From contig NC_011683.1 in NCBI RefSeq assembly GCF_000150955.2, positions 310,001 to 374,000 on the forward strand: 64,000 nucleotides of DNA, read 5' to 3'. The translations under genes and the position numbers were made by a program. The notes beneath the pieces were generated by a model, which saw only the letters and a program-made list of their open reading frames with translations, had not been told where the DNA came from and did no database searches. Within the stretch, counting starts at the first letter, position 1. Every line of letters begins with the position of its first letter. The stretch is from Phaeodactylum tricornutum CCAP 1055/1. Its lineage: Eukaryota; Bacillariophyta; Bacillariophyceae; Surirellales; Neidiaceae. Below are positions 1 to 64,000 of the stretch, piece after piece.

Positions 1-478
1 AGTGTGCCTGCGACGCACGAATCACCGCTTCCGCCTCCGGCACACCGGCCATTTGGAGCTTGTGGACCATGGCGGCTTGGACTGCTGCAGCCGTGGCGAG
101 TCGTTGTTGCTCGTGCGCCGCTAGCAAATGCTGCTGCTGTTGACGTTGAGCCGCATACGCGTGCTGCGCCAAGACGGCTTGTTGTTGCTGTTGAACATGA
201 TGGTGGCGCTGCTGGAGCAGTCCCAGCTCCACCGGTCCCAGCGGTCGCCGACCCGCCATCGCTGCGGCAGCTCGACTGGCGTGGGCGTGATGCGCCACCA
301 TCGCCGCTGCTTCCTGTTGTCGCTGTGCCACCAACAAAGCCCCAGCTTGTTGGTAGGACGAAGGCTGACTTCCGCCTTGGTTGAGATGTGAATGGCGCGG
401 CCTGCCGCTGTTACGACGGTGCCCCTGGGGCGGAACCACCTCCTCAATCTCGGAATCGTCGGTCTCGCTGGATGCCAT
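1..478 (-). CDS. Gln/Ala/His-rich protein of unknown function, 5' part only
   Basis: An open frame runs from an ATG at 478-476 (minus strand) off the left edge of the window with no stop, about 159 codons. It begins MASSETDDSEIEEVVPP, an acidic start, followed by a basic HRRNSGRPRH stretch. The rest is a long run of Q, A and H residues (QQQQQ clusters, AAAAM, HHH) with helical, low-complexity character. Such segments are common in transcription co-regulators and chromatin proteins, but no catalytic or binding motif is visible in this part, so I give no function. The ATG is the first in frame, and the codon and residue bias changes sharply upstream of it. The 3' part lies outside the window. 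Confidence 0.6.
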   Translation of the reverse strand, partial: MASSETDDSEIEEVVPPQGHRRNSGRPRHSHLNQGGSQPSSYQQAGALLVAQRQQEAAAMVAHHAHASRAAAAMAGRRPLGPVELGLLQQRHHHVQQQQQAVLAQHAYAAQRQQQQHLLAAHEQQRLATAAAVQAAMVHKLQMAGVPEAEAVIRASQAH

Positions 479-1754
479 AGTGTGCCTGTTTGTTCTATCT
501 GCTTTTTATTCTGGAAGAATGAAAGGCTCGAGATAACTATAGCCTACCAGGAACGTAGGACAGTTCGCAAAATAGTGCTTTTGAATGCTGTTCGGCTCTT
601 GCTAGCTTTCGTTGGTAACAAAATCCTAACTGTAAATGGTTTCGTGATATTGTCTATTCGACTACGTGGCTGAAGGAGTACGGATCACTGCCAGTCAGAG
701 TTGCTCTTTTTTACTGTAAGAAAAACATCCACCAGAATCGTGCTGGAGTTCAGCGGAGGGAACAGCGAATGGCTTGCTCGGATCTACTTTTTTCTCATCC
801 GAGAACTCCCTGGTTCATATCGAACTTCCTACCTGTAAGTAATGAAATTGGACATCGGAGCTGTTTATTCTTGCTTACAACTACATAAATTAAGTATAAA
901 AATGTGTAATGGAAACCCGTATAGTATTACCGTCAATCCAGGGCTGGAAATTGACCGAAGAGCCGCGCATCACGGACGACAGCTCGTTCTCCCTCTCGTA
1001 GGATTGGCCGGAAATGACAGAAGGACAGGAATAACAATAAAGCTAAGATTTCTGACAGTCAAGCAAGCGCTCCCAGCCCACGGGGAGTACTGGGAAGCGT
1101 GCAATATAAGTTACCGGCATCCAGCATGTTTGGTGATCTCCCTACTGTGTCAGAGGATTTTACAGTTAGTGTGAGTCTGAATGATCATGTCTGGAAGTCT
1201 GAGTCAACAGGTTTCGTGGAATTGATCAAACGAAATAGAAATGTGAAATAAAAGAACGAAGCCTGTGAAATGAACTGCGTAAGGCTTATGAATTTGTTCT
1301 CTAAATAGATGGGTTGCCCGGTGGCGAGTGCAGGTGTGTGACCTAGGAAAGGGCAACAATGAAGTCACGACTAGGCGCGATCAACGAGACCTCCCGGGCG
1401 ACAGAGGTCTGCGAGAATCCAGAAATGCGACGTGCGGGTATCCTAAGGCGCTATTGGTTCCGCACCTCATTGCGTCGATGTCAGTGCTATTCACAGTCAA
1501 TGCTTCCAGAAGACTTGGAGAACCCAACCAATCACAACACCATGATTGGCTATAAAATGCAACATCTAGTTTTATGTGAATTTAGTTACTCTGTAAGGAT
1601 TTATATGTGGTATATTGGCAATTGCCTTATATGAGTCAAAATGATACAAGGTCGTAAAAAGAGGTAATCTCTACATCACGGTATGCTTCCACGACTCTGC
1701 GAAAAAAGGCACTCCGGTGGTTCATGCTGTTAGCGACATAACTCAAAAATCTTG
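479..1754. other. Intergenic, no gene recognised
   Basis: This 1.3 kb stretch holds only short open frames (for example 842-1174 plus and 1328-1634 plus) with no family resemblance and no splice-site-flanked coding pattern. It presumably contains the promoter of the left-edge gene and the 3' UTR of the gene ending at 1755. Confidence 0.5.
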
Positions 1755-2330
1755 CTAGGCGGATTTCCCGGCTACTATTTTTGGCTGCGCGTCGCTCTTT
1801 TTCACTTTGGAGTTGCCCACGGAAGAGAAATCAAAAAGTCCACGAAACTTGTCTACAAGTTTGCCCTTCATGTTCGCCTGCCTACTCTTGCGAATTTTCT
1901 TTGTTTCTTCCGCTGCTTTAATTAGTTCATCCAGCCTGTAACCAAGTCCTAGCAGACTAGAGAGAAAAAGAGCAAGAGAGACATTCAGGTGAGCTACTCA
2001 CGGGCTGAAGACAGAGCTGGTTGCTACCGAGGCTAAGGATTTGTCAACTTACTAGGTGTCTCTCGAGGCACTGTTCATAACCAGATCTTTCCGCCGCCGC
2101 CGTGGACGGTTTTGTCGTAAGTATTCGTAATACTCGATTGCCACAACCTCCCTACTTTCGTGTTGCCAGTTGATGGTCAGCGGTGCCCCTTCCGAGACGC
2201 CTGGATTGTCTCCCAACATATTGGGGAACTCGAGAATCTCGAGATCCCCCCAGCAAACCCTCTTCAAAAGCGGGCTAACATTTCTGGCGTGTTCAACTTC
2301 CCCCTCTATCTTCAGTATGCTCTTGGCCAT
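1755..2330 (-). CDS. Unnamed diatom-type family protein (W.D...LGDNP.VS.G.P), two exons
   Basis: Exon 1 is 2330-2053 and exon 2 is 1956-1755, separated by a 96-bp intron with donor GTAAGTT and acceptor TCTCTCTAG. Splicing joins TA to T to give Tyr and continues the frame to TAG at 1755, for 159 residues. The longer open frame upstream begins with GTG, so I use the first ATG, at 2330; an in-frame stop lies above it. The protein shows W27-x-D, then LGDNP at 39-43 followed by VSEGAPL, then an EYYEYLRQNRPRRRRKD stretch and a basic helix KKIRKSRQAN in exon 2. The same order and spacing occur in the gene at 3718-4491, so the two are paralogues. The function is unknown. The family looks like one of the recurring unannotated families of diatoms and relatives (from memory, not searched). 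Confidence 0.7.
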
Positions 2331-3154
2331 ACTTTTTCCGTATACCACGGTAGAACAATGTTCACGTGGCTATGTTGTGGAGGGTCGATATAGGCAATGG
2401 AGGCGTACGATGGATTGATTTCGTGTCGAGGGGATTTCTATCAAAGTGAAACGGTGAGATTTCCTTTGCTTTCACCAACCTACAGCGATGCCTCGTTCAC
2501 AAGACTGCCCTCGTGCCGAAAGTTCTAAGGAGATGGTCATATGACCACAAAGACTTTTTGAATTGATATTTGTACTATTAACGATAAATACTTGTTGTTT
2601 ACGTGTGTTGGCTTTCTGTGATCAACCCGCAAAGCCCTGACGGGAAGAAGCACGACCGTTCGATCTCGACTATAGCGGTTTGCTTACGCGTTTTTTCCAT
2701 GAGCAGCTAGTCTAGGACACAGATATATTTGCAAAACAACTTTCCCGGCACCGCGCTATTTGCAATTGACTGTGAGACAGTACCGGTACCCAAGAACATT
2801 GCTTTCACAGTCAAATATACACACATTTACTATTAATCGTGAAAGACCCATAAATAGAATGCCAATCGAGCATGAATTGACAGGAACCAAGAATCTTATT
2901 CAAACGATCAATAGTATTTTTTTCAATGGTTGAAACTTGTGTTTTCGTCTGGCCTCGATCCGAATCAGCCTCTGGTCACAAAATGGGTTTCGATTCTTGG
3001 CGTCACAAACACGTACCAGCACAGCTTTCAATAGTCAACCCGACTCGGCTTCAAGATTGTGAATGTTGTTTTGATTTGCTCTTAACGTAAGCGGTTGGCA
3101 TAGGTAAATCACAGGTACGCCTCGTTCGATTCTTCCGACTGGTGTGGTAAAACG
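2331..3154. other. Intergenic, divergent promoter region
   Basis: The 0.8 kb between a minus-strand start at 2330 and a plus-strand start at 3155 contains AT-rich sequence and no convincing coding frame. It must hold the promoters of both flanking genes; no specific element could be assigned. Confidence 0.5.
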
Positions 3155-3439
3155 ATGCAGCCAAAAGAGGTTGTTGACATGAGCCAGTTCATTAGCGAGT
3201 GGTCTCGGTGCATCACTGCGCAGTACCAACGAGATCAGTTCTACCGTATGGGTAAGTTCGATGACTGTGGAAGGCAATGGAACGATCTCAAGACGGCCTT
3301 TTCGGCGAAAATCTCTGGAGACGAAGTATACGCGAAGAAGTTAATAGAAGGCACATTCTACCACAAGCGGACGACAATATCGCCCACTGGCGGAATTATC
3401 TGGGACTTGAAAGAGAAACCTAGCTGGAATGGAGACTAG
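3155..3439 (+). CDS. Small DUF3128/UPF0545-like protein
   Basis: A 94-residue single-exon frame starts at an ATG. It reads as a short helical protein with two cysteines (SRCITAQYQ and FDDCGRQWND), an aromatic YRMGKFDDC segment and a C-terminal tail GGIIWDLKEKPSW. This layout, with a cysteine in each of two helices, a Y-x-x-G between them and a W...P.W tail, is that of the DUF3128/UPF0545 group (yeast Emi1-like, human C22orf39-like). Proteins of this group are small and poorly characterised. The identification rests on pattern and length only. An upstream coding exon cannot be excluded. The gene sits between the two paralogues of the unnamed family, on the opposite strand. Confidence 0.6.
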   Translation: MQPKEVVDMSQFISEWSRCITAQYQRDQFYRMGKFDDCGRQWNDLKTAFSAKISGDEVYAKKLIEGTFYHKRTTISPTGGIIWDLKEKPSWNGD

Positions 3440-3717
3440 AGTGATAATGAAGGAAGTAGAAACTTCAGTGACGAAGTACCAAGCATCACAATGCAAAATT
3501 GTGCTTCACTATTTGCAAATTTGCTCTACGAACATGATCTTTTTTTATGTTGGTGTCGGTAGAATCATTCATGTGCGTATTCACGCCGGTCGTTTCCTCC
3601 AACCTCCTCTCGAGTACCGCCCATTATGGACCAAATGTTGAGTAGTCGTTTTGTTTCAACGACAAAGCTCTCGTACCATTAACACTAACAACTGCCATCT
3701 ACATTAAAATCGCCGCT

Positions 3718-4491
3718 TCACACAAATATTAGCCAACCATCGTGGTGAACGTGATTGTCTACAGCAGCCTTTACCCGTAGCTGTCGCTGGTTTCGTGAGG
3801 CTGAATGTTGAACTCGTTTCAAAATGTTTTCGCGTGCATTCTTTTTCCGGAATTTTTTGATTTTGTTGACATCGGCCTCGACATCGCGAATCTCACTCCG
3901 GCAGTACCCCTCCTCCCGTAGGAGATCTTCCCTAAGTGATGGCGGTAGCAGCAAGCTCTCCTTAATCCTTCGCGGCCCTCGATGATTTTCGTATTCTTCT
4001 ATTGACAAAGTGTCGGTGCTTACTTCGGTAGACCCAACAGCAACGGGAGGTCCACACGACACGGCAGGGTTGTCACCAAGGACTATTTCGTGCGAGTGAA
4101 AAACAACGTCAGACCAACCAACTTCTTTGCTCGATGGCGCCTTAGCCAAATTGTTCAGCCGAAACGAACTTTTCAGATTAGTTGCTGTCGATGTGTCACA
4201 AGCAGATGAGTCCTTTGCGTCCGCCGTTTCGAGATTTTCGTGGCCGTATGCACCGGACGGCGCAGGATTAATGGCATTCGACGGAGCATACTTGGTCTTC
4301 GAAGGAATCAAATAAGCTCCCTTTGTTGAAGGTTCTTCGTACATATGAAGGGTATCGTCAACTGGTAAACCATTCGCAGAGGTATGCGCATTTTCCGTCT
4401 TGGTCAAACGAAGCGAAGAGCGCAAGCTTTTCCAAAACTTAAATACTTGCGGCTGAGCAACTCCAGATCTTGCTTCTACGTTCTGCTTCAT
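3718..4491 (-). CDS. Unnamed diatom-type family protein, paralogue of the gene at 1755-2330
   Basis: A single-exon protein of 257 residues. The open frame begins further upstream with GTG, directly after an in-frame TGA, so the first ATG (4491-4489) is taken as the start. The N-terminal 125 residues are Ser/Thr/Asn-rich without motifs. From residue 126 the family signature appears: W126-x-D, nine or so residues, LGDNPAVSCGPPV (138-150), IEEYENHRGPRRIKESLLLP (164-183), then LREDLLREEGY and a basic helix KIKKFRKKNAREN. Spacing from the W to LGDNP is identical in both paralogues. The charged C-terminal helix suggests a coiled-coil or nucleic-acid-binding role, but this is inference. Function unknown. 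Confidence 0.7.
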   Translation of the reverse strand: MKQNVEARSGVAQPQVFKFWKSLRSSLRLTKTENAHTSANGLPVDDTLHMYEEPSTKGAYLIPSKTKYAPSNAINPAPSGAYGHENLETADAKDSSACDTSTATNLKSSFRLNNLAKAPSSKEVGWSDVVFHSHEIVLGDNPAVSCGPPVAVGSTEVSTDTLSIEEYENHRGPRRIKESLLLPPSLREDLLREEGYCRSEIRDVEADVNKIKKFRKKNARENILKRVQHSASRNQRQLRVKAAVDNHVHHDGWLIFV

Positions 4492-5208
4492 ATTGGTGCA
4501 TCTAGAGACCTTTCGCTCTTCAAGAAGATTAGATACGGAGTTCACGTCTCAATCATTCCGATTGACTCGAATTGGTTTTGCAAAGTGATTGCTAGTCTTC
4601 ACGAAAATGCGAATCCAAGATTCACCATCCTGTTGATCTATCGTGGATAAAAGCGGAAAACAGAGACCGGTTTGTCTCTTGGGATCATTTCGTGCTCTAC
4701 TTATTGTTCATTGTGACGCAAATCAAGAAATTATGCTTTGTCCCATTTCTCCAGCTTCCTACGAGGATCAAGGAAGTTTGGTTCCGTCACGGTGCGTGAT
4801 GATCTTGTGTGGGACTCCAATTTCCGTATTGACAGTGAAGCTAGTTTTTTTGAATAACATGAAGACTGTCACACAGCAATCATCAACCGTCACTGACTTT
4901 GATGGGGAATATCTCCCAGACATTTTTTTGTTGCGACAAATCGTCTGATAGTACTATACAAAAGGTTGCGCGTTAGCAGCCATCTATCCATTCTCCTGCA
5001 AGTTTCATTACAACGTCAATAGTAGCAAGCGTATCATTACATAACATACGCTCTCACTTTATGAATGGTTCTGGTAAGGGGTCCTCCAATGCACGCAATA
5101 TACAAATACCTGGAAAACAATGACACGCCTTTCAAAAAGGTCGCTTTTCCATTGATCAGCTTGCAATTCTCCTCAATGTGCGGAGGGAAAGAGACTAGAC
5201 CATTCAAA
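4492..5208. other. Intergenic, nothing recognised
   Basis: About 0.7 kb with only short chance frames (for example 4643-4948 plus, no family resemblance). It holds the upstream region of the gene at 3718-4491 and the 3' end region of the EGF-like gene. Confidence 0.5.
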
Positions 5209-7002
5209 TTAAATTAACTCAATTTCATTGTCGTGGAGACGGAGATCATGCCCTGTCGTGCCATTGGCTCCGCTGAGTGGTTCGGACGAATGCCAACCAT
5301 CCACGTCGATGGCATTCTCGACCTGATGCGAACGACGACCACCACCACGGCGACGGCCTCGCAAGAAAAGGACGGCGACTACCGCAAATGCTACTCCACC
5401 CAGTACAATACCAAAGACGGCACCGCTGGGCAAGTCGTCGCCGACAGTGGCATTGGCGCTACTTGAGGAAGATTGTTGAGTGGGCAGGTCGAGTCGATCG
5501 ACGGGGGCGCGATCGCTGGTGGGTGACATAGTTGAAGGGGCTACGGGGGACGGTTCGGGCAATGCATTCGGTGATGCGCCTGCAGTAGGCGACATGGTCG
5601 ACGGGGATGGTGCTCCTGAGGCGTCGTCGATGCCGCGGGATGTCGGCAAAGAAGTCGCATTCCCACCAGTGTTTGGAGTAGGCGCCGGAGATGCGGACGG
5701 TATCAACGAACTCTGATCGCTTTCTCCTAGTTGGTTCGACACGATCTCACATTGCGAACCGGTAATGGTTTGGTTCGGGCAGTCGCAGTACAGTTGTGCC
5801 GTCATAGCCTTCTCGTGGCAAACGCCTTGGTTGACACAGAACCCATTGGTTTCGAAGGAAAAATTGTGATGGTCGTCTGTATCTAGAAAAACTGGATTTT
5901 CACAGGTATCTGTAGCGTTGTATTGGCAAAATTTTCCGGCCGCCTTGACGCCTGAGCAGTTACAGGCCCAGAAAAAGTCGGACCCGTTATCGCTTGAGCG
6001 CTCCTCACAAACCCCTCCATTCAAACAGGAGATGGATGCACTGTTTCCACATTCCACTGCCGGGGCATCGCACAGAAATCCGGTAAAACCACGCCGACAC
6101 GCGCAATACATGTGATTTCGATGTGTTTCCACGCCTAATTGCAATTCGAAGGCAGACAATGGTCTGCGTCCCAATCGGCAGCTCCCGTGCTCTCCACAAT
6201 CCAAAGAACAGAGCGGGACAGTGTCGATGGTGTACTCACAGTGCGCCCCCGTGGTATTGGAAGGACAGTCGCAGGGCTTCAAGTCCACGTTATCCGCGTC
6301 GTCGCTCCGACAAGTGCCCCCGTTGATGCAGAACCGATTGATGTTATTGGTACCGGTATCGATGCCACATTTGTCCGCAGTCGTAACGACTTGTTCGCAA
6401 AATCGTCCGACGTACTGCGTCACCATGAAATTGTCTCGCTTATCTTCCACCGCCACGTCTAGCGCACCGTTACAATTACAGTAAAACTGATCGTTGCCGA
6501 ATCGGTCCGTTACGCCCTGCAAGCACTCGCCACCGTGACTATTTCGAGCAACATTTCAGATAGAAAAAAATCCCAGTGGCAGGGAAACCGAAACAATCAA
6601 ACACACGTAAGCATCCATCGCAAAAAATAGCGTGGGAGCGTGATCCCTTGGTGTTTCCCATTTTACTTACTAGCATCCTTGCGATTCCAACGAATTGCAG
6701 GACGCAAACTTGCGTCCGCAGCGTATGCCAGTGAGATCGGTTGGGCAGTCGCAGATCCAACCACCGGCGTTGGTCTCGGGATGTAGGTAGGCTTCCCCTG
6801 TGACCGGATCTATGGGCAAGCCAGACACGTTGAGGTCTCCCTGTACGCACGTCGTTTCGTACTGACACTGCAGGGGACAAGTCGAGACCGTATTCCCGTC
6901 CGTGCCATCGCCTTGCTGCGCGCGACTAGTATCCAGCACCGACACGAGGACCAGTACCGTCCAGGAAAAGCCAGCGAACTGCCCGAATTGCGAGAGCTTC
7001 AT
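5209..7002 (-). CDS. Six-module EGF-like type I membrane protein
   Basis: Exon 1 is 7002-6671 and exon 2 is 6538-5209; the 132-bp intron has donor GTAAGTAAAA and acceptor CGAAATAG. The join makes GCYHGGEC, a perfect EGF core, which supports the splice. The first in-frame ATG is at 7002 (the open frame starts 3 bp earlier at TTG). The product is 553 residues: a signal peptide ending near TSRAQ, six Cys-rich EGF-like modules between about 40 and 370 (GCYHGGEC, FCINGGTC, CGEHGSC, CLNGGVC, FCVNQGVC), and a Ser/Thr/Pro-rich stalk with repeated APSTMSPT. A single membrane helix follows (FGIVLGGVAFAVVAVLF, about 482-503), then an arginine-rich stop-transfer and a short tail. The likely role is adhesion or cell-surface recognition. 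Ligands are unknown. Confidence 0.85.
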
Positions 7003-7663
7003 CAATGGCGAGACTGTCGGTAGCGGAGTATGCTTGGTTGGTGTTCGTTACCTTTGTTATACAAAAGTTATACAAAGGTTTGGTGGGCCCCAAAAAGAAC
7101 AGTGTGTGTGTATGTGTGTCTACAAGGTGCCGGAGTGCTGTAGGAGCCGAAAAAGTCTCGGTCGAGTGACACAACTCCCTCTTTGAGGAGGGACACCCAG
7201 AATCGAACGCAATGCCGCATCCGCGTACTCCGAAAACACGCCCAACCGTATTCCGCGGCAAGGAAAGACAACTGGATGCAACCGGTATTCAAAAGATTTA
7301 CTGCGAGCAACGAGACTACCTACCTACTCTACCTTTTTGCTACCAAACGTGACATATAAAGTGTATTCGCGCTTCTTTAGAAGACGTTGTCTATCCGGCA
7401 CTCAAATACATTCCCGTGTCCGGGTGCTACCTTGCTTCTGACGCTGGACTCTCGGTGACGATGGTTACATAGGGTATGTTCCTGGGACTCCCTTACAAGA
7501 GTCCGACACGTTGGGCTTCTCTACTGCAATTGATAATAGAGCTTATATGAGAGGAGTTGTGATGTGAAATCAATTTCGTACGCCTTCTTTCTGGTCCTCG
7601 TAGTTCACTTGCTAATGACAACTGCTCCGGAAGTCTAGGTCAAGTTCCCAAGAAAAACGTTTT
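7003..7663. other. Intergenic
   Basis: About 0.66 kb between the start of the EGF-like gene and the end of SPT6. It has a short TG-rich microsatellite near 7100-7120 and a TATATAA-like string near 7356. No coding frame stands out. Confidence 0.5.
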
Positions 7664-10600
7664 TTAGCTTTTTTGCATCCAGGCCGGGAGTGTCCGCCCT
7701 CGACCACGACCCTGACCAGACGGTGGGGAAATATCGTCAAAGGCAACGCGGCGGCGGTGGCAAAGGTAACGGAACTGGTGGGGCAGGCGGCAGCTGGGGC
7801 TGTGTATAAGATGGCGGCGGCGGCAGACTCGGTGGGGGCGGCGGTGGTGGTGGCCGTTGGGGAGGAGCCGAATGGGTATACACCGGCGGCGGCGGTAGGG
7901 ATGGCGGCTGCGACCAACCCGTAATCGGTGCCGAAGGCGCGCCCCACCCATTGGTTGATGGTTGCAGGGGAGCCATAGGGGGCAGAACATGATTTCCGTA
8001 AGGAGCGGGTGGTGGCGGTGCTGCTGCCTTGTCGCCCCACCGTCCTCTCGGAGGGGGTGGCTTTGAAGGAGCAACGCTGGGTGCAGTGGTCGCCGGTGTG
8101 GAAATTGGAGGCTTGCTTTTGACCGCCCCTCTCGGGTTCTTCTTGAATGCGTTGATTAGTCTATCTAGGCTGGGAAAGGTATTTGATCCCCAGGTATAGC
8201 CAGTAGGGGAAATTCCGATCGGGTGGCTTCGTGCGTTTGTACTGGAAACAAAGCGAAGAGAAGCATACCCGGCATGGTTTTCCATCCAGCATGCTGAGTA
8301 AGGAATCGATTTCGGATTTTCTTTCTTCTCCGCAACAAGCTTTGCGTCAAGCTCGTCTTCCGGAATATCCAAGAATTTACGATGATTGACAAGTTCCTCA
8401 ACAAAATCATTCATCGGAGCAATATAGCGCCCAAGCAATTCATCGATACTCCCATATGATTGAGACTTTTGTAAAAGTAAAGCAGCCCGTGAGACTTCCG
8501 TACGTGTTTGTCCAGTCGAAGGTATTACGATCTACTTACTTTCACCTTCAGCGTGTTTCCTATGCTTGCTTCCGTTTCCTTGTCTTCTTCAATCACCTCC
8601 ACGACTTTGATACTCCCTTCCTTCACCACCCAATGAATGGCAAGCGCATCGCTGTTTTTGCTGCTGGGACGTATGAGCGCTTCGCCAACCATTGCCGCAC
8701 CACCTTCCTTCAATTCACGAGTAATCTCGTCCGTCTTGGCGTTCCTAAATGCAGGGTGTGTACATGCGCGGCGAGCGACTCTACCTATTCTCTTTCTTTG
8801 GCCAGTGCCTTCTTCACCGTCAGCGCCTTTCGTGCCCAGGCTAAGCTGCAAGGCCTCCAAATGCGCCTCGCGCCTTTTGTTGTTGTCTTCCTCAATTTTC
8901 GCCGCGGCAACTAGATCGAAATGAACGTCGATGGGAGGAAGTGACAGCGGTCGCTCCCAAGAACTAGGATTCTTCCGGAAATCTTCCATTTTGAGACTCA
9001 TATCGACAGTCATATGTTCCTTCTTTACCATTGTAATAACCGCAGTCACGATTTGGCCCGCTGCCACGATATCTTCGGCAGTTTCTACATGCTCATCCGA
9101 GAGATTTCGTAGAGGAATGAAGGCAGGGATTTCTCCTTCGAGTTTGACACGTGATCCAAAATCTCCATTGCGTACGACTTTCCCAGTCACCTCCTTTCCA
9201 GGCCGCAGTGACTGGTCCGACTCCCCTGTGATTAGACTGAACAGACGATCGCTAGATACAGGCTCCATCGGCTTTCTCGGGTCGACGTATGGAAGTCGAA
9301 ACTCCCACTTAATCATTTCAAGATGAGAGTGCCATCTTCCGAGCTTTGTGTCCTCGATCATGTTTGCGAACGCCTCGAGGTCAAGTTCTTCCACTTTATC
9401 ACGCCACATATCTTTTGGAACGTTCACTCTGGGGTCCCAATCCTTGATGTTGAATGTTAATCCATAATTCATCTCCCATTCAGACTTCGTGGCCATAAAA
9501 AGCCGCTCAACTTCATGATGAGAATTTTCCATGACGTCACGGAGTGCTTTGATGGACGCTGCGTCTTTCGTTTTCGAGTCTTCGCGTTCTAGAGCATCGA
9601 AAGCAATTTTGATTGCCCAATTATGTCGAAGGTAAACATCAGGATGTAGTCTTGTATCGTCGAGCGGATGAAGAAATTGCTCAACAAGCTGATCCACTCG
9701 GCGAATGCGAAGAAACGCAACCAAATTATTGTAAACAACAGGGCCTATCATTCTATTCTCCAGAAGATCGCGACGTCTGGAGAGTGCACTTCCGAGCTGC
9801 GATAGAGTTTGCTTTAAATTTGCGGCCTTGCGGGGACCCATTCCTGCGACGAATACCAGCAACCCACGGAGGTGATCGAAAGTACAGGCAGAATTAATGT
9901 CTGTGCCGACTTCAGCCGTCACATCACATAAGATACGCTCATACTCTCGAAGAAGTCGGGTTCTCGGCAGAAGCTGCTGCATCGGATGGATATTCAGGTA
10001 CAGCATCTCTGTTCCGAAGGCTCCTGCGTCACTAGCAACGCTCCAAGCATAAGTAAGTTCACCCAACGGATCTTGAGCATATCGCGCAACTGCTATTGCG
10101 CATTTCAAATTGACGGCGAAATCGGGAAACTCTTTCCGTCCACGAACGCTTCTCCCGAAAAGCTGGGCAACACTGTCGTCGATAAGATCTACGTTGCACT
10201 TCCAGTCGCCTTCATCTTGGTCGTCAAAATGAGCTGAAGGCTGCAGTTGCCTGAACGCGGCCTGCCTTATTTCGAACGCCTCGTCGTCTTCGTCTTCCCC
10301 TTGGATATAGCGGTTAGTCCAGCGCTGCTCTGCCTCCTTGAGAAGATCACCCATCTTCCTTGTAAGAAGCCTGCTCTCGAAGCCACCTGAGGTTCCTACA
10401 ACAATTGCAGCGGGGCGACATTGCATAAGAAACGTTACAACTTTCTCTCGCATTTTCCCTTGATCAACTTTCGTTCCAGATGGAACGGCGAGAAAGTCAT
10501 TGGACTCGCCCCGTTCCGTCACTGAAGCTAAATACGTGGCGTCCTTGCCGTCGGCTGTACAGCAGATACCGACAATCGCCATGTCTTCCGTTGGGTACAA

Positions 10601-13600
10601 GAACCGATTTTCGGTGTGCAAGATAGAAGCAGGACGATATGGTCCTTCCATTGCTAATTTGCGGAGATTCTCTGCAGCCATCTTAACCCCAATCCTAGTG
10701 GCAGCATCGCGTAGGTCACGACGAAGCTCGGCTTCAAATTGTGGAAGTAGAAAAGTGTTTAAGGCAAACCGGAGAACCTTACAACGCTCTCCATTCCATT
10801 GATCAGTATCAACATCTGGTGGTAAGTACACCTTCTCAAGTTCGTTATATAGTGGAGAATCGTCTTGGTTGTCGCGACCTAAAAGCTGATCCGTATCAAT
10901 TTTGTACCAATCATCTAGATGCTCAAGCAGGGGAAGATGGACGTGAGAAGTTATGTCACCGCTTTCTTCCGCTTTCAGTATGTTTAAATACTGAAGGCAG
11001 CTGTCATATTCGCGTTTCTGCATTTCCAAGTCGAGCTCACGCCGCTCCTCTTCTCCCAAATCCGCTTTCCGTATGCTGCTCTCCACTTTATCGAGTGGGA
11101 AATGGTCCTTCACTGGTTTGTTACGGATAAGATGAAGCCCAAAGAAATCATGGAAGGAATCGATCTCATCTATACCTTTCTTCGTCGGCTTTGTTGTGAT
11201 AACAGCATGCATTCGGAACAGATTACGAAGAACCATACGAATGCGAGGTTCGTAGGCCAATTCCATCGCGGCGACATATCTACACCCCCGCAATGGGTCC
11301 TTTGCTTCCGCATCATCTGTTGCGCCTCCGCCTGTCGATGAGAGCAAGACAAGTTCCCCACTTCCTATCAATTCACTGGCAAATGATGAAGGATCGTTTT
11401 CAATTACGGGTGCGACCCATTTGAGAGGATCCCCAGCTCCTTCTGTATTTTCCTCGCCGGGCAAAATTTTTGAGAAATCGAATATACCACTCGTGATGTT
11501 GTCTTGCAGCTTGATTCCAACACGATTCGGAGCAAGCAAGAACCTGTAGCAAATGGAACGGAGCCCCTCCGCAACGCACGTGCGGTAAAAGTCACGATCA
11601 AAGCGGCGGCTACGTTTGCGATTTCCGCCGCCATTGTCATCGACGGCGTCCAAAAGTGGCATCTCCTTCTTCCGGATAGCGTCGTTTCCTTCTTTGAGCA
11701 AATTCAAATAGCCATTTACGTCCAGAATATGCTTTACATCGACGAGCTCCGATAAATACGACGACAAGTCATGTTGATTCCATAAGACTTCCCTATGAGT
11801 TTTCTTTGCAATGCGCTCAATAGGACCGCGGTCACTCAATGCCTGATTTTGTGCTTCGGCAATCTTTATCTGGGACTGCAGCTGAGCGACCCTATCTGCT
11901 CGAGCTTCTAATAGAGACTGAATGGTCGACAAATGAGCTGTCAAACGGTCTCGTTCTTTTTTCTTCTCCTACAGCCAAGAACGAGTATGCTGTCAGCTTA
12001 CAGCATGCAAATAGGAGCGAAACAACACAAAAGACATACCTCTTCCTTATCATCATCGTCTCCAAACAGTTCGTCATCCGAATCATCGTCGTCGTCGCCT
12101 CCTACTGCTTCCAATTCGACCTTGACAGTCGTCTCTTGCCTCGCCGCCTCCTCGAGTTTTTCTTGGGCTGAAGACATTTCATGTTGGAGAGCTTCCATTC
12201 TTTCTACATCCGCTCGTGCTAAAGTGTTCTCGTCCGCGGCTGTCGTTATAGACACCAGCAGCTCTTCCACCTTCCCGCGTGCATTAACGACGCGATCCCA
12301 TTCGACCTCTTCGTCCATAATAGCGTACAAATTGCCTCGCACCGAAGTCGAAACAACGTAATCCTTGCGATAGTGCTTGATAAAAACCGGCTCTAATTTG
12401 TCGCGATGCATGAAACGCAAAGCGTTTGAAATAGACTGAAGTACAACCTTTTGTTCGTCTTCACTAAGCAATGCGTATTCTGACGATACAGCTGGAATAC
12501 GGTCAGCAATCCACTTTGCCTGAATTTCTTCTTCTTCATTCATCCCGTCTACCTCCGAGCCGTAAAATGGAACATTCCAATCATAAAAGCGTTCGGGAAT
12601 ATCTTTTTGACGAATGTCATCGTCACGCTCAGTGCAGAAGTTTTCCACTAGTTGTACCGGTTCAAAGGCTCGACGCAACTGGGCTTTACGACGTTCCGTC
12701 TTTTTTTGAAGAGCTTGCCGACGACGTTCCGCTTTGGCGAGCTGGCGCTTTTCGCGCTTTAGACGTAAGGCTTCAGCGCGTTGTTGCGCTGAAGTGGAGC
12801 TGTCAATTTCTTCGTCTTCATCTTCAGCGAAGAGATCGTCGTCGTCATCTTCTTCCGATATGAGATCTTCGTCCGAGCCTATACCCATATCGACACCACG
12901 CTCACGGTACTTGTCTCTCCCACCCATGAGCTCCGCTTCTTCGTCATCGAGGGCGTTATCTTCTTGCATAAACTCCAGGTAATCCGTCCCAAAAATCTCC
13001 GATGCTTCGTTTAGCTGTGCTTCACTGATTGCGTTTGTATCCCCATCGTCGTAGCCTCGGCGTTCCGAAGCCATGATTTGACCCTGATCACCAATGTCAT
13101 CGTCAATGAAATCGTCCATTCCGTCTTCATCGTAGCGTTCAACACGTGCCGGAGCCTTTTTGCGTTGCACGGTCGACTCGGCGGCAGCTTGATTATTATC
13201 GTCAGCGTCATCCTCATCATCATCATCGAACAAGCCTTTACGCAATTCGGCTTCGGTCTTGGCCACAACTCGGCGACGCTCAGCGGCAGCTCGTTCTTCA
13301 TCCGAATCAATGTCGTCCGTTTGGGGGTGATCCCGACGACCCGCAGCTGTAGCTTCCTGGACCAGTGCCAAATCGTCATCGTCCAGACGGTCCATGAGTC
13401 CCATTTTACGGACTTTTTTGAGACGACGTTTCTTCGCGCTGCTCTCACCGTGGTCTTCATCGTCATCATCGTCGTCGTCGTCCTCCGAGTCTTCGAGATC
13501 GTCTTTTTTTATTTTTTCCTCTTCCTCGTCGACGACGAATCCGTCCTTAACGTAATCGTTGTTGTCATCATCGTCGTCGTCTTCCTCATCGTCGTCGTCG

Positions 13601-13758
13601 TCATCTTCGCCGGATTCCTCGGCGGCGTCATCAATCATGGAGGACCGGTCAAGCTTCTTACGCTTTCTGGGGGGTTGCGAAGCACTGGGACCGCCCTGCT
13701 CGTCAGAGTCTTCCTCGTCAAATAATCCCTCGTGTTCGTCATTCTTACGGCTACTCAT
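7664..13758 (-). CDS. SPT6: Transcription elongation factor and histone chaperone SPT6
   Basis: Exons are 13758-12040, 11968-8540, 8465-7776 and probably 7711-7664. The first two introns (71 and 74 bp) have good donors (GTATGT, GTAAGT) and keep phase 0. The product is about 1960 residues. It has a very acidic N-terminal third (Asp/Glu runs), the Tex-like helical core, a YqgF fold (about 1030-1120, from AIVGICC), HhH repeats (GMGPRKAANL), an S1 domain (about 1495-1560, GKVVRNGDFGSRVKL) and tandem SH2 domains (about 1630-1830). The SH2 region carries GEALIRPSS and ends near FKKNPRG. Intron 2 splits the first SH2. A proline-rich tail follows. SPT6 binds histones and RNA polymerase II and travels with elongating polymerase in the nucleus. 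The last exon is less sure: the Pro-rich frame runs to a stop at 7737, but a 64-nt intron (7775-7712, weak donor GTTCCG) would join to GRGRGRTLPAWMQKS, matching the neighbouring gene's tail. Confidence 0.93.
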
Positions 13759-14776
13759 GGTGTCCGTCGGCTATCTTTCGCAATTCGGGAGCCGCTGCGC
13801 TTAACAAGCGTACGGTGAAGCCTACGCTTGTTTGGCGGGGACTTACACAATTATACGCCACACGGTAAGGTGATCGCGTTCGACAAAAGATTAATCACAA
13901 TGGAACGGAAGGAAAATATTCGAGAGATGCGGCGTGCACGGAACGTTCGCGGTACGGGGTCGGAGCAAAGGGATGCCTGCGGCACCGGTCCAGATCACTG
14001 TGGAACCTGCCTGCCTTCCTTTCTCTAGAGTAACGATCGAGTCGACCAATTACGAATCCAGTACGAGACGCCGAGCACAATTTACTAACAACCAAACAAC
14101 ATTCACGGTACACAAAAGGATTCGTCGTCCGTAGTGTTATTGTGATCGGATCTCGTTTCGGTCGGTGTGGGAATGTCTCGCGAGCGGCCACTGACAATGA
14201 GTTGTGTTTACGGTGTCGTCCGTCGTAGTAGCGGACTAACAAATAAACGTACAGTCAAAATCCAGCCCCGCATGCCACCAAAACTCGCAACGGTCCGCAA
14301 GTGTGCGGAGCCGGTACAATAGACAGATTCTAGTCTTGACGGTTGACAACCGGACCAATCCCCTTCGACTTCGAAGGACATTCGACAGACAGCAAAATGC
14401 GGACGCCTTACAGTAACAATAAGATTGCAAATTGCAACCCTCTGTAGGGGTTGTAGCTAGCCACATCCAAAACTACCCAACTCCTTTAGAGTCAACTGTC
14501 AACAAACACCCTACTTGTTTTGGGTAGAATCATTGTGCTTCCTATTAGCGAAGTTCACATACGCAAAACAAGCCCTCATAAAATTTACATTGCGTCGTAC
14601 GAAGCAGCCGGCTGTGATGAATGTTCGAAACCACACTCTTAATGACCGGGACGGATCCCCGAAGCACTGAGCCGTCGACTTTCAAAAAACGTTGGCTACC
14701 CTCGAAGCCGAGGCGTCCTTCCACCATGCGCGTCCACTTTCCAACTACTCATTGCAACTCCTTCTGTACATTCGTT
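13759..14776. other. Intergenic, SPT6 upstream region
   Basis: A 1.0 kb gap between the SPT6 start and the 3' end of the armadillo gene. Short frames on both strands show no family resemblance. Promoter function for SPT6 is inferred from position only. Confidence 0.5.
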
Positions 14777-16603
14777 TTATCCATCTTGGCAATGCTCATT
14801 ATTCATCCATGCGGGTAAGGTGCGACCTCGACCACGGCCGGCTGACACGGACGTTGCTGACGGTACATCCCCAAAGGCAAAGGCACCAACGTTCGCATTG
14901 GTGGGCATTCCAAAGACAAACGCATCGTTACGCAAACCTGGTGTTACCGCATTCATCCCAACTCCGTCGTCCTCCGTATCGCTTTCGTCACTGCCGATAA
15001 ATATGTCGAGTAAATCAGCGGCCAAGTCCACGGCTAGCAAGTCTTCCGTCGTCCGATCCAGAATCCCTTCCAACTTGCGAACCGCGCCGCATTCTTCCAT
15101 TACAATACGTGACTGCGGAACCACACGCAACAGACGATCCAGGATTTGAAGAGATGCAGTCACCGCATCCCAATCGGGCTTGTCCAAAAGATCCACCAGC
15201 GCCTGCGTGATTTGTCGCTTTCGTTCGGCATCGTTAGGCCACAAGTATCTGGTGACGATCATCGACAACGTCACTTCAATGGCCGGATCTTGCAGAGCCT
15301 GAGGCCCTACAGGTGGTGGGCTCAACGCTGTTTGTAGTGCGCACGCAGCTTCACGCTGCCACTCCATCAACGGTGTTCCAGAATAACTCAAGTTCGTATC
15401 CGTCAGAATGTCCAATAGAGTAGGAATGAAAGACGATACGCCCTCCGTCGTACTTAGATGGAAAGGTAAGCCTGCATCGCACAACCAGGAACCGACGACC
15501 GACAGCACTTCGACGTTAAGCCGCTGCTGCATTGTCTCTTGTAAAGAAGCAACCAGAGAAACGGTCGAATGTGTTTGATGCTGTAATGATATCAACATGG
15601 GAACGTAGTGGCCCTCACAAGCGACCGCAATATTGCCCAGTATTTGCAGGAAAACGTGTAGAAGCGATCTGCCATGCACGTTTTTTACGCCACAAGTGAC
15701 CGAGAAGTGCAATTTCTCCCCAAGTGCCAAGACCAAGGCGCCGTCTCGCATGATCGCTTCCACGGCCACATCTTCCCGTCTCGTCAAGCATTCCAACAAC
15801 GCCGCTCCCGCAAACGAAACAGATTCATCCGAATGACGAAGAAGGTTGGTAATATGGGACGTCGTCAGTACCTGCAAGAAATCGCTTGCCGGCGTTGAGG
15901 CATCTTGTCGAACCAGCGCTTCACAACACGAGGCCGTAATCGGCAAGGCCTCCACCAGACGCGGCCAGGAAGATCGGAGGGTACGAACCGCACGCGGACA
16001 ATCCTGCAAAATCGTCGTCAAAATTGTTGGAACACTGGAGTCTCCAAAATGCAATAACAATTTCTGCATTAGGTCGTCCTCCTCAAGCATCAAATCGCTC
16101 CATTGTAGTGGAGGACTTCCGTAGTAGGCATCGGCGGCCCTCAGCGTGGTGGGTACCAAAGTAACTTCTTGAATTTCTAGCAAAACGCCGATTGCCGGAT
16201 TCACACTCCGAGGATCACTTTGCAGAATATGAGTGAGACTTCTTACAAATCTTCGAGCCGTTGCGCCGCTCTGGTCCTCAAGGGCTTTTCGGAAGAACAC
16301 CGTGGCACTTTGTCCGTCGACGGCGAGCTGGTTCTGGAGCGCAATTAAATGTTCTAAATCTGGTTGTTGCAGAAAGCTTAGCCACGCATTCGTCAACGGA
16401 ACAATATCATGTTCTTGCTTTGTTGAAGAAAGCACTGCATTATTGCTTTGGCGTTTCCGCTGTCGTGCATCCGCTGTCCGAGACTTGCGTATCTGGACCG
16501 CCTGGTCGTGTCGCCGGTTCAAAAGGCGACGCTGTTCCGCCGCCGAGAACGATTTTTCCGGTCCTCTTCGACGGTGCTTTGATGGATTCGTCGTTTCCGG
16601 CAT
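14777..16603 (-). CDS. Importin-alpha-like armadillo-repeat protein with IBB-type N terminus
   Basis: A single-exon, 608-residue protein starting at an ATG (16603). The N terminus is basic: RRLLNRRHDQAVQIRKSR (about 25-42) resembles the importin-beta-binding segment of importin alpha. The rest, about 60-540, is all-helical with armadillo/HEAT-like character (FVRSLTHILQSDP, VEVLSVVGSWLCDAG, LLRVVPQSRIVMEECGAV). Sequence identity to canonical importin alpha is low: the conserved W-N ladder of the ARM groove is not obvious. It may therefore be a divergent karyopherin adaptor or an unrelated ARM protein. The acidic GSDESDTEDDG stretch is followed by a Phe/Gly-containing segment and the C-terminal GRGRGRTLPAWM, also found at the end of SPT6 next door. 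Nuclear transport is the best guess. Confidence 0.65.
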   Translation of the reverse strand: MPETTNPSKHRRRGPEKSFSAAEQRRLLNRRHDQAVQIRKSRTADARQRKRQSNNAVLSSTKQEHDIVPLTNAWLSFLQQPDLEHLIALQNQLAVDGQSATVFFRKALEDQSGATARRFVRSLTHILQSDPRSVNPAIGVLLEIQEVTLVPTTLRAADAYYGSPPLQWSDLMLEEDDLMQKLLLHFGDSSVPTILTTILQDCPRAVRTLRSSWPRLVEALPITASCCEALVRQDASTPASDFLQVLTTSHITNLLRHSDESVSFAGAALLECLTRREDVAVEAIMRDGALVLALGEKLHFSVTCGVKNVHGRSLLHVFLQILGNIAVACEGHYVPMLISLQHQTHSTVSLVASLQETMQQRLNVEVLSVVGSWLCDAGLPFHLSTTEGVSSFIPTLLDILTDTNLSYSGTPLMEWQREAACALQTALSPPPVGPQALQDPAIEVTLSMIVTRYLWPNDAERKRQITQALVDLLDKPDWDAVTASLQILDRLLRVVPQSRIVMEECGAVRKLEGILDRTTEDLLAVDLAADLLDIFIGSDESDTEDDGVGMNAVTPGLRNDAFVFGMPTNANVGAFAFGDVPSATSVSAGRGRGRTLPAWMNNEHCQDG

Positions 16604-16996
16604 ACGTTTTGTTAGTCAGCTGCTGCCGTACTTCGTTGGCTTGATTATTTGTATCAGTCAACGACGGGATGATCCTGCACAAGGTTTGGGCAGCGTTTCC
16701 TTACTTCCGGGGATCTGGTTTGGTTGCAATTTTACTTGATGTCGCAGTAGGACAGAAAAATCGTCGGTTGTGGGGACTATGTGTCACAAATGGAAATCTG
16801 CCAAAGAAAGACGACAGACCGACTTATGTCAATGAAACCCCTCGTCGTATAGGGTTATTGCGGCCTCATTTTTTGCAGACATACCCCACATGCCGCCAAT
16901 GGTAAAACGAACCACTGGCAATGATTGCTAGCTAGAGTTCCACAAGATAAAGAAAGTAATCACCAACGCGATGAAGCATCGTACGAAGGGAATCTA
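16604..16996. promoter_or_regulatory. Divergent intergenic region
   Basis: The 393 bp between the minus-strand armadillo gene and the plus-strand flavin-reductase-like gene must contain both promoters. No TATA box or other element could be assigned with confidence. Confidence 0.4.
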
Positions 16997-17671
16997 ATGT
17001 CGAGAAAACTACAAGGGATGTTGGCCGTCGTGACTCTATTGCTTCTGTTACATCATCCAATAGTTCTGGCTCTAGGAAGTTCGTTTACGGAGACGCTGAA
17101 GCCACCGCTCTTGGACTCTCCCGTCTTTTCCTTGGCGACTGTATCACCCGACGGCACCCTTTCGACAGCCTCACCATCTACTACCAATATGAATATTCTG
17201 ACATACGCTACTCCTGTATCGATGTCACCGGATAGGCTATGGGTCATCGGTTTGTACAAGGGCACCGTCACGTACGATAATTTTGTGGCGTCGCGTCGTG
17301 GAACGTTGCAACTCTTGCGGCCAGAACATGCCACTCTAATACCCGTGTTGGGCGGGAAATCAGGACGAGACACTGACAAGTATAATGCTTGCAAATCGTT
17401 GGGATTCTCGTGGGTCGCTTCGGAAATGCAATCAGCAAATAACGAGGAACCGTGGAGGTTGCCATCCTGCAGCTGCTATCTTCAACTTGAGTGTGTGGAG
17501 CTGTGCGAGGCCGGTTCGCACGATGTCGCTATATGCAAAGTTGTGGGCATGCAAACCGACAACAGCAGCAACGACGATGAAGATTCTGGGACTCGTGGTA
17601 CTCATCTCGGAACACAAGCCTTACGAAGTATGGGCATCATCACGGAGCAAGGACGGGTAGCGGAACAGTAG
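16997..17671 (+). CDS. Flavin-reductase-like FMN-binding split-barrel protein with signal peptide
   Basis: A 224-residue protein. The open frame extends upstream only through non-ATG codons, so the ATG at 16997 is used. Residues 1-30 (MSRKLQGMLAVVTLLLLLHH onwards) form a signal peptide. The mature part begins a split-barrel flavoprotein: FSLATVSPDGTLSTASPSTT (the phosphate-binding TxxxDG..N-type strand region), then TYATPVSMSPDRLWVIGLYK, a variable middle and a final strand HDVAICKVVGM, matching the flavin reductase-like (flavoredoxin) family. Members bind FMN and either reduce free flavin or use it in a redox reaction. The substrate is not evident here. The leader suggests the secretory route or, in a diatom, possibly the plastid, although no clear ASAFAP motif is seen. 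The C-terminal 40 residues are acidic and probably disordered. Confidence 0.75.
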   Translation: MSRKLQGMLAVVTLLLLLHHPIVLALGSSFTETLKPPLLDSPVFSLATVSPDGTLSTASPSTTNMNILTYATPVSMSPDRLWVIGLYKGTVTYDNFVASRRGTLQLLRPEHATLIPVLGGKSGRDTDKYNACKSLGFSWVASEMQSANNEEPWRLPSCSCYLQLECVELCEAGSHDVAICKVVGMQTDNSSNDDEDSGTRGTHLGTQALRSMGIITEQGRVAEQ

Positions 17672-17885
17672 AGGAACACAATACGCTGGAGCTACTCCGA
17701 AACGACATCAGCGTGTACGTAGAATTACTTTCTATGGCTAAAACGCGATACAAGCGAAATGCGTGATCTGAAGTGTTATTCTCTTTACAATAATATAGAC
17801 GACCACAAACCACTGCATAAAGCTCTCTGCTAGAAAGCAAACGCGAATGCATGTCAACCATCCGAAAAAACATGATTCCTCTCGT

Positions 17886-20800
17886 TTACGCCATGGGCGA
17901 AGTCTTGACAACACGGTCTTTGCGGCTCATAGGCTCTATTTCGTCCTTGCGCCGCTTCACCGAAGCTTGTCCAGCAGCAAGTCGGGCAACCGGAACACGG
18001 AAAGGCGAGCATGAAACGTAGTCCAAACCAACCTTGTCAAAAAATTTAATCGAGGCCGCATCACCACCATGCTCTCCACAAATGGACAGCGAAAGCTCTG
18101 GATTGACCATTCGACCCTTAGCAGCCGAAAGATGAAGCAAGAAACCCACACCCTCAGTATCAATTGACTTGAAAGGGTCTTCTTCCATTATGCCTAGATC
18201 CTTGTATACCTGAAGGAAAGCACCGGCATCGTCCCGTGAAATTCCCAATGTCATTTGTGTCAAATCATTGGTTCCGTACGAAAAGAACTCGCAGAGTCGC
18301 TTTCCGTCTTCCGGATCGGTCACTCCTGCAATCTGGTCCGAAACTAGCGCTGCCCGTGGCACTTCAATCATAGTACCAATCTCGTAAGGCACGTCAATTC
18401 CACGCTCTTTCTTGACACGTTCTGCAGTACGCTTGATTAGAAGTGCTTGATTCTTGAACTCGGCGACGCTCCCAATCAGCGGCACCATAATCCGTGGATA
18501 AGGCTTCGCATCATTGTTCTTCTCAATCAAATCCGCCGCGGCATGAATAATCGCCTCAGTCTGCATGGCGGTTAGGCCTTCGCGAACAATCCCCAAACGG
18601 CATCCTCGCAAGCCCAACATTGGATTCTCCTCGTGCATGGCTTCAATATCGCTGGCCAACGCTTGGCTATCATCATAGCCTAGTTGTTTCGAGAGTTTCT
18701 CGTTGATCTCACTCGAGTGCGGCAAAAATTCGTGCAGAGGTGGATCCAAAAGACGAATAGTGACCGGCTTTCCGTCCATAACATGCATAATCTCGCGGAA
18801 ATCCTCCCGCTGGAATTCTTGGACCTGTTCCAGACCCTCGTCCCGCAGGATCCACCGTCGAACAACTGGAAGACGACTTGGTGAAAAAAACATGTGCTCG
18901 GTACGGCAGAGACCGATACCTTGGGCCCCAAGATCACGAGCCTTCTGGGCGTCAGCTCCAGAATCGGCATTCGCCATGACTCGGCATACGTCAGGGACCT
19001 CGTCCGCCCAACCCAAAAGTTTGCCGAACTCGCCTTCCAAAGCTGGGACTGTGGTCTCGATCGCGACACGAACAATTTCACCCGTGCTTCCGTTGATGGA
19101 GATAACGTCTCCTTCCTTAAACTCTTCGCCCGTTTCCTTAATTGTCATAGTCTTGGTCTTCATATCGACATCGATATCGTCACAACCAACAACACAGGGC
19201 TTACCCCACCCACGAGCCACAACTGCCGCATGAGATGTGACTCCGCCACGACAGGTGACGATACCTCGAGAAGCCCACATTCCTCCGACATCTTCTGGCG
19301 ACGTCGTTTCACGAACCAGTATGACACCTTCCTTCGTCATTTCCTCGGCGGTTTCCGTAGAAAAGACAACTTTGCCAACGGCAGCCCCGGGACCACCGGC
19401 AAGGCCAACTGCCACTACATTCTCCTTGTAGACAGCTGACTCCAAGGCTTCGGCCGAGAACGTTGGGTGCAGTACTTGCTTGACGTGATCAGGCTCTACC
19501 TTGAGCAAGGCTTCTTCCGGAGTGCAAATGCCTTCGTCGACCAGATCGCAAGCAATCTTCAGTGCGGCTTGTCCGGTGCGTTTACCAGAGCGGCACTGCA
19601 ACATCCACAGCCTTTCGTTCTCGACGGTAAATTCGACATCTTGCATGTCCTTGAAATGCTGCTCGAGGGTATGCACGTTACGAATGAATTGTTCATAGGC
19701 CTTGGGAAATCCTTTTTCCATTGTGGAAATTGGTTCGGGCGTACGAATACCGGCTACCACATCTTCACCCTGTGCGTTGACCAAGTACTCGCCATTTAGC
19801 ACGGCCTTTCCGGTGCCCGGGTCGCGCGAAAACGCGACTCCCGTCCCCGAAGTCGGTCCGAGATTTCCAAACACCATCGTCTGAATGTTGCAGGCTGTTC
19901 CTAGTAAACTAGTTATTCCTTGCACTTCACGATACTTGATTGCTCGACCTGAATTCCAAGACCCGAAGACTGCCTTGATACAAGCCTTAAGTTGATCCAT
20001 CGGATTATGGGGAAACTCCTTGCCGTGTTCGTCGTAAACCTTTTCGTAAAGGTCGCAAAGTTCTTTGAGGTGCTCAGCCGTCAAATCAATATCGTCCTGT
20101 ACACCAACCTTAGCTTTCAAGCCTTTGAGCTTGTCTTCAAAACTTTCGTGCGGAATGCCAAGGACAACGTCACCAAACATGTCTAGCAAACGACGAAAGG
20201 AGTCGTAAGCGAAACGCTTGTTACCTGTTGCCTTGGCGAGCCCTTCAACGGTTTCTTTGTTCAATCCCTGAAGAAACGGGTACGATTTGTGCAGAAGTCG
20301 AGTTAGAAACAGAAGTCAGCGAAAGCATCCAAAGCGAGTGTCCATTGCGAACGTACCACATTGAGGACGGTGTCCATCATACCAGGCATGGAAATGGCCG
20401 CGCCCGAGCGACAAGAGAACAGAAGTGGGTAAGAGGGATCTCCAAATTTACGATCCATGTCTTGCTCAACCCGCTGGATTGCGGCTTCGACTTGCCTCCA
20501 CATTTCCTCAGGCAAGTCGCCGTTCTCTTGAAAGACCTGACAGAGAGGCGTGGTGAGTGTAAAGCCGGGTGGCACGTCGATGCCAACGTAACTCATTTCC
20601 TGTAAGCCGAGGCCTTTGCCACCCAAGATTTGCTTGTCGGGGGTTTTCACGTGAGCCGCAGAACCGCCGAAGGGGACTATGCCGTGCTTGCTATCCTCTT
20701 GTTCGGAGACCATGCTGTTAGAGCCTGTCGTCGAAATTGTGGAAGTCTTTTTCTTGCCGGCTTCAGAATACGTGGCCGTCATGAAGAGCGGAAACTGCAT

Positions 20801-21010
20801 TTTGCTGGAGATCGAACGACTGTCATTTGTGTTGTGGGACGTCAACGAACTGGAAGATTCCGTAGAGTGGCTGATGATAGATCGTTCGGATCCACTGGCT
20901 TGATGGCCGGATGCGAAGCGCGAAGGGGGTGTCACGAAGGAGAAAATCATCGGCGCATGTCCACTTAACAAAAGTCCTACCGTCGTCGCGGCAGCTGAAG
21001 AAAACTTCAT
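17886..21010 (-). CDS. PPDK: Pyruvate, phosphate dikinase, plastid-type precursor
   Basis: Exon 1 is 21010-20357 and exon 2 is 20267-17886; the 89-bp intron (donor GTACGT, acceptor TTTCTTCAG) joins VLNV to GLNKETVEGLA in phase 0. The product is 1011 residues. It interconverts pyruvate, ATP and Pi with PEP, AMP and PPi. The N-terminal ATP-grasp part has GGKGLGLQEMS and GAAISMPGMMDTVLN; the swivelling domain carries the phosphohistidine in GGVTSHAAVVARGWGKP (His near residue 562); the PEP/pyruvate barrel ends with the catalytic Cys in SICGEHGGD (near 949). The leader MKFSSAAATTVGLLLSGHAP with FSFVTPPSRF resembles a diatom bipartite plastid signal, with about 90 extra residues before the enzyme begins. 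Three TGACGT-type elements lie 242-380 bp upstream. It may feed PEP to carbon metabolism or C4-like cycling; the direction in vivo cannot be read from sequence. Confidence 0.95.
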
Positions 21011-22314
21011 AACTTCACTGTGCTGTCTACACTACCAACCTAGCAGTAAGGAATATCTGTCGGAGATTAAAAACTGGAGCTTGTGTTTTGAACCCGGGTA
21101 ACGAATAAGCTCGACGCTTTACCGTTAGTTTGATTTGTGTGTCTGTGTGAAAATTGTATTCGGAGAAAATCCATCGATGCGGCCATTTTCGATGGGCCAT
21201 CAGAAGCGGCTCATGGCGAGTCGCTTCTGCGATTGGTCGTGTCTTTGCAGATGACGTGGCAAAGGAGAAGATTGGTCAGACATGGTTTTCTGCGCCTCGA
21301 AACAAATAAGATCGCGCTTCTCACTCCGTGATGTCAGTATCCCGTCAGCGTGACGTAATTGCTTCAAACAGAATTTCCGAATCCACGTCATCGTGGAAAC
21401 TTCGACCACCTTCGATTTTTCATCAAAAACTCGATGTGTCACGGTCACAGTCAATCAGAGTGAACCAATGCGAAGACTGGACCCCTTAGATCAGTTTCGA
21501 TGATCCAGCGATCGGTAAATCTCTGATCGGATCCAATGGTTGACAGTGAGAGCAGATTTGACTACATAGACGAACGGTGCGGAAAATTCCCCTTGTTCGG
21601 AGGTGCTCCCGGAGGAGGACAAAAGCGACCGACCATTCCGCCGAATGCGTTTTGCGAAGATGTAATGTCCGAGGAGCAAACCTGGTTCCGTTTCGCAATA
21701 TAAGACTGGCTCGGATTGATCAGCACCTCGTTCATCAACACTTTGACAGCTGCACATCCCCAACGACAGACATTCTAGCTTACAATGCACCTTCAAGGTC
21801 CATCAAAAATAGGAACGCGACATCACCGAGCTGCCTGTCCTATTGACCGAGAAATGGCGACAAAACGTTCACAAACGTAGCATGCGCAAAATTGTGGGAT
21901 TTATACGGGGTCCCGCTGCTCGACAATGTGCATGTAACACGTCTCGGACTATGTCTACTATACCGTATACTGTTGTATTCTGCGGTTTAGATCGGAGGTT
22001 TCCCTATGTAATAGCTTCTCGAAAATCCAGTCCGTTTTTCGATTGTTGCAACCTTTTAAGGAAAGCTGCGGTGCTTTATACTTTATGTTAATCAATCGTG
22101 ACGTTCGTCTTCGCAAGGGTACTTCTGATTGTCATGGGTTTGTCGAAGTAACCATGGCTGATATAAATCAACTGTTTGCAAAATATCCGACGAGTTTTGG
22201 AGTGGTGGACAGCTTTTTGTCATGTTTAAGGATTGAACGCATTAATCAGTGTACAACAGCCCTGAATTTTGCTATATGGTATTTCAATATTGTCAAACGT
22301 TCATTTCTAATTCA
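21011..22314. other. Intergenic, PPDK upstream region
   Basis: A 1.3 kb gap. The proximal 400 bp contain the TGACGT-type cluster listed separately. The distal part, 21490-22314, has only chance frames and the 3' end region of NAA25. Confidence 0.5.
21252..21390. promoter_or_regulatory. Cluster of three TGACGT/ACGTCA elements upstream of PPDK
   Basis: TGACGT occurs at 21252-21257 and 21351-21356, and its complement ACGTCA at 21385-21390, that is 242-380 bp upstream of the PPDK ATG. This hexamer in either orientation is expected about once per 2 kb, so three in 139 bp is unusual. TGACGT and ACGTCA are the CO2/cAMP-responsive elements described for the P. tricornutum carbonic anhydrase PtCA1 promoter and are typical bZIP sites. 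Function here is inference. Confidence 0.45.
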
Positions 22315-25300
22315 TTAGTAGTACATAGTAAAATCATCGAGGCAGCCTTTCACTTCGTCAAGAATTCCCCGGATGCGCCTCTTGGTTTCTTCCCTTCCTC
22401 TCGTAACGAGAAGAACTGTCTCGTTCAATATTTCGTCATCAATCAAATCAGGGATGACTTCAGACCAGTAGGAGGTCGACAATGCTATGTCCGTCGGTTG
22501 GCTAGGGAAAACACAAAACATCAGAACCCGCAATGATTTGAGATTCGCGTTCATTGCGCCGGAAACCCTGTACTTACTTGTTGAGGCAAGAAACCATGTC
22601 TTGCACAAGCGACGCAAACGCTAAGTAAAATTCCGAGAACGCTCCGGCACAATGCTTGGTCTTTTCCTTCCGATGGTCCCATCCAAACATGTTTAATAGT
22701 TTTGCGCACATACGAGACAATGCAAATAACGAGACAATATAGTCAGACAGAAGCATGCTCACTTCGGATGTAGAACCAGTCGCAATCGACATCTCCTTTT
22801 GTCCTCGTATAATCGACTCTCGGGCATGAGAAATGAGTTCCGCGGCCTTCATTTCTCTTTCTTCCAGAGAATTTCCTTCAATATCCCCATTCACGTCACC
22901 AACGCCAATAAATGCAATTGTTTTGCACATTGTCACCATTGAATGAAGCAAGTGTTGGTATCCAATTGATTGAAGACTCGTGCTGCAATCATCAAATGCA
23001 GACTTTGCCGATAGGAGAAGACTGGAACGCAGCTTCAAAAGCACGTTGCTTGGGGAGGTAGGTTTTCCCCTCTTGGGACTTTTGATGGCATCTACACAAA
23101 GCGCGGCTCGTATGAGGAGATTGTGATGATGACCTCTGCGTATAGAGTCACTCAGTATCTTTTCCGGCGAATCAAAGCGTTGTTCGACCAGTATGTCATG
23201 AGATAAAATTGACAGGTCACGGTTTTCACAGAACATTGGCAAGTTGTCAGAGATACTTCCGTGCACGTGTAACAAGCTGAAAGCCGCTCGGGGATTGTGC
23301 CCTTCAGATATAATCTTCCTTGACCGCTCAATATCTGCTTCCGTACCAACGATTCCGTGATAAGCTCCAAGAGAAGCTGCCTGTGAGTTCTCCAATTGGA
23401 ACATGGGAGCGCAGTCCAAAATGAGACCCTTGGCTTCCAACGTTGACAAACTCTGGTTCATTCGTCCACGCTGGAAGGCGATAAACTCATTAGCCTTGCT
23501 GACGGTTCCATTCTCGATGGCTCGGCCGGCGAAGTCGACGGCTTCTCGAGATGTAGCTGTCTGTAGCCTTAAAATTTCTTGACAAACAGTAAGTGTTTCT
23601 CGGTAAAAACCACCAGATCGTAGCAGCGGTAAAATAAGATAGGAGCAGGATTCGTACTGAATATGTTTTACAAAGAGATCGCCAAATAGAACCCAAGCTC
23701 GGGCTGTGGCATCCAGCTTAGAGTAAGTAAAGATAGCCGAGATCTTTAGGTACGCATTGTAAGGTGAATGCTTCATTGCCGATTCCAATATAGTCGCCGA
23801 CAGAAGGAGATCATCTTGGGAAGGGGTATTGCGTAAGAGCTGTTGGATTGCTAGCAAAACAAGTTCATCGGACTGTCGGCTTTCTTTCTGAGCTTGATCT
23901 GTAGGTTCCGAGGACTTGAACTCTTTCCAAGCACATAAAAGATCCTTCCAGTGCATCAAAAACTCGGTTTCTAAATTGCCGTGTAAAGCAAGAATCTTGT
24001 ATGTCATTTGTGTTGCGAAAGTTAACAATCGAAGCTGTCGTCCACGTTCTTTGAACTCGCAGTTGAGATCCCTGACTTTCAAACGAATCCCACTTAACCA
24101 CAATAGCAACATCTGTGCTTCTTCTGAAGTCGCAACCTTTAAAACCTGATCAAGATAGGGTCTCAAATCCGAGAAAGTACACGCAACTCGTGCGCAAAAA
24201 ATATCTCCGTACGCTATTATCTTGTGAATCACCTCAATCACACCGGTATTGCTTGGCCGTAATTCCAACCGACGAGCAGACACATCAACGGCGACCAGAT
24301 GAGGTCCTCGAAGAGGATGGCGTTGATCCATTTCCATGGTTTTGATAACATTGGCTGCCAGAATTTCGCTGAGGAGAACCGTCTCAGCACTATTTTCAGC
24401 CATTTTGAGACTACAACGGATATGGGCTTTCCAATAATCCCACTGGTCCGGCGACAGCGTCAAAAGGTGCTCCGCGAGAATAGTTGCGGCATCGGTGTAT
24501 CGCTCAAGCTTTTCCAAAATTTTTGTCTTTTTATACAGCAACGTCTCCCGAGATGGCGCCGCTTTTTCCGAGTTTTTTGATATTTCCAAACGATTGTCGA
24601 TCGCATCCAAAGATTCCTCCCACTTTTGCTGACGGGCCAAAGCCCGCATGTATAGCAAAAACTCTTCCGCCCGTTGGCCTTTCGAATCCTCAGCTACACA
24701 TTTTGATGCCATTGATTCCGCTAGACGTGGCAGCATGGCTGCACGCGCGAGCTGCTGGGGATCCGCACTACGGCTATTACTCGACTCGATCGCTTCTAGC
24801 TGCCACAGGGCAGCCTGAGCGGCCCAAGCAATAGCTGGAGTGACTCCATAACTTCGCTGCTGAATTCGACTTAATTGTAAAGCCAAAAGCTGAAGATTTG
24901 CCAAGACCAAAGGTGCAATATCCTGGTACTGGGGAGCCATCAAAACGGCCAGCCCATTAGTAAAAGCCCTGCTGACTAAAACTTCATCTTCAAACTTCTT
25001 AATGGCCCAGCAATAGAGTTGGTAAGCAGTCAAGGGTAAATTTAGCTGGTTCAGCATTGTCATAGAAAGCGTTGCGAGTACAGTGTGGTCTGTTGGGGTC
25101 TGATCGGTCGCTGCTGGAACAATTTCCCAGTTTTCTGGCAAAACGGGAGGATGATCTAAGCGGTCGATCAAATCAAAATCTGACTGTTTCGCGGATGGCG
25201 CACTTACTGCTACAGGAGGAACAGCAGCAGCAGCGGTCGAATGTTTTTTCTTTCCTTTCTTGTTAGCTTTTTTGCTCGAAATTGGACCCAAAATGGGCGC

Positions 25301-25555
25301 CGTGGCGTTGACGCTGCTTTCTTCGGTTTCCAGTGAATATTTCAGTTCAAGCTGCACCTCGGGAAACGCGTCCGTTCCCAGTATCGACTGGATCGTTCGT
25401 AAAGCATCATAACGCTGTGCAGACTTGGCATATGCGTGTGCCAAAAGCGCCTGTCCCAAAATATTGGTCTTCGGCAACGCCAGGCAAAGCTTAATGGCTC
25501 GGTTGTACTGGTGCGAGTCGAGTGCAACGTATACTTGATGTAGCTTGCTGGACAT
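22315..25555 (-). CDS. NAA25: NatB complex auxiliary subunit NAA25 (MDM20)
   Basis: Exon 1 is 25555-22578 and exon 2 is 22501-22315; the 76-bp intron uses donor GTAAGTA and acceptor TTCCCTAG. Without splicing the frame stops right after the donor; with it, the protein gains QPTDIALSTSYWSEVIPDL and an amphipathic tail ending CLDDFTMYY, for 1054 residues. The start is the ATG at 25555 (MSSKLHQVYVALDSHQYNRA); the open frame above it starts with GTG. The N terminus is a run of TPR-like helices (NRAIKLCLALPKTN, ALLAHAYAKSAQRYDALRTI), then a Lys/Ala-rich insert (about 90-125), then the long helical solenoid of NAA25. The subunit anchors the catalytic NAA20 to ribosomes for N-terminal acetylation of Met-Asp/Glu/Asn/Gln starts in the cytosol. 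Confidence 0.85.
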
Positions 25556-25927
25556 TCTCAGCGCACGAAACTCGAAACTCCACGTATTAGCTTTATCAAC
25601 TTTCCAATTTCCTCCACAGAAAACAACAGACACGAGGCAGCTTCGATGATGTGTGCCTTTTAGCTCCTACGGGCGGTCCGATGAACGGGTTAAATTGCCA
25701 ATGGCCGCGCCTTGTGAGGGGAATCCGAGAGCGTTTTGGCATCGATTTGATTTTTCCCAAATCCATCTACATTATTAGTGCTCAGAACCCGGAGAAAAAA
25801 TTCCGCTTTCTCGCACACCGTCTCTCCTTTTGTCTCTTTATGAAGTCGGAGCATGACTTCACTTTGTGGAGCTAGTAAATAACCCCGTTTATAACATTTG
25901 CTTATGTTGAAGACGACTACTCGTATC
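25556..25927. other. Intergenic
   Basis: The 372 bp between the NAA25 start and the BCAS2 stop contain the NAA25 promoter by position. Nothing else is recognised. Confidence 0.5.
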
Positions 25928-26539
25928 TCAAGGTATCTTACTCCCTTCTCGAGTCTGCTGATTTAAATTTGCCACCGCTTCTTTCAACGTAATCAACTTT
26001 TGTATTCGCGTGTTATAGTCGGTAGCCAATAGGGTCAAATCTTCGCCGGCCGTTAGTTGCTCTTGCTGGCGTCCATGGTTGACTTCTTCCACTCGATCGC
26101 GCTGAGCGTGAAGCGCTTGCTCCCACAACGTTTTCAAATGGTCTAAAGTATTATTATATTGCATCCATATACTTGCCGCATTTCCCTCCCCAACTTTATC
26201 AATTTCTAGATACACAGATCTCAATCGTTCCCACTCGTAGACAATTTTCGCTTCTTCAACGGCTCTTTTCCAATCATCGATATTCTCCGTTTCAGGCGTT
26301 TTCACTCTGGTTTCGCTATCAGGCCTGTCAAGCTCCCAGATTCCGGGGGTTTGCGAAAATTCGTATTTCATCAAGGGTGTCCGAAATTTTGTGGGGATTG
26401 ACTTTGGAGTGATCATAGGACTGATATTATTCATTTCATCGTCGATTAATGCGAGAGCATACTGTTCGTAGTCTTCATTCGCGCTGTCGATGTACGGCAG
26501 AGCGTCTAAAACCATTCCCCCCTCTATTGATTCTTCCAT
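25928..26539 (-). CDS. BCAS2: Pre-mRNA-splicing factor SPF27/BCAS2
   Basis: A single-exon, 203-residue protein starting at ATG 26539. The N terminus contains the family hallmark LDALPYIDSANEDYEQYALA followed by LIDDEMNN, then a Pro/Thr-rich linker and a long coiled coil (about 90-200; WKRAVEEAKIVYEWERLRSV, LEIDKVG, TLWEQALHAQRDRVEEVN). Length and layout match BCAS2/SPF27. This subunit of the Prp19/NineTeen complex supports spliceosome activation in the nucleus. A donor-like GTAAGA lies just before the stop, so a further short C-terminal exon is possible, but I see no convincing acceptor partner. Confidence 0.88.
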   Translation of the reverse strand: MEESIEGGMVLDALPYIDSANEDYEQYALALIDDEMNNISPMITPKSIPTKFRTPLMKYEFSQTPGIWELDRPDSETRVKTPETENIDDWKRAVEEAKIVYEWERLRSVYLEIDKVGEGNAASIWMQYNNTLDHLKTLWEQALHAQRDRVEEVNHGRQQEQLTAGEDLTLLATDYNTRIQKLITLKEAVANLNQQTREGSKIP

Positions 26540-27292
26540 GGCAGAATACCAAGTACGTTCAACCTCAATTTCCGGTCGTTGTAAGTACAGTCACCAAAGT
26601 GATGTTTATTGATCTTTCTTTCTTTCCAGTCAGTAAGTTCACAGTCTATCATTGTCTAAACCGAGTGGCTTTCCCGTGGTCTACTTTTCACGACGAAAAC
26701 GGTGGTCGGAGAGCTCGTCCGTCGCCCGTTCATCTGCCCTTCGAATTTTTTGACGCACAGGCAATTATTGCAACTGAGAGAGCTCGAACGACTGGTCTCA
26801 AGAAAATCGTGATAGCCATATGGTAACTATGGCTAACTATAGCTTTTGCGGAAGCACTAATTCTGTGACACTGCTGGAGGTTTTGGCGTGACTGTAAAAG
26901 CATGTGTGCCCAGGAGTGGCATTTGAGCTTATACCCTACCTTTCGTTGCGACTGTCTTCTGTGACGGAAGAGTCGTGAATCATCACATTGTTGTGGCGAA
27001 CAGGGGATACTTACGTCAAAGAGACTACGTAAAAATAATCTCCATATGCTTTGGCAGCAATCAAGTATTCACGTAAACCCACCAAAAAGCTTTCGCCGAA
27101 ATGGACTCTTAAGCGGTCCACAATCCAACTACTCTGTCGAAATTCAATTTCCAGTGAAGCGAGCAAAGTTCCAAGCAAACACACACCACACTCTATGATA
27201 CTGAAATATTGCGCCGAAGATTGATTTTATTTCCCATTGTTCATCTTCTCGCAACCTGCAGAGAAATGTCCAACTTGCTGTATCGGACAAAG
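26540..27292. other. Intergenic
   Basis: About 0.75 kb between the BCAS2 start and the end of the PXMP4-like gene. No convincing coding frame, repeat or RNA gene was seen. Confidence 0.5.
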
Positions 27293-28077
27293 TTATTCTA
27301 ACCCGAAACGGTAAATCTCATCCATGCTGTGCTTCAAAGACGGATGTAAAACATCTGGGCTTTCTTCAAACAAAACCATAACAGTACCCCAAACTAACGC
27401 AGCCAATATTGAGTAGAGCTTAGGGTGTGTCTCTCGGCCTTGCTTCTGAAGTATCCGTTTACCGAGACCAGCAACCACTCGACTTGAGAGATATAGTAAA
27501 ATCTGATAATTCAGAGATGAGTATCGGCCCCAAACCATGTAGCCGCTTACAGCGCCGGCAGCAAAAGCGTGTTGAAATTTATCAGGGTGCCCGGGAGGGG
27601 CTACAGTCTGGGATATTGCCTGCAATTCCTCAGACAAGGGCCCTTTCTCTAAATGTGTGATGCGAGAGAAGACATTCGTTGAATATTATCGAGGCATCAA
27701 TAAAAGAAGGCAGCATCTTGAGCTTACGATGCTTCTCGAACAAACAACTTACTCAAATTTAGAGAACGACTATTCTGTATGCTAGATATAGGGCGACCTT
27801 CGTCTAAATAACGAAGGTGCTGTGATGCGAGCTTCATCAAGCCCAAAACGATTTTGTAGATCGCTGCGAAAGCTGCAAGATTCCGTGCGTGTTCAAAGAC
27901 TAGCTTCAATATCTTTCGAAGCTTATCTTTTAGAGAGAGATTGCCTTTGAACAAGAATATCATAACGAACGAATGCGGAAGTCGGACTTTGACACCGTAA
28001 CGAGCACCTCCAAGGACGGCTGCGACAACTGCTCGGAGTTCGTTTCGGGCTAGCAAAAGAAGAGACTTCGAGTGCAT
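27293..28077 (-). CDS. PXMP4: PXMP4-like peroxisomal membrane protein (Tim17 superfamily)
   Basis: Exon 1 is 28077-27753 and exon 2 is 27648-27293; the 104-bp intron has donor GTAAGTT and acceptor ACATTTAG and restores NLKKGPLSEELQ. The product is 226 residues (human PXMP4 is about 212). The match to PXMP4 runs through the whole length: ARYGVKVRLPHSFVMIFLF, DKLRKILKLVFEHARNLAAF, FQHAFAAGAVSGYMVWGRYS, QILLYLSSRVVAGLGK, LAALVWGTVMVLFE and a terminal LHPSLKHSMDEIYRF. Several hydrophobic helices with small-residue GxxxG-type spacing are visible. The family resides in the peroxisomal membrane; its transport role is not established. The ATG at 28077 is chosen because the open frame above starts at TTG. 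Confidence 0.85.
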
Positions 28078-28246
28078 GATTGATCCAGATTGACGCCCCT
28101 TAGCTTCGGGCTCAATTTCCAGGACTCCTGCGTTCACAAGCAATACCTCCAGTCATTCCGGAGATTACAACTTCTAACCTCTACATCTACTGTTGTTCCG
28201 GGTCGTACCATTCCTATTCCTCATATTTCACGATTTTCATCATGGG

Positions 28247-28486
28247 TGTTAGAATTGTGTATGTAGCACAAGAGACACATTGACATGTCACCAGATGTCG
28301 CAGACGACGCATGCGTCATCCGTTGCTACTTTCCTTTGTCTGTGCAACAATGGAAGCGATTCATTGGTTCTAGTAACATGTAAAGGACAACTACTTTGAG
28401 AGATACTGCGGGAACTCTATTCCCCCTTCTGGTTGGTAATCACCGATTGGAAAGAGCATATCCTAACAATTGTTCTAGGCATAACA
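28247..28486 (+). repeat. Dispersed repeat copy 1, LTR-like ends (fossil)
   Basis: About 240 bp, starting TGTTAGAATTGTGT and ending with TAACA, clearly related along its length to 34754-35012 in the same orientation (shared blocks such as TGCTACTTTCCTTTG-type, GGTTCTAGTAACATG and CAATTGTTCTAG). The TGTTA...TAACA inverted ends and TG...CA termini are those of a retroelement LTR, so a decayed solo LTR is the best reading. A MITE is an alternative. No flanking target duplication is evident, so it looks old. Confidence 0.55.
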
Positions 28487-28609
28487 ACCTTTTATTAATG
28501 GAGTGCAAAAGCAAGAGCTGCGACGACAACTGGGCTGCCGTGCCCATCCCGTCCCTCTGCCCCTTAAAAATATAGAAGAGGAACTTTCCTACATTCGGAT
28601 TTCGTTCCT

Positions 28610-28750
28610 AGTCAAGCCGGCAATTCCCCTAATCCTGCCAATTTCGATTTGTGTAATGTAAGTAACAGTAAGTCACGAAACCCAGTCAGGCCGCCAATTC
28701 CCTAATCCTGCCGAGTTCGATTTGCGTAATGTAAGTATCAGTAAGTCACG
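28610..28750 (+). repeat. Tandem duplication, two copies of about 74 bp
   Basis: Copies begin at 28610 and 28684. They share CCTAATCCTGCC, TTCGATTTG, GTAATGTAAGTA and CAGTAAGTCACG in the same order, with about ten differences. It lies in non-coding DNA. Confidence 0.8.
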
Positions 28751-29449
28751 TATTTTGCTGACGACTCACAATCAAACTGTTTTGACCCCTGAGAGAAAGC
28801 CCACACTAACATGTAAGTAAAATTGGATGCGAAATTGCATCAATACAAGAAGTCCACGTCAGAGTCGGAAAATTTGTCCTGGGCAGAATACCTAGGACAT
28901 GAATCTCCTGACGTAGCATTTTGAAGACGATAAAGGTCTCAAAATAGAACAACATCCCAAAGAGAATCTCAACGATTGAAATTAACTGCAAACTGTATCC
29001 AAAGCTTTACTAAAAAATACTGATTATACCTGATATATAATGTAAAAACCTTAAATCTTACAGTTAGTACCTTCTTAAAAATGACTTCAGTCGAAAAATG
29101 TCGTCTTTATGTTTCTATGAAGTAACATTTGTATTTTCGACGGTCTTTCCTTTCGGTAAGACAATTCTATATTTATGAACCAGGTCAGCCTCCGGCAGTG
29201 TCCTTTTCTCCGATACCGCGGAATGATGTCAAGAAGTAGCGAATTTTTGTGATTACAGGAGATATGCTTCCGGGTTTGATTGCAGAGCCTGACAGCTAGA
29301 GAGCGTGGCCCCGAAACTCGCATCTGTTTATAGGCAAATGAATCGCAAATACTGTTGGCCTGAACCCTCTTTCCAAAGCCGTCTTCGAGACAAGCACATT
29401 AATTTTTCGTCGTTCAGCCAGTCAATTGAAATCAAAGACAAAACCTGCA

Positions 29450-29932
29450 ATGGTGAAGCATCTTGAGACTTCCAAAATGAACCCCGCGCTGATCGAATCG
29501 GATACTTTAGAGAATCCGATGTCGCCAACGAAACGCCTAAGGACATCTCATAGCACGGCCGCCATGGCACTCCTTTCGTTTCGAGAACCGTCCAAGACGT
29601 GCGCAGAGACCGCCCTGACAAGACTTTCAAAAGTACACACTTCGAAACGCGGTCAAGATTCCAGCAGCGACGCACGTTCTTATTCTGTCACAGACGACGA
29701 GGAGGATAATTTCCGGTGCAAGCACGTTGCATCCAAACGTGTCTGTTTGGATACCAGAGCCCCATCTATCGACCTAGCTTTCAAACAGCCTAGTCGGCTG
29801 TTCAAGAGCACGCGCGCTAAGGCATTGTTAAGCGTGAGCCCACTGCCAACTGGGAAACCGCTTTCCCCGGCTCCTCTTCTGCCAAAGTTTCTTGCTTCAG
29901 AGAATTTACGACCTATCTCTCTAAGCTTTTGA
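29450..29932 (+). CDS. Hypothetical small basic protein
   Basis: A 160-residue frame from ATG 29450 to TGA; the frame opens slightly earlier at TTG. It is rich in Ser, Lys and Arg and has an acidic VTDDEEDN patch near the middle and a Pro/Leu-rich C terminus (LPTGKPLSPAPLLPKFLASE). There is no membrane segment, signal peptide or recognised domain. Length, an ATG start and even residue composition make it a plausible gene in a region otherwise empty, but the competing minus-strand frame at 29328-29675 means it could be chance. Confidence 0.4.
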   Translation: MVKHLETSKMNPALIESDTLENPMSPTKRLRTSHSTAAMALLSFREPSKTCAETALTRLSKVHTSKRGQDSSSDARSYSVTDDEEDNFRCKHVASKRVCLDTRAPSIDLAFKQPSRLFKSTRAKALLSVSPLPTGKPLSPAPLLPKFLASENLRPISLSF

Positions 29933-31021
29933 ACTTGAAGGCACTATTGCTAATGTAAGTGCTATCTACGATGTTGCTCTGCTTCTACGAAGACGACCCA
30001 AGTCGAGCGGAAGACAATCCAGTACCATACTCTCATACAAAAAGATAAATAGACAAACTTCTGAATATTAGGATGCATTAAATCTTCATATCCTGTTGCT
30101 GAAGAGTAGTGCATCACGCTTCCCCAGCAGAGATGCAGGCTGACAGATCATCTCGTGACTTTCCATTTCTACTTTGTGCCTTGCTGAGCTTCACTGTAAT
30201 AAGATCAAGATTCTGATCATACTGCACATTCGTACATTCAAAAGGTTCTCTGTTGTTACATTAACTTACGACTTGCCCGCTTGGGCTCCGGAGATTCGCA
30301 ACTGGGACAGATTTGATTCATGCAACGCTTCGGAACCGTCTTTCATTACTGACGTGATAGCTTTAAAATAAAAAATAAAAAAGTAAATAATTCCAGTTCA
30401 TGCTGCAGCATTGGGAAGTGCGACACGGACGTTCCCGATGCAAATGCAAAATCCTTTTCACAGTCAGTCCCGACATTGGCTGGAACACGGATGTTGTTAA
30501 CTGTAACATACCTAACTGTAAATGAGGGAAAAGAGGGTTATTGACTCCGCAAATCCTGATAGTTATTCTTGAGAAAGCAACCAAACTTCAAGTCGACTAA
30601 TGAACCAATCGGGCTGATGTAATTGTTGGTAATAGCATTCCGTTTACCGCCTTGCTAAACCATGGGTCTTTACACGTTGTAAAGGTGAGATGACAAAAAC
30701 AGAAGCATTATTGGTTCCATTGGAATTCTAATTCATTCGAAAAGATGGGAAGCTGGTAGATCTCACTGTCACAGTTAGATGTCATTGGAGGTAAGTAAAC
30801 TGTCAGGAATACGGTTGCAATTTATGACAGGAGCAAAAATTTGCTGTGGGTCCTGATTCCATATACCGACCGGTAATTCGCAAAATCCTACCTATTTATC
30901 AGCATGCTTGCAAAATGAGACGGATATAATTCCGTCCCAACCCTACATGGCTAGATCTAGCTAGTGGTGTGTCTTAGTCAATATCGTCAACAAAACTTCT
31001 CCTCAGTCGCCAGCAACAAGG
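29933..31021. other. Intergenic, nothing recognised
   Basis: About 1.1 kb, AT-rich, with only short chance frames on both strands and no repeat that I could match elsewhere in the window. Confidence 0.5.
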
Positions 31022-32062
31022 TTATAGAGGATTTCCTGCTTCTTGGAAAGTAGTCTCGTTCATTTCGGATGCTTGGTTTGTTGAAAGTTCACCACCCACT
31101 GAATGTAACAGTTGCACGAGCCATTTCTGTACCGTAGGATCGTTGTGTAAGTGCGGAGCGAACGAATTGTCCCGAAGGGAATTCGGTAAACAAGTTTTCA
31201 GCGCTTCCCGAGCACGAGGATGATCAGCTAGTCGTAAGTAGCAACGGACAACGTGCTTTAAAAGGCGTACAGATGGATGCACCTGTAAAAGCTGGACCAT
31301 ATTCGCAAGAACTGTGGACACGGCATAGAAACGTTCCGCTGTCGCACATACATAGTTCAATCCTGTTTCTTCCAGCAAGATCTTTTGGACAATAAATGTA
31401 GCCACTGTCTTGCTCAATTCAGATCCTGTCTCCATAATCCGAAGGCAAAGTGGAATGATCTCAGTCGATAGTAAAAATGAAATAACCTCAGCATCGTCAA
31501 CTTTTACCAGAGCCCCGATAACACCAAGGGAAGTTAGTCGCAAGTATTCGAATGGCCTGGATTTCGACTGAGTATTGAGAAAAGGGTAAAGATACAACGG
31601 AATCTGGGCGTTCAAGAAAGGCTGCCTAGTATCTACATGCGATGCAACGCATTGCAACAACGCAAGGGCATTGCAAACACGGTTTGAGGCGTGAGCCGTC
31701 AACGTCGGTGGAGTCAATAGTGGATAAATCGCAACAATTTCTGCAAGCAGCGCCGCAATACTACCAACTGAGTGCCACAAAATTGGCGCCAGGTCCGGAA
31801 AGCTCTCGCGTTTCTTCGACAATTCCAAAAGAACAACCTCTCTCTAGAAACGAAAAGTGGATCCGTTAGAAATTCTACGAGTCACGTGTTGATAATGATG
31901 TCGACAAAACCTCACCTGGTCTGGGTTTATCAATTGAAGCACCAGCGGGAGGAGCTCATCCATGCCACCTCCCGTGCTACCCTCATTAGGAGTTTGAGAA
32001 GAGGGGAGCCCCAATTCTGAGCTACTAACTGACGACGCCATGATCGCAGACTCCAGCGTCAT
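31022..32062 (-). CDS. CNOT9: CCR4-NOT subunit CNOT9 (Rcd1/CAF40)
   Basis: Exon 1 is 32062-31916 and exon 2 is 31843-31022; the 72-bp intron (donor GTGAGG, acceptor CGTTTCTAG) joins INPDQ to [14 protein letters not shown] in phase 0. The 322-residue product is highly conserved across the armadillo core: [79 protein letters not shown] and [20 protein letters not shown]. The N-terminal 35 residues and the last 35 are variable. CNOT9 is the peptide- and GW182/Bam-type adaptor-binding subunit of the cytoplasmic CCR4-NOT deadenylase, linking it to targeted mRNA decay. A second ATG at 32041 is a possible alternative start. Confidence 0.96.
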
Positions 32063-32486
32063 CCCGTTCGTTCCTGATCAATTTGTGCAAGGCAGCTCCC
32101 TGTCCTTGATTTTGATCGGAGAATCGCTGTTGTGTACTCCTTAGAGTCCGTATCTACATACTGCAACACTGAATACGTCAGTAAACAGAATCTTGTTACT
32201 GCTGAAAAGTCAGAATTACAGTAATTACACTGTATCGCCCTCTGCAAAAGAACTTGTTTGCGGTGACAGACCGCTCGTAGTACGGTCTCACAGTCAGACG
32301 AAACTAACTGTAATGCAACTCTTTGGAGCGGGAAAAACAACACAACCAACAACGACGTATTGTAAAGTGTTAATGTAAAACTGTTGCTTCACATCAAAGA
32401 GGAGCTTATCCTCTTACTAGGTCTGAACAAAACTCCCATTTCCAATTCCCACGCCCTCAGATACAATTTATCACAATCATCTTAGA
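32063..32486. promoter_or_regulatory. Divergent promoter region, CNOT9 / NDUFS6
   Basis: The 424 bp between two divergent ATGs (32062 minus, 32487 plus) must carry both promoters. Nothing more specific can be assigned. Confidence 0.45.
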
Positions 32487-32964
32487 ATGCAGCTTTCTTC
32501 CCGTTTGGTTCGCCTCAGTCGGTCCAGTTACTGTTTTGCGATCCGATCCGGTTCATCAGCTCCGCCTTCTCCTCCGCAGCCCTCGCCTCATGCTATGAAT
32601 CATCCAAAAAACCACCAGCGAACACCGGAGGACAAGCGCCTCGAAAACCATTCCGGAAAAGAATCGATCGTAAGTGAAACAGAAACATGTGGCGGATAAT
32701 TCTGAGAAGAATATCCGCGGTACGTTAAAATGACGTAGCTCACACTAATGTTTGGCGTGCCAGTACAAATTGGGAAAGCACCGAAGCAACGCTTTGGAAC
32801 TGGTTCATAAAATTGCTCCCATCGAAGTTGATGGAGAAATGGCAATTTGCGACGGAGGTGGTGGTGCCTTGGGTCACCCTCTGGAATACATCTCTCTGGC
32901 CCGTCCCGGGACCGTTGAATACTGCAAGTATTGCGCTCTCCGGTACACTCAAAAACAGAAGTGA
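32487..32964 (+). CDS. NDUFS6: Mitochondrial complex I zinc subunit NDUFS6
   Basis: Exon 1 is 32487-32669 and exon 2 is 32764-32964; the 94-bp intron (donor GTAAGTG, acceptor GTGCCAG) joins KESI to YKLGKHRSNA in phase 0, giving 127 residues. The N terminus MQLSSRLVRLSRSSYCFAIR is a typical amphipathic basic mitochondrial presequence. The C-terminal zinc domain is intact: ICDGGGGALGHPLEYI...TVEYCKYCALRY, with the Cys, His, Cys, Cys ligands of the NDUFS6 family. The subunit belongs to the peripheral arm of NADH:ubiquinone oxidoreductase, where it binds zinc at the junction of the N and Q modules. Confidence 0.93.
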
Positions 32965-33063
32965 AGGCTAAGATCACATAGTTTTCTCTAAAAAGTAATG
33001 ATCATACCTGTGAGAAAGTAGTCTTTAGAGCCGGCGTGAGCCCGCTATGTCGCTGCCTTGGAA

Positions 33064-34650
33064 TTACGAGTTTTCAAGCTGGAAGAAAGAGTGCTGCAAA
33101 GTTTCTTTTAAACTCATCCTTCTGGACGGATCCAGACTGAGGCATCCCACTAGAAGATCTGAAAATCGATTGACCACAATGCGATTGTCTTTTGTGGACT
33201 TTGCCCTCAACAACACGCGATGTAAAGGAGTGGCCGACGGAAACCTCCCTCCGTTACTTGAGGTTGCAAGCGACAACATCCTGTGTACATGCCGACCAGT
33301 CACGGGATCTGTTGTCTGCTGCTTAAAAAGGAAGCTTGCTCCTTCCTGAGAAAATTGTTTCGAAATTGGAAAGCGCTGGCATCCTGCCAAATGCTGACGG
33401 ATAATGCGATTGGAAATTGGCCCCATGTGCTGCATAAAGCTGTAGAGCATGTCATTGTTTGAAGACCCCTTGAACAAAACTTCTCCTAGAAACAACTCGG
33501 CTGCCGTGACCGACAAGCTCCACAAATCAACCGCAAATGTCGGAGTCAAACCAAGAATTATTTCGGGCGCGCGGTAAAAACGTGATACCAGGTACGGCGT
33601 CGGCTGGTTTTGTTGGGACTCCGATGCATCAATAGCTGAACCGAAATCCGCAAGCTGAACAAAAGAAAAATCGGCGCTTACGAGAATGTTATCCGGCTTC
33701 AAATCTGCGTGTATTATGTTGTTCTTCTTTAGATGCGTTGCGGCAGCCAGAAGCTGGCCGAAATATGATCGAACTGCTTGTAGTGAAAGACCGACACCTT
33801 TCCCGAATTTCTGAAGCACGTCTCGGAGATTGTATTCCATACATGAAAACGCCAAGACAACATGTCCTCGGTGTTCCATCGGAGTTTCTGTAAGTGGTAA
33901 CAGCAATGGAACAATACCGTCGCATCCCTTTAAGCGCTGTAAAGTTTGCACCTCGTTCAATGCGGCCTTCGCCATCGTGTCGTTGTGCCGGATGAACTTC
34001 AAGGCAACTGTAGGAGGAAGCTGGATACTGCTACTATTGCTTACAGTTGTACATTTGAGAACGGTGGAGAAGACCCCTTTCCCAACAACTCCTGAAATTC
34101 GGAAGCTTATCTCTGATCTGCTGGAATTGCCAGAAGCGGAGTCTATCGTTTGTTCTAAACGAATAATTTCACCAATTACAGCTTTGTAATATCCTTCGCT
34201 GTCGTCCCAATCCCCTTGTTCATTTCCTCGCTTCGACTTGGATGTCGCTGAGTTCGTTTGGTAATCCATATTGTCCTGCGGAGACGGAGAGCTGGAAAAC
34301 ATGTCAAAATTGTCCTTGTCGACCGGCTGATAAACTGTTTCCATGTCCTTGTTGCTTAAAGTTGCTGTTGCCTGGAGCTGATCATTTTGAGCATATCTCA
34401 CAGGCAATAAGAAATCCTTGTCCGTGTCGTCGTTTCTGTCTGTTCCTTCACCTGATTCTTTTTGCCGAGCACTGTGAAGCCGTAGTTTTCTGTCTGCGCG
34501 TCTTCGCCGAGCATCCAGCTCTTGTTCTCGGCCTACAAGAGCAAACTCATCACCATGAACTAAATTTGAAAGGTCTTCGTCGCTCTTCTCGACATCAGAT
34601 GTCTTCTGGCGCTTGGACAACGGTTGAAAACTATCATTGTTCATGTCCAT
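33064..34650 (-). CDS. PRPF4B: PRP4-type nuclear protein kinase (PRPF4B, DYRK/CMGC group)
   Basis: A single-exon, 528-residue protein from ATG 34650 (the frame above it starts at GTG). The N-terminal 160 residues are charged and disordered (ARRRRADRKLRLHSARQKES). The segment GDWDDSEGYYKAVIGEII immediately before the kinase is the PRP4 hallmark. The kinase domain spans about 188-525, with GVVGKGVFSTVLK, catalytic Lys in VALKFIRH (about 217), HADLKPDNILV (about 315), DFGSA (about 335), the activation segment PYLVSRFYRAPEIILG (about 345-362) and a CMGC insert. All catalytic residues are present. PRP4 kinase phosphorylates spliceosomal proteins such as PRP6 and PRP31 during B-complex formation in the nucleus. 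It is the second splicing factor in the window. Confidence 0.93.
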   Translation of the reverse strand: MDMNNDSFQPLSKRQKTSDVEKSDEDLSNLVHGDEFALVGREQELDARRRRADRKLRLHSARQKESGEGTDRNDDTDKDFLLPVRYAQNDQLQATATLSNKDMETVYQPVDKDNFDMFSSSPSPQDNMDYQTNSATSKSKRGNEQGDWDDSEGYYKAVIGEIIRLEQTIDSASGNSSRSEISFRISGVVGKGVFSTVLKCTTVSNSSSIQLPPTVALKFIRHNDTMAKAALNEVQTLQRLKGCDGIVPLLLPLTETPMEHRGHVVLAFSCMEYNLRDVLQKFGKGVGLSLQAVRSYFGQLLAAATHLKKNNIIHADLKPDNILVSADFSFVQLADFGSAIDASESQQNQPTPYLVSRFYRAPEIILGLTPTFAVDLWSLSVTAAELFLGEVLFKGSSNNDMLYSFMQHMGPISNRIIRQHLAGCQRFPISKQFSQEGASFLFKQQTTDPVTGRHVHRMLSLATSSNGGRFPSATPLHRVLLRAKSTKDNRIVVNRFSDLLVGCLSLDPSRRMSLKETLQHSFFQLENS

Positions 34651-35339
34651 TACTGTTAATCTCACTTCGACGACAGTTTGAGATTTTCTGGCACCAATTG
34701 TGAAAGTACGGTGACAATAGCCACAAGAGCTATGGCCTAGTCAGAGCGATTGTTGTTAGAATTGTGTTCAAAGCCACAAGCGACACTTTGGCATGTCATC
34801 AGATGCCACAAATGGTACGTAAGTCAGCCGTCGCTACTTTCCTTTGCCAGTGCAACCATGGTAGCCATTCCATGGTTCTAGTAACATGGAAAGAAAAAAT
34901 AGTCTAAGAATTACTGTCTGGAGCTCTTTGTCTGCTTCAGGTTGGTATTCACCAATTGGAAAAGAGCATAGTATAGGCCACTAACAGGCCAGCAATTGTT
35001 CTAGACATAACACAATCTTCTACAATCACTACTCCAGTTTTGTCTCCGTCCACCGCGAACCCACTTTGGGAGCCACCAAAACCATCAAGTCCAAACATGC
35101 CTTTCAAATACAGTCGCCTGGGTGCAGCAATGTTCTGGAGAAATTTCGTACGGACAGTGGCATATTCACCTTTCTTTTTCGTGACGGTAACTGTAAATTT
35201 CACTTGTTCATTCTTGTGGGTATTTTTCTGTGGAACGGGAACCCCAGGAACGTCCGGAACATCCGGGTTTGAATTGTTTTGTTGAAAACGCTTCTGTTAT
35301 CTCCGAGTGGTGTAAGCTCCGCGGCGTCTCATCATTTCC
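34651..35339. other. Intergenic, mostly dispersed repeat plus unassigned sequence
   Basis: Contains the second dispersed repeat copy (34754-35012) and then about 330 bp up to the LTR element. The latter includes a minus-strand open stretch (to 35203) without recognisable homology that overlaps the repeat end. Confidence 0.5.
34754..35012 (+). repeat. Dispersed repeat copy 2, LTR-like ends (fossil)
   Basis: About 259 bp related to 28247-28486, with the same TGTTAGAATTGTGT start and TAACA end. Divergence between the two copies is substantial, so both are old. Best read as a decayed solo LTR from the same unidentified family; no internal region is associated with it. Confidence 0.55.
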
Positions 35340-35344
35340 AAATA

Positions 35345-35759
35345 TGTCAAGTTTGGCAGTCAAGTGGGACATGTCCGGCAGAATGCGACATGTCACACAA
35401 AGAGATTTGAAAAAGAGCGAGCTCTCATCTCGAGCTAAATTATATGTTCGATGGATTTTGGGATATGATCATCCTATGAAACAAGCCAACGGATTGAAAG
35501 TAAGACACAGAGAAGAGTTGGATGTAACCATCGGAGTAAGCGATGAAATAGCGAAGGATTAGCGATCAAACAGCGAGGTTTGAGAGGAAACAGAACTAGT
35601 GAAAAGTAAAATAAAGATCACAACAACGAGCACTAGAGCAGTGTGAAAGAGTAGATCAAACGTAAAGGAGAAATAAGAGAGAATCTATTTATTACGTCTC
35701 TGTTGTCAACTAGTCACTCAGACAGTCAAAAGATCAGAAGAAACCGGAGTTTTCAACAC
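35345..35759 (+). repeat. 5' LTR of the copia-like element
   Basis: About 415 bp, nearly identical to the copy at 38180. Preceded by the AAATA flanking repeat (35340-35344). Confidence 0.92.
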
Positions 35760-38179
35760 GCTTGCAAGCGAAGAAACTTGAGGACTCACGGTAAGACTCC
35801 GAGCGAGAACGCGTGGAAGGTGAAGACCGCATCGGAAAAGAAGAAGAAGTAAAACCAGAAGCAGAAGCAGAAGCGGAAAGCAGAATCTGAAGAAGAAGAA
35901 CTCGCAATGGACGACATTAGCGATACGGCATCCGATGACCAGAAGGACACGGAGTATGTGAGTAACAGTGGGACCATCAAGTTCAAAGGAAATGAGGATG
36001 AATGGCGTACCTGGAAAGGGAAGACGATTGCGACGGCAATGCAACATCGCTTCTACCAAGCGTTATTCATGCAGGAAAGCCTTGCAACCATGGAAGAGGT
36101 CAATGCAGGGACTGCAAGCAAGTCGACGCGGAAAGCATTCTTGAGAAACGTACAGGCGTACGCTCATTTGGCACTGTGCTGCGAAAAGACCGCATATTCG
36201 TACGTCGAAAATGCGGTGACAGAACGAGCGCCGATGGGAGATGCCTACGAAGCGTGGAAGAAACTGTGTGAAAGGTACGAACCGAAAGAAATCGAATCGG
36301 ACTACACAAGTATTGAACATTCATTTAAGGACTGTACTATTGGCAGTATAAATGAAAATGTGGAAGAGTGGTTTCTGGAGCTGGAGTACTGGAATACCCG
36401 TATGGGTAAGATCAAGCAGTCCTACATGCGCGATGACCTTCAGATGAAGGCACATATAATTGACCAACTCCCCGAGGCCTATGAGGCAGTGAAAGTCAAG
36501 TTGAGTGGAGCATACACGACCACCCCAATGGAGACGTTTAAGAGGATCATTTTAGACTTCTGGAAGAGGCACAGTAAGAGTGACAATAACAAAGTGATGT
36601 CTCATTCTGAAGTGAAAGAAAAGTGTGGTCACTGTAGGAAAGCAGGGCATACACAAGACAAGTGCTGGAGCAAACCAGAAAATGAGCACTTGCGCCCCAA
36701 CGGAAAGCAGGGCGGAAAGAACAAGAAGGACATCGAGTGTTTTAATTGTGGAAAGAAAGGACATTACAAGAATGAATGTCAAAGTGAGAAGAAAGACGGA
36801 GAAGGCGGACCAAGCCCAACCAATGAAGGAATGTTTGTTGGGGCCCATGTTGAGCAAGAGCAGAATTTGAACGCCGGTTCAAGCTGGGAACAAGTGCTAG
36901 CTGACTCCGGAGCCAGCTGTCATGTATGGAATTCTGCTAACGAACTTCAGGACCAAGAGAAGATCTCAGAACAGGTCCAAGTTGGAAAGAGCGGTAGTTT
37001 TGTGAATGTGACAATGCAGGGTACAGTATACTTGGAAACGAAAGACGGAGCGAAGATAAAGCTACTCAAGGTTAAGTATTCGCCAGATTTCGAGAAACGA
37101 ATCTTGAGCGTTGGATGCCTATTGGACAAGGGCTGTTGTGTCACGGAAATGACCGCGACAAAAGTTGTTATCGTCTCTGCAGACAAGAAGAGGAGTATCA
37201 CGGCAGATCGGACATCAAGCAGCAAGTTGTACTACTTCACCTGCACGGTGTTGAGCGGACCGAAAAAGGAATCGACTGAGGAGGTATTTTCCAGTACCGA
37301 ACAGAAAGGGCATGTATACGCAGTGGAAGAAGCAAACAAACCCTATGGACATACTATTGCCCTGCCTAAAGCGGGGAGGATCACGAATACGGCAAAACCC
37401 CTCAAGGCTATGAGAACTACGAAACAAGATGTGTTAAGCCCGACGGAAACAAGCAGTCAGTGGAAGTTTGCCGAGGAAGAACGCTTGATGCAGGACAAGT
37501 ATAATACCAAAGAAGAAGAAGAAGCCAAAATGTCTGAGGAGCCGGAGCCGCACAAAGACAAGGGATTTAACGAAATGACCGGAAATCCGGACCCGCGAGA
37601 AGATATTCTGCAGGAATATCACGATGTGCCCATCAGCAAAAACAGAAACGGATGGAACGCGATGGAAAAGCCGAGTATCCAGGACCGAAAGGGTTTAGGA
37701 GGGCTTATCAAAAGGAACAGCGTACCCACCAGAGTTGGTAACCGCAAGAGTTTCAAATGGAAACAAGCAATTTTTGACATCATGGTAAACCTGGGAATTG
37801 CTTTGGGCTTTATCTATTGGCATGCAATGAAGGATTTAGACAAATTCAGAAAGTTACTTGGAGTACACTGCATGGCTGTAAACAACGAGATTGGGCAATA
37901 CATTGGAGTCAAAACAACAGAGTATGAGAAAGAATTCATCCGGGACCACGAACTAGAGATCTGGGAGGAAGCCAAGATTTTTAGCATTCCTGGATACCAC
38001 GAAGAATTTCACAAGGGAAATGAAGGACAATCAGTATCGAAGAAACAGTCCAGTTTACTTATTGGAAAAATTGTATTTTTGGTAAGCAAATGGATCACGG
38101 ACTGCATGACTGCACTCCGCGAGCTCTCCACGTTGCTGGACACAGTAAAGTGGAAAATGAAATCATCGAACAGGGAGGA

Positions 38180-38594
38180 TGTCAAGTTTGGCAGTCAAGT
38201 GGGACATGTCCGGCAGAATGCGACATGTCACACAAAGAGATTTGAAAAAGAGCGAGCTCTCATCTCGAGCTAAATTATATGTTCGATGGATTTTGGGATA
38301 TGATCATCCTATGAAACAAGCCAACGGATTGAAAGTAAGACACAGAGAAGAGTTGGATGTAACCATCGGAGTAAGCGATGAAATAGCGAAGGATTAGCGA
38401 TCAAACAGCGAGGTTTGAGAGGAAACAGAACTAGTGAAAAGTAAAATAAAGATCACAACAACAAGCACTAGAGCAGTGTGAAAGAGTAGATCAAACGTAA
38501 AGGAGAAATAAGAGAGAATCTATTTATTACGTCTCTGTTGTCAACTAGTCACTCAGACAGTCAAAAGATCAGAAGAAACCGGAGTTTTCAACAC
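38180..38594 (+). repeat. 3' LTR of the copia-like element
   Basis: About 415 bp, preceded by a purine-rich tract and followed by the AAATA flanking repeat (38595-38599). Confidence 0.92.
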
Positions 38595-38599
38595 AAATA

Positions 38600-38833
38600 T
38601 ATGTGTTCATGTATACTACTGTTAGGGTTAGTAACGCTATTGCGTATCACTTTATACAAGAGAAAGCTGTACTAAAAGTTATCAAGATAGCTTATGAGCC
38701 ATTGGGTTCAGAATTACAGGTAGCTGACGCGCTTATAAAGGTCCAGTTAGGTCCAAAACGACAGGTCATTAACATTATCAAATTCTATGGTGATTCATGT
38801 GGTTTGCCGACTTTTCCGTTCTCAACCAATTAA
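38600..38833 (+). mobile_element. Old copia RNase H remnant (fossil)
   Basis: A short plus-strand open stretch resembles the end of a copia RNase H domain (AIAYHFIQEKAVL, VADALIKVQLG, compare the usual YHFIRE...LADALTK pattern). It is a fragment, unrelated in age to the young element whose 3' LTR ends six bases before it, so the young element probably inserted into or beside an older one. Confidence 0.5.
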
Positions 38834-39495
38834 GTGTCGGGACAAGTTGCATTTCAATTACTATTTGTCATTGCGTGCAGTATCAAAGTTTTTCTACAGT
38901 TGTGAATCCCTATCTTCCCGTGGTGCTTTTGAGGGGACGCATCGTGCCATGTATATATTTATAGTTTCGATGTGAGGGGAATAGAAAACCCCTACGACAA
39001 GCATCTAGATGGGGTTGTGATCCCTAAGTCTACTGGACAAGTCTATTAGATTTTTCCTTGCGTCTTTTATCAGCGTACAAAACTCTCTGCGATCCAATGG
39101 TTTCTGAGGCACCATTCTAGCCCGTTATCGTCGCAGCTTTCTATATCACAAATCAATGCCTTACTTGAAATTGGTTCAAAATAGAAAAGTCATATTACAG
39201 CTAGTTAACATGGACCCAACACTAAGCGTTACACTTTGTTAGAACTTTTGTATATGAAAATAAACGCATGAAGGATCAATCTTCTTTTCTCCAGTTCTGA
39301 TTGGCTACGCAAAAATCCCTAAAAGTAATTTGTCGATGACCAAAGCATAGCGTCAATTGGCCTGTAAGCTTTCTCACAAAAACGAGTCTAATCGCACATT
39401 TGCAGCAAGTGGCAAGCGATTCGTCCGCAAAAAGTTATTGGTTCCTTGCGATTTACGCGATAGCTTATCTTACATAAGATATTTTACTTGTTACT
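38834..39495. other. Intergenic, LRR gene upstream region
   Basis: About 0.66 kb with no coding signal. It may include more of the older element, but I cannot match it to a family. Confidence 0.45.
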
Positions 39496-41333
39496 ATGAT
39501 AGAAAGCTTAGACGAAGAAGCTCGCGCTTCGACAGCTGCAATTTCTGCGCCGGTTTTGGAGCAGATCGAGAACGAGGCACCTGTGAACTACTTTGAGTCA
39601 AGTACTGTCACAGTCATCGGCAGGGAAACCACCTCGGGAAGCCGGCCCTGGTACAAGTCAAGATGGTTCTGGGTAGGCATGCTTCTTGTTGCACTCTTAC
39701 TGATCAGCCTGGCGATCGGAATATCCCTAACCGATGACAGAAAAAAAAAGAACTTGAGCCCATCGGCGGCACACGGTAATCCCGGTTCAGTGACTGCGAC
39801 GGTTGACTACGAAATTCGATTTCTCACATTTCGGACTGACATCGGGCGACTCACAGATCCTTCCACGTTGCTAGACCCGGACAGTCCGCAATCTCAAGCT
39901 CTTGATTGGCTTGTTTATCAGGATCGAACAGTTTTTCCTGACGATAGTAGAAAGCTTGTTCAGCGGTTCGCAATTATGGTTCTGTTTTATGCATGTAACG
40001 GAAAAGATTGGCAGAGCTTTTCCCCATCCCTTGATCAACAGAACTCTGTGGACGAATGCAACAACTTTGGCATTGTATGCAATGACCGTGGGAGTATTAT
40101 TATACTCGATCTCAAAGCTGAGAGACTCACTGGTCGAATACCTGAAGAGATCGGTCTTCTGAAGGAGTTGACTGTTCTTGATTTGTCAAGGAACTTTTTG
40201 GAAGGCCCTATCCCAGGAAATGCAGTAGGGAAGCTGACCAAATTAGGTAAATCGATTGGATGCGCCTTTTGTTTTGATTGAAGAATAGAGCACTAACCCT
40301 TTGATGAAATGGTGTGAGGAAGAAAAACTGTCGCTCGAGTACAATGAGCTAGGTTCCTCCTTACCCTCCGAAATTGGTCACTTGACGGAGCTTACTTCCT
40401 TAGCTGTCAACTTTAACTATTTGACTGGGACTCTTCCTTCGGAATATATTCGCCTACCTAAACTTGCAGCGTTTAACTCCAACGGTAACATCGGACTCAC
40501 TGGCCCCTTCCAAGAACATTTGATAGCATGGACAAATTTGCAAGAGTTTTTCATACCTGGAACTCGCTTTACAGGATCCATTCCTGATGAAATTGGCGAG
40601 CTCAGTGACTTGCGGAGACTGAGTTTCGATGACACAATTTTGGGGGGTACCGTCCCCAGTTCGCTCAGAAAATTGACAAATCTTGAGACGCTGTTTCTAG
40701 GAAGTCTTTCGATGTCTATGAACATGACTTCCATCATCGGCAATTTGTCATCTTTAAGTAAGTCGACAGTAAATGCTTCTTACAAAGACTAGCTGACATC
40801 TGATTGTATTTTCCTATCTTATCTTATATTCACAGTGGAACTCTCAATTCGTGACTTAACAATACAAGGAAACGTTCCAACAAGAATTGGTGCTCTCTCC
40901 AATCTTGAGTTTGCGCAGATCACTGGTGCTGCCCTGACAGGAACGCTGCCGACCGAAGTGGGCCTACTCACGAAGCTTCGCGTTATGATCTTGGTATGCA
41001 GCTACCTCTGTTGTGTTGAGGACCCAATGCCAAGGTAAATAGAGGGCACTCACAATGTTTGTGCGATACACATAGGATGACACAACAATGACTGGTTCTT
41101 TGCCGTCCGAGATTGGATATCTGACAAAGCTCGGTAAGTCGTTTGTAGATTTTTGGCTTTGTATGCAACCATGATGATTTACTCATCAATGGTGTTTCAA
41201 TCCAGAAACACTCCAGATAACTCGAAATAACTTTAGCGGAATCATTCCGCAGTCGTACTGCAACATTCTGGGTCAATTTTTTTTTGATTGCTCTCTGAGC
41301 TGTTCTTGTTGTAAACAGAATTGCGTGTCATAA
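39496..41333 (+). CDS. Leucine-rich-repeat membrane protein, five exons
   Basis: Exons are 39496-40246, 40323-40757, 40836-40993, 41076-41133 and 41206-41333, 1530 coding bases for 509 residues. Each junction rebuilds an LRR unit: LTKL|EKLSLEYNEL, LSSL|MELSIRDL, RVMIL|DDTTMTG, LTKL|ETLQITRNNF. Introns are 72-82 bp with GTAAGT-, GTAAAT- or GTATGC-type donors. The N terminus (1-56) is cytosolic and acidic; one membrane helix follows (WFWVGMLLVALLLISLAIGI, 57-78). A linker, a capping segment with a Cys pair (DECNNFGIVC), and plant-type LRRs (xGxIPxxIGxLxxLxxLxL) fill about 205-480. The C terminus is a Cys cluster (FFDCSLSCSCCKQNC). This is the diatom LRR receptor-like layout without a kinase. 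Ligand unknown. Confidence 0.88.
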
Positions 41334-42586
41334 GGTGGCGCATCCAGAGCACAAGAAAACATCTCATTACAATATACAATTGCTACGTCTCGTTCTATCC
41401 AGCATATGTGAGAGAAAACTTAGTGTGTAAGCAGTCAATTTACTACAATCTTGCTTCTGTTTGCTTTAGGATCTATGCATATATATAGGATCTATGTATA
41501 TATATAACGTGGTCTCCGCGGCAGTCGCACCTGTATTTCTTGCTACCAGTAAAGGCTAGCTTAAGGCTTCCCGATTTCGCCTTCTAGCATTATTGTAGTT
41601 TGATACATATTGGAAGACAACTCCAATTGGCACAACCGTAGCGAGAGCATACTGGTGTCCGATTTGGTCGGAGCAACTACTGTATCTACGCGACGCAAAA
41701 AGATCCAAAATGTAAGAGGAAAATCACTGATCCGGCCTCGATGAGGGCGCAAAATTACTAATCCGGCCAAAACCTAGATTTCGTTGAGTATCTATGGTAG
41801 TTATAGAGTTGTTTCCTAAGTAATTGGATCACTCACATTCATAAACTTGAAACTTACATTCTCAAGCCACTTTTCGTAAAGATTTATCAATGGATCACCT
41901 CTCACAGTCAAGATGCCTCCTACGAACAAAGCTTCTTTTGGAGAACATGTTCCATCGCAGACCTCAAATAATCCTTGAATGTGTTCAACCTAGCATCTCA
42001 AACTTTAATAAAGAGTGTGAGCTGTAAATACTTGAATTATTTAAGATCCATATTTCCTCATAATTACCACTATTAAGAAAAGCAATGTGTATCCATCTTT
42101 GGTACTTAGTAAATCTTGATTTTGGCCAGATTAGTGATTTTGCGGCCTCAAGGAGGCCGGATTAGTGAATTTCCTCAAAATTCAACTTTGCTGTAGGCGT
42201 TGATTGACGATGATTCATGGCTATCACTGATGTGGGAAGTGAAGGAACGCCATTCCTGTTGCAGCAAACCACTAAAAAGTCTAGAGTCACTCTGTCTCAA
42301 AGGACAGAGCACTTTGATCCAATGTAAGGCAGCCTTACCTCTCTATGAATCTAACGAATGCAAGATAAGTTGCGAAGTCCTATCTGTAATCCAACGTTAA
42401 AATCTTGACAGTTGGTTCATGACTGAAAGGTATACCCGACTGACCTCGGCAACTTCGCTCCTGATCCGATCGCTTCTTTGGCAATCATCCCCATCGGAAG
42501 ACACTGTTTCTCTCATGCTATAAATCCTCACTTTACCTGCTCGATACTGCCCATCACAAGACTCTACCAGAAAGTAAATATTGAAG
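41334..42586. other. Intergenic with an inverted-repeat structure
   Basis: About 1.25 kb. It holds a short AT repeat (two near-identical 19-bp units at 41468-41505) and the paired inverted repeats listed below. No coding frame was recognised; the frame opening at 42478 belongs to the untranslated or intronic region of the next gene. Confidence 0.55.
41721..42171. repeat. Foldback structure: two 52-bp inverted repeats around a 347-bp spacer
   Basis: Arms 41721-41772 and about 42120-42171 are reverse complements with about eight mismatches. Each arm also contains a hairpin: GGCCTC-AAG-GAGGCC on the right, nearly the same on the left, flanked by ATTAGTGA repeats. The layout suggests a MITE or foldback element. 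No target duplication was identified. Confidence 0.65.
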
Positions 42587-43434
42587 ATGTCGAGTCTAGC
42601 GGTATGTATGCTTTTCCTCATTCGCTACTGATCTTCGCAATGCAGTGTTCTCATCCGTTTTGTCGCGTATGGCCTGGCGTTTTCCTTTTGCTCCAGTCCT
42701 TCCAAAAAGCCAGTGAAGTGGCCGCCCTTGTCGTAACAGAGCACGGACCAGAGACGGCCGCTAATTTGCAAGCCGCAGTCTCGAGACACTTCGGAACCGT
42801 CCCGCTGTCGGCGGTTGCCGCTCAGTACTCTGCTTCGGGAGATTTGTCAAAAAACGACGCCCTCAGTGCTGGTATTTGGACAGCGCAGGACGCCATCCAC
42901 ACTGTGCTCAACGACTTGAATATCGTGAGTCAGTACGTGCATCTCACGATTCCCAAAATGGAAGACGGCAACAATTTTGGCGTGACGGTCCAGCTAACAG
43001 CCCTCAAGCAAATGTCGGACGCAAGTGAAGCCTTGACCAAGCATCTCGATGAGCTCGCCAAGTACGCCAGTGCGCGAGCGGACGCCTTGGAAAAATGCAA
43101 GTTACCCGGTAAGAGTGTCACTACCAGCGAGAGCACTTCCAAGAGTAACGCGGATGGAAAGTCGGCAGAAAAGGGGGATGTGTCGAGTTCGGAAACCAAA
43201 ACTTCGAGTGAAACCAAAACTACCTCTACTACTACTGAAGCTGTCGATTTGGCGTGGCGTATGCAATCTGTTACCCAAGTGGATGTCTTGTTTTATAGCA
43301 AAGCGAAGGCAGCGTTGCAGGGAGCGTTGATGCAATACCTAATGGCCCTTGACTTCATGGACAAAAACGCCGAAAAAATCTCGGCGCCCAAGGGACACCA
43401 AGGAGGCGGTACAGCGTACTCCAGTATGTATTAG
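42587..43434 (+). CDS. PSME3: Proteasome activator PA28/REG homologue
   Basis: Exon 1 is a 15-nt coding micro-exon (42587-42601, MSSLA). A 95-bp intron (donor GTATGT, acceptor TTGCTCCAG) leads to exon 2, 42697-43434, for 250 residues. The alternative is one long frame from 42478, whose N-terminal part has no family match and contains the intron. The core matches PA28: SQYVHLTIPKMEDGNNFGVT (helix 2 and the activation-loop region), QMSDASEALTKHLDELAKY, then a Ser/Thr/Lys-rich insert (about 180-215) in the homologue-specific loop and VDVLFYSKAKAALQGALMQY. PA28 forms heptameric rings that cap the 20S proteasome and open its gate. REG-gamma types are nuclear; this protein looks closest to that type because it lacks the alpha/beta KEKE features. 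Confidence 0.88.
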
Positions 43435-44832
43435 TTAGAGATCAACAATTCTTTTACCTCTTTTCGTCTTGTTTAAGATTGCAGAAACCTTTTGTAGTCT
43501 GCATCACCTTAAGAGAACATTCATGTCCTTTACAGTTAATCCATATTCTCTCCTTCGAAACATAGTTGTTGATGCCGCCTTTGTCACTCATTCTTGGCGA
43601 ACGCCTGCTGGTATTTTGAAGCTTGAGACGCAAGACATTGGCAAAATCTATGAAGTTGCTCGTGATTTGTTTCGTCCCTGCTATGGTGGTACGTAGCGAC
43701 GATCCATTGGTTTGCCATTGTGAACGCAAAGGCTGAAATGGCTATCCACGAAAATATTTGGACTTTTCCTTTGTGCCTAGCAAATGTGTGTTTTGCGAGG
43801 ATACTACAGATATTCCTGTCGTCTCACAAGCCATCCAATTGATTCCAACACTAATGTACGTGGAAACCAGACTTAACTATGATTTGCGTAAAATTAAGCA
43901 AGTATGCGTTAGATCAACTCTCTCATGGCGAAAATCTAGTGTCCGAAAGGCGATCTTGGCTTAGGCTTTTTTTACTTCCTATTTCTTTTGATCCTGTGTT
44001 CTCGGCTTACAGAAGGAGTTTGGCACGATTCATCATGTGGCTTTCCTTTCCATTCGGCGCGATGCAAGCCGGTCAGATCTGTTTCCTTACAACAAATATT
44101 TCCAGCCGATCGTCATCGAAACTATCGTCTTCGTCAGAGAATGAAATTTTAATTACGGGGATCTGAGGGGCTTGATACGAACCTCTCAAGTACTGGGTCG
44201 TCCTTATTTTACGACACCGAAAATTTATGGCTCACAATCTTGCTGTTTGAGAGCCATACATTTTCGCTGCCAAAGACAAAGTTACAATGCTCATCAAACA
44301 AAGGTCAACAAAGGACATCTGTTGTTGAAGGTACATTCTCAGTAGTCATAGGTAAAGAGGCGAAAATTTTGAGGGCGTTTTAGCAAGGCAACGAAGGATG
44401 ACCATTTTCTATCGGGACCACTATTTCATACACAATGAACGACGAAGAAGGGGATTGTGATACTGACGACCACCAGACTTTCTGTATCATGCTTCATAGG
44501 TAGCGCGCCGAAAGCAGTGCGTCTCTTTCTCACAAACTAGCTGCTCAGTGTCAATACCGTGTTCGTCGGTGCGCAAGCATTCCGGCGAATAAGAATGGCT
44601 AGTAACAAAATTTCGAGAAAGCAGGATGACGTTCATGAAAGCAAAGACGTTTGACCACCGACTATTATGTACATGCGTTGGACATTTAAAACCAAATGAT
44701 AGCTTCAGGTAGCGAACACAATTGTCACCAAGACGCAGTGGCTGTGCCGCTTTCGTATCAATCCCATACCAAATATATGGCAAACGATGTCATTCCAACT
44801 ATTCCAATCATTTGATTTCGAATCCAACAGCA
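43435..44832. other. Intergenic, includes the 3' region of the peroxiredoxin gene
   Basis: 1.4 kb without recognised genes. The right 300-400 bp (minus strand) is the expected location of the SECIS element of the peroxiredoxin. A hairpin with ATGA and TGAT at the base (44757-44793, minus strand) is visible but lacks the apical AA, so it is not called. Confidence 0.5.
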
Positions 44833-45702
44833 CTACTTGCTTTCTTCAATCGCCTTCAGCATCGAGTCGGCCAGCGTCGACGAAGGGTCTGAATCTCCCG
44901 CAGGGTCATCTTCGGTCTCCGAGATTCGAATCGCTTTGATCTCTCCGTTCACTGCGTAGATGGCGTGACGCTTGCAGCGACCAATAATTCCTTTGCTAAC
45001 GGGTCCCGGGTGCGTCAACTCCATATCGAGTGCTTTGGTCAACTCAGCTGCCGGATCTCCCATTAGCGTCAGCATACTCTAGAAAGAAAAGTGCAAAAGG
45101 AAGTATTAGACAAGACGAAGCTGAAGAGAGGCGAAGTCACAACATAACGCTTACCAAGCCGATCTTTTGATCTTTTGCCCAAGCCTGCATGACGGCTGGA
45201 CATTTGGAAAAATAGAAGTGAGTTAGTATGCGTCCGAGAAGAGCGCTCACGTCCGGCGCTGCTGTGGCTGCCTTCGCTCTTTCTTCCGCAACGCCTCGTC
45301 GGGCGAGCCATGGAAAATCGTCGTAGTCCTCGTAACTTCTTATACACACGAAAATATTTACCAAAGGTCCCAGAACGAAAACTCACCAGCATCGTTGACA
45401 CAGTAGACGATGACACCGTCAATCCCTGCCTTCCGAAGAGCGTCTTGATTCTCCAGATAGTTAGGGATTTGCTTTGTGGATCAGGTAGGCGTAAAGGCTC
45501 CTGGAAGACCCACCAACAGAATTGATTTGTTCTTTGCGTATTCCGCCAGATTGTGCTTCTTGGGAGGGAAGCCGTGGTGCAGTTCAACCGCAGGAAGCTT
45601 GTCGCCTACGCTCGCAAAACATCGAACTGACGCATTGCGAAGAAAGGAGTGCTTGGCCTTGACTACAAACACTCGAGCAGCACTATTTGAAAACATATTC
45701 AT
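44833..45702 (-). CDS. Selenocysteine-containing type II (Prx5-like) peroxiredoxin
   Basis: Exons are 45702-45387, 45195-45155 and 45078-44833, 603 coding bases including one in-frame TGA at 45483-45481, for 200 residues. The TGA replaces the peroxidatic Cys: LPGAFTPT-U-STKQIPNYLENQ; the family consensus is PGAFTPTC. The frame is open on both sides and resumes perfectly with GIDGVIVYCVNDA, AVMQAWAKDQKIGL and the C-terminal part ending STLADSMLKAIEESK. All splice sites are GT-AG. The start at 45702 gives a mitochondrial-type leader (MNMFSNSAARVFVVKAKHSF); an upstream ATG at 45855 is possible. The enzyme reduces peroxides via the selenol (Sec74). YCVNDA supplies a possible resolving Cys. A SECIS is required; none was proven. 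Confidence 0.85.
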
Positions 45703-46866
45703 GTTGCAGACTTCGTAAGTTTTTGCGCAAGGCGATTTCTCCGTCCACTTTACAGATGAAGCGGAAAGATGAAATGTGCGAACGACGTGCTTTGAAATGC
45801 GACGATAGCCTCCGGAAAGAAGACGAATACCATCCAGCGTTTTGAACAAAAGCATATTGCGAAGGAAGTAGAATTGCGAAATTCATAAACGATGGGAATA
45901 TAAAGAATGCCCGGTCAAGGAAATACCTATGCTTTTTCCGGGTTGTTCCTCTAGAACCGGTTCAAGAGTGTCGGATCCAGTCAATCTGGATAGATCCCGT
46001 AAGTGCGGAAAATCGCCGCAGTCCCTCTAGTAGAGTCGACAATCTCTCTACTAGCTCTAGCTAGAATCTCTGCTTTGTTCAATGTGAAGATTGGATTTTC
46101 CTTGACTGTGAATCGTTCCAAATGTCGTTTTCATTATCTGTTTTGTTAATCAGGTTTCAAAGATATACCACTTTCAGTTAAAGTCTTACTGTTCGAAATA
46201 GGGTACCAAGGAACGTGAAAGGCTCTCTCTAGAGAGAAGGAGGGTCTCGAACTTCCCTGGATGTGGAGAGCATTCGTGTCTCACTGTCAACTACATCGAT
46301 ACGCTGGATGGGTTACAATTAGGTTGTTTTCGATCCCGGGTCAGCCAAGTGTTGAGAGCATAGGTGTATTCCCTTATATAAGAGCAAGAAACAAAAACGG
46401 TATAGATAGTAGACCAGAAAAAAATCTTGTTCGTGAACGAAACGGATATGTGTTGATATGATAACGGAGGGTTGCGACTGCATTGCTTTTCCAAGATATA
46501 TTGCTCGGGAATTGATTTCGAATCTCTTAATGTCTCACGCTGGACAACCCACGTATATATCAATAGACCGGCTAGCGACGTTTCATGAATCCTGCTAATT
46601 TTTCGATTTATTGCCTCGCCGGCTTGTGTCCGGAAGTAGACTGAAAACTGGGTCAGCTATGCCCTAATTATGTGTGAGATGAGGCTGTTTTGTGAGAGGA
46701 ATAATGAAATAGAAAGAGTGAGTGAACTCGCGTGTGGGGGCAGAACAAAGCCACACACAGCAGAACCGGCAAAGGACATCCCGTTCCTCGGCAAGGCCTT
46801 CCGAAACGACTTCGAACTACGGAGCAAAGGTAATAACAAAGATCGCCGCTAGTTCCTGCTCCCACC
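45703..46866. other. Intergenic
   Basis: About 1.16 kb of promoter region between divergent genes, with short chance frames. A CTCTAGTAGAG / CTCTACTAG inverted element sits near 46025-46055. No gene was recognised. Confidence 0.45.
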
Positions 46867-49431
46867 ATGGTGCGCGCGACAGTAGATATTGCTTTGCTCT
46901 CCGCACAGTTTCTCTCTAACGTTCAGGACGGCCGTCTCAACATGAAGGAACAAGCAAGCGCTTGTGACGCTTTCACCATTAGAAGCCGGGTGCCCGTTTC
47001 CTTGCATGGGTGGCAGCGTTGCAGCGGTTGGATTCTTTGTGTTTTGTTGGCCATTATTGCACCCGCCGCTGGTGTACCAGACGATGCTCTATCAGTTCAC
47101 TCGGAAGTATCCTCTAGTCGGAGCAAATTAGATGTTGCGAACTCTTTTATCGACAACATCCCTTCTTCAGCACCGGCAGTTGTGGCATCATCGACACCCA
47201 GCTCATCCTTTGAGCCTACCACGTCAACGCAACCCTCATTCACGCCGACAGTGTCCTCCCAACCTACATTAACGGCACGACCGACCCAAATTTCAACACT
47301 CAGTCCCACTGCACTCACCTCAATGAACGGACCTATCTTCGCAGATCCCGCCGGAACTCCGACTGCCGCTATTGCAACACCAGTGTCAATGAGCCCGTTC
47401 ATAGAGATTCCGCAAGAGGAAGAAATGCCAACCGGAAAGCCGTCCCCGATTCTGCAACTGAATCCGACAAGTACACCCGCTGCGCCTACAATTTCTCCAA
47501 CCAAAGGACCAACTACCGCACCAACTCTTGATACAACGACTATGCCTACTTTGTTTCCACCTGCGACAGAAAACTTAACGGTAATAACAACGAGCTCTCC
47601 GTCAGCAGTTCCATCCATTAATCCCTCATTGGTACCACCGCCTACTGCAACATTGAATGCGTCTGACGCTCCTTCTGTCGCTGCTAGCACACGGCCTCCT
47701 TCCAACCCTACGAATGGTGCTTCGGGCGCACCCACGATGACCCTCGCCCCTGCAGTAGTTCCTTCCGTATCGCCTACCCAATCGCCACTGTCAACGACAA
47801 GCGCAATGCCCTCGGCGATCCCAAATTCCATGGTGTCAGCGACTCCAAGCACCACGCCTACTTCCACAACAAGCTCGACGCCCACTTCGACTCCAAATTC
47901 CATGCCTTCGGACATCCCCTCATTCTCACCCACTCCAAATCCCACAGTGGGTCCTAGTGATCCACCAACCTCCAAACCTTCTCCGATGCCATCGCCAATC
48001 AGTTCGAATGGTCCAAGTCTCAGTACTTCGGCCTCGCCGTCTACTCGTCCTTCAAGCACTCCTACGGAGCAACCCACTCATGTTGCTTCAGATGAGCCCT
48101 CACGAGTAGCTTCGGAAACGCCATCACTGAGCCCAAGCCATATTCCCACAGCCATTCCTTCACTAGGTCCAAGCAATGCGCCTAGTTCTAACCCCTCCCT
48201 GGCTCCGTCTGTTTCCATGCAGCCCAGTACTAGTTCAGCGCCATCGATGGCACCGACACCGGTGTGGGAGTTCGAAAAGTTCGTTGGCGTTCTGTCTGGA
48301 GTTCAGCTTATCTACGGTATGAACGGTCGTCGTATGGATGAAAGCCAGCCAGAATTGACCGATGAAGTCTGCATTGAATTGTGGCGGGATTACGTCGAGT
48401 CAAGTATAGCGCGAGAAGTTGAGAATTTGGTTCAGACCATTGAATTTCTCGAGGTTACGGTGTCGAACGAAACACAAGAAGTGCTTATTGATTCACAGCG
48501 TGTTGCGTATGTCTTTGATACTACCGTAGAGCTACGATCACCAATCAGTGAACACAATTTGAATCGTTTTGTGGCGGGTGCTTTCAACACTGAAGAAGAA
48601 CGGCTTACCATGGTAGAGTATCTACGGAACACGACGTGCCCTCAATTTGCGTACATAACGACAGCCGACTTAGTCATGCCTCCGAACAAGGCGTTACTTC
48701 CCGAAGATGGCAGCGATGAAAGCTCCGGGGCTGGATTGATCGCTGGTCTGGCTATTGCAACAGTGGCGGCCGTTATTTTGACAAGTCTGTTTCTCTTTCT
48801 TCGCCATAAGAAGAAAAATAATCCGTCGGTAGCTGAAGAAGAAGAAGTCATTCTTCCAATACCTGAGCACCCGACTAGTCACAACCCTGACGAGTATGCT
48901 TCTGAGATTGATGTAGAAGGTGGAACCGATATTAGTACTTTGGGAGATCCAATGCCGCAAGCCATGTACCCAATGCTATCAGGCGACATGTCTATAACTG
49001 ATTCGGCAACAATGGAGTATGACTTTGACAAGGCTTACCATAGCCCACCTTCTGTGTCAGAAGCTTCGGAGACAGCCTCGAGATTTGATACTCTACAGTC
49101 GAGTAATCCTGTATTGAGCAACGATGGCATTTCGAATACACGAAATGAGTTCGAGACGGTAGTAGCAGTACTGGCTCCTGCCGGGCGCCTAGGGCTCATC
49201 CTTGAATCCAGCAAAGATGGGACTCCTATTGTGAATAGTGTCAATCCGGGAAGTGCTTTGGAGGATGAGGTCGAGCCGGGCGATCGTCTCTTGTCCGTGG
49301 ATGGTCTTGACGTGACGGTACTCTTGCCCAGTGAAGTGTCAAAACTGATTGCCGAGAAACGAGATGAAGACGTTCGTAACCTTGTTTTTGCCCGCTCTAT
49401 GGCAAGACCGAACAACTTAGTGGATGGTTAA
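46867..49431 (+). CDS. Mucin-like type I membrane protein with cytoplasmic PDZ domain
   Basis: Single exon, 854 residues. A signal sequence is near 48-70 (GWILCVLLAIIAPAAGV), so translation may start at the ATG at 46867 or at M26 (46942), which gives a normal-length leader. Residues about 98-465 are Ser/Thr/Pro repeats (SAMPSAIPNSM, TPTSTTSSTP, PSLSPSHIPTAIPS), the usual substrate for O-glycosylation. A globular stretch about 465-600 (WEFEKFVGVLSGVQLIYGMN, ELTDEVCIELW) resembles SEA/diatom surface domains and is followed by a TM helix (about 620-645, AGLIAGLAIATVAAVILTS) and RHKKK stop-transfer. The tail ends in a PDZ domain (about 761-850) with the carboxylate loop GRLGLILE and GDRLLSVDGLDV. 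Function is inferred: a cell-surface or wall protein linked to the cytoskeleton. Confidence 0.82.
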   Translation: MVRATVDIALLSAQFLSNVQDGRLNMKEQASACDAFTIRSRVPVSLHGWQRCSGWILCVLLAIIAPAAGVPDDALSVHSEVSSSRSKLDVANSFIDNIPSSAPAVVASSTPSSSFEPTTSTQPSFTPTVSSQPTLTARPTQISTLSPTALTSMNGPIFADPAGTPTAAIATPVSMSPFIEIPQEEEMPTGKPSPILQLNPTSTPAAPTISPTKGPTTAPTLDTTTMPTLFPPATENLTVITTSSPSAVPSINPSLVPPPTATLNASDAPSVAASTRPPSNPTNGASGAPTMTLAPAVVPSVSPTQSPLSTTSAMPSAIPNSMVSATPSTTPTSTTSSTPTSTPNSMPSDIPSFSPTPNPTVGPSDPPTSKPSPMPSPISSNGPSLSTSASPSTRPSSTPTEQPTHVASDEPSRVASETPSLSPSHIPTAIPSLGPSNAPSSNPSLAPSVSMQPSTSSAPSMAPTPVWEFEKFVGVLSGVQLIYGMNGRRMDESQPELTDEVCIELWRDYVESSIAREVENLVQTIEFLEVTVSNETQEVLIDSQRVAYVFDTTVELRSPISEHNLNRFVAGAFNTEEERLTMVEYLRNTTCPQFAYITTADLVMPPNKALLPEDGSDESSGAGLIAGLAIATVAAVILTSLFLFLRHKKKNNPSVAEEEEVILPIPEHPTSHNPDEYASEIDVEGGTDISTLGDPMPQAMYPMLSGDMSITDSATMEYDFDKAYHSPPSVSEASETASRFDTLQSSNPVLSNDGISNTRNEFETVVAVLAPAGRLGLILESSKDGTPIVNSVNPGSALEDEVEPGDRLLSVDGLDVTVLLPSEVSKLIAEKRDEDVRNLVFARSMARPNNLVDG

Positions 49432-49582
49432 AGTCTTTTTCAGGTTGCAGATTTAGATTGTTCGTGTTTATGCGCGGTATACTTGTTGGAAGTAAAGCCG
49501 AGTATTAATTCTAGAGAAATCGATATTAATGAAAATGCCTGTAGCTATGCTCAAGTCCCACCATTGAATATGGGTTGTCATC

Positions 49583-51029
49583 CTAGGGAGCAACCTGATG
49601 ATCTAGCAGTGGTTTGTGCTTCATACGGGGCTTATGCTTTTTCTGTGGGCGACCCTCTACGGGCTTTGAATCAATACCCACTGCAGGCTTGTCAGGTTGT
49701 TCTTTCTTCGCCTCTTGTTTTGATCTCAGATTCTCGGGAGGGCCATCAAGAATCTTGGCTCCGATGATATGTACAGGCTCCTCATAGAACCATTGCCACT
49801 CAGGATCGTCGCGCACAGTAGGAGATGCAATGACCTCTTGTAAAACATCAAAACCGTCCACGACCTTGGCAAAACACGGATCAGCGAATTCGTTCAGGTC
49901 ATGCTGATTTTGACCACCAGGTCCATGCGATTTAGTATTATCCACCTTGTTAATATACCAATCGGGTCCGCCTGGTCGTCCCGTATATCCCAACGTCCAC
50001 GGGACGTGCGGAAAATCTTCCGAATATTCCGGAAACGCCAAGCTTTCGAGATTCAACGATCGAAACTTTCGAAGCGCGAACTCTCGTTCGTCTTCCGCCT
50101 CGTCGTACCCTTCTTCATCGTCTTCCGCCTGCGGACCACCTTGGAGGACGTGCGGTCCATTGAGATAAAACCATGCCGAGCTCCATAGACCGTGTGCAAC
50201 CTGCTCCAGGAATAGGTGCACCGCGTGGGGAACGGATTCCAATGGTGCCATTTCCACCACAAAGTTCTTCGGCGTTTCGGTTTCGTCGTAAGGTAGAACC
50301 ACAGTAAGTTGAACAAAGTGGGGTCCGGCTCCGAATCTGAAAAAAGACGAAGACAGGTTGCCGTGTAAGACAGTGTGCACACGTACAGAGCTGGCGGCAC
50401 TTTTATGACGAATGTACGTACTTTTCCATTACCGCTCGTCGCGATTCCTTGGATGTTGCTTGCTGTAGAACCTGCACCTGTTTCTTCCAGGCCTCTTCCC
50501 GCGCTGCAAGACGTATTTCATCCCGTCGTCGATCCGGGCTTTCAAACTTGACGCGTAGCTCGTCCCTTTCCTTTTGTACCTTGCGCAATTCAACCTCCAA
50601 CTTGGCGGTTTTTTGCGCCGTGGTTTTGGTTTCGGAAGTTTTCGAAAAGAGCTCACGTTCAAAGTTTTGCTTCTGCGAGTGCGTGTCTTGGAATCGTTGC
50701 AGCGCTTCCTTCGTGGAGGAAACATTCAATTCTCGTAAGATGGCATTGCGTTGGGATCGATACTGCATCGTAAGAATGAAAAAGAACGACGCCGCCAGTA
50801 CACCCCACATCCAGGGCTGTTTGAGTTTATCCAGTACCAGGGCGACGGGATCATTGCTGCCATTTCGGGATCGAGGTTTGTCTTTGAACGAACCGTTGCT
50901 ACCACCGCCACCGCCATGGAACCCACCATAGGCTGATCCGTTGCCGTTGTACCCACCGTACGATGGAGCCGCACCGCCGTAACTCGGTAATCCACTGTTC
51001 GCGCTGCCGCCTCGTCCAGCTCGCAGCAT
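49583..51029 (-). CDS. Membrane-anchored cyclophilin-like protein
   Basis: Exon 1 is 51029-50422 and exon 2 is 50336-49583; the 85-bp intron (donor GTACGT, acceptor CTTTTTTCAG) joins EK to FGAGPHFVQ, 453 residues. An N-terminal Gly/Tyr-rich region (about 1-60) precedes a single TM helix (PWMWGVLAASFFFILTMQY, 72-90) and a coiled coil (about 92-200). A cyclophilin-type domain follows to about 405: VPHAVHLFLEQVAHG, WTLGYTGRPGGPDWYINKVD, CFAKVVDGFDVLQEVI. The catalytic Arg of the FHR motif and the aromatic pocket residues are not conserved: the region reads AWFYLNGPHVLQGG. Prolyl-isomerase activity is therefore doubtful. The C terminus is very basic (KKHKPRMKHKP). Location is probably a single-pass membrane of the secretory system. 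Confidence 0.82.
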
Positions 51030-51757
51030 AGTTTACGATTTATTGTCACGGAGTATGTGGGAGAATGAACGGGGTCACGGTTGTAGCAATGGTTGCAACC
51101 GGTAGGTAGAGTAAACGATGCAAAACTATTTGCTACTCCTGACTGTGAGTTCCACGAACGGACGAGTACGAAAATAGAGCAACGGAAAATGACTTTGTCC
51201 GCGGTTTCCACTTGATGCCGCACTCACTGTCACTCTCACTCGAATTGACTGTGTGCGCTCTCATCGCTATTGGCGTGCTCGCACAGCACCACGTACTGAC
51301 TGTGAAAAGTGGGGTGGAGTCTCAACGGTCCGATTGTGCGCGAACCGGTACTGGAACGACTTGTGCTAGTACGACTTTTGTGTGCGAATAGGGGGGAGGG
51401 ATTTTGTATCGGATCCGTCACAGTCCTGATGGTTCGTCGAAAGTCTACGTGGAAAATCGGGGCAGAGTGTGCCTACCAGGACTGCGGGCGGACCGCGGGC
51501 AGGGTCACATTCCAATTTCGAAACGTTCCCGATACCCAACTAATAAATAAACTTGACTTGGCGTCAAAGTGGACAAACAAGGTTTTTGGCCAACTTCGAT
51601 CGTCCCCCAATTGACAGTGAGCAGATGAGAGGCGGACAGTGAGTCCTATGTATCCACTATTCTCATGCACTATAGTGACTGAGATCCAAATCTCACTAAA
51701 ATTGCGGCACTAAGGAGATTGCTTGCTTCGCATAGAGTAGAAAGGCTTACAATTGAT
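51030..51757. other. Intergenic
   Basis: About 0.73 kb with only chance frames (51309-51614 plus is the longest). It contains the promoter of the cyclophilin-like gene by position. Nothing else was recognised. Confidence 0.45.
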
Positions 51758-52966
51758 TTACTCTAATTCTTCTTCGTACGCTTCTATCTCTCCAGCGTCG
51801 TACTCTTTGTTAAGTTCGTGAGGAGGCAATCTTACGCACTTGACGAAATTGAGAGGAATTGTCACCATGCGTCCCTTCTTGTTGATAATCAAGTCCATGG
51901 CGTTGCGATCCACAAGCTTCCCCTTAAGAGTACGATTTGAGTTGAACGGGTCTTGCGTTTCCACCATCACGTCCTTATCCCGATACGCGTCAAACTGCCG
52001 CTGTGTTTCCAACACATCCACAGGTCCCGGACTTGTCAAAATAAGCTCGTGACGACTAAGTATCTGCAACTCCTCCTCAGCGTCACCAAGGACATCCAGA
52101 ATAGCATTGGCAATAGTGGAAAGCCCCGCTTTATCTAGTTGCAGAGTATCTAAATCAATCGGCTTCTCCAATTCTTCAAATCGGTTCTCCTCTTCGAGAG
52201 CCACCCCGTAGGCAACTTCGTCTCTAGTTTCCACATTGCGGAGTCGCGGTGCGTCATCCCCGTCCGCCATATCGGGATTGTGCGGCTCGTCGGGGTCATC
52301 GTCAGCATCCTTCGTTGCATACAAATTGTTACGGCGAGTTTCTGCATTCGCTGCTTCCTCTTCCGTCTCACGTTGATACAAGAAGTCTTCTTCGTCATCC
52401 CATATATCTTCCGGAGTTGGGTCATCTGGGTCGTAAAAGCGCGGCACTGATGGGTCTTGGACGTTGATGACGGGGCCTTCGGCTTTCAGGAAATCGCGGG
52501 GAGGCATGGACTCTTCGTCAATTGTCACAACTAGTTGTGTCAGAAACCACGTAACGTCAAGAACACGACCACCGACAAACGCCACAGCTTTGATAATGAG
52601 ATCCTCTGCTTCTTGTCTCCACTCGGCCGCAATAGGAGCTTCACAACCGGCCGTATCGCCACGACGCCAGGGTTGGTGTGGAACTGGATGCGGAAGTTCG
52701 GACTGACTCCGAATGTCACGGAGTTCTTCCACGGATTCGGGATCGATTTCCTCAATTTCGTCGCTTTCCAGTTGTGGAGTCGGACCAGCTGGGTCGGTTA
52801 CTTTAGATCGCTTGCGACTTTTCGCTGTGGTCGCGTCGCCTCTCTCTCGGGCTAAAAATAGATTGCTTGAGGATGGTCGAAAAAAGGGATGAGCGACTGG
52901 CAGAAAGGCCAAAATCTCCTGCGGTAACAGCACCGCAACTACGAGATAACAGAGATTTTGCTTCAT
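51758..52966 (-). CDS. Plastid RimP-like ribosome maturation factor
   Basis: 402 residues from the ATG at 52966. The open frame reaches 53179, but MKQNLCYLVVAVLLPQEILA then FLPVAHPFF is a diatom plastid-type signal (Phe after the cleavage site), so this start is preferred. Residues 45-110 form an acidic linker. The RimP N-domain begins near 113 (WRQEAEDLIIKAVAFVGGRV) but is interrupted by about 100 very acidic residues (166-270; DPDDPTPEDIWDDEEDFL). It resumes as LSTIANAILDVLGDAEEELQ and SRHELILTSPG, and ends with the SH3-like C-domain DRNAMDLIINKKGRMVTIPL. RimP binds the small ribosomal subunit and helps assembly of the 30S head. Confidence 0.82.
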   Translation of the reverse strand: MKQNLCYLVVAVLLPQEILAFLPVAHPFFRPSSSNLFLARERGDATTAKSRKRSKVTDPAGPTPQLESDEIEEIDPESVEELRDIRSQSELPHPVPHQPWRRGDTAGCEAPIAAEWRQEAEDLIIKAVAFVGGRVLDVTWFLTQLVVTIDEESMPPRDFLKAEGPVINVQDPSVPRFYDPDDPTPEDIWDDEEDFLYQRETEEEAANAETRRNNLYATKDADDDPDEPHNPDMADGDDAPRLRNVETRDEVAYGVALEEENRFEELEKPIDLDTLQLDKAGLSTIANAILDVLGDAEEELQILSRHELILTSPGPVDVLETQRQFDAYRDKDVMVETQDPFNSNRTLKGKLVDRNAMDLIINKKGRMVTIPLNFVKCVRLPPHELNKEYDAGEIEAYEEELE

Positions 52967-54692
52967 GCTGTTCAATAATGGCGAATCACTTCGCGAGGGA
53001 CGGCCTGTCTGTCCAAGATTTACGAAAGATGCTAGAATAGCAGACTCACGCGCATGACTGCAATATCTAATGTAAGCGTACAGAATTCGCAGTGAAGTCT
53101 TGATGGAAATTTGACGATGGGTGAGGGAAATTTGTAAGGGTAACAGACAGACTGTACGAGCACTCGTGACAGACAGCAAGACACTTTTACTTGTTACAAA
53201 ACGAGATTTTGGACAGGAATGTTTATTGCGGGACGGAGTAAGTGGACGCGAAGGTTTTCCGCGGAACGGTCTCGATCACGATCAAGCTGCTACGGAGTTT
53301 CTATTGTCACACTGCTCGATGCGAAGGACTTACAGCAAGCCGAGCGAGAATATAAAGAGGAGCAGCTCCTCTTGACGTGATATTAAAGCATTACAAGACG
53401 GGTTTGAGATGCCGTCAGTGTCCAAATCCTCGCAAGTAATAGACACACTGGATACATTCCCCAGCGATGGCGTTTGTGCTTGTCTCTTCTTTGCACAAAA
53501 ACCGAAACAAGTCTAATTATTTTTACGGTGTCGTCGTAGCCCTATTATCTTTACTGTCTACGATGATCCAATGGTACCAATTGCGAAAAATACCCATGAA
53601 TGATACGACGAGACTTAGCCAAACAGTACTGAGACAACCTCTCCCGAAGCGCTTAAACTTGTTATTCTGATTGTGAATGTTTAAGGCGAAAATCATGGGA
53701 ATCGCTGTATCCCAGCGTTCCGAACCCCGACCCAGTTTAGTCAGAGGCGGTTATTAAAGAACCCGCCATACACGCGGAAGCGGTTCTGAACTACAGTGCG
53801 TGGAACGGCATCGTTATTATTACATCGGGGCCGATCTGGCATGGCTTGTCTCTCAACGTGTTGAGGAACTTAATTGGCACTCTATATAAGATTGTAAATG
53901 GTTGTTCGCACTTATCGGGAAGTCCCCGGACGGCACCTGCTTTGATCCTCAGTTTCTGTAGGCAGCCGGAGGAGACAGTATCACTGATTAGGACTGCGTT
54001 GATAGTTAAGAGCTTGTTGCGACGGTACTCGAGACAAATTTGCCTTTTCGAAGGATTTCGTTTCTACATCTGGAAGAATGGTGAATATTAGGAATGGCCC
54101 ATACTCTGCGGCGCTTCCCCCATAGTATGGCGTTAGTAGACAGCTTGAGGCCAGGCAAAGTCAAGAGCTATATGCTGAAATAATGTGCTGCTTTTGAAGA
54201 CTCCCAAGCAAAACCGAATCTATTCGGGAACAAGGCTAGTGTCCAAACGACCATAGTTATCAAACTACCTCGCCAGAACACGAGTGGTAATAGTTGCGGA
54301 GCTTAGTTCCGGTTTAGGTCTCTAAGCTCTATCGAAAAGAGTGAATCACATATAAAAGTATAAATAATTTTTTCGTCGGTCAGTGAGGTAAGGACTTCCA
54401 AGAGCACAAAGAGAACAAGTGGTTACTGTGAGATATTGAGTACTCATACGTGCTCCCTTCTGTTGTTTTCACTTCGTTCTTGATTGTGTCATATGTATCC
54501 TAGCTATGCCTGCAGGTTTCTTTGTTCTTTGCAAAAGCAAGTGCACCATAAACGGGTTAGGAAGCTATATACAGCGGCATATTTTCAAGGATAGATATTT
54601 ACAATGCTGCAGTGCGTACTTAAGTTCGGGTAAAGATGCAAAGGATTCTGTAACAGCTTGCTCGCGGCTTGACTGTGAAGCGATTTGGCCAG
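52967..54692. other. Intergenic, no gene recognised
   Basis: About 1.7 kb, the longest gene-poor stretch outside the repeat regions. Open frames such as 53467-53670, 53846-54091 and 54506-54700 have no family resemblance. AT-rich TATAAA-like strings occur near 54350. Decayed mobile DNA cannot be excluded but is not recognisable. Confidence 0.45.
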
Positions 54693-57296
54693 TTAGCTAG
54701 TGTTATCCGTATTCGCCTCAAGGAGAATATGGCCGCTGACAGGAGCAGGTAGCTTTGCTGTTGTATCGTCTTTTCGCCAGTGTCGTCCAGACCAACTCAT
54801 CAGAAGATCCCGGTCATCGGGCGGATAAGCCTGTGTGTACTCGTTCAGTATGGCACCAGCATTCTCCTCGTTGACATCCGCAACATAGATGGTCGCTGCC
54901 ATTCGCATTTCCTTACTGGCCCGATAGTCCACCGCCGACGTAGCGTGGTAAGCGTCGTCACCCAGCATAGATGCCACCTCGTACTCGTATCGATATCTTC
55001 CGACAAGAGACTCGGTCTCATCTTCTCCTAGTATTGATGAGCTCCGTAAGTCTAGTTCGGGACCCGTCTCGTTGGCCAAAATAAGAGGAATTATGATGTT
55101 GTATGCTTTACCCCCTGTCGCGGTGACATCGTAGTGCATGTATCCTTCAGTCGAATATGACACAGCAATGAAAGTAACGTGGAATGCCACTAGGCCGTCC
55201 ATGCCCATCTGTTCTCCAATTCCCCTGAGAATTGTGTCAAACCCTGAGACACTCAAGGCTTGCAAGTAGTCTTCATGTGCAGCGTTGTCACCGGGACTCA
55301 GCCAATGGAGATTTGACCGCCATTTCTTGTCCGGCCGTTGTAAGAACCAATTATGTCCATTCAGCTCTAAATTTTTGTCGGCACCGGGGAGGAGTGCGTT
55401 GTCTCTTGTAGTTACATGCCGAAATATGTCGGTAATCCCCATTCTATCGCAATATTCCAACAGTGTTTTGCGAATACTTTCGTGGAGACCAAGGCGATAG
55501 GCCCATTTTGTAGCTACGTCTCCAGAACTAGCCCAACGAATTTCGGCCATTTCACCGGGCTTCAACGGGTCTGGAGAAAAATCGCCTAGAGGTCGGCTGT
55601 CGGCAGACATCCAATTCGAAGGGTAGAATCTTTTGGGGATACCAATTTCATGTCGGAAAGTATTTCTTTGATTGACATCAGATGAATACGCCTTGTCCAC
55701 AACTTTTACAGCCTGGAGAGGTATCCCGGTCACGAACAATCCCGAATCTGGGATTTCACCACAATACTGTGGCTCAGCAGGGCTCTTCAAAGGATAAACA
55801 ATAGCGGTATAGAAGGTAATACCATCTTCTTTATATCGAGTCTTGATACTGCATGGTCGCAAGCAATGAAGCGCTTCGTTTTCCCACTCGACTAGCTCCT
55901 CTTCGTCGTCCACCTCAATAGCGACAAAGTAGCAGGCAGTTGTCAGATTGTCTGGATAGGGATTCTTGCTTTGTTCCATATGCGTGCGAATAGCATCGTT
56001 TCCGTACAGATCTTCAAACTTAGCAGCCGATATGTAGCTCGCACCATCGAATGTCCATTCCTTTACATGGCTATTCCAGGCTGTGCTCCATGTTTCCCCA
56101 TAGTCAATAAATATCTCTTCCCCAGCCGCAATTTCGCGCAATGCTACAAATTCGATAAGCAGTGTCCCGTCGACAGACTCTGCGAACAGCTGGTGCGCGG
56201 TCTCCTCTAGCCAGTCAGATGGTTCCGTCAATGAAGTTGACCACCGAACGAATGCATTGGGACTTATGGCATCGTGGTTGATGAAGTTGATCCCGGGCGC
56301 TAAAGGTAGCAACAAAACATTGGAATCAGGATGACCATAGCAATAGTTCAATGCCAATTGTTGACCAACAACGTAATCTGAATATTCAACACCATGTTCT
56401 CGAAAAAATGGAGGAAAAGGGTCCTCCCGAAAACGCTGTTCGACAATTTGCAGTTGGGAACGGTCCAAGTGAAGCACAGGCGAAGGAGCGATCACAGTCC
56501 CTTTCGCTACTGCTCGCTTGGTGAAGGCGCCATTGCCGATTCCCAGTTTGGTTGAAGGACCAATCCAGATGTTGTCGACGCATACGCCGTTTTCTTGCAG
56601 CCATTCAAGTGACCGGATTTCATCGTCTTCACCGCCGCCATTTTCATCCTCGTAAACATCATTGTCAAGGTCACCGTTACCATCGTCCTCGTCTTTTTCT
56701 TTGTCTCTTCGGAAGGGCGGAGGTGGACCTAAGCAGTCTAAGAAAAGCTCCTCTCCTGCCGCCATGGACCGTACAGTCTCGTACGTCACGCCATGGTGAT
56801 ACGAGAACGAGCCGGCTGTCGCATCCTTCGCTCGATGCACATCTAAACTGTCTATAACGTGATTTCTTTTCAGTCGAACGTTTTCCCCCTGAAAGACCGA
56901 GCAGGCTGGTAAAGTTCCTACTCCGGGTAGTAGCAGCTCCGAAAGAAAAGAGTTCTCTAGAATAAGGCCATCTAGCACGTCTATATTCCATACCATATCG
57001 TGCCATGCGCTCCATTCGTTCTTATTGGGATCGAAAAAGGGGAGAGCAATGTCTGGCTCACCCACAAGCTCGTGTGCGTCGCGGTCTACACCCGAATGGA
57101 GTGTAAGAGTTTCCGGATTCTTCGTTGACGGGGCCAAGTAGAGACCACACGGTGCCAAAATGCCACTTTCGCACTGCCCCGGGTCGCCCTCACAGACGGG
57201 GGCGTCGGAAGAGACTCCGTGGATCGTAACTAGAATCATTGCCCCGATATAGCGGGGGTCAAACACCGAACGTTGAAGACGTGGATGTTGTTGCAT
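54693..57296 (-). CDS. Secretory SET-domain protein with C-terminal 2OG-oxygenase-like region
   Basis: Single exon, 867 residues, ATG 57296. A signal sequence is at about 15-32 (IGAMILVTIHGVSS). Two SET-like halves follow. The first (about 90-190, LLLPGVGTLPACSV, ending AAGEELFLDCLG) is degenerate. The second (about 235-400) has LGIGNGAFTKRAVAKGTVI, APGINFINHDAISPN (the NH motif) and AAGEEIFIDYGETW (the GEE-DYG motif), as in protein lysine methyltransferases. An acidic insert separates them. The C-terminal 300 residues contain MHYDVT (721-723, HxD), DDAYHAT (His784) and MRMAAT (Arg798), in the order and spacing of 2OG-Fe(II) oxygenases, though no homology search was made. If right, this is a methyltransferase-oxygenase fusion in the secretory pathway. 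Substrates are unknown. Confidence 0.75.
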   Translation of the reverse strand: MQQHPRLQRSVFDPRYIGAMILVTIHGVSSDAPVCEGDPGQCESGILAPCGLYLAPSTKNPETLTLHSGVDRDAHELVGEPDIALPFFDPNKNEWSAWHDMVWNIDVLDGLILENSFLSELLLPGVGTLPACSVFQGENVRLKRNHVIDSLDVHRAKDATAGSFSYHHGVTYETVRSMAAGEELFLDCLGPPPPFRRDKEKDEDDGNGDLDNDVYEDENGGGEDDEIRSLEWLQENGVCVDNIWIGPSTKLGIGNGAFTKRAVAKGTVIAPSPVLHLDRSQLQIVEQRFREDPFPPFFREHGVEYSDYVVGQQLALNYCYGHPDSNVLLLPLAPGINFINHDAISPNAFVRWSTSLTEPSDWLEETAHQLFAESVDGTLLIEFVALREIAAGEEIFIDYGETWSTAWNSHVKEWTFDGASYISAAKFEDLYGNDAIRTHMEQSKNPYPDNLTTACYFVAIEVDDEEELVEWENEALHCLRPCSIKTRYKEDGITFYTAIVYPLKSPAEPQYCGEIPDSGLFVTGIPLQAVKVVDKAYSSDVNQRNTFRHEIGIPKRFYPSNWMSADSRPLGDFSPDPLKPGEMAEIRWASSGDVATKWAYRLGLHESIRKTLLEYCDRMGITDIFRHVTTRDNALLPGADKNLELNGHNWFLQRPDKKWRSNLHWLSPGDNAAHEDYLQALSVSGFDTILRGIGEQMGMDGLVAFHVTFIAVSYSTEGYMHYDVTATGGKAYNIIIPLILANETGPELDLRSSSILGEDETESLVGRYRYEYEVASMLGDDAYHATSAVDYRASKEMRMAATIYVADVNEENAGAILNEYTQAYPPDDRDLLMSWSGRHWRKDDTTAKLPAPVSGHILLEANTDNTS

Positions 57297-57842
57297 GGCT
57301 CTGGGTATTGGTTGATGTTGTTTCGGATCCTGGCGCTTGATGTCACGTTCACCGACAGTTCTTCCTTTGATTGATACCGCAGTACCTCAAGGAAGGATCC
57401 GATTTGCTGTCACGTGTTCTTGTGTTTGCTGTTGTTCTCAGAGAAGCCAATGTTCACGGATGCGTTGCGTTGACTGTGAGACAGATTGCGTATATATGTA
57501 TATAGTGTTGCGTCTCGGTCCTATCATTTCATTACGAATATTCTTACCTAACGTAAAAACAGCGGAGTCCAGGTGAAATTGAAACAAAGAAATAAATGCG
57601 CGAGACTGACAGTGATAGCGAAGCGTTGTCTTCCGATCGCGAAGTGAAAGTTATGCATACATAATTCGTTGGCGTTGGTGCTTGTCCGTCGTACGTAACG
57701 GCCTTCCTTCATTTCATTTGAACACGACTCCGACAATGGGGTATTCCGAAGAGAACGGCTTCGACGAGAGCGCAGATTGGCGTATCATTTCCTTTCGACT
57801 CAGGCCAAAGCGCCTTTGTAAACAAACGCACAAGTAACGATC
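57297..57842. other. Divergent intergenic region
   Basis: The 546 bp between the SET gene (minus) and AP-3 sigma (plus) hold both promoters. Nothing specific was recognised. Confidence 0.45.
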
Positions 57843-58391
57843 ATGATCAAGGGGATCATTATCGTCAATAACCACGGAAAACCGCGACTCGTCAAGTTTT
57901 ACCAAAACGTGGAATCGGAAGCGCTGCAGCAATCTGTTATTCGTCGTGTCTTTCAGCAGGTTGCCGCACGGCCGGACTCCTTTTGCAATTACTTGGAAGG
58001 GATTGTACCAGAATGGGGGGACCATATAAAGCTCATCTATCGACACTACGCTACTTTATATTTCGTTTTTGCGGTTGACCAGCAAGAGAGCGATTTGGGG
58101 ATTTTGGATCTTATTCAAGTGTTTGTAGAAGCGCTCGATAAGTGTTTCGAAAACGTATGCGAACTGGATTTAATATTCCATTCCGATCGGGTACACTATA
58201 TATTGGACGAAATCGTTATGGGTGGCATGGTCTTGGAGACCAACATCCAGGGCGTCCTACAATCCATCAAGGATCAGGGCAAAATCCATCAAGATTCCTT
58301 GACCCGAGCGGATGCAGTAGAATCGGCCAGCAGTATACAGAATCGACTCGGCGGAACTGATTCCAAAGCAACATGGCAGTACAATTGGTAG
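57843..58391 (+). CDS. AP3S1: AP-3 adaptor complex sigma subunit
   Basis: Single exon, 182 residues from ATG (MIKGIIIVNNHGKPRLVKFY). The longin-like small-chain fold is complete: IIVNNHGKPRLVKFYQ, KLIYRHYATLYFVFAVD, ESDLGILDLIQVFVEALDKC, LDLIFHSDRVHYILDEIVMG and GMVLETN, which is diagnostic for the AP-3 sigma type over AP-1 and AP-2. Sigma-3 is the small core chain of the AP-3 coat that sorts cargo from endosomes or Golgi to vacuole-like compartments. The C-terminal 40 residues are variable. Convergent with the next gene, 76 bp away. Confidence 0.94.
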   Translation: MIKGIIIVNNHGKPRLVKFYQNVESEALQQSVIRRVFQQVAARPDSFCNYLEGIVPEWGDHIKLIYRHYATLYFVFAVDQQESDLGILDLIQVFVEALDKCFENVCELDLIFHSDRVHYILDEIVMGGMVLETNIQGVLQSIKDQGKIHQDSLTRADAVESASSIQNRLGGTDSKATWQYNW

Positions 58392-58467
58392 ATTAACTTT
58401 GTACAATTATTCGTGTATGCATCGTATTAACAGTAATCAACGCAAGCTCTTCTGAAATGAACCGCAT

Positions 58468-59643
58468 TCATCGATCGCGGTCCTCTCCTATCAACCGAAG
58501 TGTGTAGATGAAGATGTTGATGATATCATTGTACAACGTCATTGCTCCAAATACGTAATCCTTTTCACTCATTTGATACTTGGTGTGCTTACCGGCCACA
58601 ATGAGTTTCGTGTGGTAGGCAAGATAAAACGAAAACAGGCACGCACCGGCCAAACTATACAGTACTTCATTGTAGGGCATAAACCCAGCTGGTAGGACGC
58701 CAAGGACTTGCAAAAGTTGAACGATTCCGTATACCAGAAAAATGAGCCCACACCTGTTGTGGCAAACAAATGTTTCTCGGGTGAGCGACTGCCGCAACAG
58801 ACGGATTCAAAAAGGGTCGAAAGACTTACGAGGACAACCCCGCCCCCCATTGCGACAAATCATACTTGGGGTTTCTTTGCTTCGCGGTATAGAGGGAAAC
58901 ACTAGTTGCTGCCACAGCGGTTGCTAACATCGCAGAGCATACGGATCGAAAATGGTAAAAGCTGCTGATGAAGCCGACGGACAACGCTTCCCCGGCAGTA
59001 AAGAGAGCAAGAATCTGCCACTTCAACGGTGACGACCGTCTGGCACTAGCACTGGCGCACATTACAAACCATGCTACGGTCGACAGTAGCAGTGACAATA
59101 CTGGCATTGTAGAACCAATTCCCGGTCTACGCATCCAGTTGCCCAAGCCAGGGTTGACACCAAACATCACAACCGAAAGAGCCGTGACAACTAATTGTCC
59201 CGCCAAAATCGCGTAGACACGGGCTTTCAACAGAGTAAAAAACACGAATTAGTAAACACTTTCCGATCCCACGTGTAACAATGATATTTTTCTATATAGC
59301 ACATACCAATGAAGGAGTTCCGGGAATCACGCGTGAGAAAGGCTTCCATCACCTCTTTGGTCTGTTCTCGTTCATCTTGAGCGTCCCGATTTTGTGAGGA
59401 ACTAGCGGACAAGGTCCGCAACGATGATTGCTGCGGTGATTTTTGTGTAGTCACCCTTCTTGCAGTAAATGGAGTTGTTGAAGACGACCACGGTGAAGAC
59501 CCACCTCGAAAAGAGAACGAATACAAACTTTGCTCTGTCCTACGCCTTACATTCGATGACTGCTGATATCTAGCAATACTCAAGTCCACGAGTGACCCAA
59601 GGCAGAAGAGACATATAGCAGAGCGAAGGCGGTGATATCTCAT
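58468..59643 (-). CDS. Bax inhibitor-1 (TMBIM) family membrane protein
   Basis: Exons are 59643-59307, 59223-58830 and 58753-58468, 1017 bases, 338 residues; introns of 83 and 76 bp have donors GTATGT and GTAAGT. Splices rebuild NSFIARVYAILAGQL and WGAGLSSCGLIFLVYG. The N-terminal 110 residues are Ser-rich with a hydrophobic leader (AICLFCLGSLVDL), possibly a targeting signal. The rest has seven hydrophobic helices and ends KYQMSEKDYVFGAMTLYNDI then INIFIYTLRLIG, the family's C-terminal signature. Members are small calcium-leak channels of ER, Golgi, plasma membrane or, in GHITM, mitochondria. The long Ser-rich leader resembles the GHITM branch, but I cannot decide the membrane. Confidence 0.88.
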
Positions 59644-59984
59644 ACTACAACGATTTACAGTTACATCAACCGAATTCAGAGCTAAAGCAAAGGGCAGCGT
59701 CGGTCGACGTTCTCGATTTCATTTCCATTGTAACAGTAGGGGACGCTCACACAAAATCAAACTGCTATGGCTTCTCTCATCTATTTGTTGTGGTTTTCTT
59801 AGTCGTGGGTAAACGTGATTCTAGACACCAACCAAATTGCCAGATTTTCTGCTCCGACTGTCTGAGGCTTAAAACTCACGAACTGTAAGGGTAGGGTTGT
59901 GGAAAGTGAGCATTTTACATTAGCAACCGGCTCAGGAAAGTCAATTTCGACGACTACCAATCATGTATCATTGCCGCCTCGACC
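59644..59984. other. Divergent intergenic region
   Basis: The 341 bp between the TMBIM gene (minus) and the methyltransferase (plus). Promoters by position only. Confidence 0.45.
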
Positions 59985-61643
59985 ATGACGACGCCATCCA
60001 AAGCAACTGCGAACGGCAGCACTCCTTCAATTATGCGAAGACGTGAGAAACGAAAACATCAAGCAAATTCTATCATCAGCTTAAGAGATCCTTTCGACAT
60101 TCTCGCTTTAGCAATTCGGTATGACGAAAGTCTTCAGGACCCGTCGATCCTTCGTGCTCCATTGCAATCCGCCCGGTTGTTTGATCCTGATTTGTTCGCC
60201 CACAGCCTCGAGATTTTGGAGCAAAAGACCAAAGCTCCTACAAAGCTGTCTCTGAAGGACCGGCGGGCAGCCAGGAAGGGACATAACGACCCCGTGGCGT
60301 TGACGCCTGTCATCCTCGCTGGTTTGCTGAACGCTTTGGAGGAACTTTCTTCGACTACAGAGAAGGCCGTGATTGCGGAAGCGGACGTATCGTCCAAGCT
60401 GGTACAATATTGTCAAGCCATGCGACGTAGTACCCTCAAAAGACTCGAGCGAAATCGTTATCGAAATCGCGTCCAGCGCATCGTTTTGCCTTTGGGTAGT
60501 GCCGGAATATTATTCTGCGTCTATCTATTGAGTGTGACAGCCATGCGCCAACTATTGATTGAAATGCATTTCATCGATTCGTGCGAAAACATGGGTGATT
60601 ATGCCGTCGCGTGTCAATTGGCGGAAGCTGCGTTATGGGACAAGTATCGCGACTATGTTTTATCGCTAGGAGAAACACCCTGCGGGATGGAGCATTCACA
60701 GCAGCTACCCTGCAATCATGCTCTGCTCCACAATCGCTACATGGAATCTCCGTTTGCACTACATGCATTTCTTTCACAAAATATTATAGGCATGGAAGAA
60801 ATTGAATCAGGGCGAAAACCTCGACCCTCCACACGAGACAGAAAATCGGGTATGGAAAAGCATTCTTTATCACTAAATTGGCTTGGTCGGTCAACGGTCA
60901 ACAGCTTTGTACGAGACACTATACATCGGTATATGGTGGGGAAGAAGGAGTGGACGATTCTGGACGCCGGGAGTGGTGTGGGGGGCACGCTCTATACGCT
61001 ACTGGATTCTGTTCAAAACACAAAGTTGACATATCACGGCATTACTGTCAGTGCGGCAGAGAGCTATTTGGCCCGGCGACTATTGTTGCACCACAATTTG
61101 GATCTCCTCAACATTCGCTTCCATCAACAGACCTTCGATGAGCCACTGCCGTCGAAAAGCTACCATGCAGTTCTAGCGATTGAATCGCTTACGTACGCAC
61201 GAAACTTGACGGCTACGCTACGCAACCTAGTACAAACACTGCAACCAGGCGGAGTCTTGGTTGTCGCCGATCACGTTGCCTACCATACGCCGGATGAAGA
61301 ACAAGAGAGGGCGGTCCCTAGTTATCGTCCATCACTAGTGTCCCAAGATGTTTGGACACAAGCACTACAAAATGCAGGTTGTCGATTGGATGTACATCGG
61401 GATTTGAGTATGGAGTACGACGTAGGTTCGCATGCACCAGTGGTCACGTCATGGGACTTGTTTGCCTTGTCGCCCTGTTGGTCGTGGCGATGGTTTTGGC
61501 GAGGCCACGACGCGGCAGCCGAACGCTTACAAAAGTTGCAACTAGATCGGTTGGCCGTCAAGCAGCAAACAATATGGACGTATAAAGGATACGAAGATGC
61601 GGCTTTGGGATACCATGTATTTGTATGCACTAAGCTAAATTAG
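59985..61643 (+). CDS. Membrane-anchored SAM-dependent methyltransferase-like protein
   Basis: Single exon, 552 residues from ATG. The first 160 residues are basic and helical (KLSLKDRRAARKGH, RNRYRNRVQRIV), then a membrane helix (about 167-190, IVLPLGSAGILFCVYLLSV). A Cys-containing segment follows (CENMGDYAVACQLAEA, CGMEHSQQLPCNH). The methyltransferase fold starts near 320, with SAM motif I ILDAGSGVGGTLYTLL. AVLAIESLTYARN and LQPGGVLVVADHVAYH match later strands. The C terminus ends LGYHVFVCTKLN. It resembles small-molecule class I methyltransferases such as sterol or tocopherol methyltransferases (type 11 fold), but the acceptor site is not recognisable. Topology suggests the catalytic part faces one side of an ER or plastid-type membrane. 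Confidence 0.7.
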   Translation: MTTPSKATANGSTPSIMRRREKRKHQANSIISLRDPFDILALAIRYDESLQDPSILRAPLQSARLFDPDLFAHSLEILEQKTKAPTKLSLKDRRAARKGHNDPVALTPVILAGLLNALEELSSTTEKAVIAEADVSSKLVQYCQAMRRSTLKRLERNRYRNRVQRIVLPLGSAGILFCVYLLSVTAMRQLLIEMHFIDSCENMGDYAVACQLAEAALWDKYRDYVLSLGETPCGMEHSQQLPCNHALLHNRYMESPFALHAFLSQNIIGMEEIESGRKPRPSTRDRKSGMEKHSLSLNWLGRSTVNSFVRDTIHRYMVGKKEWTILDAGSGVGGTLYTLLDSVQNTKLTYHGITVSAAESYLARRLLLHHNLDLLNIRFHQQTFDEPLPSKSYHAVLAIESLTYARNLTATLRNLVQTLQPGGVLVVADHVAYHTPDEEQERAVPSYRPSLVSQDVWTQALQNAGCRLDVHRDLSMEYDVGSHAPVVTSWDLFALSPCWSWRWFWRGHDAAAERLQKLQLDRLAVKQQTIWTYKGYEDAALGYHVFVCTKLN

Positions 61644-62219
61644 AATTACTGTAGATTCTTCTTTGCCGTGTTATTTCGACGAAGCAAAACAGTGTATTTG
61701 CATGATTTTCGAAGTTGTGGTTTTCGCCGATGAAAATGCTAGCATTGTAGTGCAACCTACAGCAAAAGTACTCACCCATACCATCTATAGAAAATCGCTT
61801 TGCCGGAGGCCAGGCAAAAAGAAGCCCAGCCCAACCCGGTCGGTCAACGCATGCATTCGCGCCGAAAAGCTGACCGTACAAACGCTGAATTCCCTACCTT
61901 CAGTATTTGTGTCTCGACAAGAGGGGTCCCAAACGAGAATCTAAGACTGACGTGGTCCAATCAAATTTTCGCTATTGTCTGACGGGCATTTCGAAACGGT
62001 TTTTCCGCCAGTCGTTGTCGATGACGTCGAACTTCCGAAAATTCTTCCAGAACTTTGGTAGGTCACCAATCGGAGGTCGTTCGCGTCCGTATCCGCATCC
62101 GCACTCATAGTCAGCCCAAAGCCGAATCCACTTTGCTATCGTCACAGGCTCACAATTTTCCCATTCGTTGAGAGAGCGAAAATCCGACTACTCGTGCAAT
62201 CGACAATATCTTCTGGACT
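61644..62219. promoter_or_regulatory. Upstream region of glutamine synthetase with two TGACGT elements
   Basis: Two TGACGT hexamers lie at 61948-61953 and 62022-62027, 272 and 198 bp before the GS ATG, in a region with a CCAAT-like string (GTCCAAT near 61955) between them. Two hits in 80 bp is more than expected. They match the CO2/cAMP-responsive element of diatoms and generic bZIP sites. Function is inference. Confidence 0.4.
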
Positions 62220-63582
62220 ATGAAATTAAACATTGCTGCTATTGCGCTATTTGCTGCATCGGCTTCGGCCTTTGCTCCTCGATTTGCGTCGCCTCGCTCC
62301 CACGCTACCGTACTGTCCGCGGTCCTCGAAGAACGAACGGGGCAGTCTCAGCTCGACCCTGCCGTCATCGAGCGATACGCTGCGCTTCCCTACCCGGATG
62401 ATACCGTTCTTGCCGAATATGTATGGGTCGATGCCGTGGGTAACACGCGCTCCAAGACACGCACGCTTCCTGCCAAGAAGGTACGAATTCAAAATATATC
62501 TAGCGGAATTTAAAGAAATACACATCCGATTCTCGATATTTGAGTTTTCACGCTTTTGTGACTCCAATTCTGACATACGTCCTTATCACCAGGCTGCATC
62601 TGTCGAGGCTCTTCCCAAGTGGAACTTTGATGGCTCTTCGACGGACCAGGCTCCCGGAGACGACTCGGAAGTTATTCTACGTCCTTGCCGTATCTTCAAA
62701 GATCCTTTCCGACCTCGTAACGATGGTCTCGACAATGTTCTCGTCATGTGCGATTGCTACACACCGAACGGCGAAGCAATTCCCACGAACCACCGTGCCA
62801 AGGCTATGGAATCTTTTGAATCCAGGGAAGACGAAGAGATCTGGTTCGGGCTCGAACAGGAATTTACGCTGTTCAACTTGGACAAGCGTACCCCTCTCGG
62901 CTGGCCAGAAGGCGGCATGCCCAATCGCCCTCAAGGACCTTACTATTGTAGTGTTGGACCCGAAAATAACTTCGGACGTCACATTACGGAATCCATGTAC
63001 CGGGCTTGTCTCTACGCAGGCATCAACATTTCGGGAACGAATGGAGAAGTCATGCCCGGACAACAGGAATACCAGGTTGGACCCTGCGTGGGAATTGACG
63101 CAGGGGATCAGCTCATGATGAGCCGATACATTCTTCAGCGTGTCTGCGAGGATTTCCAGGTATATTGTACACTCCATCCCAAGCCCATCGTTGACGGTGA
63201 CTGGAACGGCGCCGGCATGCACACCAATGTTTCTACTAAATCCATGCGCGAGGAAGGTGGCCTTGAAGTTATCAAAAAGGCGATTTACAAGTTGGGGGCC
63301 AAGCACCTTGAGCACATCGCTGTGTACGGTGAAGGTAACGAACTTCGCCTGACAGGCAAGCACGAAACGGCCAGCATGGACAAGTTTTGCTACGGTGTTG
63401 CCAACCGTGGAGCGTCCATTCGAATTGGTCGCGACACCGAAGCCGAGGGGAAGGGATACTTCGAGGATCGTCGTCCGTCATCTAACGCCGATCCTTACAT
63501 TGTTACGGGAAAGATCATGAATACAATTATGGAAGATGTGGAAGTCCCCGATATTGCTCCAATGGACAAGGCCGTGGCCTAA
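62220..63582 (+). CDS. GLN2: Glutamine synthetase type II, plastid precursor
   Basis: Exon 1 is 62220-62480 and exon 2 is 62593-63582; the 112-bp intron (donor GTACGA, acceptor TATCACCAG) joins LPAKK to [10 protein letters not shown] in phase 0, 416 residues. The leader [20 protein letters not shown] holds the ASAFAP motif, then a basic transit stretch, the hallmark of diatom plastid precursors. The enzyme condenses ammonium and glutamate with ATP. Visible motifs are the beta-grasp [33 protein letters not shown] with metal-binding Glu, [25 protein letters not shown], and [11 protein letters not shown] for phosphate and adenylate contacts. All catalytic residues seem present. Two TGACGT elements lie upstream. 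In diatoms, plastid GSII assimilates ammonium from nitrate reduction. Confidence 0.96.
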
Positions 63583-64000
63583 GCACAAAGATTTGGTGAT
63601 TTTGATCTGTGTTTTTTTTCCCACTATTTTTGGTCTCACGAATCGCTTGCACACGTAGTAGTACACTTCACAAAAGCCACCTTCCATTAAGAAAAACATA
63701 ATTTTGCCACACGATAACGACATACATTTACCACTGCTACCCATGACAGGGGTGACTACAGCTGACAGTGAGGGACGAGAATCTGTCGAATCCAGGTCGC
63801 GTAGGGCAGTTGCAGAAAAAGCACAAAATCATAAAAGAAGAAACTTGGGTTACCACGGAAAAAATGCTTGTGCAGGGTGCGAACCAAAATTCAATGGCAA
63901 CAATAGATACAGAAATTGCGCCAGTGGCGAAGAAAGAATGCAATGCAACTGAAGCGTAACATCTGTGTCACATTCCAGCAAGGCAACGTCGTTTTGATTT
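63583..64000. other. 3' flank of glutamine synthetase
   Basis: About 0.4 kb to the right edge, with a T-rich run directly after the stop (63601-63620). Short frames at 63704-63952 have no family resemblance. Nothing else was recognised. Confidence 0.5.

Follow-up and report, generated by a model that had tools for sequence, protein, structure and literature searches.

A TGA at a probable selenocysteine site in a peroxiredoxin gene

The window analysed here, a 64,000-nucleotide stretch of Phaeodactylum tricornutum DNA (C15:310001-374000; genome 27,450,724 bases, 88 contigs), carries on its minus strand a three-exon peroxiredoxin gene followed closely by a candidate SECIS element:

45703..45855 (-): possible N-terminal extension of 51 codons, in-frame ATG at 45855
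45387..45702 (-): exon 1, encoding an N-terminal presequence-like stretch and the active-site motif LPGAFTPT-U-S
45481..45483 (-): in-frame TGA in place of the peroxidatic Cys codon; residue 74 counting from the ATG at 45702
45196..45386 (-): intron 1, GT-AG, 191 nt, GTGAGT...CCAG
45155..45195 (-): exon 2, which joins to VNDAAVMQAWAKDQ (ten bacterial relatives: VNDAFVMQAWAKDQ or VNDPFVMQAWAKDQ)
45079..45154 (-): intron 2, GT-AG, 76 nt, GTAAGC...CTAG
44833..45078 (-): exon 3 including the TAG stop of the spliced reading frame
44746..44799 (-): SECIS candidate, starting 33 nt past the TAG stop, proposed from motif and short-stretch fold

A first-pass annotation had placed the gene at 44833-45702 and described three cleanly joining exons interrupted by a single in-frame TGA. 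The outer coordinates are correct, both junctions have regular GT-AG introns, and the TGA at 45483-45481 (minus), flanked by LPGAFTPT and STKQIPNYLENQ, is the sole internal stop in a spliced ORF of 603 nt (TAG included) that specifies a 200-residue product. Upstream of 45702 the frame stays open to the ATG at 45855, with the nearest in-frame stop beyond it at 45885, and the true start may lie at this earlier ATG, 51 codons away. The N-terminus of the peroxiredoxin looks like a mitochondrial presequence, which would suggest a mitochondrial location; the stretch encoded by 45703-45855 (minus) also resembles a targeting sequence.

The TGA could be absent from the mature message if it were spliced out, and a 42-nt GT-AG stretch surrounding it (GTGGGT...ACAAAG), a multiple of three in length, can indeed be read by eye. 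This stretch is shorter than either intron (191 and 76 nt), and its excision would remove VGLPGAFTPT-U-STK, which is strongly conserved among relatives; we regard such splicing as barely conceivable.

The TGA occupies the position of the peroxidatic cysteine

With Cys entered in place of the TGA, the product matched the Pfam family Redoxin over residues 32 to 173 (E 6.7e-21; 75.1 bits versus a curated cut-off of 26.6) and AhpC-TSA with E 1.8e-10. With X typed there instead, 27 distinct PDB sequences, mostly named peroxiredoxins, were matched at E up to 0.001 (best E 1.6e-21), and chains of the Prx5 type aligned across the TGA site. Three of these PDB alignments were viewed at the TGA column: two have Cys and one has Ser (1urm, presumably an engineered mutant). 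The product contains the active-site motif PGAFTP-x-[C/U]-S.

The first-pass annotation had claimed that the peroxidatic Cys of the Prx5/type II family falls at precisely this codon, and had proposed aligning the read-through protein with algal peroxiredoxins. A MAFFT alignment with L003 and L004, both paralogs from this genome, and ten bacterial loci (L070-L079) bears the claim out: the TGA column is Cys in all 12 relatives. Although the query that found the bacterial loci was typed with Cys, the TGA site lies outside all six search peptides. The alignment did not include a third paralog of this genome, L005, which reads GAFTPTCSST. A viral scan returned no relative.

A TGA in paralog L004 was considered as a Sec codon and rejected: it lies in an intron with GT-AG ends, and that paralog has PGAFTPGCS at its active site. 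A TGA flag by itself is therefore no evidence.

The conservation of this column also bears on two other fates of the stop codon, namely readthrough with insertion of another amino acid, or a functional short product of 73 residues. Nothing specific favours either. Cys alone is found at the TGA column in the 12 relatives, and 73 residues would be without most of a domain that spans residues 32 to 173; we consider these outcomes very improbable.

Counted by eye, the other Cys residues of the product are at 28, 101 and 154, and with none past residue 154 a C-terminal resolving Cys like that of human PRDX5 is absent. Such a residue is not needed in every type II peroxiredoxin. Cys101 lies 27 residues past the proposed Sec74. 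In L004 and the bacterial relatives, we take the Cys that precedes VND/TND to be the plant-type resolving residue; Cys101 lies two residues along from it and by its position is a candidate for that role.

Selenocysteine decoding and other selenoprotein genes

The genome plainly decodes Sec. Two tRNA-Sec loci score above the Rfam cut-off (L008 on C21 and L009 on C9), and ARAGORN types both as tRNA-Sec(tca). Genes of the SelD type (E 1.9e-70) and the SepSecS type (E 1.9e-75) were also found.

The arm sequences of the two tRNA-Sec(TCA) genes differ; to our knowledge a second, divergent tRNA-Sec in a single genome is unusual. A partial second SepSecS-like match with a TGA inside it lies at C5:914004-914586 (the first match in L083), at a distance of about 4.5 kb from the main SepSecS-type gene.

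Seven further genes have a TGA at what we take to be known Sec positions of their families, as read by eye:

GPx (two genes): VASK-U-GLTK and NTASK-U-GKTK
TXNRD: GGC-U-G
SelT: FCNG-U-G
SelM: SCGG-U-M, two copies, 98% alike
MsrA (L023): ACG-U-FW
SelU: U-YF-C, a UxxC motif adjoining an exon start

The SelM copies (L038 on C88 and L039 on C8) represent a duplicate or an unmerged allele, and motif and fold scans yielded a convincing SECIS for neither. In TXNRD (L027) a very stable hairpin directly follows UGA-GGA-TAA (MFE -49.9 for the first 100 nt) and could aid recoding of the UGA. Among the 42 matches listed for PF00085, none holds a TGA.

A candidate SECIS element shares its motif with other selenoprotein genes

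The candidate downstream of the peroxiredoxin gene has the layout GTTG-GAATGAC-33 nt-CGAA-AG-CGGC: a helix I of 4 bp (GTTG/CGGC), an internal loop formed by GAATGAC (44795-44789) and ACGAAAG (44756-44750), a helix II of 11 bp, and the apical loop ATTTG. Folded within its surrounding 74-nt stretch, the candidate has helix I, internal loop, helix II and apical loop in the minimum-energy structure (MFE -13.3). Elements with ATGA[CT] ... GA closing helix II are likewise present in GPx2, GPx1, MsrA, SelT, TXNRD and SelU, 40 to about 190 nt past the stop (that of MsrA picked by eye), and these genes guided the choice of the peroxiredoxin candidate.

We used motif and fold filters, all written after the peroxiredoxin candidate was known, to gauge how often such elements occur. 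A strict motif (GAATGA[CT], then 25-36 nt with at least 10 bp, then [TC]GAA) was matched four times among 576,032 strand-bases from this genome, in GPx1, GPx2, MsrA (L023) and the peroxiredoxin 3'UTR, and not once in 6,000,000 first-order Markov bases. The Sec codon of MsrA (GUFW) was noticed only after this match, and the MsrA and SelU matches were the only unforeseen ones in the motif scan. A looser motif was matched 28 times in the genome stretches and 135 times in Markov sequence. Normalised for length, its frequency in real DNA is about double, so the Markov model understates the background somewhat.

A fold-architecture filter (unconstrained fold, any of six stretch lengths) retained the peroxiredoxin 3'UTR, GPx2, TXNRD and SelU alone in 597,158 strand-bases, all four known beforehand and the TXNRD place counted in two overlapping loci, compared with one place in 3,000,000 Markov bases; it missed GPx1, MsrA, SelT and SelM. 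The strand-base totals count overlapping loci, as well as the loci that carry the Sec genes, and leave out L001, L002, L008, L009 and the bacterial L070-L079. Milder filters were less selective. The first let through 10 ATGA starts, that of the peroxiredoxin among them, when run over the window (128,000 strand-bases); the second let through 49 there (18 at -7.5 or better) and 114 across 373,344 strand-bases from other loci (66 at -7.5 or better).

Fold stability does not favour the candidate

The stability of the candidate depends on how much flanking sequence is folded with it. When the flanks are 10 or 14 nt long, the best fold keeps all 11 pairs of helix II (mean pair probability 0.59 and 0.66); with 20 or 25 nt it keeps 6 of them, and with 30, 40 or 60 nt none (probability 0.06-0.13). 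Likewise, none is present in six stretches of 90-300 nt taken from the stop (0.06-0.36). In the longer stretches a competing fold wins over helix II, and taking TGAT as an alternative 3' quartet gave no better picture. The six other elements have pair probabilities of at least 0.88 at most flank lengths, the exceptions being MsrA (0.69 at 10 nt), SelT (0.87 at 10 nt, 0.29 at 60 nt) and TXNRD (0.66 at 30 nt, 0.81 at 60 nt). The peroxiredoxin candidate is also the weakest fold, at -13.3 versus -17.3 to -29.3 in the others.

Summed over helices I and II, the energy of the candidate is -13.9; by this measure, starts scoring -14 or better occur in the window at 1.6 per kb, and two places in the peroxiredoxin 3'UTR itself score better. 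No unpaired AA was seen in the candidate, and a CC located 9 nt past the quartet is paired in the drawn fold. When a scan of this 3'UTR demanded an unpaired AA or CC together with a regular helix it gave no candidate, and the same scan gave none for TXNRD.

Early SECIS scans of the peroxiredoxin 3'UTR turned up no convincing element. Candidates at offsets of about 285, 525 and 757 were rejected as being without the ATGA found in the elements of the other Sec genes (those at 285 and 525 are the two with better summed energies), and those at about 336, 404 and 907 as having a weak helix II or lying far out. Further downstream of the gene, a strong hairpin of about 15 bp at ~44266-44218 (minus) has no TGA/GA loop and was likewise set aside as a SECIS.

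Rfam reported no SECIS in the window, nor around the gene at E up to 10. Genome-wide, no RF00031 match rose over the cut-off despite the plain selenoprotein genes described above, and Rfam is therefore insensitive in this genome. The first-pass annotation had proposed a SECIS search of 44400-44835: a motif-bearing candidate (44799-44746) does lie in that range, while its fold is not robust and Rfam does not match it. Motif and position thus favour the candidate, against the thermodynamics; either this element, with help from SBP2, or a different one may be the real SECIS.

Interpretation

The locus very probably holds a nuclear gene for a Prx5/type II peroxiredoxin whose peroxidatic residue is a selenocysteine specified by UGA. 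This is the best reading because the sole stop in 200 codons hits the residue where Sec is expected, because the genome is equipped for Sec decoding and carries no fewer than seven further Sec genes, and because Sec peroxiredoxins have been reported in a diatom (PMC2375036, consulted in part). The same three lines of evidence uphold the earlier suggestion that this is a likely Sec enzyme.

The principal competing account is a sequencing error or a recent nonsense mutation of Cys to TGA, leaving a Cys peroxiredoxin or a young pseudogene. TGT or TGC becomes TGA by a single base change, the codon is known from one assembly, and the SECIS candidate does not fold robustly, all of which this account would accommodate. 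It would have to reconcile these points with a gene that is otherwise intact and has regular introns, with a sole stop that sits on the one catalytic residue among 200, with the SECIS motif of other Sec genes just 3' of the stop, and with the two Sec peroxiredoxins reported for Thalassiosira pseudonana in the consulted part of PMC2375036. We judge it improbable.

If the UGA is decoded as Sec, SBP2 and eEFSec with Sec-tRNA(UCA) would be brought in by a 3'UTR SECIS hairpin, probably the candidate located 33 nt past the stop, and reading of the UGA as Sec would yield the complete enzyme of 200 residues, or a version with 51 more. The selenolate of Sec74 would then attack peroxide to give a selenenic acid. 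Cys101 could resolve this acid by forming a selenenylsulfide with it; glutathione or thioredoxin could do so instead.

The elements compared here also raise a more general idea. A loop of GAATGA[CT] versus [TC]GA is seen in the peroxiredoxin, GPx1, GPx2, MsrA and SelU, and the apical loops of the peroxiredoxin (ATTTG) and TXNRD (TATTT) are without the canonical AA. Tentatively, and with considerable doubt, we suggest that SECIS elements of this alga share this species-specific loop, some of them without an unpaired AA, and that standard searches under-count its selenoproteins. The MsrA element (loop CTTATT), with a CC 11 nt past the quartet, may instead be of the CC type.

Phaeodactylum tricornutum is a widely used model diatom, and the gene read with Sec would add one more Sec peroxidase to its redox system. 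Automatic annotation would cut or split such a gene at its catalytic residue, and the locus allows a test of which SECIS features such algae require.

Comparison with known systems

Sec peroxiredoxins were said by the first-pass annotation to be known from algae, and two sources, each consulted in part, agree: two peroxiredoxins are among the 16 selenoproteins of T. pseudonana and further ones occur in Ostreococcus (PMC2375036), and peroxiredoxin is among the most widely distributed Sec proteins of algae, diatoms having 20-44 selenoprotein genes each (PMC7539508). The words Phaeodactylum and tricornutum are absent from the main text of PMC7539508, and among the literature matches listed for Phaeodactylum and Sec peroxiredoxin no title or abstract opening was on this gene. 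The gene may well be catalogued already, and at most it is an additional Sec peroxiredoxin, such enzymes having been reported in a diatom and in other algae.

Compared with eukaryotic SECIS elements, the candidate has in common helix I, the ATGA/GA internal loop and helix II in short stretches; it differs in being without a clear unpaired AA and in having its CC at 9 nt, one short of the AA/CC spacing of 10-13 nt past the quartet used by SECISearch (PMC2375036, in the part consulted). With human PRDX5 and plant type II peroxiredoxins the product shares a Prx5-type sequence and the PGAFTP-C-S motif, those enzymes having Cys where Sec is proposed here; human PRDX5 has, in addition, a C-terminal resolving Cys that the diatom product does not. 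With the algal Sec peroxiredoxins, including those of T. pseudonana, the comparison is by description rather than by sequence (PMC2375036 and PMC7539508, in the parts consulted), and by that measure the likeness lies in a peroxiredoxin that would likewise carry Sec in a Sec-decoding alga.
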